From positions 21,356,103 through 21,420,102 of the forward strand of contig NC_087072.1 of assembly GCF_026151205.1 (NCBI RefSeq): a stretch of 64,000 nucleotides of DNA, in the 5' to 3' direction. This stretch comes from Bolinopsis microptera (lineage: Eukaryota; Ctenophora; Tentaculata; Lobata; Bolinopsidae). Numbering within the stretch: the first letter of the stretch is position 1; each line of letters starts with the position of its first letter. The notes beneath the pieces were generated by a model, which did not search any database, was not told the DNA's origin, and was given only the letters and a program-made list of their open reading frames with translations. Of the stretch, positions 1 to 64,000 are shown in pieces. The translations under genes and the position numbers were made by a program.

Positions 1-271
1 TCCGCTGACCCTGCTGTGCATGGGGGCGCTGTCTTGGGGGGGCGCCAAATCGTCGTTTGAATGTGGGACAATTTCGAAAACTTAACTAAAGTACTATTAA
101 AACTGCGCGTTTTGCTCTAGATACACACTTTTTTAGAGATTTTACCGGCGTATCCTCTAAAATCACCTAATTTGTTCAATTTTAGGGAGGGGCACCAAAA
201 GGGGAGGGGGCGCCAACAGGGGGGCGCCTTTTCGGCGGGGGGGGGGGCCAACAGGCAACGTTACGCCACTG
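1..271. mobile_element. Terminus of a G-rich DNA transposon
   Basis: The stretch ends at 260-271 with the complement of cagtggcgtaac, preceded by several ggggcgcc-type G-rich blocks. A start of this kind followed by C/G-rich repeats is typical of non-autonomous DNA element ends in many invertebrates. The same 12-mer recurs at 59626. The other end lies outside the window, so family and length cannot be set. No protein is visible. Confidence 0.4.
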
Positions 272-1624
272 TAAGTTATCGCCACGATTGGGTGGATTGA
301 TTCCCAGAATATTTATCAGCATGCGGCACTAATAATATGAAGTTCATTATCGAATTTAAAATAGGCCATGAACACCAGCTAGGTAACAGACCTTCATTAC
401 CCGATCTGTACCACATAACAGCAGATGCAGAGCTTGGGTGTACACAACTTCCTTCTCCGCATCTCCATGACCACACCAAAGCGAGTGTTCCAAAGAGAGC
501 AACCTTCTGGCTTCGTGGGAACTTTATCTCTTTTGCTAAGGAGGGTAGCAGCAAGTTCCTTTGTCCCCTCAGAGGTTCGGCTCATCATTAACTCCTCTTC
601 CGATTCCCCCATGTACTGTGCATAAACGGGGGGGATTATGCAGTCAGTATCGTGCGTGACGTTGGGGGGGGGGGGGGGGTGGCGTGGGTCAATATTTTCT
701 TCCAAAACACAGTTAGTATGCTGCTCATTTCCCAGAAAAACAGTTAGTACATGGTGCTGAGGGAGTGTCCAACTCCAAAAAAACCCATTTTACCTCAAAT
801 TTCAATTTTGGGAATGGGTTTTGAAGTTTTTTGAGTTTTGTTGGGTTAAAAACATATTTCTTTCTATCTAATTCGACTATATTGAAAACAAAACCCCTAC
901 TTATTAGTGGGTATAGTTTGCCCATATCCCAATGTTTAATGAGCTATTTAAAGCAATTTATGGGTTGGCATCTTATTTTATATACCAAGACACAGTTAGT
1001 ACCGTGATTTACAAAGCCTCCAAGTTGTGGAATACCATACATGAACGGATTCTAAATGAGAATGGGGAAATCCTCACTACTTCTGTATCTTTGGTTAAAT
1101 TACGCTGTAAAACTATCATCCTAGGATCCCAATTCCCAATCCATCAACGATAATAATACCTGGACTTACCACAACTTTCACATCGCCCATCACTCAGTCA
1201 CAGACCAAACCAGTTCATCACTCACTCACCAAATTGCCGACCCAATATCTATTGAAGTGGCGAAGATTTTCTAGACAAATGACATATTAATATTATTGCT
1301 GCAGCAGATACAAATACCAACATTATTATATTCCCAACCGTTTGAACCATTAAATTAACTAGGAAATTCAATCCTAAACTTAACTTTTACTGTTTAAACT
1401 GATATGATGACATTAACTTAACTTTTTTTTTTCTTTTTTTTAAACATACTTCTTCTTAGTGTGGTGACCTGGGGTCCATAAATATAACAATACAAGCTGA
1501 TAAACGAAAAAGAACAACTGGGGTAGGTAGGTAGCCCTGGTGCTTCTATTGCTTCGTTGCTGTCAGCCGACACTTAATATAGATTTCCTGAACTTCTTTG
1601 ATGCTGGACTAAAACTTTCCTACC
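272..1624. other. No gene seen; G tract and T-rich tract
   Basis: I see no supportable gene here. Open frames on the minus strand between 276 and 705 are short, mutually shifted and resemble nothing I know. A run of about 18 G lies near 662-680 and a T-rich tract at about 1424-1441. The rest is AT-rich single-copy-looking sequence. Confidence 0.5.
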
Positions 1625-1902
1625 TCAGCTTCATTATCACTCATCTCAATGTAGTGTGGGCCGCCATTTCACTAGTATAAATATCCAGCCAGTTGTGTTC
1701 TTTGAAGGGATTACGAAGTAAAGCAGACAATTTTCTCTTCTCTGGTGTAAATTCTTTGCAGAGTCACAAAATGTTGATCAATGGCTGTGACCAAATCTGT
1801 AAGTGTGGATGTTTGAAGTGATGGAGCTGACATGTTTAAAATGACTTTGTAAGAGTCCATTTTATTCAGTCGGTGAATGATCATTGCTAAATGAGAGTTC
1901 AT
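1625..1902 (-). pseudogene. Possible decayed coding fragment, unknown
   Basis: On the minus strand an ATG at 1902 opens a 63-codon frame. If one base is shifted near 1722, it continues through a protein-like tail (containing LLRNPFKEHNWLDIY) to a stop near 1629. The composition looks protein-like on both sides of the shift, suggesting a decayed exon or retrocopy. I do not recognise the family. It lies just outside the 3' target-duplication of the neighbouring LINE, so it predates or is unrelated to that insertion. Confidence 0.2.
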
Positions 1903-1934
1903 GTTTTAAGTGTTTATATTGGTACAATAAATGA

Positions 1935-1950
1935 AAACGTATGATGAAAA
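1935..1950. repeat. 16-bp target-site duplication, 3' side of LINE
   Basis: AAACGTATGATGAAAA occurs here and exactly again at 5460-5475. The two copies bracket the retrotransposon coding region, as expected for a target-primed insertion. Confidence 0.75.
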
Positions 1951-4900
1951 CAGAATATAATATACACATAATATAACAATTACCCTATATAAAAATTCAA
2001 TATAAATGCAATAGAAAACTACATAAAATTTATAAACACCCTTTAAGTAAGCCAGTTTAAAGAACTGGCTCCAAATTTATATCTAATTCTTCTATTTTTA
2101 CTGCACTACTACTTTTTAACCCTCTCTCTCCTCTAAGAGCTATGACTGTTGTTCTCAAAAGGTCAAATCTTACTCTCTTCCTAATAAATGTCATTGCCTC
2201 ACTATATCGTTGGCCTGATTTCCTAGAAAGTTTTTCCGCTAATTTCTTGAAGAACTTATTAGCTTCCCTTCCCATACCCCCAGTGGTTGATAGGACTATC
2301 GGTGTAAACGTCCCATGTTCCACTTCTACAATCCTTTTATTGTATAAATTCTTTTTCTGTCTCTCGTGGCTATTGTACATAGTGGTTGGAGATCCTAGAG
2401 CCTTATTGGAAGGAGCTTGAGCATGAAATACTCTTACATCTAAAAATGCCCTTTCCAATGGGTTCCATACACTCCTAGCACTAACATCTAATCTAGCTCC
2501 ATCTGCTTTGTTGGCCCCTGCAGGAAGTTCTCTCCCGTTGACAGGAATGAGGAGAGGTTCAGTGGTAACATCTTTACAGCCAGCAGTTTCTAAAAGCTCT
2601 GCTATCACATCCCTCAATGAGTTGTGGCGAAGAGATACATATGACATATCCACCCCTTTTGCATATTAATGAGTGGTTAATTGAGTTGTCACCTCCACAT
2701 ACACATTTTCTTGCAGCATCTTTTATCCCAAAGTTGTACCTTAGGGCTAGGGCATCATTGAATTCTTGCTTGTTGAGACAGAATCCGAATGATTTGAGCG
2801 GGAGTGACGAAAGCCAGGAACTTGCCCCTTTCTCTGATGTAAGATCTAATTGCAATTTCTGGGATTCATTCAGGTCATTTGTAACCTCTTCTTTTCTCTC
2901 CTTGAAAAACTCTTCCCTTGATTTTCGGATTTCAGTCTTGATCTCTTCTAGTTTTTCCTGATCATCAAAAAAATCTTGGTGCTGGTTGTATATTGCTTCT
3001 GTAAGATCTAATGTTACTTTGCAGGAATACTCGTACTCTAGATCAGACATCAAACTGAGATCGTATATATACCAAGACCCCCTTCATTGACTGGTAATGC
3101 AAAGAGTTTTCTACTGGTTTGGTCGGTTCCAAACGACCTGTCCAATATTGCTGGTATAAAGGATTCTTGAATTTTGTATTCTAGTCTCCTGAGGTGTTGA
3201 CTGATACCAGGTGTTGTTCGACATACATAATTCCATCTTTTAGATAGCCCATAGTTGAACGCAGAATAAGCTGCCTGAGGTTCCCTCTTGGCAATATCTG
3301 CCAGATCTTCGATATCGTTAATCCATTCATCAACTTTACTATCTAAAAACGTTTTTGTCCCCTCCTCAGTTCCAATGAATGATCCAAGATATCTGTGTCC
3401 AACCCCTGATATTTGTAAATCTGGAAACATTTTTTCTGCTTTTTCTTTACAGTGTGGTTTAACAATGAGCCATGTTTTGGCTGGCTTGGGAGAATAGCCA
3501 AACAGTGGCCCGGTTTCATTAAGTTTTTCCCACCATCTCAGAACCTCTTCTAGTTTTCCCCCTCCAGCTGCATCGTCTGCATACCATACCTGTTTCACTT
3601 TGCTTGTATCAGAAGTTGATTGTGCAACAGTTTGAACTAGAGGCATAAGGGAGCAAGAGTATTTTCCCATTGCACAATTATCTCCCTGGGTTACCCCTTC
3701 TTCACTTAGCAGTTCCTTGTCTGAGTTGGAGATAGAGAGTCTTGCTGGATTCCTGTATGTGTTTATGAGGTAAGTAGCAATCTCTGGGCAGATAAATTGT
3801 ATGTTGTGTAGGGCTGCGGTTCGGTTAAGTCTGTTGAATGCATTATCTGCATCTACTAAGATAATTGCTTCAGTTTCATCATCATTGAATATTCTCCTTA
3901 GGCCATGAACAGCAGCCTCTACTCCACCTGATAGCCCAGCGCATACTTGGATGGGAGCCGTTGCTCCAACCATATCAGATTGAAGGACTCTTGATATTGC
4001 TTTGCCAATAATGCGTCTTAGCACCTCCCCTATCCCCACAGGTCTCACTCCAGGTTTCTTATCAAGGGGTATTAATCGGCAAGCTGTGTAAGCTTCCAAA
4101 TGCTCTGGGATAACATGTTTGGTGCACAGTTTCCTGGCCATAGCTGCAATGTTCTCTGCCAACTGTTTTGATTTTGAGGAGAACTGTTTTGAGCAAAGAA
4201 TACGCTTCCAGCCATCTGCATCGAGACCCGATGGTCCAGCAGAACCACTCATTTTCCTGGCACACAACTCAATCAGATCTCCATCGATGTTTTCATAGAT
4301 GACATCCTCAACATTTTGCTTCGCACCAAGAAGTAAGGAACCCTTTCCCGCTGGTGTTGGAGGTGGATGTTTGTCTTTAAGAGTTTTCATTACGTCGGGG
4401 GTCACATCTAAGACTGATGTTGCCTGAGATCCTATCCATCTCATAGCATTTGATACTTTCCCTTGAAGCATTAGTCTGACAAATACTTTTTCTTTGTTCT
4501 CTTCTGTCTTCTTTCCCTTAGTGAGTCTCTTCTGAATTTCTATTCCTTCCCTAAGAAGTGATTGTAGGTCCCCATCTGTCCACCATTTCAGTCTCTTCTC
4601 CAAGTACTCAACATGCTTCTTTGTTTTAGATTTCTTTGATGGCTTTTGCAATAGAAGTGGGGGCATAACCATGAGCAACTTTATAGCAACTTCTTCCATT
4701 CCTGTACCATTGATGTAGTATCCTACAATCTTTGACATCTCTTCAATTAAACGTTTTCCCGACTTCCCAGATGGAATTTTAAAGAGATTTATTTTCCACT
4801 TGATTGTCTCCGAATAGGCATCATTTACAGCCTTTATTATATCATCTCCCTTCAACGAATTACCCCAACGACAGTTTTCGATGTTACTAGTAGGTGTTGC

Positions 4901-5459
4901 TGGAGTTGGAATAGATGGTTGTATACTTTCTTCGACCTGTATCCTTTCTTCGACCTGTCTCCTCAGAACTCGAATAGCTTCGGTGATGGGGTTGTCTTCG
5001 TCTTCCTCTTCGTTGCTCTTCTTCTCTTTGCTACATCTTTGACATGACCACTCAGAATCTTCATTTTCCGATAGGTCTTTAAACTCCAACTCAGACAGTC
5101 CACTACAAGCGCTATGGAACTATCGACCACACATCCCCTCACATAGAATACAGTCGTACATGACTTCCTTTGAACAATATCCACAGATATCAGCTATATT
5201 TTCAATTCGCTTTACTACTCTGGACCTAGTGTCCATTTTTCTAGTGTCCGGCATTCCAACCCAAAAACAGGTACCACTACTGTTGCCGAGTCGGTTACCA
5301 GCAGAAACTGAAGCTTACCGCTGTCAGTCCCTACTGGATACGGGTCTCCTTAACAGTAGTGGACCCAAATTCGGGATCTGATGGAGTAATCTCAACACCA
5401 GAGGATTTTACAGATTATCACACAAAATCAAGTTAAGATGATATTTTATTAGGTTCTAT
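1951..5459 (-). mobile_element. Non-LTR retrotransposon, restriction-like endonuclease type
   Basis: A 3,509-bp minus-strand unit is bounded by exact 16-bp direct repeats. It has about 205 bp of 5' leader before the first ATG at 5254, one degenerate ORF (2057-5254), and about 106 bp of AT-rich 3' tail without a poly-A run. The single ORF with the reverse transcriptase upstream of a CCHC knuckle and a PD-(D/E)XK-type endonuclease follows the layout of early-branching, RLE-bearing LINEs (the R2/R4/Dong/NeSL grade). The PHD finger at the N-terminus is an unusual addition. Identity of the flanking repeats suggests a fairly recent insertion, but the ORF already has one stop and two frameshifts. 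I cannot name the Repbase family. Confidence 0.8.
2057..5254 (-). pseudogene. PHD-RT-RLE retrotransposon polyprotein, degenerate
   Basis: Reading starts at ATG 5254. A PHD finger (C4HC3) spans codons 24-74: Cys24, 27, 35, 38, His47, Cys50, 71, 74. It is interrupted by TAG at 5120-5122 (codon 45). The reverse transcriptase follows, with motif RPVGIGEVLRRIIGK near 4010-4050, motif A LVDADNAFNRL near 3840-3860, a QGDN motif, and YADD at 3572-3583. The frame shifts near 3050 and continues at 2574-3053 with a C-x-C-x8-H-x3-C knuckle. It shifts again near 2640, where a 7-nt insertion sits, into 2057-2653. That part carries RHNSLRD, ARLDV and FLDVRVF (about 2426-2446), which I read as the catalytic core of a restriction-like endonuclease. 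RT and YADD are clear; the endonuclease assignment is by motif order and family knowledge. With three lesions the copy is unlikely to be autonomous. Confidence 0.8.
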
Positions 5460-5475
5460 AAACGTATGATGAAAA
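5460..5475. repeat. 16-bp target-site duplication, 5' side of LINE
   Basis: Exact second copy of AAACGTATGATGAAAA, adjoining the 5' leader of the LINE. Confidence 0.75.
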
Positions 5476-5912
5476 TGATATTTTAGGCGGCCTATAGGCG
5501 GCATTGAAAATCTGGTAAGATAATTGAATCAATTTTGGTCACAATCTTTGACTTTGCAGTTGGCTATTTGAAGCTGGCTTTGGACCTAGACTGACAAAAG
5601 CTGTCATAGTTCGAACTAAATGCCTTTGAGTTCAAACTTAATGCACATCCACTGAAGCTTTGGCCACCGGTAGAGGGGCCTTATCCATGTTGGAGGACTT
5701 CGCCGCTTCGACGGGCAGCGCAAACTAGCATTCTTGCTTCGCATCGACGGTCGTCGCAAAGCAACGATCTCGATGGGTTGACATCGAAGTCCTCTAATTT
5801 ATTAGACAGAGAAGAGTCAAGATTTTGTTCAAAATTCAAAACTAACGTTTGGGGACTTGATAGAATGGAGATGACAAGGTAATTTGTAAATATTTAGATT
5901 TCTTTATTTATC

Positions 5913-5995
5913 TTACCTGGGGACCTCAGGCTGTTATGTTCATAAACATAGGAATAGAGATTCGGCGGAATGACAGGCTGAGCGCCGCCCAGTAA
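5913..5995 (+). mobile_element. 83-bp mini-transposon, copy 1
   Basis: It starts TTACCTGGGG and ends GCCCAGTAA, so the ends form imperfect inverted repeats. It is flanked by the 8-bp direct repeat tatttatc at 5905-5912 and 5996-6003. The interior is shared with copies at 7640 and 8390. It is too short to code for anything and must be mobilised in trans. Confidence 0.75.
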
Positions 5996-7639
5996 TATTT
6001 ATCTCACACATAAACGGGCTGAGTTGATATGATGGATGATCTTTCAATTTTGAATTTATTCATAAATATAATATGATATGTATTAATCGTACTGTGGTAA
6101 ATAAGAATTATGATTGTAGCGCGATGCACAACTGGGTCGCGCGCGCATCAAATTATGCTTCTCGCAACCACATGCAGATCGGCGAGATGCCAAGGATTGA
6201 CATCGTAAATCAAGAATTATGATTACAGTAAAATTGAATTAAGATTAGAAGACCTTGTATCACGTTGCGACCCCCACGGTCGTTTCATATATGGTATTGG
6301 TCGTCCTGACGATACAGGGGGAGCCGCGCACTTCGTGCGCGGCGGGTCATACAACGTATGACAAAGAAGACCTGGATACAAAATAATATAAATAAACCAA
6401 ATAAAATGACTTTTTTCATTTGTAGGTTAATGATCTAACAAGCTGCGCGCTGAGTTGGACTAGTCGACAGTATAATTGATAATATTTGGAACAAATATTT
6501 TACGAGAATCACCTGTTAACATGATTTATTCTGTTTTAACACTTGATGGATGATATTCGTTTGAATTTTTCAAAGTTTATAGCGCGCGCCTTCTTTTCGA
6601 AATACTACCAGATCGAAGCAAAATGGTGTCATACGTTCAACGTTGTATGACCCGCCGCGCGGCCCCCCTGTAGCGTTATTATTACATCAAACATAAATAT
6701 TTTCTTCGTTGCACGTTGATTGTTGAAGGACGTTTATCTGTCGTCTGTCGTCGCTTAGCTTCGCACGCAATATCATATAACGCCAAACACATAAACGTAG
6801 GGGGTGCACAATAACAATAAACTTGCTTGTTGCTCGGATTTTAACATTTTTGTACCAAATTTGTCATACCTTTTTATTTTGGAAATATCAGTGAGTTTCG
6901 CCTAGGTGCCATATTTGATGTTAACAGGTGATACTCGTAAAATATCTGTTCCATATATTGGACCCGCGTCGACGAGTCCAACTCGGCGCGCGTCCTGGTA
7001 GGTTGTAAACCTACAAGGCACGCGCGGCTCACTGTCGATGGCGCACTACCTAATAAACGCATTATCATTCTTGCTTCGTTTCAAGATCGTTGCTTTGCTT
7101 TTATTTGGAAGGGTTGTATGTTGTATGTTGTATGGCATCGTCAATCAATTTTCTTCGGTAATTTAGGATTTAGTACCAACAAATACAATCGTGTTTTATG
7201 TGTTGTGCCATTCACAATGAACTTTGTCATATCATACGTTCAACGTTGTAAACCTGCCGCGCACGAGTGCACGGCTGTAATTGTGTATCGTGACCACGAT
7301 ACTCAGTGAAATTACACTCAGTGAAACGACAAGGGGGTTACGACGTGATGCAAATTGAACTTATTTCGAATTAGTTTTCGAATTAATACTTTAACAAATT
7401 TAAACGTTTTACAGTGCGGTTATCTTGTATCTGTCACCAAAGAAACATGTCCCCTGGCCTTTTATTCTATTCTGAAGAATTTCCGTTTATTATTACATCA
7501 AACATAAAATCCTTTTTCATCAACATAAACTTGACCATTGTTAATGATCTGGCCCGGCGCGCGCTACTTCGAAGAAATTTAGACGAGCAACATCCGTCAA
7601 ACATAAACGCATTATCATTCTTGCTTTGCTTCGAGATCG

Positions 7640-7719
7640 TTACTGGGCGGCGCTCAGCCTGTCATTCCGCCGAATCTTTATTATTTTTATGAACATAATA
7701 GCCTGGGGTCCTCAGGTAA
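7640..7719 (-). mobile_element. 80-bp mini-transposon, copy 2 (inverted)
   Basis: This is the reverse-oriented copy of the same element, flanked by 8-bp repeats cgagatcg at 7632-7639 and 7720-7727. It interrupts a repeat module whose uninterrupted version (ttcaagatcgttgctttgc) is seen near 7080, giving an internal empty site. Confidence 0.75.
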
Positions 7720-8389
7720 CGAGATCGTTGCTTTGGTTTACAAAGCATCGATCTGGAATGTAGAACTGTATTGTCATACGTTGCGCGGCTCCCCTGTATC
7801 GTAGAAACTCTACTTCACTATAGTGAAGCGACAGTGGGGGTCACCACGTGATACAAGAACTGTAAGGGTTGGCATCGTCAATCAACTTTATTCGGTAATT
7901 TAGAATTTAGCACCACAAATACAATTGTGTCTTGTGTGTTGTCATTCTATTCTGACGAATTTCCGTTTATTATTCAGCATCTATCTTGGAGAGCTTCGCC
8001 GTTTCGACGCGCCGCGCAAATTAGCATTCTTGCTTTGCATCGAGATGGTTGCAAAGCAACGATCTGGAAGGGTTGACATCGTCAATCAACATTTATCTGG
8101 AAGGGTTTGCATCGTCAATCAACTTGCTTCGGTAATTTAGAATTCAGTACCACGAATACAGTCGTGTCTTGTGTGTTGTGCCATGCATTCACATTGAACT
8201 CATTAACAATCAATTGATCATCGAAGAACGAAGAAAAAATGTTGTCAAAACATTAAAATTTGGGTTAAAGAAAACTAATATCTTTTTTATCAATAAACTC
8301 TGAAAATGTTAGTACATGGTAGAACATTTCACAATTTTCCTTATATTTGAAAATATTGTGCGAACTGCAATATGCAATAGCGTAGAGTG

Positions 8390-8476
8390 TTACCTGGGGA
8401 CCTCAGGCTATCATGTTCATAAAAACCGCATAGAGATTCGGCGGAATGACAGTGCAGGCTGAGCGCGGCCCAGTAA
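8390..8476 (+). mobile_element. 87-bp mini-transposon, copy 3
   Basis: Same ends and interior as copies 1 and 2, flanked by cgtagagtg at 8381-8389 and 8477-8485 (9-bp direct repeat). It carries a 4-bp insertion and a few substitutions relative to copy 1. Confidence 0.75.
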
Positions 8477-8700
8477 CGTAGAGTGCAGTTGGGTTTCAAG
8501 TTTTGTCGAGATGGCTATGTGGCCATAATCCTATTATTATTATTATTATTTATTTGACTGAAGATGTCAACCCTTCCAGATCGTTGCTCTCTAAAGCAAC
8601 GATCTAGTCAGAATGCGAAGTAAGAATGCTAGTTTGCGCGGCGCGTCGAAGCGGCGAACTCCTAGCCTCCAAATGCCAAAGTTTTATCAAATCTTTCTCC

Positions 8701-10164
8701 GATATTCAGCTTCCAGTACCTCTTGTGAAACTTGTGACCTGTGAAACTCACACTTACCTCAATGACATGATTGGTCACTGGTCAAAACTGTAAAACTTCG
8801 GTCAAGGAAACGACAAAAAGCTTTTATTTAATATGTAATATAAAACCTGATGATTTTCCGTTTATCAATGCTTTCTCCGAGATGTTGGTTCTCAATACCT
8901 TGACCATGTCTTGTACCATTCACAGTTCACTAGCATTGCCATTAATTGGAAACTGGGCAGTAATACTAATTATGTCAAAGCCGAAATCTTGGCTTGAGGA
9001 AAGTTTATATTTTGTATTTGATCATTGATAATGAGCTACCAGTGCCAGTACTGGTACTGATAGTACATTTCGGTGATTTTCATTCTTTTCAAGGATTCTC
9101 TGTTCTCCAGGATTATTACTTTCAATATCTCAGCTGTGTCCTGTACCACCATAGTAGGAAACTGAAGCAAGGGGTACAATAGTCTTCCCTCAGAAGTATA
9201 AGTTCCCTATCCTTCTCATCGAAAGGGCTAACAAACTTTTTCTTTCAAAAGAAAGGTACATATTTATAATTATTTTCGACATATAGATCTATCCATAACG
9301 TATACAATGTAATATGTATACATGTATACTATACAGGTCCTAATATATAACAACACTATCAGATACATTAATTTTTCATTCGAATTGTTTAGATTTTACA
9401 CCGTAAAACTTCCGAATTCTGATAGAATACTTGTTGACGTTTTCCGAATGTGCTTGATTTGGCAGTTAAGTAAGTGGCAGGTTCTAATTTTATGGATCAT
9501 TATTTTGGGCTTTACTTAATTTACTTAAGTTAACGATTAACCAAGATGATTCTGTATACCTGAACAAATGATATCATGTCACATAAATAAATTTGAGAGA
9601 GAATCGAATTGAAGAGAGAAGTGAAACGAACACCTTTGCTTATTTGCTATGGTTAAAAATAGCGGCAACACAATAATCGCTAGTAATTTTGGCTCGTAAT
9701 ATTATACACAATTCACAATAAATAAAAATCATTGGTAATCAGCTGAATCATCGTTCACGCGTTAACTTGCAAACAACAAGCTATAAGAGATCTGATCAAC
9801 AACAATGTTAACAATAGCTTCAAATGTGACACTATCATTTAACATCTCTATCATAAAATTCATCTTCATACCATCAATATAACCGTTATATTTGTCTACA
9901 GTTCTAATACTCTATCTCTATTCACTATAATTCACCTAAGGCCGGTAGTTTTCTCTCTAAAACTCAGTTTCAAGTCAGAGCGTTAGCTAGTAGTGGGGGA
10001 GAGTGCACCAGGAGGCCATTATCCTGTATTTTAGGAGAGCATGCGGCATGCTCTTGTAAACTCTTTCTAATGTGTTGCATGTGCTCACTTACTGCCCATT
10101 ATGATTTCCAACGGTAAAGCTAGAGGCTGAGCGGGGAATAATTATTTGCTAACATTGCTTACTC
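8701..10164. other. No gene seen
   Basis: There are no supportable coding exons. Between about 8850 and 9160 weakly similar segments recur (variants of ctccgagatnttggttctcaat and ttgtaccattcaca), suggesting decayed copies of the upstream repeat. The remainder to 10164 is AT-rich and looks unique. Confidence 0.4.
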
Positions 10165-10240
10165 CACGTGTTAATGTCAACGCACGTGACTAATGGAAAG
10201 TTAATTTATCGCACGTGTTGTATTCCTTGTATTCCACGTG
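10165..10240. promoter_or_regulatory. Cluster of four CACGTG E-boxes
   Basis: CACGTG occurs at 10165, 10183, 10212 and 10235 within 76 bp. This hexamer is the binding site of bHLH-zipper and related factors (Myc/Max, USF, TFE/MITF). Composition alone predicts about one per 9 kb. The cluster lies about 400 bp beyond the stop of the hAT-derived gene. Function is inferred from motif density only. Confidence 0.35.
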
Positions 10241-10586
10241 TGACGGATTGTATTGTTTTTTACAATTATCTAGAGGAAGGGGTGCATGCAGCGATTTACA
10301 GGCTGCCCAATTGAGTACAAGAGTTGACAACTAAGTCACTAATTATAATGATCTGAGGATGCAGGGCATCATCCCCCTACACCACCAAAAAACGGCAAAA
10401 TCAAAATACCGCCCAATATCCTGTGTATTGACAACTGGGCTACTAAATCTCTCAGTATATACATCTCTATAACAAGTCCTACTCTAGAGCTAACAGTCTG
10501 GGTATCTTCTTATCTTCTCACCCGCGCGCTACATTTCCACACTATCTTGCACATCCTCTTAGAGGTGATCTGAAGAACAGCTCACT

Positions 10587-10610
10587 GTCACGTGATCCTG
10601 ATCACGTGAC
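10587..10610. repeat. Perfect palindrome with paired E-boxes
   Basis: GTCACGTGATC and its complement GATCACGTGAC are separated by CT. Each arm holds a TCACGTGA-type E-box. It lies 26 bp past the stop codon of the hAT-derived gene, so in that transcript it could form a 10-bp hairpin with a 4-nt loop. It could equally be a double protein-binding site. Confidence 0.5.
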
Positions 10611-10635
10611 AGAGCTACTGGGTCCGTGACTCCGC

Positions 10636-10834
10636 TCACCAGAGTGACGAGTTCACGTTTAAGAAGAAGAGTCTCTCGAGCTCCTGCAGCGAGCTGCACT
10701 GCTGGAACGAGTTCACGGACACTGTCCACTCGAGGAAGACCTTGTCTACAGGAGGCGGACAGGCTGGTATAGAGCACAGGTAGTAGGCTAACTGGGCCAG
10801 ACACCGGTACGTGCCACACTTCTCTTGCCAGTAT
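10636..10834 (-). CDS. hAT-derived gene, exon 12 (dimerisation domain)
   Basis: Acceptor taccag|ATACTGG joins to give RYWQEKCGTYRCLAQLAYYL, followed by VDKVFLEW and NVNSSLW, then TGA at 10636-10638. This follows the C-terminal hAT dimerisation pattern (YP-LA-LA, S-ER-FS, N-LW) in degenerate form. Confidence 0.85.
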
Positions 10835-13800
10835 CTGGTAAAGGGATTGGGTTAACATTTACCTCGCCTAGCTTTATCTTAAATCCGTTTAAAAAAATCA
10901 AAGATAAAATGGAGATTGCAGTCCCGAATCAACCTGAAACGAATGACAGAATCGTAATTAATCATTAAGTAGCTAATTAACTCTGACTCACCTAAACGGA
11001 CACTCGCAGTCTAGCAGAAGCTGGTCTCTGACGAAATCGTTGAACTCGACAAGAAGAGCACTGCTGGGTTTGACGTCCTTGTAATCGTTCTTCTCTAGAA
11101 ATGCAAACAGTTTTCTTCGCTTTGTTGCTTGTTCGTTCGCCTGAAATATTATCTCGGTTTAATTCTAGACATTCAGTCGCCAGCCAACAAAAGTTAGATA
11201 ACGGGGACTTGGTCTCAACTTCCAGCAGGGTACAGTTAACGAAGTCATTGGTATTCAACTTTCAGGTTGCGTGATCTTGAGATTAAACTCTGATTGTTTA
11301 AAATTAATTTTAAATTTGCGAATCTTAGCAACAATGGTTTAAAAGGATGCATTAAATCGGTTTCAAATTTTTAGATTTTAATCCAGGGTACAAAGAGTGC
11401 CACGTTCTCGGTGACGATAATTAAATTATACCGTCTAAACATGATCTAAATTCTGACACTTATTTAATTTCAGATAAACGAAATCATGTCATAATTCGTT
11501 TAGCTTTGAGAAATTTGTATCCAGTGCACGTGTTTGAGAGGTCGAATAAACAGGTTACACGACTAACCTTAGAGTCATTGACGTTCTCATCGGCCTTGTA
11601 ATAGTTGGTGGAAGGAGATGGGTTACTGATCCTGAGTTCCTGGGCCAGTTCCTCCAACTTAGACTGGACAGCGGACTCTTCCTGACTGGTCCTGCACCAC
11701 TTCATCTTGAAGCGGGGATCAAGCGCTGCTGCTTCCTGAGGGGAATTTCAGTTAGAACCAAATCAGCCAACCTCTGAGCAGGTAATTTAATCTAATTCCC
11801 AGACTTATACTGTGATTAAACTCCATAAATACTCATTCCCGGACACGTGTAAATTAGCGGTGCGTGCGGCTGTAGCACCAGACGACCGTAAAATACCGAT
11901 AATAAAGGGGCTTCGTTCGACAGAATGAGACGTGAACTTATCGAAGGTTTCGGCGACCCAGCCTACGAAATCGCTTCACAGTTGAAAGACTTTATAATTG
12001 GCACAGACGACAGTGGTATTAAAACCGTACCTGATAGTATTTCTGTTTCAGGAGGGGAGTAAGGTGTTTCTGGAGGGCAGTATTGAGGTTAACAACCACA
12101 TCCCCCAAGTGAGTAGGCTTCATCTCTCTCAGCAGCTGGTCCAGGGACAGGATGCTCGGTACTACTATTCCAACACTTGGTGACGTATCACTTGAGATCA
12201 GATTGTATACCTGTAACAATTCAGGGTTAGCGAGGGTCGCGGAGACGGTTCGCATACCGAAACTTTAATTTTCATCTCTAACGGAAAGTTTTCATATTAC
12301 GTTCTACTCATTGTATTATATATATATATCGATTGTGTTACTTATTGAAGGTGATCTGTGAATATCGCCCGATTGACGGGCAGTAATGACATATGGTTAG
12401 GGTGGACAGGTGAAAAGACTAGAAAGGAAACGCGAATAGGACATGTGGTCTGTGTAGTGAGAATGTCTGCAGTCAGCCAACGTTTTAACAGTGAATATCT
12501 CTTTTAAAAGCCAGATTAGATGTAATCAGAGTAACTATTGGGAAGAGGGCGAACACTTAGTTATTCGTTACAAGGCTGTTTTTAAGACAGACTTGTTGAC
12601 CACAATATATTACGAATAATGTCCGTCGCTAGTTTTTAAACAAAGCAGTGCGGAAGGTAACTATGGTTTAACACAAACTTGGAAAATAATAATACCATTT
12701 AGATTACTACAAAAGAACTATGATGACCTTTGTCAACAGTTTAATATTTGGACAGTTTAATATTTATTAGTTCAATAATTATGATACCTTTAATAAATTG
12801 GTGCCCCGAAGGTCCTTGCTAGCCGATGAGCCAATAAATTATCCATAGTTTACAGTCCGAATACAAAAGATCCCGTGTCTATATTAATGTCAAGCAAGGC
12901 TTGAAGTTGGCACTAATTATAGACCGCAAACCAAAGCAAATTTTCATTAACATTCTCTAAGCCACTCTCCAACTCAGGATCAAATTTGCCGATATTTTGC
13001 CGAAGATCTGTGACACTGACAGTCGTTGCTACTGGACAAGAATAAGACAATGAGCGAGGTAAAACAATTGCTTGGACTTCACATTTTATCTGAAGCTAGT
13101 TGACAGTGACAGGTGTCACGCGGTAAAATAAACGGTAAACATAATTACTGGGTCATCTACCCCGTCTTATTCAAACTTTTTAAGACTATGATCTAATAGG
13201 CAGGAGGGAGGCATTGTGGCTAGACACTTGTCTGAACCGACCTTTACAATAAGTGGTGTGAAGTACAATAACAATATATAATAATATGCCTAGTGAAACG
13301 TGATGTGAGGTGCCAGCTTTGTAGCCTTACCTCTTCAAAGGGCTCCAGAATGTCTATCAGCTCCACAGCCAATGAGAGGTCTCGTAAGATACTGATGTTG
13401 TGAGCCGAGAAGGGAGAATTCAGGACCGTCTCTGTCTTTATATCCTTCCCAGGTGAGATACTGCTGGTTGGGCTGACGTTCATGTTACTTGGAGGACTCA
13501 GACTGCTCAAAGAGCCGTTCAGCAAACCTTTAGTCAGACCACTAGTGAGTCCGTTCAAAGTAGAGTTCAGTCCATTCATCCCACCTTTCAATCCGTTGAG
13601 AGACGAGTTGAGAGATGAGTTGAGAGATGTGTTGAGGCCGTTACTTAGACCGTTAGCTAGGCAGGTTGGGATACCATTGCTGAGAGAAGTAGGTAAACCA
13701 TTGCTAGAGGAGGTGACAGTCTGCTAGCTAGACTCATGTTTGGTATCACGCTAGGAAAACTTCCTGACAGTCCATTGGTCAGGTTTGTAGGGAGCCCGTT

Positions 13801-16800
13801 AGCTAGAGAGACTGGGAGCCCGTTAGCTAGAGAAGCGGGAATTCCGTTGGTAAGAGAAGTTGGGAATGCATTGGCAAGTGGAGAAGTAAGTCCACCACTG
13901 AGGGAAGTAATGATGCCATTAGTGAGAGAGGAGTTAAGAGAGTTGTTGATGGAGGTGTTAATGTTGGCGCTGAGGGAGGTAGCGATGCCACTGTTCAGAG
14001 TAGAGGTTATACCATTACTCAGTGAGTTAGTGATGGTGGTCGAGTGGTTACTGTTGTTAACACTGGTCGTCATCAGATTAGCTTCTGTCTTCAGAGAGAC
14101 AACATCCTTGTTATTGTTGATGAACACTGAGGAGAAATCATAGACTATTAATTTAGAATAAAGGTTAAATGTTTTAATCCATGTTCAAAATTCATTTGGT
14201 TGACGGATATTCGGAAGTCAGTGACGGTTGACGAAGTTTTTACCACACTTACATCGCCCGAGTATAGCTACTGTACAGTTTAACGAAGAGCTTAGCGTTA
14301 CAAATTCTAGAAGGTCTCATTATAATATTATATAAAACTTGTTATAATATTTTAACTTTGAATATTCAATTTATTTACCTCTGAGTTTGGAAAGGACTTG
14401 CAACCAGAAGGGAGTGAATAGTGGTCCATCTTGACTCTGTTGGTTCACAGTAGCACATCTTTCGTCAAGAAGGCGGGTCAGCTTGGGATTGTTCAGTGCT
14501 TGGTGGATAACCTGAACAATTGAAAATAAAGCCTTCTGTCTTTGTGTCAGGGGACTAAAGAGTTAATACAATTAGCCATTATCACCCCCAAAGAACGCTT
14601 GTTTTTGGCTTAATAACACAGAACTCGCTTTGTTGTGAGAAGAAAGAATTATTGTTTGTTGTTAGTACCTTGGTGATAACGTAAGCGAAGCTGGAGTCAG
14701 TCTGTACTGGGTCAGATCCCTCGCCATCCGAAGACGTGGCCTCATTGTCTGCCTTAGTGGTGCTGTCCAACCTGCGATAGAGCAAACCCATAATAACACA
14801 ATGTGATAGTTAGGGAACTAGAGAGGACTGTGAAAATAATAGAACAGAGCTAAATTTGTAACTTATCCAGTCCACGACACGTACTTTAGTACTTATGAGG
14901 TAGTTGTTGCCATGGGAACAAAAACAAATATTTACTAACAATAGTAATTCTTAAAATAGTCTTGATACAAACAACAAAGAATAGGGCGAATAAAAAAGTT
15001 CAACTTACTTGGAATTTCTGGTGAAGTCTTCAAGCGAGAGTCTGTTGACCTTCTCGTAGTAAATCTTGTTCGTGATCCCGTAAACATGCTTGGTCTGCTC
15101 TACAAGATTCTCCCACTCCATTCCAGGCGATATCACGTACACAGCCAGGAGATGATGTTTTAACTCCCAGTATACACTGCAGAGATATTGATACCGTTAC
15201 TATCGAATTCTTCTTGTAAATCAGTACGAATAAGGACAGTTTGTGATACTTCAGGCTCAAGTTTACTTCAGGGTTACTTCAGGGTTAAGTTCAAGAATCA
15301 CGTGAGATAAGAATGCCTGATAACGTTGCCATATTCCATGAAAATGATTTTTAAGAGAAGTTTTAGAGATTACCGTGAATGTATATCACATGAAGAACCC
15401 ACCTTAAGTAGTAAGCAGTGACGGCAACAAAGCAGTTGGATATAACCGATATCTGCAGGTTCACCACAGGTACCAGGGATAGTTGAGAGATGATGGAGTC
15501 TTTGACGTGCTCGTATGCTGGAGAATCAGGGGTTAAGAGATCTATCATATCTATCACTTAGTATCAACAAGATTAAATTTACTGTATTCCGCCGCTCTTT
15601 GAGCTTCAGACAGACTTTACTAAGACGAAAATAGAAAGTGTGACGAGATACGCAATTACCTAGATTATATTAATTGTGATATCCTTGATATCATCATTTT
15701 CCGGCCATAAAAATTGAGTCAACCTAACCCGGAAACAGTCACAATAGTTGGAAATGGAATGCGAACGTGTTTTCTGGAACCTAGACAGGAATTTAGAGAT
15801 TTGTTTATCTACCAAGCACCTACCCGAGGGTATGAGAGTATCTCTGATTTGAGTTGCAGTGGGTAGCCCAAAGAAAGGATGCATAGCTCTGATGAGATTC
15901 CTGAACCCCTTCCTGTTGATGACAGAAGCAGGCTGGATGTCCATAACAAGGTAGTTTAGAACAGATCTCATGATAGCGACCTGTCTGTCTGCATCTGTCT
16001 GTCCCATGTTAGTCAGGGAGGCCAGGCTGGTCGGGGTCAAGCCCTCGTGTTTCAGAGGGTTACTCAGGAACTCTGCTTTAGGCACCTGTGGAGATATCAT
16101 AAGTTTAGAGATCAAGTATTTCGGTATCTTTCCTAAGTAGTACTCGTTCTACGAGTATGGTTGTATCAGTGGGAGTATTTTTACATTGTGCATCTGATTT
16201 ACAGGGCCACGTTATAGACAATATAAATGACCTGCCCTAGTTTCGATCCAATCTACTTTATTATTGCTCTCTATCCGAGATACTTTCTACTGGTTTAGTT
16301 TCGTTTATAGGAGACAGGAGTACTATAATGTCCTTGTCCTTCAATATCAGGATTTTTTAAATGAGGTCCATTAAGCAGGCTTAGTTATCCTGGTCCACAG
16401 AGCAATTATATTTAGACTTAACCAGTTGAACAAGGCACATCATACGAGGTTCCCTCTCATTAAATGCTTCTTATTTGACGTTATTCCTCCCTTCACCAAA
16501 CAACGATCCTAAATATCAGTTCCGAATAATGACATTAGCCTGGATGACGAAGATTATTGCTGATGATAGCGTTTTAGTCCGCTTAATGACCACGACCTTC
16601 ATTTAGTTGGATGTGAAGAGCGGAGTTCCGGAGGTTATTAGAAATCATTATTGCGGATCAGACTGGCCTATTAGGAGACAAGCAGCTCATTGTATCGCTT
16701 CCACTACTTAATTTTCATTAACCCGATCCCTTATCAAATAATACTATCGGTTTAGAGCGCTTTATTTCCGATAAGTTAGTTATTGTGAGCAATTAGGCCG

Positions 16801-18224
16801 CTCAGACAGAATTGTCTGACTCCATTAACCGGAGGGTAATACAGAAGACTAATCCTCCACTTATCTACTCACTTGAAACATTAACAGTCACCAAACTAAT
16901 GATTGTTTACATTACAACCCCACACGTGTGCGGTGAGCCTTGCACGCTCCATCTCAACTAATCTAATAATCACTGTTTATTGAGGGCATTTAGCTTGGAC
17001 AATAGGCCAGCACCGATCAATCATTAACAAATACAGCGATTATATTGGTGACCAGCAGGCAGTGAGGAGCTTATTTACCAATGTTTGGAGGATGTTACTA
17101 CTAGTTAGGGGGATAATGTATCCAGAGATAGTATATCGGTAGCTTGCTATCTTCCTCCTCACAGCCAAGAAGGAGGCACAATTCTTAACTTTCTCACAAC
17201 GTGCCGCCAAATTGGAGGTTCACTTCCTCCCACCAGGACAGAGACTGGACATTAACCAGTACGGTTAAATAAACTCACATATTCCCACAATTAGTATATC
17301 AACGACTTGTTTACCAATATTGGCCTGGTTAATGATTGGAAAGCGTCTTCGTGGCCACTACTTCTCAATAACAAACCACTACATTTTTAACCAGCCCAAT
17401 GGTTTTCATACTGTGTGAAAATGGGAGGACGACTAATAGAATTTCTGAGGCCATTTGTAATGCGTCTACTTAAAACTACTTAAACCGCACTGACCAAAAC
17501 TTAGTTCGAACTTATGGGAAAGTTTGACGAAGGTCATCGCATTGAAGGCAAACCAGGGGATAATTATATGGTTTATTGATTTGTTGAAAACCACCGACCT
17601 TAACGAAAAGTCCAGGCATAACGGTTTGGAAATCGATTATATTTATAACAATGAAGTAATCAACCACAGAAGGAAACCACCAAAAAGCCGTCTTATAACT
17701 TTAATAAAACCAAATAAACACGACTTTAAAATGAAATCCAAGTTCAAAGAAATTAACTGAAACCGACCTGAGCTGCGATGGAAGTAAGGTAGTTCCGTCC
17801 ATATGCAGGGAGCATGGAGGTTCCTTGATGTCGAGCCAGGAAGGAGGTGGCTTTCTCCGCACGCTCCGCCTTCTTACGCGCCCAATCGTGCAACAGCTCA
17901 GGATGCACGTGCTGAAAGTTTGGGAGTTAGCATTCAAAATATATTGGAATCATTGAATTGAAAGATTTGAACAATTTTAAAACATAAAAAAGTATAATAT
18001 GTTATTGAAATCCTTGGGTTCTGAAAAATATATAAGGATAAAGTTGAAACCTTGAGATGAGTGATAAAGTTGCTGTTTACACTGGCTGTTCCTTTGTAGT
18101 CTCGCTGACATATCTTACACCGTCTGATGGTCCTCTTCTTTCCGTCAACGTACTCCTCGCGAACGAGATCAAAATATTTGTGTTCTATCTTTGCATCCAT
18201 TCCGTATTTGTGCTCTAAGTCCAT
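10636..18224 (-). CDS. hAT-transposase-derived protein with BED finger (12 exons)
   Basis: Coding exons, minus strand: 18051-18224, 17768-17911, 15824-16085, 15403-15517, 15009-15176, 14669-14771, 14379-14511, 13331-14126, 12031-12210, 11568-11735, 10992-11140, 10636-10834. All junctions are GT-AG and phases match throughout; the sum is 2,591 nt, about 863 residues if one base lost in exon 8 is allowed for. Order: BED zinc finger (Cys36, Cys39, His56, His61), hAT-type helical segment (GFRNLIRAMHPFF), RNase-H-like core, a low-complexity insertion of about 265 residues, the hallmark AALDPRFK, and a C-terminal dimerisation segment (YRCLAQLAYYL, NVNSSLW). Active hAT transposases use two Asp (near TxDxW and xTDNxxN) and a Glu; at the first two places I see VNLQISVI and NKIYYEKVN, so both Asp appear lost. 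No flanking transposon ends are obvious. I infer a domesticated, probably DNA-binding nuclear protein. A frameshift in exon 8 leaves pseudogene status open. Confidence 0.8.
10992..11140 (-). CDS. hAT-derived gene, exon 11
   Basis: Acceptor tttcag|GCGAAC, donor TTTAG|gtgagt (phase 2). Linker to the dimerisation domain; ends DCECPF. Confidence 0.8.
11568..11735 (-). CDS. hAT-derived gene, exon 10
   Basis: Acceptor cctcag|GAAGCA, donor AAG|gttagt; phase 0. It contains EAAALDPRFKMKW, the most diagnostic hAT signature (A-x-LDPR-F-K). Confidence 0.9.
12031..12210 (-). CDS. hAT-derived gene, exon 9
   Basis: Acceptor ctgcaggt context (AG|GTATAC), donor CAG|gtacgg; 60 codons in phase 0. SVGIVVPSILSLDQLLREM matches the VLP-I-L helix typical of the hAT core. 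Confidence 0.85.
13331..14126 (-). CDS. hAT-derived gene, exon 8 (NG-repeat insertion, frameshift)
   Basis: Acceptor cctcag|TGTTCA, donor GAAGAG|gtaagg. It encodes about 265 residues, mostly short units of the type SLxNGLPxSLANG and SLNSSLNSSLNG, then a conserved end ILEPFEE that resumes the hAT core. The frame open from 14126 ends at a TAG near 13668, whereas the repeat and the conserved end continue in another frame. The switch must fall near 13720-13735. The length (796 nt) is one short of what the flanking phases need, consistent with a single missing base. No plausible short intron resolves it. Confidence 0.75.
14379..14511 (-). CDS. hAT-derived gene, exon 7
   Basis: Acceptor gttcag|GTTATC, donor AGAG|gtaaat (phase 1). 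44 codons, including ALNNPKLTRLLDERC, a helix-like segment. Confidence 0.75.
14669..14771 (-). CDS. hAT-derived gene, exon 6
   Basis: Acceptor tcgcag|GTTGGA, donor AAG|gtacta (phase 0). Acidic and Ser/Thr-rich, probably an exposed linker. Confidence 0.75.
15009..15176 (-). CDS. hAT-derived gene, exon 5
   Basis: Acceptor ctgcag|TGTATA, donor CCAA|gtaagt. WENLVEQTKHVYGITNKI aligns by pattern with the helix before the second catalytic Asp. The Asp-Asn motif itself is replaced by YYEKVNRLS. Confidence 0.8.
15403..15517 (-). CDS. hAT-derived gene, exon 4
   Basis: Acceptor ctccag|CATACG, donor TTAAG|gtgggt. It corresponds to the first core strands, where an active enzyme has TxDxW. Here the segment reads VVNLQISVISNCFVAVTAYY, without an Asp. 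Confidence 0.8.
15824..16085 (-). CDS. hAT-derived gene, exon 3
   Basis: Acceptor ccacag|GTGCC, donor TCGG|gtaggt (phase 1). It encodes MDIQPASVINRKGFRNLI and following residues, the conserved segment before the catalytic core of hAT transposases. Confidence 0.85.
16086..17767 (-). other. Intron 2 of hAT-derived gene (1.68 kb)
   Basis: This is the largest intron of the gene. No coding exon or repeat is recognisable in it. It contains AT-rich stretches, a CACACGTGTG E-box near 16922 and many TAATTA-like motifs. Confidence 0.6.
17768..17911 (-). CDS. hAT-derived gene, exon 2
   Basis: Acceptor tttcag|CACGTG, donor CAG|gtcggt, 48 codons in phase 0. HVHPELLHDW supplies the zinc-binding His; the rest is basic and helical. 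Confidence 0.8.
18051..18224 (-). CDS. hAT-derived gene, exon 1 (BED finger)
   Basis: The ATG at 18224 opens 58 codons and the donor is AAG|gtttca (phase 0). It encodes most of the BED finger, CKIC...HLK, whose last His comes from the next exon. A possible acceptor (ctcaag) four bases before the ATG allows an upstream non-coding exon. Confidence 0.8.
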
Positions 18225-20205
18225 TCTCCTTGAGGGGAAAGGAAGAAAGTATCAGTACTTGCAAAAATTATACAATGTTTCACTGCCAAAAGAAATTGCG
18301 TAACGCATCAGTGAATTTAAGTTAAAACTTTAACATGGACAGTCTTAATTCAAGAGTCAAGATACTGTTTCAACAAGTAAACAAAAGCAGGGATTGCACC
18401 TAATCCTATCGTGCGAGAGTTAGTTTACTTTATGACATTCTTAAACGCTGATTAAATGATAATCGCAGTTAATTTCGGTACTATTTGATACAGAAAATTA
18501 TTACTGAACCGAACTAAGCCTTGGTTCATTATCCATATTGAACTAGAAAAACGCAGGAAAAAATTATCGGGAGATTAAAGGCAATAACGAAATCAAACTG
18601 AAAAGAGCCGAAAAGATAGTTGAAGAGAATCGAGTAAAGAAATTAAGGAGAAGTGAGCCGTAGACTACTAAACGCTTCACATTGAATTACAATTGTATTT
18701 GCTAGGTCGGAAGCATGAAATGGGTCGTAATGAAGCTATCACTGCTTTACAAATTCAGGAAACTGTAGCGGAAAGGGACAATGACTAAGTTTGAAAAAGA
18801 GGAGGAATCTAAGTCATTTTCATGGATAGTGGAGACAAATTACAAGGCAATGGTATGAAGTATCACGGGCTTGCTGTCCTGGAAGCGGGTCATTTGTCCG
18901 ATATCTAGTCTAGCATTAACATATTACTCATCCCTCTGACTCACATCAGGGCCAGTTACACGCTTATTTTCATTAGATTAAGTTCTCCAAATTTCCTATA
19001 TCGCTGTTTATCTTGGACCAAAAATTGCATTAAAATTTCATCCTGGAGGTAACGTAATTAACGGGGGTGGAATTAGCTTGACTTCAGCTCAATTCTAGAC
19101 GTTGATCTTGCCAAGAGTGAGGGCTGATCTTGGTTAATCGCTAAAATACCAATATCAAGCTAAATTCCGGGCAAGTGCTGCAATCCATACATACCAATTA
19201 CATTGTTCAATGTCCTAAAGTCACGAATCTCAAGATTTGAGGACACGATGAAAAAAAGCATTGACGATAGTTGAACTACATGGAAATAAAAAAAGAACCC
19301 CAGATAAAAGTTCAAATCAGGAGCACTCCGCAGTTACGTAGTTAGTACAAGTCTTTTAAAATATTTTTTGGCAGGGACCAGGGTTCATTAATATTTACGG
19401 ACAGCTGGAACGATCGCAAGATCTGCAATACCTGATTAATGTACCTACGTAAAGCGTTCCACAATATTAGTTCTACTCAAGTGAGAGATTCTGCTTCTAA
19501 ATGTGAGGGCCCCAAGGCAAGTCAGAATAAAGTCAGAATCGGTTAGGATTAATGTTAAGATAATCCTTTTGGTCGGCATGGTCACTGAACCAAGGGGATT
19601 TTTAAAGACGATATGTTCAGAATGGCTCGATTCTTCCGAAATTTCGAAGATGATCAAAATGGTAGCGTATTCATAATTTTATATTTACTGTAACGGTAAA
19701 GTCAGACAGATTGAAGTATTCCCAGCCAGGAGAATAATTGGGGATGTGGCGCCCAATAAACTCAAACCAGCTAACTGATCTATATTATACCGGGCACCTA
19801 ATGCGTGGAAAGGTAGTTTAAATTAACCACGTCTCGCAGCAACTCACGAGCACAACTCCACTACATAAAAGATATTGAGGAAGCGACGCCGAGGGAGGAT
19901 AATTTAACAAAATTCGCTGAAATTAACTGATAAAGACGGCGAAGAATTGATTAATCTACAGATTGAGTCTGCCTCACGAGCCCAATAACCTCCAAACAAG
20001 CTAACTACTCACAGAGAAAGGTTATTGGCGAGGGTAAAGATTTATTGAAGGTGAGGTGATGGCGGGGTAAAGCAAACAGTTAGTTACCGTAACAAGCACT
20101 GTACTACACTCCACATTAACGGTGACATTTTAAATAAACAAAAGCAACTGCTGCTCCGCCGTTTAATTATCCCCGCGCGGACCGGTATGAGACGGGACTA
20201 GGAGT
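18225..20205. other. No gene seen upstream of hAT-derived gene
   Basis: AT-rich sequence without coding-like frames. It may hold 5' non-coding exons of the gene ending at 18224, but none can be placed. Confidence 0.4.
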
Positions 20206-20258
20206 CACGTGATTACGTGACGTCGCAGTTGAGGACACGTGTGAGGAGCAGTCACGTG
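20206..20258. promoter_or_regulatory. E-box/CRE-like cluster, candidate promoter
   Basis: Three CACGTG (20206, 20236, 20253) and a TGACGTCG CRE-like site (about 20218) lie within about 55 bp of locally GC-rich DNA. It lies 2 kb upstream of the hAT-derived gene start and could serve that gene or a plus-strand transcript. Inference from motif density only. Confidence 0.35.
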
Positions 20259-21315
20259 ATTTCTCTTGTCACGAGAGTCAAGAAGCAGCTTCCAGTGAAG
20301 CTAGGTTAACGGGGCAAGGTTAGTATAACACAGCTGTTTACACAAATAATAACAACGTCATCGACTGATCAGGGATGTAAGACATGTCCCAAAACCAATA
20401 AACTGATCACAGTATTTCGAAGGTGAGCTGAGACTGTGTTAATGTGACACGAGTCCCCGAAATCAGGATGATGTTACGGGTTTACTGCGTTCGTAACCCA
20501 TTGTTCAGGAATTTTAGACCCCGTTATTACTGGACGCTCTGCCCTTAGCACTAGATAAGTAGATAATTCTCAGGTTTGAAACAGGTTGAATGGCCTTCTA
20601 ATTATGTCACCTTTAGTATCCTATTATCACAAAGAAAACTGATAAGCCAGGTTTGAAGTAAACAAATTAACCAATAAAAGTCTCTTAAATTAAATAAAGA
20701 AAATTTGTAATAATATGTCTTGATGTTACTAAAAGTTGGTCGTGCTGTCTAGACGTACTCCGGGAGCCAATAAACGGAGCCCTCCATTTCAAGTGCCGCC
20801 CAATAGGAACACGTGAAAATTACAGAAAAACCAATAAAAATCCGTCTACTAGATTCTGGTTGAGCAGCTCAAACCTTGACGGGGTAAGAATTACACTCCC
20901 CTACTTATCGCACTCTTTGAAACCTGAAATAGACTCTTTCAACAGAGCATTAACTAAATTACGGTCCGGTTTATTAATCAGGATTGCAGGGCACCGAGAG
21001 TCGGGGACCGAGCTCCGAGTCAAAAGATTTGACGGGAAGATCGCAGACTATCACGCGGCGAGACACATGTGCAGTTCAACGACTCAACCATTGCTTTTAA
21101 TAATGGCTAGAGCGACGACTCCAGTGACCAGTTCCAACCGGGGCGGCTCCAACTCATTGCAATAAAACACGCTGTACGAAATATGTTGAACAATTGCAAC
21201 TCCACATATCGGTAATACGAGGTATGAGGACGGGGAGACGACAGTTAGCTGGTATGAGAGCCAGCATTCCATCCTCCTGTGGTTAGCTAACCAGGTAGTA
21301 ACCCTCCATAATCTC

Positions 21316-21389
21316 TATATAAATCCCGGGACTGTATTTAACGGAACAGGAGGTCGTCAACTGATAGCAGACAGTAGCAAAAAGTAACT
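21316..21389 (+). promoter_or_regulatory. Candidate TATA promoter with short leader and donor
   Basis: TATATAAA at 21316-21323 is followed by GC-richer DNA and, at 21390, by a consensus splice donor gtaagt. This would give a leader exon of roughly 45 nt. No coding exon could be linked to it. Confidence 0.25.
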
Positions 21390-24300
21390 GTAAGTATCAT
21401 CTAACGGCAATCGGTTTAATTCTCTCCAAATATATTTTTGGAAAGTTAACTGTTACAGTTAAGTACCCTCAATTATATCAATTAAAAGTTTACGCATTCA
21501 TTTAATGCTAGAGGCTACGAAACTAAGAAGACCCTGGGAGTGGAGCACTGACACGAACCTTCAATAATTCCTGGGACCTATATTAAGTTATTCCTAAAGA
21601 TATGCTCATTAATCAGTGATATAGGTTTTATCCAAAGACAGGACATAGTTGCTGAACCTTATCATTTAAGTTGACAAGTCACAAGATCACACGATGTTAA
21701 GAAGTGCCAAATGCAATGATTAATGAAACCAAATGGAATGGTTAATCAATAACTTTTAGCACCTTTTTAGGAAAGATCGAGTAATTTGAAAGAAAATCAG
21801 ATTAACTCATTTGCGATCGAAAATGGGGCTGAAAGAGCAATAGGAAGATATCAATAAATATTAACGATTATTGTTAACGGTATCACATTACTAGTATAGC
21901 GGGAGATACTAGTATCGATCAACTGTGGCGTTCTCGAACACTCTTTCCCTGTTTATCTACTGATAAAGAAAAAGTGAACACCTGTGAGAGATGTTTTGTG
22001 GATCATGTGCCCAGGAACTTTAAGTTGGGCCACGTTGGCGCGGTTTAATGCTCTCTTAACTTCAAATTACCATACAAATATTCAAGTGATTACTTTATTA
22101 GACCGGATGTGAACTGCTCTTAAAGGGTTTAAACCGGGAAAACTTAAGATTAATTCGATATCGCCAAGGCATTTGAATCAATTTGCATCCGCTATAGTGC
22201 ATGGGAAATGGACCCTTTTATTTATGCCGGCCACTGAATATACTTCGATCATTCATATGAAATCATTTTACCCGGGTAAGAAACTGCTAGACATGTTGTT
22301 CCACAAAGGCAGTATCAACCTCAGGCTAAGGTACAAAAGTCAGACTGGGTGATAAAGTCATCTCCCGACTTTAGATAACTATCAGAAGATGATAGATGAG
22401 AAACAAATGATATCTCGAATAAGAGAACAGATATCTCGGGACAGAGGTGCCTATATAACCAGATATTCGGACGGGAGAGAGGTTTATCACGCGCTATCCA
22501 ACAAAGGCAATCACTTGCTGGACACGTGACAGGATCGGCTCGTTACAGATTCTAGCATATCTAAATTAAACTTAATTTGATGATCAGCTACAACGTGAAT
22601 CCAATAACGATATTGGAGCGAAGTGTCGAGATCTACTGAATACTACAAGCTATTGAACTGTAAATCATGTAATTTATTAAGTTTCTCAACGGCTCGATTA
22701 TACTGCGAAGGTTGAAACACCTCAAGAACTGATCGGCCAATGAATGAGGTGATAGTGATCAATCAGATCATTGAGACGATCGTAAAATGTCACGTGGGCG
22801 TTGTGGCACTGGGAATGGATAACAGTGGGTAGCGCTGTATATAATATTGATTGCAGTACAATAGTACAGAGGAGACAGTTTGTGATAATCAATAGAAGGT
22901 CGAGAGGGAGGGAGAGAGAGAGTGAGATGTCAGATGACAGGTGAGGAACTGTTTCAGGAACAGTGCAGTGAAGACACGCGACACCGTCAGACACTCGCGA
23001 GAGCGCTGCATCCCTCTGGGCAAATAAATTGGTAAATAGATTAATTGCTGATATAAGACTTGCGCAGATGAAATTCAGATAGAACATGTGATTAATAAAG
23101 TAGTAGCTGATAGTGATATTAGAGATGAGACCCAGCTCTGATATGCACCTATCAGAAATATATTGAGCTTATCAAATGTGACAAATTGAAGCTGCTAACC
23201 AGCACGATCACCGTCGATAAGATTGATTTTAATTCTGAACCCCATATGCCGATACATTTAATGAGCGCTCGAGTCAAAGTTAATGCACACGCCAGTTCAA
23301 AAGTCACGTGACGGCTTAGAAGGCTGGTGATTGGACGCCGCCAGCTTGACTGGCACTACAGGAGGCTGTGACGGCGATCACAACCATTCGAATGGTGTTT
23401 AATGAACGTTAACAGATATGTTGACAGATTCGGATTAAGATTATGACAACTTCATTAACAGACGTCTGATGCCAGCTTCATATTTTAAGGTATTAATATG
23501 AAACATTTGATGTCGCAACAAGAATTGAGATAACTCGCGGAGTAAATATGTTTTCTGTAAACAATGTAAACGGACGTCAAAATAGAATTACTTGGGTTAA
23601 ATTTGATTTACCCCGCTTCCCGAAAATTGAAGAGCGAACAATTATCTAATCAAGATAAGATTGAAAAAGGGGCTCTGGAAATTATCAGGTGACAAACAAA
23701 CCGGAATAATCAGTGGAATCATGGGGGCAAATAAAATTTAGGGCAGTTAACCACAAAAGATAACATTTACGATGACGAGAATAAAGTTAAGTTTCAATTT
23801 AGGTTGACAGAAGATAAGGTGGTAAAACCGGCAAGGGTGACTCAACTAGTCCGATAAAATTAGATACAATCCACTCGATCTGGGATACAAGTCTCAATCT
23901 CCCAATTGGATCTCGGATCACATGGGAAGTGCAGGTGGTCAATTTCTAATTGCATGATTTGGGTTTAATGTTTCCAGAGTTTCCGTGACCACTAAAATAC
24001 ACCCTCTTTAATTCTTAAATTAGCTGATTAAAGCATTACGTAAACAAGACAAGTTACAAGTATGAAAGCAAATCATTACTCATTATTGGATATTTGAATA
24101 TGGTGAACTATAAAGTGGACTGATAATTATTGGTCAGGATAATGAATCTCGGGGTCTGCAGATGTATCAAGTGCAGAATTAAACTGGAAGTAGCCCGTTT
24201 AAGTGTTGCTCACGAACAATGTTAGGAAAATTAGGAAATGATAAAAAACTGAGCGCAGATAAAACAAGTGATGATGACACTGATTTCACAATTCGCAAAT

Positions 24301-24803
24301 TACTCACTCAAAACCCAGCTAGCCACAATGGCCGCTTATGCCGTTAACTCAGAAAACCACTAACAGTAATTCTGGAGGGATATTGAGAAGCAATTTAATC
24401 TAGTAATGCGAGATGGTAGTGGCCGATGATGGCACTTAATTAATTATCAAAAACAACTCTCGCTGGATATGAGCGGACAAATGGCTGCGGGCAAGCTGCG
24501 ATCCAACACAAATATATAAGTCGATACTATGCGAGGACAGGAAAACAAGCAGTTGCTGTCACGTGATGAGTCCGTAACGCGTTACCGACTAGAGACCTAC
24601 TCTGCACTGTGGGTTAGAACCATGGATTTAAGTAGCTAAAAAGAAGAGAGGAAGGAGAAGGGATGGAAGACAGAAGAAAGAAGGACCGGAGAAATGAGGT
24701 CACCAGTAGACGACAAGGGAAGAACAGTGACGCGTGGGGCTCGCGGTCATGTGACCAGGAGCACAAGCAATTACAACATTAAACAATATGTAGTAATACA
24801 AGC

Positions 24804-24809
<6 letters not shown>
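21390..24809. other. No gene seen
   Basis: No coding exon is recognisable. A second TATA-like box (tatataag, 24513-24520) precedes a CACGTG (about 24560) and a GC-richer segment, again a possible promoter without an attached gene. Several isolated E-boxes occur (22522, 22790, 23304). Confidence 0.35.

Positions 24810-24882
<73 letters not shown>
24810..24882. repeat. (GA)n microsatellite
   Basis: About 73 bp of uninterrupted GA dinucleotide repeats. The Arg-Glu open frame over it is a repeat artefact. Confidence 0.95.
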
Positions 24883-24883
<1 letters not shown>

Positions 24884-25192
24884 AAGTTAAGCTAGGTTTA
24901 AAATTACTATAGCCATGACTTGTTACCAATAATTCCTATTGTTCTGGACACAAAGCCTGCTAGGGCTCAGCAACTAGCCATGTTTTACCTTTCATTCAAT
25001 GGGTCAAGCAGCTGGCACGTGTTCCTAGTTTATTACCAAACTTTCTACAGCTACCAATAATAATCATAATAATCAGGCCCCACTTACGAGACACTAGTTA
25101 AGCCGGCACCTTTTGATGAGTCAACATTTGTCACGTGACTAAATCTAAAAACATGTGGTGAGAGAAAGTGAGAGAGAGAGAGAGAGAGAGAG

Positions 25193-28040
<2,848 letters not shown>

Positions 28041-29732
28041 AGGATTAATGAGTATGGAGTATGGAGTATGGAGTATGGAGTATGGAGTATGGAGTATGGA
28101 GTATGGATTATGGAGTATGGAGTATGGAGTATGGAGTATGGATTATGGAGTATGGAGTATGGAGTATGGAGTATGGAGTATGGATTATGGAGTATGGAGT
28201 ATGGAGTATGGAGTATGGAGTATGGATTATGGAGTATGGAGTATGGAGTGTGGAGTGTGGAGTGTGGAGTGTGGAGTGTGGAGTGTGGAGTATGGAGTAT
28301 GGAGTATGGAGTATGGAGTATGGAGTATGGAGTATGGAGTATGGATTATGGAGTATGGAGTATGGAGTATGGAGTATGGATTATGGAGTATGGAGTATGG
28401 AGTATGGAGTATGGATTATGGAGTATGGAGTATGGAGTATGGATTATGGAGTATGGAGTATGGAGTATGGATTATGGAGTATGGAGTATGGAGTATGGAT
28501 TATGGAGTATGGAGTATGGAGTATGGAGTATGGATTATGGAGTATGGAGTATGGAGTATGGATTATGGAGTATGGAGTATGGATTATGGAGTATGGAGTA
28601 TGGAGTATGGAGTATGGAGTATGGAGTATGGAGTATGGATTATGGAGTATGGAGTATGGAGTATGGATTATGGAGTATGGAGTATGGATTATGGATTATG
28701 GAGTATGGAGTATGGATTATGGAGTATGGAGTATGGATTATGGAGTATGGAGTATGGATTATGGAGTATGGAGTATGGAGTATGGATTATGGAGTATGGA
28801 GTATGGAGTATGGATTATGGAGTATGGAGTATGGATTATGGAGTATGGAGTATGGAGTATGGATTATGGAGTATGGAGTATGGAGTATGGATTATGGAGT
28901 ATGGAGTATGGAGTATGGATTATGGAGTATGGAGTATGGAGTATGGAGTATGGAGTATGGAGTATGGATTATGGAGTATGGAGTATGGATTATGGAGTAT
29001 GGAGTATGGATTATGGAGTATGGATTATGGAGTATGGAGTATGGAGTATGGATTATGGAGTATGGAGTATGGAGTATGGAGTATGGAGTATGGATTATGG
29101 AGTATGGAGTATGGAGTATGGAGTATGGATTATGGAGTATGGAGTATGGAGTATGGATTATGGAGTATGGAGTATGGATTATGGAGTATGGAGTATGGAT
29201 TATGGAGTATGGATTATGGAGTATGGAGTATGGAGTATGGAGTATGGATTATGGAGTATGGATTATGGAGTATGGAGTATGGAGTATGGATTATGGAGTA
29301 TGGAGTATGGAGTATGGATTATGGAGTATGGAGTATGGAGTATGGAGTATGGAGTATGGATTATGGAGTATGGAGTATGGAGTATGGAGTATGGAGTATG
29401 GATTATGGAGTATGGAGTATGGAGTATGGAGTATGGAGTATGGAGTATGGAGTATGGATTATGGAGTATGGAGTATGGATTATGGAGTATGGAGTATGGA
29501 GTATGGAGTATGGATTATGGAGTATGGAGTATGGAGTATGGATTATGGAGTATGGAGTATGGAGTATGGAGTATGGATTATGGAGTATGGAGTATGGAGT
29601 ATGGAGTATGGATTATGGATTATGGAGTATGGAGTATGGAGTATGGATTATGGAGTATGGAGTATGGAGTATGGAGTATGGAGTATGGAGTATGGAGTAT
29701 GGAGTATGGAGTATGGAGTATGGAGTATGGAG
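28041..29732 (+). repeat. 7-bp tandem repeat array, 1.69 kb
   Basis: About 240 copies of GTATGGA. The variant TTATGGA is interspersed every 2-7 units and a block of GTGTGGA lies near 28246-28290. As 7 is not divisible by 3 and the unit has no stop in any phase, all three plus-strand frames stay open for about 570 codons and spell repeats of MEYGVWS. I see no reason to regard these as protein-coding. Confidence 0.95.
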
Positions 29733-32700
29733 TTTTGCCGAACAACCAACTGGACGAATGGTTCAGTGTTGAGGAACGCACCAAAATTATGAACTTTATA
29801 GAGCTCAAAGTCTAGAACCGAACACCAAACAAAAACCTTGTAAAAATGCAGACTGAATTAAACGGATTGATTTTCAAGATTATACAGTCTAATTCGCTAT
29901 AAGGGGTCGGTTCGTAATGCCAAAAAACTGCGAACAATGCGATTTGACAAATCTAAAAAACACAGAAACTAATATGAAGGTTTGCCCTATGAGGCGTTCA
30001 AAACAGGAGGGAAGATATCCGGAAGCTTGCTCACTTAACAGTAATGTAATTATTGGTTACCCTAATTGAAAAATTCATCCCGCCCGCGGCTGATGAGGTT
30101 TTTGTCAGTGTGATCTTGCATGCAGTGCTCTAGTGTTCTAAGGGTGTGTCGTACACCAGATACTTGGGTCATGTGTACCCTTAATCAGGCCTGTTTAATC
30201 AACAATTAAAATAATGTACCATCACCAGCAATCTCAATTATCCATAATTAGGTAGGGCCAGGGGGCACGAAATTAGCGAGTACCCGCGAATTGTACTTGT
30301 AGTGACCAACGTGGCCAGCACCCACAAATTACGTGATTTTATCGAGAAGAGCGCCCGAGAATCAGTTAATCTAAGAGACAATGCGAAAACAACTATCTTG
30401 AAATCGGATATATCAGAAAAATGAATTATAAGGGGCATGCTCAAAGCGATGGTAATTTTGTCAGAAGGTTAATCATGTCGAAATTAGCATTAGAACGCCA
30501 AAACCTGAAATAGGCAAATCATCCTTTGTTAAAGGTCTGTATTGGCAGAAACATCAGATGATACCAGCAAAATTGTAATTATTTGCGACAATGAAGCTCG
30601 TGGAGCGGAGCAACTAAATATTAGTAATCTACTGGCTTTGAAATTATGTAGCTGATCTCACGAGGAGAGCAGGGCTCCTTTGTGGGGGACCGGGAGACTG
30701 GCCAGCTAAAATACAGCGATAACCAAGTGTAGGGTTTGTTTCGGTTACAAGCACTCGTTCCGCAAAACGTTAAATTTACAGCAGACAGCAGACATATGGT
30801 TTAGTGTTTGAACCTTAATAAAATACATAACTTAATAGCAGCATATCCCAAGGAATTAAAGCAGCGGCCGGGCTCTGATAGGTTGGTTTATGTCACGTGA
30901 TCTGATTCAAATCCTCCCATGGGTCAGAGGTTCGTGGGAGGTTGGAACAATGTACAGTTAGCAGATTAACTTGCCTTATGAATGCTAGTTACTCTATTAA
31001 ATGCCATTACAATGTGTCATAAAACGCTTGCTGCACACAGCAGAGCGAAGGGCTGTAACTATAACGGATACACGCGACGTTGAATTGAAAACTAACCGGG
31101 ATTACTGGAGAGAGCTGTGAAAGATAAACTATGACTTGTGCCTATCTCCGACTACCTCCATTAACTATAGTGGAGTCCTCTGGAGTTACATTTAATATAG
31201 CTGGAGACCTCTGGAGAGTTACTTAATCCGCGTCAAATGCAAGCTGGGCGTTCTAAACAGAAGCGAAATGAGTGTTCTAATGATCTTATAGTAGGTGACA
31301 AAGAGCTAGACAGGTATTCAGGGTATTTGGGGTCCGTGGCTATGAAAGGGTGAGTAGCAAGGCCAGAGAACAAAAATGGTCAGACTACGGACTTGCAATC
31401 AGCTGAAAGGAACCACAAACAGGTAGCCATCATGTTATTGCAGACGCGCGAATAATCTGCAAAACCACAGATTGCACGTGCCAAGATGATGGCATAATGG
31501 AGAGAAAATCAATCGAGTAGGCGGTAGCAAGCTGTGCCAATTATCAAGTATTAGCCGGCTAGATTGTGTCAAACCCCTCGATCATGAACGGAAAAACAAA
31601 GAGGTCGGGCTATATAATTGTATCGAAATGCAGAAATAATTGTCGGTCCCGTGCGGGCAATTAACGAGTGCGTGAAAATCCTGCAGGATGGCAGAAACAG
31701 GACAAGCCAGCAGGGAAGCTGCCAGGTGCACTTCAACATTACCCTGATTTATTGTGTCAGCAAATATTATACCTCCTCCCACGTGACATACCTTTATTCT
31801 GATGCAGTGCTCCCACGTGCGGCTAACCGTTTAAAAAGTGTCCACATGTACGCATCTTTCCTTGCTCTTGAATCTAGCAATCCGCCGAAAAATCTCACGT
31901 TAATGGTGCCCTGGGGCCCGTTTGCCCCGCCACTACCTTAACCTACATAACCAGACCAACAACACCAAATCCTAAATATTTTACGATAATTGATCGGAAG
32001 AAAGCTGCAAAAATTCACCGATAAATCCTCTATTGATTACTAGTCAAAGAAGATATAAAATCAAATGCAGGATACAATGTAAGTAGCACAGTCTCTACCA
32101 TCAATCAGCAATCAGGGAGGATCTCTGTCAAGCCAATTTAAACACAGGAATCCAGGGTGATGTAAACTGCGGCTCAATAGTTCCGAGACTTTTTTCATGA
32201 GGTATTCCTGGGTACCAATCGATATGGAACATACAGCGTATAATCAGAAGAGGGATCAACGCTCAGTGAACTATGGGACAGCAAATGAGTAATCATCTAG
32301 AACGCGAACTAACCGTGCAGGACTACAAGTGTTCTCATTCACACAGTCCACATAAGTACTAGTTCCCTGGCCTTCGTTCCCAAATTAGCTAATAGCTATT
32401 TTATTTGATTGATACAAGTGCCAGTAAAATGGACTTTCGGGTTTAACACAACAAACCCTGGGAAGGGACTCTCAAACAAATACAACGTCCAAGAAACAGA
32501 TTAAAGTAGAGGGTGTTAAACTGAGCGTAGTTAATTACCGCGCTGACAAAATCAATTTACCCTCCGTGAGAACACCCTTACTGACACTCAATCTAACTGC
32601 CTTATCAAACAAACACGATTTTATTCGTTCTCAACGAATAATATTTAACGTAAATTGGTGGCAGGAATTTAAAAGATAAACGAACAAACACACGTCCGAG

Positions 32701-34632
32701 ATGTAGTGGTAATGTCTAATCAGTGAGTAGGGCTGGGGACTGGTCACTGGGAATCAGGGACATATCTACAGATGGTTCCAGAAGTACAGAGAAACTTATC
32801 ACCCGCACCACAACATATGCCCACTCATGACGTACCTACCCGCAATTATAATCGAATTGAAAAGGGAATTAAACAGGAGAAGATCCTATTTCACGGCCTT
32901 ATCAGTCGAAGCACAAAGCACTGCCTCCGCTAGTGAATTCTTATCGGCATTAATCCTCATTAACCCGAGATAAGAAGTAATTGGAGCTGCAGTGAGCGGT
33001 TGGGGGGTGGTCGCGTGAGACGCCCCCATGCTCTGTAATCTTAATTCGGTCCCTTTCCCTACTGTTGGTACTTGTTCCTACTCATGCCGCTTGTTGGTAG
33101 TACCCGCCGATAATATGATACAAATTCGAATTTCCATGTAGTTCCGGTCAGTGTGATGCTCCACGCAAATTTTTCCGCACATATGTGGGTAGGATTAAAG
33201 TTCAGCTGTATGGATTCCGCCATGCTCCGCGAGGCTCGGCCAATGAAGCTCTAATTCCCTTTAGATTATATACAATAGGTTTCCAAACTTTGCATTGAAA
33301 TCGTTCGCGAAGTGTAAATTGTATGATGATATTTTAAACCTAGCAATTAGCATTAGAAACGTGAAAATTGGAATTAATCTTGTTGGAGAATCGGCGAGGT
33401 TCATAAAATCATGGACCGTAATGAAAATGATTTCCAAATGTCTAAATGGTTCAGCTTCGCGATTTACAGTTATAAAATAACATTTAGAATAAAAATCGAT
33501 TATCAGAGATCGCATTATTTGAAATTTTGCATGCTCATCATTAACCCAAAGAGTCGATTTAATTTGAAGTAAGATTGAAATGGTCCATTTGTTGTGATAG
33601 ATAATTACAATGACAGTAAAAGTGGCTACTCAAACGTGATACGCAAGTTAATACGCAGAAATGAAAATAAAGATGGTTAAAAGCTATTTATTTGATAGAG
33701 TACTGAGGACCTGGTCATTAGATAACGAGATACATAATACCAGCTGTGGTTTGATACAAAAAAAGAGATAACCGAGTAGCCGAAGACCGAGATCAGATAC
33801 TCAGGTCTTTTAGTGGGGCAGTGAAATGAAGCCGTCGCGACGAAGCACCCAACATCGGGAAAGATCCAGAGGTCGTAGTCACGTGGTCAGAACAAGACCT
33901 CTGGTTGGGTGAATTATGTCACGTGATCTATGACATAGCACTTGATTGGTTGGATATGCCAGGTGCCTGGATCGGCTAAACGACCCGTCTGACTGTCTCC
34001 AGTTTTAAACAAAACGGAGATAAAATAATAATTGGACTGATTGATGACATTGAAAACGCGATACGGATCATGCATCTTAGTGTTGTAGATCGGACAATAG
34101 TTAATCAGAGTATGACGACGTGGAAATAGTCCGGTACTAAATCTAATGCTTGTTGGGGGCCTTGTTACGGGCCCCTGACTGGAGCCCCTAACAAGATAGC
34201 CTCACAATATATCTACCTAACTAGAGCTGCTCAAATCTATACTAATCTCTACTAATAATAATTAGGCGGGATTATAATATATAAGACTTATTGTCATAAA
34301 TATGTTAATGGCACCTAAAAACTGCGGCATATCGCTATTAAGAGACGCGGTACAAGCTGGGCCACAGCTTTACTATAATAAACGTCGTAATCTCCATTAG
34401 ATTGATTTGGTATCAAGAGGCGAACTTTAGGTCACGTGACGAGCAATACCCTACAACATTTATCATCACTGCTTGTTATAGCGGGCTATAGCGAGCTTTA
34501 TATTAACTAAACACGATAATAATCAATAGCATACAACTATTGTTATTGTATGAAATTAAACATTATACCAGACTAAGAGCAGGTGATCAGCTCCTGTTAT
34601 AGCTGATTGCCATTCAATATCAGAGCTGTGGT
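29733..34632. other. No gene seen
   Basis: 4.9 kb without supportable exons. A plus-strand open frame at 31618-31941 (107 codons) has no splice context or recognisable motif. CACGTG occurs near 30893, 31475, 31780, 31812, 33889, 33918 and 34430. A possible RNA hairpin lies at 34152-34198. Confidence 0.4.
34152..34198 (+). other. GC-rich potential hairpin
   Basis: CTTGTTGGGGGC pairs with GCCCCTAACAAG (12 bp with one G-U) around a GC-rich loop containing GGGCCC. It stands out in AT-rich DNA. There is no recognisable RNA family. Confidence 0.25.
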
Positions 34633-35047
34633 AAAGTAACCTGGTAGTAAATACCTGATATCTGCGACGTGCAAAGTAACCTGGTATTGGATACCTGATA
34701 CCTGCGACGTGCAAAGTAACCTGGTATTGGATACCTGATATCTGCGACGTGCAAAGTAGACTGGTAGTAAATACCTGATATCTGCGCAGTGCAAAGTAAC
34801 CTGGTATTGGATACCTGATATCTGCGACGTGCAAAGTAACCTGGTAGTAGATACCTGATATCTACGACGTGCAAAGTAACCTGGTAGTAAATACCTGATA
34901 TCTGCGACGTGTAAAGTAACCTGGTATTGGATACCTGATATCTACGACGAGTAAAGTAACCTGGTAGTAGATACCTGATATCTGTAGTAGATACCTGATA
35001 TCTACAACGTGTAAAGTAACCTGGTGCGAAATACTTGATATCTGCGA
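34633..35047. repeat. 40-bp minisatellite, left part
   Basis: About ten units of the type aaagtaacctggta...tacctgatatctgcgacgtgc, period 40 bp. The overlapping minus-strand open frames are by-products of the stop-free unit. The array is interrupted by transposon copy B and resumes at 35772. Confidence 0.9.
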
Positions 35048-35771
35048 CTAAGATGGCAAGTACGTACGGTACAGGGCTTTAAGTACGTACGGTACAGCTA
35101 CTTTTAAAGGTACGTACCGTACAGGCCCTATAGGGTACAGACTTTTTTGGGAAAAAAATGAAACTTTTTTCAAAGTTAGTGGAGTACTTGCAATGTTCCT
35201 TTTGTAATCTCATAATTTTATTTGAGGTAGTAGTCGAAGAGGAACATGAATTATTAAGATAGTAAATTAACAGTGAGAGATAAAAATGAACAGTGACAGA
35301 TAAAATCAGTATCACATTTTAATGTGCTTATTGGAGTAAATAAACACTAGTTTTTCAGCAAGCTGAGGCTTCAGCCTCAGACTTCTTTTATTCATATAAT
35401 AAGATATTCATATAATAAGATATTCGTACTCTCTAAAGTTTGTTTCACACATTAATGAGGATGCGCTAAAAATCGCGTAAACAACATCTGCCAACTTTTT
35501 CAACCAACATAATTCAAAGCGCCAAATCCAATGTCACATGGTCCAACCCTTCTTGCTTCTGGAACATTCTTGTACAACTGCTCTAAATCTAATGGTATAA
35601 ATTGAAATGCAGCGATGAGCGAATTCAGCTTCCATGAAAGTTGTCGTGTGAACGTGGTTTTTGTGCATCTTTTTGCAATCATGCAAGCATTGTACCTTTC
35701 AGCCCAAGTTTAAAAGTACGTACCGTACAGCTATTTTTAAAGGTACGTACCGTACGTACTTGCCATCTTAG
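35048..35771 (-). mobile_element. 0.72 kb non-autonomous DNA transposon, copy B
   Basis: Reverse-oriented copy of the element at 25193, with the same CTAAGATGGC termini. It is flanked by ATCTGCGA at 35040-35047 and 35772-35779, an 8-bp target duplication within the minisatellite unit. Confidence 0.85.
35500..35682 (-). CDS. Short conserved ORF in transposon copy B
   Basis: 60 codons, nearly identical to 25274-25462. Same uncertainty about function. Confidence 0.25.
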   Translation of the reverse strand: MIAKRCTKTTFTRQLSWKLNSLIAAFQFIPLDLEQLYKNVPEARRVGPCDIGFGALNYVG

Positions 35772-35911
35772 ATCTGCGACTTGTAAAGTAACGTGGGTGA
35801 CCGGTGTGAACTAACTTGGTACGAAATACCTGATATCTGTGACGTGTGCACGTGTGCACGTGTGCACGTGTGAAATAACCTGATACTAGATACCCCATAT
35901 CTGCGACATAT
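35772..35911. repeat. 40-bp minisatellite, right part with (GTGCAC)-type block
   Basis: Degenerate units continue after copy B. Three CACGTG at 35849, 35857 and 35865 arise from an 8-bp repeat of gtgcacgt. Confidence 0.8.
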
Positions 35912-38900
35912 GCACGTGGGAGGTGACTAAGCTGGACAGATCATGGTCGGATCTACAGAACCGGAAGGGGGAGCCGAGAGATCAAAAAGATTATCCAAAT
36001 ATTATTGGAAAAGACAAAAGAGTAAAAGTTAGGTAATACTAGGGAGCATTAGTTGATATGTTTTGTGAAGGAGGGAAATGAGTTACGATACAATCACCTG
36101 GACACTACTTATCTAGTCACGTGGTCAATATGCTACCAGAATAACCAGTTTATCTCTTAACATTTTAAATCGATATATGAGCTCAGTGGTTGACAATTTT
36201 TGGGGGAAAATTAGCACTCAAAAGTGTATGCAATATTTTAGCTCAAATGAAGCAGGTTGTTGAGTCGTGATTAATGCAGGTGGTTACAGTGTTACAGTTA
36301 CACGGTTATAGTGTTACACGGCTACAGCTCTAAAATCCCAAAATTAATTCTTTACTCAAAGTACATGTGTAATGAAGTTATTTCACGATATTTCTTGCTT
36401 CCCCGACCATCAGATGGTTTGGAAAGTGGAGATTTGACTTAAGGCCCACTTTATGAGGTCTAATTTGGGTACTGATTAAAAAAGCTTGGAATACAACATT
36501 TCGATCATCTGTATCATTAAGGTATCATTTTTTGAAAAAGAATATCACTAAAACTTTGCATTGAAGCGAATTATGGCCTTATCTGAAAAGGTGCTATAGG
36601 CTAATATTGTTGCTAGGTACAGGATCAATATATGAGTAATGTTTGTAATATGGACTACTATGGGTGAACGTGTAAAATGGCCGCTTAGTTTCGGAGCAAC
36701 ATGACTGAGCTGACCAATGCTAGATAACGATATCTTTCAGCACTTCATATCAAGCCTTAGTCAACCAATTATCGCAAAAGTGTGAACTCTAAGTCTGGAG
36801 TCAATTTTCTCAGAGAGATATTTATTCAAAAGTGAATTAAAAAGGAATTCCGCCTGATAAACTGCAGTACGTGGCGCAACGCAAAGATTTGATAACAAAA
36901 TAATGAGTAGAATATTGATTAAATAATGAATATATTGTGCGACACCACGTGCTACGATCAGAATTAACATTAAGTGAGTTGTACTGCCTATCCAATCTAT
37001 AATATTAAGTAAAGCAACGATAATCTAAAATGATACTGAAAATATTATAGATTAATCACTATCAACTTTGCAATCCGCATAATCAAAGATAATGGTATTT
37101 TAACTGCTTGATTCAAATCGTTGTTCGTTACACCTTAAACTTTTAATTCGATTTAAATGCGGCGAGGAAATGAAATAAATGAAGATTGTGTAAGTTTTAC
37201 AAATGTTTAAGTTAAGTAGTATTTTAATGCCATATTCTAAATTGTTGAGTGTTCAATTTAAATTTGTCTAAGGGAAGAAGCCTTGATGACAGGTCATGAA
37301 TTACGAACCACAAATTTACCATAAGTAACTTTTCAAAAATAACGATCTTATTGTTTGTTTGTTTATAGAACCCGTCCCCAATCTCGTATTGGAAAATGAC
37401 TAAACTCGATTCTGATTGTGAATACGGGTGGTACCTGCAAGTGTATTCATTAAGCATTTAGAGTTCTGTAAAACTGCAGTTACAATAATTGATTAATTCC
37501 CTAGTTTCTTTAGTCAGCTTTAAAGTCGGAAAATCAAGCATGTTACATCGATACCAAACCGATTATTGAGCGATGATAGCTAAGTAGTTGATTCCTGGGT
37601 TGCAGAGTCCTCCTGATTCCTCAGTCTATGAATGTGGTTTTTGTTCTTGTTCAGTTCTGTCCATATTTCCTCGTATTATGTTCAAAGTTTTGTAGTGTCA
37701 TGTTGTCCTCAAATTATTTGTTACGACTTACGCGACTTATGTTGGTTCAGAAAGGCAAACATGAGGTGGCCCCACGTGTTTTAATCAGGTGATCAGGCAC
37801 GTGAGTTATATGTAATGAGTATCAAATATATTACTACCGAAGTACAGGACCATTTAATTCACAAGTCCTTCAAGTCTCTGTTATGCTACTAAATATTGAT
37901 GAAGTCACCCAGTAAAATGTCAGCCGAATAATAGTTCATTGCCACTTCCTAAAAAAGACAATGTACTTGAGCTAAAATAAATTATCTGCACTGGTTAGCG
38001 CAGAGTGATGAGATTAAGCCACCATGTTCTCCTGATTGACTATCTGCAAAAGGGGTTCACGTGCCGAAAAGGGGTGTGATCACGTGTCCACGCATTTGTT
38101 TCGGGCAGTTTAAAATATGTTCGTTTGGCGATATTGACAAGCATTTATTCGTCCGTTTAAAAACTGTAAGATCGTTTATCTGGAAGGAATATTATACAAT
38201 CGTTTTTGTCTGGTTGTCCAGTCCAGTCCTGTCAATCTACCTAGACCATATAAACACTCGTCGATCAGTTGCAGTAATACAGGTAATGAAGGTCAGTTCT
38301 GCGAATTTCAGCACCATTTTAAGATGAAACAACATTTAGCAGTAAGATAAATTGTGCATTAGATGATTTGGTCCGGTTCGTCAGAAACCTTCAATTGCCG
38401 TTTTATGATTTATTGACAAATATTTGATGTAAGAAGCTGCTAAACATAAAGAGTTCATTTATATCGATCATGTTGGTAAGTAAAAGTTTTAATGATAGGT
38501 TGACTGCTTTGGCCGTTTTAACCGGTTCGATACTCCCTATATCATTGTTTATATTTGAAGTAAAAACATAAAACATAATAGGTGCAGTGTGCACTGACCA
38601 GATAAGAGATAATTGATGCATCACATCAATAAGCAATACTGAAATACACATTATGATTAAAATTAAGTAGGTTCAAGAAACGTGGGTAACTCTAATACTC
38701 TATTTAAGCCATCACGTCATACAAACTGACAAATGAACCAAAGCACAGCATAAAGCGGGTCCTGACAATTATTAACGGATTTAAATTGATCAGGGTTATA
38801 ACAATTAATAAAAATAGGATATTTATAGAGAAGAATGCAACTGAGAAGTGACAGCCAATGCCCTTTTTATCCATAGAGTTGTGTAAACCAAAATGTTCAG

Positions 38901-38958
38901 GATGAAGACAAAATAGTATAAGCTCTTTAATCGATGCCAAAGTTTGATAAAAACAGAG
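35912..38958. other. No gene seen
   Basis: AT-rich, no supportable exon. Isolated E-boxes lie at about 35912, 36117, 36944, 37772, 37797, 38058 and 38080. Confidence 0.4.
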
Positions 38959-39014
38959 GCAACAGAAGTGCGGTGGGCAACAGAAGTGCGGTGGGCAACA
39001 GAAGTGCGGTGGGC
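38959..39014. repeat. 18-bp repeat, three copies
   Basis: gcaacagaagtgcggtgg occurs three times in tandem. Overlapping minus-strand open frames show PPHFCC repeats, which I take as repeat artefacts. Confidence 0.85.
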
Positions 39015-39795
39015 ATTGAATCGCACTATTGACCCTATCAGATTTGTGTACTTCAACTTGGTATCGCTGTGTACAATGAGATAAGATCGACATGCGCGTT
39101 TAAAAAACATAGGATAGTAGAATAACTTTTAAAAATTAGTAAAAATACAATAATCTTGTCCCTAAAAAAATTGGCTATTACTAATCCGCTCGCCTTAAAC
39201 TTATCACGTAACTTTGGTTTTCATGGTTTTGCAGCCAAACAAAACGGTTTTTTATCACTGGATCGTTTTTACTAGACAGTAGTTTGCAGTCTGCACAAAA
39301 CTTACTCGGAGCCAAAACGTAAATAAATTAAGAGCAATACTAGGGAGTGGGGGTTTGGCTCTTCGGTTTCCCGAACTCTTTTAAAAAAAATGTTTTTCTC
39401 GAAACAACTTTTCTCCACGTTTCATGCTATACCCTGTCCATTATTAGCCGAAAATATTTTTTCGGTTTTCCGAAGTCCGCATAATAATCTTATTACAATT
39501 ACAACAACAATAATAGGTTATCAGTAACCTAATCACTATTAGTTGATCATTCGCATTTTCAAGCGCTATTGTTTGATTATTACTCATGATTACGTAACTA
39601 TTTAACCAATAACCAATAACTGTTGACCATATTCTTACAACTTTTCATAAAATGATACACTTTGTTTCATACAGTTTCAAACGAATCTTTGTAACTGTAC
39701 ATACCTATCTCATAGGGTCAATTTAATTAAAATCTTAGCCTCCAGATGAAAATGTACTGGAATTTTACCCTCAGCGCAATATCACTGCTTTTCAG

Positions 39796-39826
39796 CACTT
39801 AACCAAAAGCAGCTTTTGGTTAAGTG
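39796..39826. repeat. 31-bp perfect palindrome
   Basis: Arms CACTTAACCAAAAGC (39796-39810) and GCTTTTGGTTAAGTG (39812-39826) flank one central A. No element boundaries are visible around it. Confidence 0.8.
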
Positions 39827-40242
39827 TCTCACCACAAAACCTCCACTCACCACACTTCAACAACACACTTACAAGCAGTTCTATACTCGCTGTCTAACGT
39901 TAGAGACGGTCGCTTAAATGACGCTCCTACATTGAAGGTTGTTTAGTCTAAATACAATTTATTTAAAAGTGTGTTGTCCTCCACGTGTCTAAGTACCTGC
40001 CCATGATAGCAGTTAGTGGGAACTAATTTATGAAGGAGCACTCCGTAATTAAAGGAGGTCCGTATTAGTAATTTGTGAAATTAGGGAAGCAGATAATTGA
40101 GCCCATATCAGCCGCTTAAAAGCACGGGGGCATGAGAAATATTCTCGTAAAATTAAAAGTAAGTTTAGCAGTTCACGTTACTCAAGGGACGGTTTCCGGG
40201 AGGCAGCTTTTTTAGTACGGTACATAGTAGGATGGTAGAGGC

Positions 40243-40461
40243 CAGGACATTAAAGATGTAACTGCGTGGGAAAGTGAGGTACAGCTAGGTGGCCTTCAAG
40301 ATTATTATGTCGTCATAGTTCGTAGATAAGGAGTTCGGGGGCACAATGATAATTTAGGACATTATACAGGTAAATGCGTGGGAAATTGAAAGTGAGGCAC
40401 ACTTAGGTGCACTTAAAAGTTAAAGTGACGTCATAGTCTGTACTCGGTAGATAAGGGGAAG
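40243..40461. repeat. Old tandem duplication, about 105 bp
   Basis: 40243-40332 and 40359-40461 share a series of blocks: aggacatta, tgcgtgggaaa, gtgagg(t/c)ac, taggtg, gtcatagt, gtagataagg. Clearly diverged, so old. Confidence 0.5.
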
Positions 40462-41635
40462 GGTCAAAATTATAAAAATGGATGCATGATTTGTACAAGA
40501 TTGCAGACATTAGGTCAGACGAATGAAAAAAAACGACCCCTCCCAGAAAGTGTTAAATTTCTTCGCAGATCAGTGTTTTTGCCTTGAATATTTTCTTATG
40601 CTCTAAAAAAATTAAAAAACGTCAGGTCTTCTAAAAATTTATTTGGCACCAAATTTTCTCCAAAATTTCTCCGCAGATTTTACAAATTTCAACTACTCTG
40701 CTGAGTGTAAAATTTGTTCTTCACAAAATGTAATTTTAAACATTTACTATAAGAAAAATAGAACTTGTTAATACCGTTAATATAAACATAAACAACGCAA
40801 CGCATTAGTACCACAGTTCTCCCTTAGACATTAATGTCGAAATATACAACACAACAATCAACATATTGATACTGCAGTTCTCCCTTATAGGCCTTAAAGT
40901 TAATTTTTATTTCAAAATTCGAATAAACTTTACATCAATGTATTACAGCTATATTTAGAAAAGACCACAATATCTCCTGTGAGGCAAAAACTTGGAAAAT
41001 GAGAGCTAGAAAAATATTCCTGAGACTCAACACTACCAGACTGCAGCTGGAGTGAGAAACATTATGTAAACATCATAGTAAAATTTATTTCGGCTGAACC
41101 AAAACACGGTGTAGTGGTAAAACCATAATTACATGTTGACGACCCTACATACAATACAGGATTTGAATCATTAGTAAATAATCAAGAGAACAAATTAAAA
41201 TGTATACGATACCTTCTTGCTACTACTCCACAGACTTATTAACGAAACAACATAATTATATACTATAATATATCAATCTATCTAACCACGCAATGGACAT
41301 TGCGTGATATATATATGTATACTGTAGGTATAGGTACAGCGCTTTAGCTTAATATTTATTAAATTCTAAAATTGAGATGTAATGTTATAGGTCGCAACTT
41401 AGTGGCATCATTAAAGTTCTCTGATTCTAAACAATATGATATGTTTTAAGGGAGGTGTTCTGAACAAGTGAGACAACTCTTGCGATAACTGGAAATTTGC
41501 CTAACAATGATAAATAATTAATAAATAAATTACAACAAGAGGCTGGACCTAGCTGGCCAATAAAATGATATCATGAAGATGCTCTGCCTGCCTCTGGGGT
41601 GTGGCAATCCTCAAGGAAGAGGATGCCGGGGAAAT
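40462..41635. other. No gene seen
   Basis: AT-rich sequence. A short motif (cagttctccctta) occurs twice near 40815 and 40875. A plus-strand exon-like stretch at 41597-41660 was considered and rejected. Confidence 0.35.
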
Positions 41636-44600
41636 CTATGAGAAGAAGATGGAGGTTCTCGTATGTGTTAACCAATAAAAATCAGAATGATCCTGCAATT
41701 CAATGCTTTAACGAAAAAGTATGTTTCACAATTAATCACAATAACATTTCAAGGCATTATCGAACAGGGTTGCGAAATATGAATGCCAAGAAATTGGGAG
41801 GCTTTTATGATGGTGACCCTGTATGTAAGCGGCGGTGTCAACATTTCTTTGTTCTCTAACCTTGCAGAGCTGATCATATAAACCAATGACTTTGAATTTT
41901 GTTCCTTCCATCTCGCGATGAGGTTTCCTACCACTACTGTTTACCTATTGAGAAAGAGGACAATCAATTGAAACATCATCCCTAAATCATAATCACAACG
42001 AAATTAATCATTATAAAAGCAACGACTTATTTCAAGTCATTATTGTATTAAATTTAAACACCTGAAGCAAACAAATTTGACAAATATCAAAATGAACGGA
42101 AAATGATTTAATGTTGACCGGTAAACTGTGAGACTAATCCTTAATGATTAGGAGCAAAGCAGTGGGTTGAATATAAGCAAATATCTGACAGACGACGGTG
42201 ATACCGGCGATAGTCGGGCCGTGACCTGGTGGTTTAATTTACCTAATCCACTTGAATCGTCCTAATTAAATCCTTTAATTTATTTGCACAGCCGAATTAG
42301 ATCCTGTTAAAGGATTAATTTCATTAACGGAGAGACGGCATCGCCAGGGTTCAAGCAGCGGTCAGTGATACCAATCAGAGCAGTTACCGATGTCTGGGAG
42401 CCAATTAGATGCTTGGTAAACATCACGTGGTACAGGAATTCAACCAATCCAGCTGCTTGGTTATTTGCACGTGCAGTAAAGGTCGGGTTAAGGGCGGTGA
42501 TTATTATTTGGATTACATTATGGTGAAGTGACGGGTAATTTAATAACAGACATCTTGTTGAACTAACTCCTTCTCCCAGGCTGTATTATTGCAATTATCA
42601 TGATTATACAGATCATGAGCACACCCCTGATCCATACCTGTACCAGTCAATGAACTTTAATCTCATCTGTTTTATTTGTTTGTCATTAACACAACAACTA
42701 GGGACTGTTTACAAAAATAATACGTTAATTTTATTGAATTCTTGATCAGAGAGAGTCGTTGAGAGAGTCATGTTGATTGTTATTATTGATCAAGGTAAGA
42801 GTTATCGCGTTAGACTTAGATAATGCAAAATAAATTCGTCCGAATAATTATTCAAAGTAGGCTCTAACTTCTTCAGAAAACAATATCGAAATATAAAGAA
42901 AATGGTACAAAACAAAGCGAAATTGTAGTGAATAGGCAGGAAAACGAAAATTAGAATAATTCCGATATTAAATCCAAATTTTCTCAATTGGAGGTGACAA
43001 AAATTAATAATGGCAAGTAATTTTATTACTGGTAATAGCTTTAATTGCAATTCTATTAATTACCAATTGCGCACTACTCCTAATAACTCACAAATTATCC
43101 AAAATATCGGGTTTAGAGCATTGTAATTGACAATAATAAATACTGACCATGTACTAATAACGGAAGGAAAAGGTAAAAGATAAGGGAAAAAGAAAAGATA
43201 TTGTACTACGCGACAGGTGAGGGTAGTAAAGTGTTTTTAAATAGTAATTACTTAATGTGATTGTAATAGATACTTTGACTGACGTCTGATCAGTTAATTC
43301 AATCCGATTTAAAAATACTGGAGCCTATACTGTAGAAATGAAAAAGCTAATCTCAGAGTTATTTTTAGTATGTTGTTAAGTTTTAACGCAAATAACAAAC
43401 GATCCTTTTATTATTCCAATAATTTGACGTGATAATGCGTAAATTTTGGGTGAAATCAGGGGGAAAAAAGCAACGAATTCCGGGTGAAGCTAGAATAGCA
43501 ATAACATGAACTATACAGCTGTAAAGGATTATTTTGACATTCCTCAATAAAGGAGTCAAGGACAGGCACCAATAATACAGGTCACCAATAATCGGTAGAT
43601 CATAATGCGGGGCACTAATCAATTAGATCACAACAACCGAGTCGATCAGACTCGAACCTCCTTATTTCAATTAAATTCATTCTTTAAATTTCTTATTTCG
43701 CAAACACAGGCTGATTAAATTAAACGTGTCATTATTTGGATGTGATAATCGGGGCAAGGTCAGTCATGATAATTAGAAACTGATAAATACCGTGGAAACA
43801 GGATTCATTATAATATAACCCAACTGACGAGCCATCGGTCGGCGAGCATTGGCACCTAGTACATTAACGGCTTTCATTGTCCTTTGGATTAAAGTAGACG
43901 AAGGTTTCAAGGCGTACAAGTGGGGGTTTGAGAGAGGGACCTTGGAGGGCAGATAAGGGGCCGTGCCACGTTAAATGTCCAGTTCAGCATTAGTTCTATG
44001 CAGAGAGGAGGGAGCCTTACTAGACATAATCTGCGGCCTTCTTCCACTCTTGTTCACCCTCCCGCTAAATATGCCAAACAGACAGAAATAATGGTTTTTA
44101 TGCGGTTCCAATAGGACTGGTAGATTACATCCCAGACGAAACTGCTAACACTGACCCTGACCTAATGTTAATGGTAATTCCCAACTCAAACGCATTTACC
44201 ATTTAGCAATAATCAGTTACCAATAACCAGACTGCTGAAGATTACCAAACTCATTTCATTCTCCAGTTCCCACCCTCGTGTGGGAACTAAATTGAAAAGA
44301 CGTCGTAAAACCATCAAATATTACATTTTAATATGATCTGCATCCTGTATTTCTGTTTAGTACTTAATTAAACTTATCACACACCGACAAATGATAGCCG
44401 AGAAGAATTTAGGCAAAAATTCATACCCGACTGTAGATTATCAAAGTTTTATGACGGGAACTTTCCAATTTTTAAAGATTGAACATTCGGTGGGAGCGTC
44501 ATCGCCTTTAATTGTTGCTAGTTGCTTTCGGCCTTAAGGGATTTTTGGACTAAAAGTTTCAAAAATGGCGATGGCACACACCTCAAAATTCGAACCACAA

Positions 44601-47552
44601 CAGAAAATACGATATCATCCTCAAGTTCACGGTTCATTAATGATATATAAGGGCGATTCATAACTTATTTGGTCGTAAGGAATGTTAAAAATGATATTTT
44701 AATGAAAGTAGCGAGGGAATTAATATTAGGGCAAATTATTAGTTATCTGGATAAAGATTTAAAATTTCGGGAATGTTATGGCTGTTTCATTTTAAAATTT
44801 AGAGACAAAACAGTGTTGGGTTAAAGTTGGTGGACGCACCTTGACTACGAGCGAACGCAGCATTGATCCGTCGTGTTAGGACATGCACTAATAGTACTAG
44901 TAGTACACTAATAGTAGATCCTTCTCTAATGTTGTAGAAACAAATGGAGTATCCACTTTAGCGTAGGCCGTAGGGGCCGTAGAAAGAGTGGTCCCCGGGC
45001 TCATATTACAATTGATTGGAACATCATTAACTATTTTAATTACATTTTTAATTATTAGATGGGATTGTTTGACCGCTTTAAAAGAATCGGCTCAAAAACA
45101 CAAGAATTTATCAATCGAAAATCATATAAAATTGGAGTAAAAGGGCCTTTCCTAAGTTATTCATCGGGTGCGGATATTGATCATACATGAGGTGGCCATG
45201 AATCATCACAACGGTGTAGACAGTAAACCTTACGTCTGTACCGTCTACTGAAAGTCTTGCTGTAGAATTATTGGCAACACCAATGGTACTGCAGGTACTA
45301 GTATATGTATATGTAGATGGTACTGCAGGTACTAGTATATATATATGTAGATGGTACTGCAGGTACTAGTATATATATATGTAGATGGTACTGCAGGTAC
45401 TAGTATATGTAGGTACTATATGAGAAAACTGACCATGCGTAGTGTAACAGTCACGAAATTTCAGTTACTCAACGAAACTTCCACAAACGAAAGCACATAT
45501 AGTTGTAACGAAATTAAATTTAACTGCTGTCTCATATATTAAATAGTATAGGCAGATGTCTATTTAACTTTCAGTGAGGCTCCAAATCGTGTCCTAATAT
45601 ACGGTCCTTATCAAATACAAAATACACATAATGTTATATTATCCTACTTTACTTAGAGTTACAAAGTGATAGTGTAAGCTGGCTTTGCTTCATGCAGTCT
45701 TGCGCCAAAACATCTTGTCCATACCACACTAATACACTATCTGTAGCTTCATCAAGCTTTACTAATCGATAACAGCGATATCTAGACATTTACAGTTCTT
45801 TCTGCTAAACGACAGTCATTTAAATCGTGTTCATATTTTACAAGTAAGTATATATAATATATAAGCATTCACTCAGAGTTCTTTTAAATGTTTAAGATCT
45901 TGAGAATTTAATTAGAAATTTTGAAGGTTACCGACGATCGACATCAGAAATATATTATTATTTATATATTGACTTTAACTTTATCTTAAATCCATTTATT
46001 AATGAACATGGAGTATGGGTATTGCGGGTGATTGACAGTGTACGCTTGTGGGATATATCAATATCATTCCTGGAAACATGCGAATAATTATTAATAATTA
46101 AGTGGAAAATATCAATTAACAAAACCTAACAGAAACATTAAAAATACCCGACAGCACCGTAACAAGCGCCATAAAATCAACGAACCTCACAACGCTATCA
46201 CTGAAACCAACAATCTCAATAACTAATGACTTCTCCTAGCATCAATTCACCGGAATTAATTATTAATTACTTTATTTATAATTCGCGGATGAGTGAATAC
46301 GTATGCATTATGTGCGAGCAAGGCCGAATTATTTATTCATTACAAGTGTTATAATTCATTAAGATGAAATAATTAAATCTAAAATAACTCTACCAGAGCT
46401 ATCTCGCTCTATTGTTCAAGAACTCGTTTGTCGTATCGCCTATTTAGTTTGGTATTACTGCAGAGCAGTTTAGGTTAAGAGCTAGTGATGGTGTTCCCTC
46501 TCTTTCCTCACACGTGGAGCCTGGCCCCGCGCCGGATTCCAGCTCTCTCCTCCCAGTTTTAATTTTCACTTAACAAATACGGAAGCACTGGGCCGGTCTT
46601 ATTGTTAATCATGCCAGTAAGCATATTAATGAACTAAAAATAATGAAAATTATTCGAAGTGGCCAGAATTAATATCAGCACTGTCTTGCGAATTGGACAG
46701 TAGGTGTCAATTGATGGCTAGGTAGAGACAGCTTAATCGAATTTCATACTTTGGAAACTTTTCAGTAAGAGTAATTGATGACCTGAATAACTGGAGCCAA
46801 ATATCTTGTTTAATAGAGTAATAGCTAGCTGAAGTCTTGCAGTTGCACAGAATCAGACAACAAATTTCATTATAGGTCGAAAATTGTGAAAATATCAAAT
46901 ATTTGATTTGTTATGGGGTGCTATCACACTCAAACGAACAAAAAAAGCGTTAACAGTATATGAAACTAAAATCTCATACTCTACCGAGTCTTCACCCGAA
47001 GATTATTTTAAAGAGTAAGCAGGGTTACAGGAAGTGAGGAAGAGTGATAAGCTGGGCCGATAGAGGAGGAGCCCCAACAATGATCTGCTGGGTGTACAGT
47101 GTACACTCTACAGGTACAATAACTTCTAGTTTCGACAATGATCTTCCTTGCTTCTAGTCAATGAGTTTCCGCGTAATGATCTACAATACTTCAAGTTTCT
47201 AGTTTCTGTGAATGATCGACAATACTTCCAGCTCCCGAGAGAACCTGTAGATTCTAGACAATAAAGTAGTTACAGTGAGCAAGTTACTAGTAGCTAGTCA
47301 TAGCAATTATACCTGGGAGGTTTGCCCCGTTTCGGTTTAGTCACCGCGAGAGAAGAAGCAACTCCATGAGCAGGAGCAGGAGCAGGAGCCGGAGCAGGAG
47401 TAGAAGAAGGAGCAGGAGCAACTCCATGAGCAGGAGCAGGACTCAGGAGCAGACTGGCGGGATGTGGTGGGGGTAGAAGTCTGGTTCTTAAAGATGAACT
47501 CTTCTATCGGGAACATGTTTCGGGGGAGATGGTATCTGTCCTCACTGGACAT
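41636..47552 (-). CDS. Tentative 3-exon gene with AT-hook-like motif
   Basis: Exon 1 (47313-47552) starts at ATG 47552 (context gacaccATG): MSSEDRYHLPRNMFPIEEF and so on. It then enters an Ala/Pro repeat and ends TKPKRGKPP at a donor (AG|gtataa). The Ala/Pro and AT-hook part is one frame off the ATG frame; the shift falls in the repeat near 47448. Exon 2 (41861-41936; acceptor aaacag, donor AAG|gttaga) fits in phase 2 and gives SGRKPHREMEGTKFKVIGLY and so on. Exon 3 (41636-41692; acceptor attgcag) adds 18 codons to a TAG. KRGKPP resembles the core of an AT-hook, which binds the minor groove of AT-rich DNA. I do not recognise the family. The joins rest on splice signals and phase only, across a 5.4 kb gap. 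Confidence 0.3.
41861..41936 (-). CDS. Putative second exon, AT-hook gene
   Basis: AG acceptor, GT donor, 76 nt, frame compatible with the preceding exon. Basic sequence GRKPHREMEGTKFKVIGLYD. Confidence 0.3.
41937..45282. other. No gene seen
   Basis: AT-rich single-copy-looking DNA; E-boxes at about 42424 and 42466. Would be intronic if the tentative minus-strand gene is real. Confidence 0.35.
45283..45412. repeat. 34-bp tandem repeat, four units
   Basis: Units begin at 45283, 45317, 45351 and 45385 with atggtactgcaggtactagt followed by a TA-rich part; the last is shortened. Units 2 and 3 are identical. Confidence 0.9.
45413..47312. other. No gene seen
   Basis: AT-rich with no supportable exon; one E-box near 46508. 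Confidence 0.35.
47313..47552 (-). CDS. Putative first coding exon, AT-hook gene
   Basis: The minus-strand ATG, Ala-Pro repeat with two copies of PAHGVA, and basic KPKRGKPP before a GT donor are consistent with a nuclear protein. Single-base shift near 47448, where GAGTCCT replaces the repeat unit GCTCCT. Confidence 0.4.
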
Positions 47553-49590
47553 GGTGTCACGTACAGACTACAGCTGTTGTGACTGCGAGTCTGGACACTG
47601 CTCGGAACAATAACCGTAAAGAAATAAAATGGCAGCGGGATGTGATCAGGCGGATTTGATGGGACTGTAAAAAGTGGAAATACCTTGAGTTAATAGCTTC
47701 ATTGAATGGCGAGGAAGTGTCCGGGTGTGTTCGACAAGAGTAGACTGGTAATTGGGTGTGTGTCAGGGAATGAACGTACCCGGGAATAGTGTTCAGAAGT
47801 ATTTTTATTTAACTATTAGGGATCTGTTAATCTTGTTTGTAAATCTTCAACGCGAGTTCCAGATTTAATTTGGACAACATGACCAATTAAGCTGTCGCCT
47901 AAGTCCGCCAAAGCTTTGCTTGGACATCAACTTTAATTCTTTGCCAATGTTTAGTCACTTTTTTAATTCACGACACAAAAGATTTCTGTGTTTAAAGTCA
48001 AGTCATAGACTTCAGTGATATTTTGTGCAAAATTTAGAGACTTAGTTATTCATAAAACAGATTTTTAACCAAGTAAACAGATATCAGAACTATACATATA
48101 TATAGAATAACAATTTAGCAGGACAAAGTTTGCGAGGAAGACACAATGGGGATCGATTAAAAGCAGACTCATTACTTGATTAAATTAAATTGCTATTACT
48201 AGGAGGCTATAAGTAAATGACATTTTGCCATGCCACATCTAATCATGTAATCCGCCATAAAAAAATTCTCTCAGTGAAAAAAGTTATGAGCTGGAAGTAG
48301 AATTTGAAGCACAGAACGCAAACCTATCCGCTTCGAGTGTATCAGCTATTAAAAAATCCACAACAAAAAAGCTGTACAAAGAAAAAACCATAAATCATGA
48401 CGCTAGCAGAGCCCTCAAAAAGGTCACTCTTAGTTTTCCGCAGCCGATCACCCTTGTCAGATTAAAAACCACTTGACCCTCAGAAGCAATAAGCGAATTG
48501 AACTGACCGCTATTAAACACGATACTTGCACTATATAGCAGTACGTGCTACATCAATATAGTCCGACTGTGCCGCTCTGAAGATGGCTAGTAGATTTAAT
48601 GAAAAATAATGATATTTCTATAACCACATTTATCCAGCATCGGACATAGAAAAGAATAAAAAAGATGGCGCTGGTAGGACCACCTGATAAGTATCCCGAC
48701 TGCTCATTGCATCCTTCCGATATTAAAGCACGTTTATTGAGCCCACACTTTGAGGCGGGTGGGATTTAGCCGCCAAGAGAGCTGATCAACCGAGCTGGGA
48801 GGCCCGGTCACGTGCTACCAGATGGTCAAGAGAGCGCAGATTAATCTAATTTAATGCACGTTTAATGGTTATTGCTTGTCACGTGCACAATGACGACATT
48901 ACACCCCGCGTTGCTTAGCAACTTATCATCTGCTCCTGTCAATAAGAGATCAAGCTTATAACAATGGAGCTCATCAGCGCTCTTGTAGGTGGATATCTAT
49001 TACAAAACTTAAGGTTCATTAGATTCATCTGAACTCTGAAATGATATCAATCACTCAAATATTTTAACTATAACTGAGACTAAATACCTACTATAACTAA
49101 AAGTAAAAGGGGATCTGGAACCCTTTAATTGATACTACAAGGATTTTTTTCAGAAGGTTTAGGAAGATATATAATAAGCAATAACCGTCGTACCGTTAAT
49201 CCCAGTACAGGGTTATTTCAGGCAAAAAAGATTCGTCAGTATTCCTTTTGCTTAGAGCCATTGAAGACACAATGTGACTGGGTTGAATAATTGAATGAAC
49301 GTTGAGCTGAGCGCCGGTAAACACGAAATTTGACTGGGTTGCCTATTGGGAATAAGCGTTGGGGTGTGATTAATTTGAAAAATATCCACCTTGAATCCAG
49401 CCGTGGGTTAATCTGAAAAGTAAATGCATGTGCGGGGTGATTGAATAATTTGCAATATTAAACTACACCAGAATGATTAATCATAAATCTGCACGGACAG
49501 GTTAGCAGGGATATTACATTAGGCTCCAAGAAAGAAGGACTACTAAACACTCGCACATGGAATAACTGAAGGAATTTTTATTGGCCCTCG
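47553..49590. other. No gene seen
   Basis: No supportable coding exon. It would include the promoter of the tentative AT-hook gene just above 47552. E-boxes near 48806 and 48878. Confidence 0.35.
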
Positions 49591-49717
49591 TACATGGAAT
49601 GCCTGAAGATTTTTTGCCTTCGGGACGGAAAAGGCCACAACTATCAGTATCATGTTTCGGGACGGAGAAGGCCACAACTGTCAATTTTATGAACAGAGAA
49701 GGCCACAATACTGTCAA
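49591..49717. repeat. Degenerate tandem repeat, three units
   Basis: Variants of gggacgga(a/g)aaggccacaact occur at about 49621, 49657 and 49692, roughly 35 bp apart, decreasing in similarity. Confidence 0.6.
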
Positions 49718-50725
49718 ATGAAGACTCAAACTGAGCCGTCGGCCAACTTGAAATAATAAACCATGATGTTCTTCGGACGTTCAGTCAAACCTCCATTTAC
49801 AGAACCTCTCGTGGGGCCAGTATAAGAAAGTACACAGTAAACAGAGCAGATGTTATCATAATATACAGACAGTTTAAACACGAAACTGGTACTTAGAAGG
49901 AATTGGTAAGTAACTATTCAAGACACCATGTTAAACTAAGACACACAATCCAACAAATTTCTATATCTTAAATGGTTTGCAGCAATTATCGTCAAGGAAA
50001 GTTATAGATACCAACTAAGTGCCTTAGGACAAAACTGAATACTACCCCACACTAGAACCAGATCTTTTCTGCTTTGTTCTGATAATGGGATAATAAGGTC
50101 TCCTACAGAAAAGAGACCCTTATTGATCCTAAGAGATCCGTACAAAATACATGCTGTCGTACCAATAAACCATTTCACAGCTCACAGCAACTTTTTCACA
50201 TTATTATCGGTTTTAATTTAAGTCAGCCTAGAGGCAATTATTAATTAAACATTAATTCGCTGCATCCGCGGGAGTAGGGAAAACTTCTAGGGAGGTCCAA
50301 TGATAAAATTGAAAAGTTATTATTATGGTTATTTTAATGGTTTCAATAGGCGATAGTACCTAACCAATAGGCCGGTTAATCGGGAGGATAGAAACCTTAC
50401 TGCTATAATAATAGTAGTAGTACCTCTCTCTCTCTGTGCACACCTTATTTATTAACTAGCCTCTCTTAAATTCGGGACAATTTGCTAGTTGAGTAGATGA
50501 GAACGGTTGGTAGGTAACATTTTATAGCTGATATAGTTTCATTAGTAAGGTGGAGAGTGTTCAAAGTCATTACCATTATCATGTGAGCGGTATTTATGAT
50601 GGGTTGGAACTGAAATATGGGTCCCATACCTCGCAGGGGATATGATCTTTGTGTATCAAAACTTTATACCCGATTCCAGGGATACCACACTTATGCAGCT
50701 GTGGGGTACACATACACGTAGTACG
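49718..50725. other. No gene seen
   Basis: AT-rich sequence with no supportable exon or repeat. Confidence 0.35.
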
Positions 50726-50774
50726 TTTAATCGTCTATTGAGGTACGTGTCACGTACCTCAATAGACGATTAAA
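50726..50774. repeat. 49-bp perfect palindrome
   Basis: 24-bp arms (50726-50749 and 50751-50774) are exact reverse complements with a single central T. The arm starts TTTAATCGTCTATTG and ends GGTACGTG. There is no transposon-like duplication at its edges. Confidence 0.9.
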
Positions 50775-52029
50775 TTTATGCTATGAACAAAATAAAACTT
50801 ATTTTTTAATATTTGGCATCAGGACGACCCATAGAAAAAGAGTAACAACGCCCCTGATTTGAGATATATGTTGTTACTTAAGAGGTAAAAACGCCCAAAA
50901 AATGACCGAAGTAAGGTTATAACATTATAACTGTTGCACTTAGTCTTGAATTATCGCAAACTTTAGACAATACAGGTCAATCTAGAATACATTAAAAAGC
51001 TGCTATATTGTTAAAATTCAGAAAGTTGTCATAACGACAGTTCTAAATAGTATACCTTACGAGACATATTAAAATGGTACTTATCAATAAAGTAAGTTAT
51101 AAATATGATTCATCAAACAATTAATGAACACTAGTATTCGATCATGAATTGCTTTAAAAATGATTTTGGACACGTTCCATTAAAAATAAGCAAGCTCTGT
51201 CACTACTTTATTGGCCACGGCGATGAAATTTTGAGATTAGTGGAAGATAACAAACACTGTCGGTCTCCTATACTCTTTGGAGGATTATAAGTTAAGTTGA
51301 GGCTAACTTTCAAAGGCTCCCGAGAAATTGTTTACAAGATGAAACAGCTGATCAGAGAAGATCTTCGTATTCAAATTTCTCAAATATTGGGTTTCATTTT
51401 TGTAAAATAAGGAGATGAAAAAATCCCCAAATACCATGATTGAATTTGAGGTACGAAATGTGGCAGTTTATGGAAGAAAATTCCCATATTTTCGTTCCCA
51501 AATCATTTAGCCATTTAGGTCACCGGAGTTACGTCAAACATAAATATGTCTCGCAAGGTACCAATTTATTAACATTATTAACGTTGGAACCTTCGAGTGA
51601 GCCCCAATCAAAATACGTAGTCAGCCATACAATGAAAGATAATGTCAGTAATAAAATGAGCACTGCATTATTTTTGGGTCATCAGCACTGTATCAAATAG
51701 GTACATTAATTGTATCATTACTGCAGACCTCATCATTCCATCAGAAGTGTGAAACTTCCACTATCTGCCAGATAAGTTGTATAAACCAAGCATCTCAATA
51801 CTCTTTATAGCACTGTCTACATGTACACAATGTAATGTTGTAAGCTGTTCACTGTTGTTTGCTTTTTGTTGCGAAACTTTAATATTTTGATATCGTTAAA
51901 CGATCTAACTGGTTTGTGCTGTAGGTAATTAAAAACTAACAAGTATTTAATTGCAGAGTATGTAAAAGGTAGCTAAAGACGTCACTTGGTTCTACACAAT
52001 CACAAGAGCTAATTGCAACCTCGTACACG
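50775..52029. other. No gene seen; upstream of EXD1-like gene
   Basis: A plus-strand open frame (51440-51700) has no supporting feature. The promoter of the gene starting at 52030 should lie at the right end, but no TATA box is evident. Confidence 0.35.
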
Positions 52030-52188
52030 ATGTCTCCACACACCAAAACCGACACCCCGACCTCGGGCACAACCGGGACAGGGACCTTCACAGCTTCCGC
52101 CGGCCCTAAGTCTACTTTCGGGGCCGGATCCTCCAAAACGGGAAAATCACGTGGATCTAGTCGGCGGAGAAGAAACAAGGAAAAACTG
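52030..52188 (+). CDS. EXD1-like gene, exon 1
   Basis: ATG at 52030, 53 codons, donor CTG|gtaagc. Low-complexity Thr/Gly/Ser then a basic end. The distinct GC-rich codon use compared with its flanks supports coding. Confidence 0.6.
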
Positions 52189-55100
52189 GTAAGCTGTGGT
52201 CAGTAGAAACAATACTTGCATACAAGGAGATATAAAGCTACTAATTAAAGTTAATGTAAGTAGACGTTGCGGAGTCTAGTTGCGCGATTGGACAAGGGGG
52301 CAGTTTTAATCATTTAGATGTTATGACTATGAAAGACTTGAAGTTAAACGACCGCTTCGTAGCGATGTAACAAAAGTTTACCACGATAATTAATGGAGTG
52401 CGCTGCAGAACAAAGAACTTGCACTAGAATTATCTAGGTTAAGATAATGTGACTAACAGTATAAATTAAGCGAATCTATTTAGACTAAAGCGATTATTCT
52501 CGTCCTAAAAACATAATCAAATGTTATTGTGACTCACGTGTTGTATCAATTGAGAAAGTCCGCGGAAAATGAATGAGGTTAGGTAAGAATAGCATGTGAT
52601 TGTAAAACAAAATTCATCCTTATGGTAGAAAATCTTTAGTGCGACATAAAAATGTCACGTCAATGAACCAAGTTCCTTAGAAGAGTGTTTTTTAATATGT
52701 AGAAAATCTTTAGTGCGACATAAAAATGTCACGCCAATGAACCAAGTTCCTTAGAAGAGTGTTTTTTTAATATGTTTGAAAAAGATAAAGACATCATTAT
52801 ATATTATATAACCACAGAGTAATTACTAAATAAGGTGAGTGTTCAGCATCAATAATTTGGCTAAATTAAGAATTAAATGAACCTTATAAAAACTACACAA
52901 GCTCTTTTTCACGCGCTTTACCCAAAAGGTCATATTATTATCATTACCATAGACACTTTAACAGTAAACGGGAACAAAACATGATAACACAATGAATGCA
53001 AAATTTAGCAACAAAATATCAAATGCTGTTAATCGAGATAACAAACAAAAAGAGTTGAGAAAATTATTTCATTAAAAATAGAGTTATCTCTAGACTTAAA
53101 TGTTAATAGAAAACTAATTCAAAAGTAGCGGACAGTTAAAGTCTGGATCCAGTAAATAAGATTTGGATTGTTTTATGATCCGTTAGAAAATAAAGTGGCG
53201 ATGATCGGTCGCCAATAAAATAGAAAAAGTATGTACAGATTAAAGCTGAATGTTTTAAAACTTATTTAACAACTTACAACTACTTTCATCAATATTTTGT
53301 ACGAAAACAGTAGAAATGTGTTTCAAGCAATCTAAATTCTAATTCCCGCAACTTAAATTGTACGATCTATCTACAGTAATAATCAATACTGTTAGCCGAA
53401 ATTTCTTTAAATAACTTAATCTCCGATTAGTTCATTTTACATGCCACAATCAAAGGTAGAGAAGAAGTGGATGATATTTGAACCACCCTCCGAAGACGAA
53501 CCCTACCCCGGCATGACTATCGTGGACACGAAAGAGGGAGTTATCGAGGCTTTCGAGAAAATCAACCAGTGAGTTATTACTTAATATTATTTACAAATTA
53601 TTGGACAATACATCACTTTATTAACTGGTGTTCAGATACAGTTGTTCAGCTGTATGCGTTAAACTAAAGCGACACTGGTCCGCGGGTTGGAGAATGATCA
53701 CAAAATCCAAGCTATCGGTTACGTGGCAAATGACTATTGGCTATGGTGTACCACTATACCACTATTGTGGTACAATCTAGAATTTGTACCTGCCACCACA
53801 GAATTACAGCCAAGTTTAATTGTTAAAGGAGTGCTGGGGTATAGATTAAATTAAGTTGACAAGCAAAGAAAAGGTCAGTCAACGAAAGACGAGCCCCAAC
53901 ATTTCAAACTTGAAAACCTGCGAAACAAGAAGTGGGAGAACATGGTTACATGCGTGTTACAAACAACGAAAACATTAATGCGGTAAACTCTTAATTCCTA
54001 AAACTACAAGAACACGCATTTAGACAAATGTAAAATATATTAACATTAATAAGAATCGCTTAACCAACATTATATCTTCACAATATGGATGACGGTTGAT
54101 TGACAAGACTGTTGCGGGAGAGACACTGCAGAGATCGGCCGCAGAGCATTGCTCAAATAGACAGCTTTACACCAACAAGCAGGCTCTCTGTGTTCAATCT
54201 AGACAGACCTTAGGCAGGATTAACATGGCATTAACAGCCAGCCAAACCGCCCACTAACCGCCCCACTAACCACTAACCGCCCAACCCAAACTAATACCTG
54301 ACAACATTGCAGTTACCTGAAGCCGAGAGTGAAGCAGGCTACCAGAGAAATATTCGTCTCGTTCGGAGGACACAACATCTCAAGAGACGGTCAGTGTCTT
54401 TCCACCACCATTTCCCGCCAAACTCTCTTCCACGTTACAGTGCAATGTAGCTCGCACTGAAAATATATCACTGCTAAACTTCTCGCTTATTGACGTCTAG
54501 CAAATTAAATTCTTAAAATTTTACCGACTTTGAGAGTATAAAACGCGGTGATTAACAAATTGGAAACTATTATTCTAATCTCAACCATCAACATTATTTG
54601 GTATCATTCTCCCATAATCACAATGACCTTCCTAAATGAACTAAACATCCTTGCTGCATCTACTGCATGTTATCCAAACCATTCTTACCAATGTCTTCCT
54701 CGAACTATATAATCGTAATAATTCATTAATGCCACAAAGAGATCTTTGAGACAGTAATGTGTCGGGTGGCAACCGTTTTATGCCATTAACTAATACCGAC
54801 GCTCTTTCGATCATAAGAAAGCATTAAGAACTGACAGTAAAGTTTAACTCTGCCACCACCTCCCACGATATTAATATAATAGGCGACTTCACAAAATTGA
54901 GAGGATCATAGTTGAGAACAGTGATCTTTGCCAGTCATTATTGGAAACCATTTCCAGGGTGCTTAATATGATTCACATTTTTGTGAACGCTTCAGCATCA
55001 TATTGACGCAGCTTTAACGCCTTGTACTATATATGCTACAATCAATAATCACCCTGGAAAGTGAGATATTACTAATAGTGCTCTGAAATGATGTCTGGAT

Positions 55101-58100
55101 ATCCAGAAGTGATAACCGGCTGATAATTAAGCACCACCATAATAACTAACAACACCACCTCACCAGGTTTTATCTCGCTGATAGCGGTGACAGAAGGTAA
55201 TGGTATAACCTACCTCTTCGATCTAATAACTCTCGAGAATGAACTTTGGGATAATGTGAGTTGTACAATTTAGAAATATTCATGCTTTCTGTCAGTGTCA
55301 TGTAATATTAATATTTAAACCATATTTATGATATCAACGTTTGGTAATTGCAATTCTGAAGAAAATCTCGAATATATTACCTTAGCATTAGATATATAAG
55401 CTCATTTTACACCCAGTTTGAAAGACTAATACTAACTGTTAAGAAGGTTTCAAGACCTGCCCCAATTGGCCCTAATTCTGTCCAGAAAATGATAACCCCA
55501 AATTAATTTTATCAATACGATATCACGTTATTTTGACGGTTTAAAGTTTGTTTTAAATAGATAAATAGACGTCATTGGGTTGTCGAAGTGACTGGTGACA
55601 AGTATTAAGTTCAAGAACTGGGTTACCGTTAATTCATGAGGAATAATGCGATCATCAGCAAACGGGAAGTGAGAGTAAATCGTTATTCGTTCGTGATACA
55701 ACTCGCACTAAACTGATGTCATTACAGTTTCAGCTCAGCTCATTAACTTGTCACACTAATATTGTCACACCCTCCAATATTGTAGTGACTCCTAGTCCCA
55801 TGCTATTAAAGTATCACAGCTGATCATTATCCTGATTAAACAAAGTAAACACTTGTGTAGGGACTAGGGAGGGCGTATCTTGCTTGGTTATAATGTAGCA
55901 CTTAGCAGAGAGATCACAAGCCTTAAATGTTTATTTACTTTGGAATTAAATTATCGCAGCAACGGAATAATTATTTTATTTTTATTAATAAAACTTAAGT
56001 CAGCAAAAGTCTTTAGTCAACACATCTGGTCTCGAATAAATATGAATTCGACAAGATCATCAACTAGTCAGAGACAAGAACACCTCCAAACATTTTTGTA
56101 CATGCTTGCCATTGCATACATTGAGGTTTCGGTACATAATTTTAAAAGTGGCTCCTGGTGTAATTAATATATATTCAGGCCCACCTGATCACTAGTCTGA
56201 AGTGAGGCAACTGTTTATTTTGCTTGGTGCAAACCAATAATGCAGCAGAGAGGTCACTAGCGTAAAATAGTATAGTATTAATTAAGTTATTGCAGTAATA
56301 TCGGACTGTGCGACCTTCACATCTGGCCTGATTAATGGGAGTTGGGAAACGACCGAATTTCCGTTCTGTTAGGTTATGTTCGGTTAGGTTCTGTGAAACA
56401 AAATCGTGGTTCGGTATCAATAATTTAGCTGATGCTTCGCTATCAAGGCCAATATCACCCCACGACGCTCCTTCACACTATTTATGATTATAGCACATTC
56501 ACTGCATTTCACAACCCCTTCTTTAAATATTAATCAAAATAGAGGAGGCTGATCATATTAAAAGGGGGATAACCATTTTATATGTTGTCATCTTGTCGTT
56601 AATTTGTGTCACTTCTAATCCCAGGTAACTGTCACCGCGTCATTCTCGCCCAGTATCACGAATCAAATGCTATTCTTGGGATACTATTTATTTAATGATA
56701 AATGACGACCCATAAATAGCATTTGACTAAATAGTTGGGTGCAGTGGTAGAGGTAGAAATAGTGGTAGGATTCGTAGCTGTATTATGAAGATGCCACGTT
56801 AATTAAACGGATTGACGATATCAAGAAATCAAACTCCAAAGCTTGCCCAAGCTCCTCCTAAATTTGTTCCTGACAAAATGATGAAAGTTAGATCCCCAGA
56901 CTCTGCTGTGTTTTCAGTTACCAAGTTTATCCTCAACGTTAGTCCTCAAATTTTAACTGAAAATCCGCTAATTTTTTAACCAGTTTTCAATCTAACGCTC
57001 CTGCTTTACCGACCCACGTGTCTTGCCAAACCCAAATCAAAATTCCAATCTTCTCCCCACGGTAACGTCATTAAACGGTGGTTCAGAATAACAGTCGTAA
57101 ATACGTAAATTTCGAGGCATTCGGAAAAATGATTTTGAGGGTTAATTTACAAGTGGGATTGCAGTTAACCAATCAGAAACACTGTTTAAATAGTAATTTA
57201 CGGCGACGGCAATTTCCACTTTGTGCATTGTGGATATGCTGTTAAATCAAAATGGGGAAATGTTTAATTCTGAAGTTCAAGTAAAACGATTTACATTTGC
57301 ATGCTAAAACGTATTACGTATGTATGTCGTAGTATATGCACAGTATGACCAGGGTTTAACTCCCAAAAGCAGTTCAGCTAGAAGAATACTAGCAGGAACC
57401 CGTGTTTCTCTAAAGTGGTGTCAAAAGACATTAAGCAATTAGACAATGTTATTTATTTAATTTGTGATTTTGACACCACGCTGGGGGTCCATTTTTCGGG
57501 ACCTAAATTATTTATTCCTTGGCCAAATTTGTATCTCTTTATACTGACCAAAAGGCCATAAAAGCATTCGACCCAGCCAAAAAAGTTTCAAAAGTATATC
57601 ACTCACGGTTTTCGCGGAAAGTCGTGTTAAAGTTGAAGTCGTGGTGTCACTCACGTCTTGACTATACATCAATAGAGAAATAAATAATACATAATATACA
57701 ACGGTGTTTATTTCTCCTTTAAGCAAAGTGCTCAACTAATGGAAAGGAGCTTTCTATAAGCGTGACAAAACATAGTTTACTTTGTCACGCTTATAATACA
57801 TAATATGTATTATACAATAAAACGTCGCAAAATTCCCTCTTTACCAATCAGAAAACAGACACCGCGTGACTCACAACAGCTTATCATAATATTTATAAAG
57901 TACAGTCCAGCAAGGTAATGATTGAGATACTCACAAGACTATCGAATATTTACGACATTATAATAATATCGAGAGAGCTCCATTATTTTTTATTTAAATA
58001 TTTAAAGGTTCGAGGCTGGTGTGTTTAAGATACTACTTGACCGCACTATTTTACTGAATTATATTGTAACAGTGAGCTAGTAGTGATCACTGATCAGCAG

Positions 58101-59348
58101 TGATCAGCAGTGGTCGGATGCAGGGGACTATTTAAAGTATTTCTCTTGGCTTAAATAGGTTAATCTACAATTTATCAGAAAGCTATTGGCTGACCAAGAG
58201 TTAACATCCTGCACAGAACTATAAACTACTACTACTACTATGTCGGAACTAAGTCCGATCTACGCCAGATAACCCCCTCCATGATATATCCCTGTCCCGC
58301 ATCATGGTTCGCAGTTCCTGATTCCTCTTTAGAGTTTGTCCCAACTTCCTTCCGTAACATAGACAAGTAGCTTTGTCTTGGTCGGCCTTGCTGTGCTCTA
58401 CCGTGCATACCTAGGTTCCCATAAGACTAAATCATTGGCAAGTAGCTCAGGATGTCTGATGCAGATTCCAGATATCCTTCAGTCTATGTAGGGCACCCCA
58501 CGCTTTTCCCTTTCTAACCCTTATCTCCCTATCTGTGCTCTCAATCCAGGATCCTAAGTAGATGAAATCATCCACATTTTCTATGGCTTCCCCGGATCGA
58601 CTTCGTAGGTCGCTCTAGATCGATCCTCCATATTCAATGTCATAACCTTGGTCTTGCCTTCGTTTATGTGTAGCCCCACGAACTATAAAGTGTGTCAATA
58701 TAGTCGGCCTACGTTATACTGTTATAGATATACAAATCAGGAGACAGTCCAAACTATCAGTATGCACAGTATGCAATTACACAGTTGAAAACTTTTCAAA
58801 TAGGGTTTAACTCCCAAAAGCAGTTCAGCTACAAGTTATATTAATTTAATAATAATAATATCAATAATATATTAATATAGTTAAGAATATAATAATAAAA
58901 TTAATATATATTGATATAGTTAAGAATATAATAATAATATTAATATATATTAATATATATTGCCGGGCAAATGATCCGTTTCATGATATGTATAAAACAA
59001 TACCAATCATCAGTGCACTAATTTGTTCCAATTGTTCGAATTATAACGCTCCTGCTTAACTACAGTTGAGCACTCTCTTTGGGAAACCAAGCAACAACTA
59101 TTTATTAGTTAAAAATATAGATAGATTTCCCACCATACAAAAATGTACAATAATCTAGGAGTAGGGGCGACTCGGCCATTTACGCCATCTTTTTTCCTGA
59201 TCTCTCGGGACAATTGATATTCGCCTAATAATTGATCGTCAACAGGGCATGAGGGACTTTCTAGAGATCCCGTACAATGAGAAAGTGGTATTCGATACCA
59301 GGGAAGTGAAGGATTGTTTGACTAACAACCACGGCTTCGTCTACAAAG
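52030..59348 (+). CDS. EXD1: EXD1-like 3'-5' exonuclease-domain protein, 5' part
   Basis: Exons: 52030-52188, 53456-53568, 54313-54389, 55167-55255, 59246-59348. All are GT-AG with matching phases, 541 nt (180 codons so far); the gene must continue beyond 59348. Residues 1-53 are Thr/Gly/Ser-rich and end in a basic SRRRRNKEKL. From residue 73 the pattern is that of EXD1/Egalitarian-type DEDD exonuclease domains: MTIVDTKEGVIEAFEKI, ISRDGFISLIAVT, YLFDLITLENELWDNGMRDFL, KVVFDTREVKDCL. Family members with activity have D-x-E in the first strand. Here it reads F-V-S107-F-G109-G, so both acidic residues are absent, and the motif II Asp also looks replaced (EVK). Mouse EXD1 is described as a non-catalytic RNA adaptor in the piRNA pathway, which makes a similar role plausible here, but that is inference. 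The 3' half (motif III) is not in view; a LINE begins at about 60.5 kb. Confidence 0.6.
52625..52773. repeat. 74-bp tandem duplication in intron 1
   Basis: Two units (52625-52698, 52699-52773) starting gtagaaaatctttagtgcga differ by one substitution and one T-run length change, so the duplication is recent. Confidence 0.9.
53456..53568 (+). CDS. EXD1-like gene, exon 2
   Basis: Acceptor tcaaag|GTAGAG, donor CA|gtgagt (phase 2). Encodes VEKKWMIFEPPSEDEPYPGM and the first helix of the domain. The polypyrimidine tract is weak; an alternative is a separate start at ATG 53441. Confidence 0.65.
54313..54389 (+). CDS. EXD1-like gene, exon 3 (motif I region)
   Basis: Acceptor ttgcag|TTACCT, donor GACG|gtcagt. 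Holds REIFVSFGGHNISRD, where the D-x-E of active DEDD nucleases should be. Confidence 0.7.
55167..55255 (+). CDS. EXD1-like gene, exon 4
   Basis: Acceptor caccag|GTTTTA, donor AAT|gtgagt (phase 0). Core strands FISLIAVTEGNGITYLFDL. Confidence 0.75.
55256..57350 (+). other. Intron 4 of EXD1-like gene, first part
   Basis: AT-rich with no exon I can place. An open frame at 55880-56167 lacks splice or motif support. Confidence 0.4.
57351..57380 (+). repeat. 30-bp direct repeat, left copy
   Basis: agggtttaactcccaaaagc plus ten further bases recurs exactly at 58802-58831. The pair brackets 1.42 kb that includes the LINE remnant at 58240. Confidence 0.8.
57755..57795. repeat. 15-bp inverted repeat (hairpin)
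   Basis: TATAAGCGTGACAAA and TTTGTCACGCTTATA are exact complements around an 11-nt loop. Could be a template-switch product or a hairpin in the intron RNA. Confidence 0.7.
58240..58690 (-). pseudogene. LINE reverse-transcriptase 3' fragment, decayed
   Basis: Minus-strand translation (with shifts) gives GLHINEGKTKVMTLN, FIYLGSWIESTDREIRVRKG and KAWGALHRLKDIW, then jumps to a C-terminal tail (HPE-L-ND-VLWEP...RR). The order matches the LINE at 60.7-64.0 kb (GLKMNEGKTKFI, YLGSRIRDSESDIRVRKG), with an internal deletion between thumb and tail. Intronic and inactive. Confidence 0.7.
58802..58831 (+). repeat. 30-bp direct repeat, right copy
   Basis: Exact match to 57351-57380. Followed by an AT-rich tract (58840-58960) with imperfect repeats of tatagttaagaatataataa. 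Confidence 0.8.
59246..59348 (+). CDS. EXD1-like gene, exon 5
   Basis: Acceptor caacag|GGCATG, donor AAAG|gtgagc (phase 1). GMRDFLEIPYNEKVVFDTR follows the L-x-x-L-L...KV-x-hD-x-R pattern of the family. Confidence 0.7.
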
Positions 59349-59619
59349 GTGAGCTGTTACATCACGTGACTAAATAATATACTAGATCATTTATCATCTA
59401 TACAAAGGTAAAGCGAGATTTTACTTTTACAATGAAATCTCTACATTGGTAATGGGCGAGATTTTTTAATACTGAAATCTTTACTATTATCGTATCTTTA
59501 CGATATATCGTTAGTCGAGATTGTTCTTTAAGTTGAAATTTTTTTAAATGTACATAACAATTAATAAAATATCAAATTCATATGAATATCTTAAACAATT
59601 GTTCATAGCAGATGTAGCA

Positions 59620-60081
59620 TTATGCCAGTGGCGTAACAAAGTGCCCCGCAGACCCACATTTCATCTCATCTGATTGATCATAACAATCCGCCAAACCATC
59701 ACAAAGCCACACTTTCTCGATACACTGCAGGCCATCTTTACATTTTACCATGTCATCAGAGCAATCGTACCTCTCACAATAGGCCTCATCTGATCCATCC
59801 AAACAATCTGTTTTACCATCGCACATGTACCCGGTCCATATACACTGCAGGCCATCTTTACATTTGGAAAAACCCTCTGAACAGACGTAAGCTTTGCAAT
59901 TTGCCTCGTCAGACCCGTCTGAACAGTCCTTGTCCTTGTCACACCAGAAGCCGGTGTAAATACACTCAGTACCATCTTGACAGGTCACATCGTCCTCTCT
60001 GCAAGGTAGTTGAGTAGCATGTAGTCGGAGTGAAGAGCAGACTGTGAACAGGAGCAGAGCTGTAGTCCCTGTCATTATCAT
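59620..60081 (-). CDS. Secreted protein with three LDLa repeats
   Basis: 153 codons on the minus strand. A hydrophobic signal-like N-terminus (TALLLFTVCSS, about residues 1-23) is followed by three LDL-receptor class A repeats. Each has six Cys and the calcium-binding end CD-x3-DC-x-D-x-SDE: CDKDKDCSDGSDEANC, CDGKTDCLDGSDEAYC, CDGLADCYDQSDEMKC. Such repeats bind calcium and ligands on secreted or cell-surface proteins. Repeats 2 and 3 share an exact 25-nt stretch 118 bp apart, pointing to recent internal duplication. A pyrimidine-rich acceptor-like sequence (tcccactag) ends directly before the ATG, so a 5' non-coding exon is possible. The last residues are read from cagtggcgtaac (59626-59637), the same 12-mer as the element end at 260-271, so the natural C-terminus may have been replaced. 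Confidence 0.75.
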   Translation of the reverse strand: MIMTGTTALLLFTVCSSLRLHATQLPCREDDVTCQDGTECIYTGFWCDKDKDCSDGSDEANCKAYVCSEGFSKCKDGLQCIWTGYMCDGKTDCLDGSDEAYCERYDCSDDMVKCKDGLQCIEKVWLCDGLADCYDQSDEMKCGSAGHFVTPLA

Positions 60082-60178
60082 CTAGTGGGAGCAGGGGTTG
60101 TAATACTACATTAGCATGGCCTTCAGACCATGCAGAAAGCAACAAGAATAAAATCTGGGAAGTTTAAGATTACCTTAG

Positions 60179-60347
60179 GGGTCGTTCACATATTACGTAA
60201 TCAGCCGAGGGGGGAGGTGGGGTTTCCAAATGATTAAGCTAGTGTAATTTTGACACAATAGCTACATGTGTAAAACTGATTATGGGGGGGGGGGGGGGGG
60301 GGGGTAAACATTGTCCAAAAAGTGATTACGTAATATGTGAACGACCC
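60179..60347. mobile_element. 169-bp MITE with 25-bp perfect inverted termini
   Basis: gggtcgttcacatattacgt and five more bases at 60179-60203 are exactly complementary to 60323-60347. The centre contains a G-run of about 20. TTA sits one base outside each end, which may be a 3-bp target duplication as in Harbinger-type elements, but this is unsure. Confidence 0.8.
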
Positions 60348-60502
60348 GTTATCAATATGAAGAAACCTACAGTTAAGTCGAATTGAGGGTCTAGTTTTAG
60401 GTTACGGAGCATTTTCTCTTTAATAATAACCTAAACTGTATTCAAATCGCTTCCTCCACCTTCTTTTCCCGGCACAACCTAAGCCATTAACTTAATACAA
60501 AT

Positions 60503-63500
60503 ATGTACAATGTATGGCCCCAAAGGTTTTGCTCTATTACGGGTAAACCTAGGATGCTGCAGATTCAACTCTGTACATTCAGACCGTCTGTGCGTGGTGA
60601 AGAGCCACATCCTGCTCGAGGTGGGGCTGCATGCAACTTCAGCGATGGAGTTGTAACTGAACACAGCGGATCTAGGGGTGCACCCCCGAAAAAAAGCCGG
60701 GCATCCTCAGAACAAGCTCGTGATGATGGTGATTTGGGTTAATGAAGATGTAACAGATTCCGGAACTATGGGAGCACCATCTGTCATCTTTCCGTTTTAT
60801 TTACTGTATGTGGGAACATCTACTGATGAAGTAGCTATCAAGAGAGCCATTCCAGTGGCGCAGGTGGCTCACGTGTCACATAGCCAACAGAAAAGAAACA
60901 TGATGAATAGTTCTTACAGCACTAGGGTATCAGCCCCTACTTTTGTTTCTGGACGTGAAGGTGGTAATGATTTCACCAACTTAAATCCGAATGGAAGGTT
61001 GGTGAATGATGAGCCTAATCAACCTGAAACACCCAACATAAACGAAAACAACAAAAAAAGTTTATTTTCATGTACCGACATAACCTGGGTAGGCACTCTT
61101 AACACTAGAACGATAAGAACTGCTCAGAGGAAACTGGAGATGGTACATCTTTTCGAGAAGAGTGGAGCAGAGATTGTAGGTATCCAAGAGCACAGGATAG
61201 TCCATGAAGAGCCTGTCAAAGTAGAGAGAGTTGGCAAGAGCAGCTATCTAATTACTTCATCAGCTACTAGGAATCGGGCCCAGGCAGCAGTGGGCGGAGT
61301 GGGATTCATCCTAACTAGCAAGGCATTTGACGCAACTACGGAGATAACACCAGTAACGGAGAGAATCCTTAAGATATCTCTAAATGGTAATCCTAAACCA
61401 ACCTTCGTCTGTGTCTACGGACCTACGGAGGCAGATAGTGTAGAAGCAGCAGAGAAGTTTCATACCGATCTAAGGTGTGCAGTCTCACAGATCCCTGCTC
61501 ACAACTTCTTGGAGGTGATTGGGGATTTTAACGCTCACCTTTCAAAGAGGGACGAGAATGACTTTGGTTGGTATTTCCATGAGAGAACCAACAGAAATGG
61601 GGAGCTGCTTCGGGATACTGCCCTGGAATGTAATCTGGAGATTACAAACACCAGGTTCAGAAAGAAGCGGGGTAAGATGTGGACTCACCTATCGGATGGA
61701 ACCCTGAATAAGTCTCAGTTAGACTTTATTCTAGTGAGGAAGAAGTGGAGGAACAGTGTCAAAAATACTGAAGTCTACAGCTTCTTTAGTACACTGGGTA
61801 CTGATCATAGACTTGTTTTGTCTAAGATCAAGCTATCTCTTCGACGAGCAAAAAAGCAACCCAAGAAAACCTGGTATAATTGGGGAGCACTTAAATCGGA
61901 TGAAGACCTACAGAAGAGATATGCTGTAGAAGTCAAGAATCGGTACTCTGCTTTATGCGAGCAAACCGATGAAAGTGAGGTTACGGAACTGTATGGGCAT
62001 TTTGTTGATGCGATTGCTGATACCAACAAAGCCATACTGCCTAAGAGAGAAAAGAAGAGACGTGACGATTTCGCGGGTGATCAGCGAGTTCAAAGCGTGC
62101 GTACAGCCTTGCAGCAAGCAGAGACTGTCTATCACCGGGATCCTAGTGAAGACAGTCGACTGTCTGTTAAGCTACTAAAAACTGAACTGGATCAGGTGTA
62201 CCAGGACATCTTTGAAGAAGATCTAGTTGCCAAGGTTAGAAGGGTCGAAATGGCTGCAGACAGATGCAAAAACAAAGAAAGTTGGAATGTCATAAATGAG
62301 ATAACTGGCAGGAAGGCCAAGGGGGCAACTCAAATAAGGGGCAACGGAGCCGAAGAAAGGAAGAAAAATTGGCTTGGGCATTTCACGAATCTGTTAGGGA
62401 GTATACCGGATGTGGAAAACGAGCATCCTAGGATCGAGACTCAATTTGAAGGACTCAACATCAGTACAGAACCTTTTACTGTGGATGAGCTTAAAGCTGC
62501 TAAACACAGGATAAAAGAAGGTAAAACACCAGGTGATGACGGCATACCACCTGAAGTCCTCAAAAGATGCGACCTGGATGAAATCGTGCTGTCCTTCTGC
62601 AACAAAGCCCTGACAGATGGTATTGCGCCAGATCAGTGGAGGATAAGTAACATCATCCCGGTTCCCAAAAAGGGAGACTTGACCAACCCTGGAAACTGGA
62701 GGGGGATATCTTTGACTTCTCTCGTAGCTAAGACTCTTAATAGAATGGTGCTTAATAGGATCCAGCCGGCTATAGAGGGGGTACTTAGGGACACTCAGAA
62801 TGGTTTTCGGGAAGGACGGTCCACTACTAGTCACATCTTGGCACTCAGAAGGATTCTAGAGGGGGCTAGACAGAGAAATTTACCGGTAGCTATGGTGTTT
62901 GTTGATTTTAAGAAGGCCTTTGATTCACTTCACCGGGGAATTTTGATGCAAATACTAAAGGCCTATGGAATACCGGACAGTATTGTAGATATCATTAATC
63001 TTCTCTATGTCAACACGAAGGGCAAAGTTATAACACCAGATGGGGATACCGAGCTATTTGATATCCTGGCAGGAGTTCTTCAAGGGGATACATTAGCACC
63101 ATACTTGTTCATTATAGCCCTTGACTATTGCATGAGACAAGCCTTAAGCAAGCATCCTGAAATAGGATTTACCATTAAGCCTTATCGGAGTAGGAGAGTC
63201 AAGGCGGAGAAGATAACAGACACTGGTTTTGCAGATGACATTGCTCTGATAGCAGATACTGTAAAGGAGGCAGAGATGCTGATGCTAGAGGTAGAAAGAG
63301 TTGCTGCTACAGTGGGACTTAAAATGAATGAAGGGAAAACCAAATTCATTACTCAGAACATCGAGAACCCTGATACCATCAAGTCCCTGGGTAACAACAC
63401 AATAGAGCACGTGGAAGACTTTACCTACCTTGGTTCTAGAATCAGAGACAGTGAGAGCGATATCAGAGTTAGGAAAGGAAGAGCATGGGGAGCATGCCAC

Positions 63501-64000
63501 ACTCTCAAAAAACTTTGGAAATCTAACCTTAGAAAGTCTATCAAGACCAGAGTGTTCACAGCACTAGTCGAGTCGGTGCTTCTATACGGTTCTGAGATTT
63601 GGACTATGACGAAAAGGCTGGAGAAGATGGTTGATGGTTGCTATACACGAATGCTAAGAATGGCCCTTAACATCAATCAATATCGAGACCATGTCAGCAA
63701 CCACAGTCTGTACGGTGATCTTCCTAAAGTCAGCTCCAAGATAACCCAACGAAGGCTCAGACTTGCAGGTCATGCTCACCGACATCCGGAGCTGACACTG
63801 AACAAACTGATCCTCTGGAAGCCGAGTCATGGGCATACTAACAGGGGCGACCTTACCTAACACTACTAGATAACCTAAAAGCAGATACTGGGCTGAAATC
63901 AGTAGATGAGATAGCTAGACTGATGGAGGACAGAAAGCTGTGGAGAACTGTTGTCAATGGATCTCGGGAATACTACCCGCCTTAAGTCAAGTAAGTCAGT
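60503..64000 (+). mobile_element. APE-type LINE, truncated by window end
   Basis: The element contains the long ORF at 60678. Its 5' border is not defined; the frame at 60503-60742 may be part of its 5' region. The tail follows 63985 but the 3' end is outside the window. Target duplications therefore cannot be checked. It lies downstream of exon 5 of the EXD1-like gene and could sit in its next intron. Confidence 0.75.
60678..63985 (+). CDS. LINE ORF: AP-endonuclease and reverse transcriptase
   Basis: Uninterrupted for 1,060 codons to a stop at 63858-63860. One missing base near 63845 would restore the family's C-terminal tail (LLDNLKAD, EIARLMEDRKLWR) to a TAA at 63983-63985. The AP-like endonuclease comes first (GIQEHR, VYGPTE, VIGDFNAHL, SQLDFILV, GTDHRLV), with the catalytic Glu, Asp, Asn and His motifs present. 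The reverse transcriptase follows (VFVDFKKAFDSL, LQGDTLAPYLF, GFADDIALIA). After it come the YLGS segment and a GHAHRHPE...LWKPSHG tail typical of RTE-like and related invertebrate LINEs. The N-terminal about 120 residues are unremarkable. It nicks target DNA and copies its RNA there. Nearly intact, so recently active. The true start may be a later ATG. Confidence 0.85.

Follow-up and report, generated by a model that had tools for sequence, protein, structure and literature searches.

Does a gene built like a hAT transposase, found in a ctenophore genome among many hAT elements, belong to the host, or is it still part of a transposon, whether active or decaying? We examined this question for a gene on the minus strand of a 64,000-nt stretch of DNA (hereafter the window), which an earlier note, made from the letters of the sequence, had described as a domesticated transposase with a DNA-binding role. 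We analysed its exon structure, its domains and active site, its copy number and flanks, and a diverged second gene on the same chromosome.

Gene structure and the reading frame of exon 8

The gene spans positions 18224-10636 and consists of 12 exons (Table 1). All 11 introns, which range from 139 to 1682 nt, begin with GT and end with AG, and the phases are compatible at all 11 exon junctions, so that the consistent splice signals and phases originally claimed for the gene were confirmed. The exons have a G+C content of 48.8% versus 37.1% for the introns. The gene is predicted to encode a protein of about 860 residues if a frame slip in exon 8 is disregarded, and apart from this slip approximately 2.6 kb of exon sequence is open. 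Because a pyrimidine tract ending in AG is found upstream of the ATG, a further 5' exon or a trans-spliced leader may exist. On the other side of the gene, 23 bases 3' of the stop codon, there is a 28-base palindrome (10585-10612) with 13-base arms, a 2-base centre and two TCACGTGA sites. This palindrome was considered as a repeat end and ruled out, since a genome search allowing up to two mismatches located it just once.

Table 1. Exons of the gene and other features of the window.
Feature	Position	Strand	Remarks
Exon 1	18051..18224	-	ATG and first part of BED finger; zf-BED E 1.1e-5
Zinc-ligand codons in exon 1	C36 18119-18117; C39 18110-18108; H56 18059-18057	-	kept in sister gene
Exon 2	17768..17911	-	final zinc ligand H61 (17905-17903); basic stretch RKKAER, conserved
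Exon 3	15824..16085	-	
Exon 4	15403..15517	-	Asn in first catalytic Asp column (alignments)
Exon 5	15009..15176	-	Asp codon 15028-15026 (SLEDFTRN) aligned with second catalytic Asp
Exon 6	14669..14771	-	low-complexity acidic linker
Exon 7	14379..14511	-	part of insertion region
Exon 8	13331..14126	-	Asn/Gly/Leu/Ser repeat of about 200 residues, slip near 13,720, then conserved hAT sequence again
Exon 9	12031..12210	-	insertion region, clear Hermes match (VPSIL)
Exon 10	11568..11735	-	LDPRF motif
Exon 11	10992..11140	-	KRRKLF; C-terminal region begins
Exon 12	10636..10834	-	dimerisation region and stop; Asp for catalytic Glu (codon 10746-10744)
Minisatellite GAGTATG	28050..29733		7-bp unit in about 240 copies with 94% matches; strands extremely asymmetric (GC skew of 0.85 over 28001-30000); three plus frames all open, more than 580 residues
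AG dinucleotide run	25908..26167		260 bases
Open frames	2057..5119 and 60657..63860	one set per strand	resemble non-LTR retrotransposon reverse transcriptases (by eye)
Open frame, 153 residues	59620..60081	-	cysteine-rich repeats resembling LDL-receptor class A (by eye)

The slip in exon 8 had gone unreported in the earlier model. At 796 nt the exon is one base off the length that the frame requires. The frame that is open in its first half differs from the one open in its second, and the two meet inside the Asn/Gly/Leu/Ser repeat; 24-base and 12-base tandem repeats were called within the exon. The slip could stem from an indel introduced in sequencing or assembly, from a genuine allele or from a small intron. 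There are 71 frame-restoring choices of GT and AG inside the exon, with lengths of 25-399 nt, and none of the 25 shortest stands out. A one-base indel is a simpler account than a small intron. The DNA of exon 8 was found once in the assembly, which thus offers no second copy for comparison. According to PMC10232365, which also mentions PacBio Iso-Seq libraries for the species it covers, the published Bolinopsis assembly was produced with wtdbg, and Illumina reads were used to polish it. If the assembly used here is that one, a one-base error is plausible, because the slip falls in a repeat of a sequence that was assembled and polished in this way.

Descent from a hAT transposase

The N-terminal BED finger was recovered in a Pfam check, in which zf-BED scored 25.8 bits (cut-off 20.6; E 1.1e-5), and the ligand pattern C-x2-C...H-x4-H is present. 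The LDPRF motif was also found where it had been described. Two further domains, hAT-like_RNase-H (15.4 bits, cut-off 27) and Dimer_Tnp_hAT (PF05699; 12.8 bits, cut-off 21.4), stayed under their thresholds. As to the dimerisation motifs named in the earlier note, the C-terminal stretch scores below the PF05699 cut-off and aligned to the Hermes transposase. In a phmmer search against solved structures the predicted protein matched Hermes with E 2.5e-6, and among the ten sequences listed the six other than Hermes were at E 0.24 or worse. A profile built from the gene and its sister gene, which is described below, matched Hermes with E 1.2e-11; both queries omitted most of the exon 8 repeat. The homology to Hermes spans the insertion and C-terminal regions. 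We regard descent of the gene from a hAT transposase as established.

The active site

Catalytic columns were read from MAFFT alignments of the gene and its sister with L053, a multi-copy hAT element of the same genome, and three further elements. Aligned to Hermes, L053 has D, D and E all in place, and through it we reached the columns of the Hermes residues that we take to be catalytic, namely D180, D248 and E572. In each of five such alignments, which draw on overlapping sets of sequences and do not count as independent tests, the first catalytic Asp column was occupied by Asn in the gene and by Thr in the sister, with no acidic residue within two columns in either. The second column held Asp in both genes, again in five of five, with an insertion of five or six residues in the gene at this point of the alignment. 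Because the region scores poorly with profiles (the best domain of a catalytic-region transposase profile reached 3.6 bits on the gene and 2.9 bits on the sister) and its placement rests on MAFFT, the assignment of the first two columns is uncertain, and we regard an Asp at the second catalytic position as probable. At the catalytic Glu column there is Asp in the gene (codon 10746-10744) and Gln in the sister. A TRW motif was absent from the gene protein, with the exon 8 repeat reduced, and from the sister protein.

As judged by alignment, the active-site triad appears to be broken, with Asn, Asp and Asp instead of D-D-E and with the second column uncertain. The claim that Asp is lacking at both of the first two catalytic positions was correct for the first, where Asn is found, but not for the second. 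Even so, it follows that the gene product is most likely catalytically dead, because the first Asp has been lost and the Glu replaced.

Copy number, flanks and the hAT elements of the genome

The genome contains at least 150 PF05699 domains (150 of 365 candidates were scored, and all 150 listed lay above the cut-off). A search of the genome with the gene protein gave 14 matches with E 0.01 or better, all 18 candidates having been scored; 12 of these are the gene's own exons and the other two belong to the sister. The gene is single-copy and forms no repeat family. In the 3 kb on either side of the gene, a scan for 10-14-base inverted repeats accompanied by 8-bp duplications gave no pair under any of three settings, where 20 Markov-generated flank pairs per setting gave means of 0-0.3. 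The scan found a pair in one of three hAT stretches used as controls (L053), and it missed the ends of L040 and L043, copies of one family for which the fetched stretches were possibly too short. Within this range, the reported absence of nearby terminal inverted repeats agrees with what we observed.

L053 itself has terminal inverted repeats and an 8-bp duplication, and further copies of it are present in the genome. Its family (L006-L009 and L011) is multi-copy, with DDE in place and an 8-bp duplication in one copy. Both L053 termini are common to L007, L008 and L011 and one is present in L009, and these four look like internal-deletion copies of the family. Among the relatives of L053 is a multi-copy hAT family in which two coding pieces, the same ones each time, lie about 220 bases apart in ten of ten paired copies, drawn from a list of 50 matches; L055 and L056 match nearly the whole query without this gap. 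The hAT elements of this genome thus seem to carry putative introns as well. Since they seem to, the multi-exon structure, which had been used to argue for a host gene, is a weak argument for domestication, and intron number was dropped as proof of it.

A diverged sister gene

The sister gene (L038/L039) lies on the plus strand of C1 at about 22,526,030-22,533,280, 1.15 Mb from the gene. Its exons number at least 11, and its layout matches that of the gene from the BED finger through to a C-terminal ...LW. The two proteins are 27% identical by MAFFT and 23% by BLASTP, and the gene has a bit score of 116 to the sister versus 31 to L053, the nearest hAT transposon found. All four zinc ligands are invariant between them. 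Of the three Pfam domains, the sister passes the cut-off for Dimer_Tnp_hAT (28.0) and falls short of it for zf-BED (16.0 against 20.6) and RNase-H (16.9). The exon 8 repeat of the gene is absent from the sister. The sister has a Thr/Asn-rich stretch after its BED finger, opposite a gap in the gene.

One of the 11 introns is exactly shared, lying inside the BED finger at the same place and in the same phase. One further intron, which is phase 0 in both genes, may correspond, and the other nine introns of the gene are unshared. Since one exact coincidence would be expected by chance with a probability of about 5% (a rough estimate), there is mild support for a common ancestor that already bore introns. 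That the diverged sister shares a chromosome with the gene points to an ancient duplication of a single domesticated gene as the origin of both.

Searching the genome with the sister protein (E up to 0.1) returned eight matches: six to itself, one to a fragment on C2 and one to an L053-type element. This query did not recover the gene, so searches of this kind miss relatives and more family members are possible. The C2 fragment (L052:4892-5023) is 70% identical to exon 8 of the sister over 44 columns, and tblastn with both proteins across 9.9 kb around it detected nothing beyond the fragment that would indicate a third member. A scan of viral contigs with the two-gene alignment gave 105 pattern matches, none of which was confirmed as a relative.

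Selection on the coding sequence and alternative explanations

In 470 aligned codons, counted after gap-free blocks of fewer than 20 columns had been dropped, identity between gene and sister at codon positions 1, 2 and 3 was 0.374, 0.519 and 0.302, versus 0.255, 0.280 and 0.259 for a shuffled-pair control, an upward bias being built into the test by aligning on protein. Third positions appear close to saturation and second positions kept, as under purifying selection, and we regard this pattern as supportive. Neither reduced coding sequence contains an internal stop, which is partly by construction because open exons were chosen.

If the gene were a dead relic, left by one old hAT insertion and with coding exons that had yet to decay, then a pseudogene of this kind might well contain a frame slip such as the one in exon 8, and the apparent introns of multi-copy hAT elements here would make its exon structure less exceptional. 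Neutral decay across a divergence of 23-27% identity, however, should leave many stops, whereas the exons are otherwise open over about 2.6 kb and joined across 11 GT-AG introns, and the similarity to the sister extends over the full length with second codon positions kept. The slip itself lies in a repeat, where a one-base error is plausible given the assembly history considered above. We therefore think it unlikely that the gene is a pseudogene.

Truncated P-element proteins act as repressors, and the gene could by analogy encode a host repressor of hAT elements, a dead protein that would bind the ends of related transposons or mix with active transposase and thereby block movement. Such a role would suit a protein in which the DNA-binding and oligomerisation parts are kept and the active site is broken, in a genome with many hAT copies, some of them with their termini kept. 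The nearest transposon family that we found scores only about 31 bits, though, and is too distant for shared sites or mixed oligomers to be assumed, which leaves this function improbable. It is hardly credible that the gene still encodes a working transposase, one with an unusual active site and belonging to an element of very low copy number, given the Asn in the first Asp column with no acidic residue within two columns, the missing TRW motif, the single copy and the 3-kb flanks devoid of inverted repeats with duplications, and despite the Asp aligned at the second catalytic position and the Asp at the Glu position.

The best explanation is that the gene is a host gene derived from a hAT transposase, present in single copy and serving DNA-binding regulation without cutting, and we consider this probable. 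It is favoured because the gene is single-copy in a hAT-rich genome, has a conserved full-length sister, has flanks in which the scan found no inverted repeats with 8-bp duplications, and retains its zinc ligands beside a broken active site. The earlier reading of the locus as a domesticated host gene with a DNA-binding role is accordingly retained without its intron argument; single copy and conservation carry the case. In a host protein of this type the BED finger would bind a specific DNA sequence and the C-terminal region would mediate formation of a dimer or higher oligomer. The protein would then regulate transcription or chromatin without DNA cutting, like ZBED/DREF-type proteins, and the Asn/Gly/Leu/Ser repeat of exon 8 could act as a flexible tether or effector segment. 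As a more tentative proposal, to which we would not yet commit, the gene and its sister may constitute an ancient family of DNA-binding proteins, derived from hAT and specific to ctenophores, that was domesticated once and then duplicated, that abandoned the triad, unlike vertebrate ZBEDs, and that now provides a lineage-specific regulator with the Asn/Gly-rich repeat as its effector segment.

Comparison with known systems

No report of the gene or the pair was found in the open-licence literature searched, and the gene is unnamed in passages of PMC10027918, PMC8097297, PMC3606216, PMC11797021, PMC10232365 and PMC12221973. The L053-type transposon resembles the gene in its BED-like N-terminus, its LDPRF and YWK...YP motifs and its dimerisation motifs, but it agrees with Hermes in D, D and E and carries an 8-bp duplication as well as terminal inverted repeats; its score to the gene is about 31 bits. 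The likeness to Hermes (PDB 2bw3, 4d1q, 8edg) consists of homology over the insertion and C-terminal regions; the gene differs in having Asn at the D180 column, Asp at E572 and no TRW, and D248 may be matched.

As a kind, hAT-derived host proteins are well known from the ZBED and CGGBP genes. Domestication of hAT elements has occurred many times in eukaryotes: in Yellan et al. 2021 (PMC8097297), CGGBP proteins are described as independent hAT domestications that gave rise to DNA-binding proteins in many eukaryotes, most of them with introns and/or truncated. The gene is like a CGGBP in being a hAT transposase apparently domesticated into a DNA-binding protein, but CGGBPs are defined by an N-terminal BED and Hermes DNA-binding parts, whereas the gene retains the full-length hAT layout. 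Comb jellies apparently share in this process. A survey of TE-derived factors in two ctenophores, PMC10027918, reports five of six TE-derived families from Pleurobrachia and gives FHY3 as not found in ctenophores; because FHY3 is the one family not found, a ZBED is implied in Pleurobrachia. We therefore rejected the description of our gene as the first ctenophore gene of the ZBED type.

The earlier note knew of no named gene with this architecture. The combination of BED finger, hAT core and dimerisation region is, however, the ZBED layout: in Hayward et al. 2013 (PMC3606216), vertebrate ZBEDs are hAT-derived host genes with a BED finger, a hAT core with insertion domain and a C-terminal dimerisation region, and they reportedly keep the DDE triad, the role of which is described as unknown. 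The gene shares this layout, and differs in having other residues in place of the first Asp and the Glu, in its probable ctenophore source, in its 12 exons and in its long Asn/Gly repeat. It may work like a ZBED, but it would not be one in the vertebrate sense, that of a jawed-vertebrate domestication with DDE kept, because its assembly fits a ctenophore and its triad appears to be broken. If orthologues span the ctenophores, the pair would test which parts of a transposase hosts keep for regulation. The broken triad is one contrast to the vertebrate proteins: a diverged pair of genes apparently without the catalytic triad stands against ZBEDs that, on the account in PMC3606216, have kept it.
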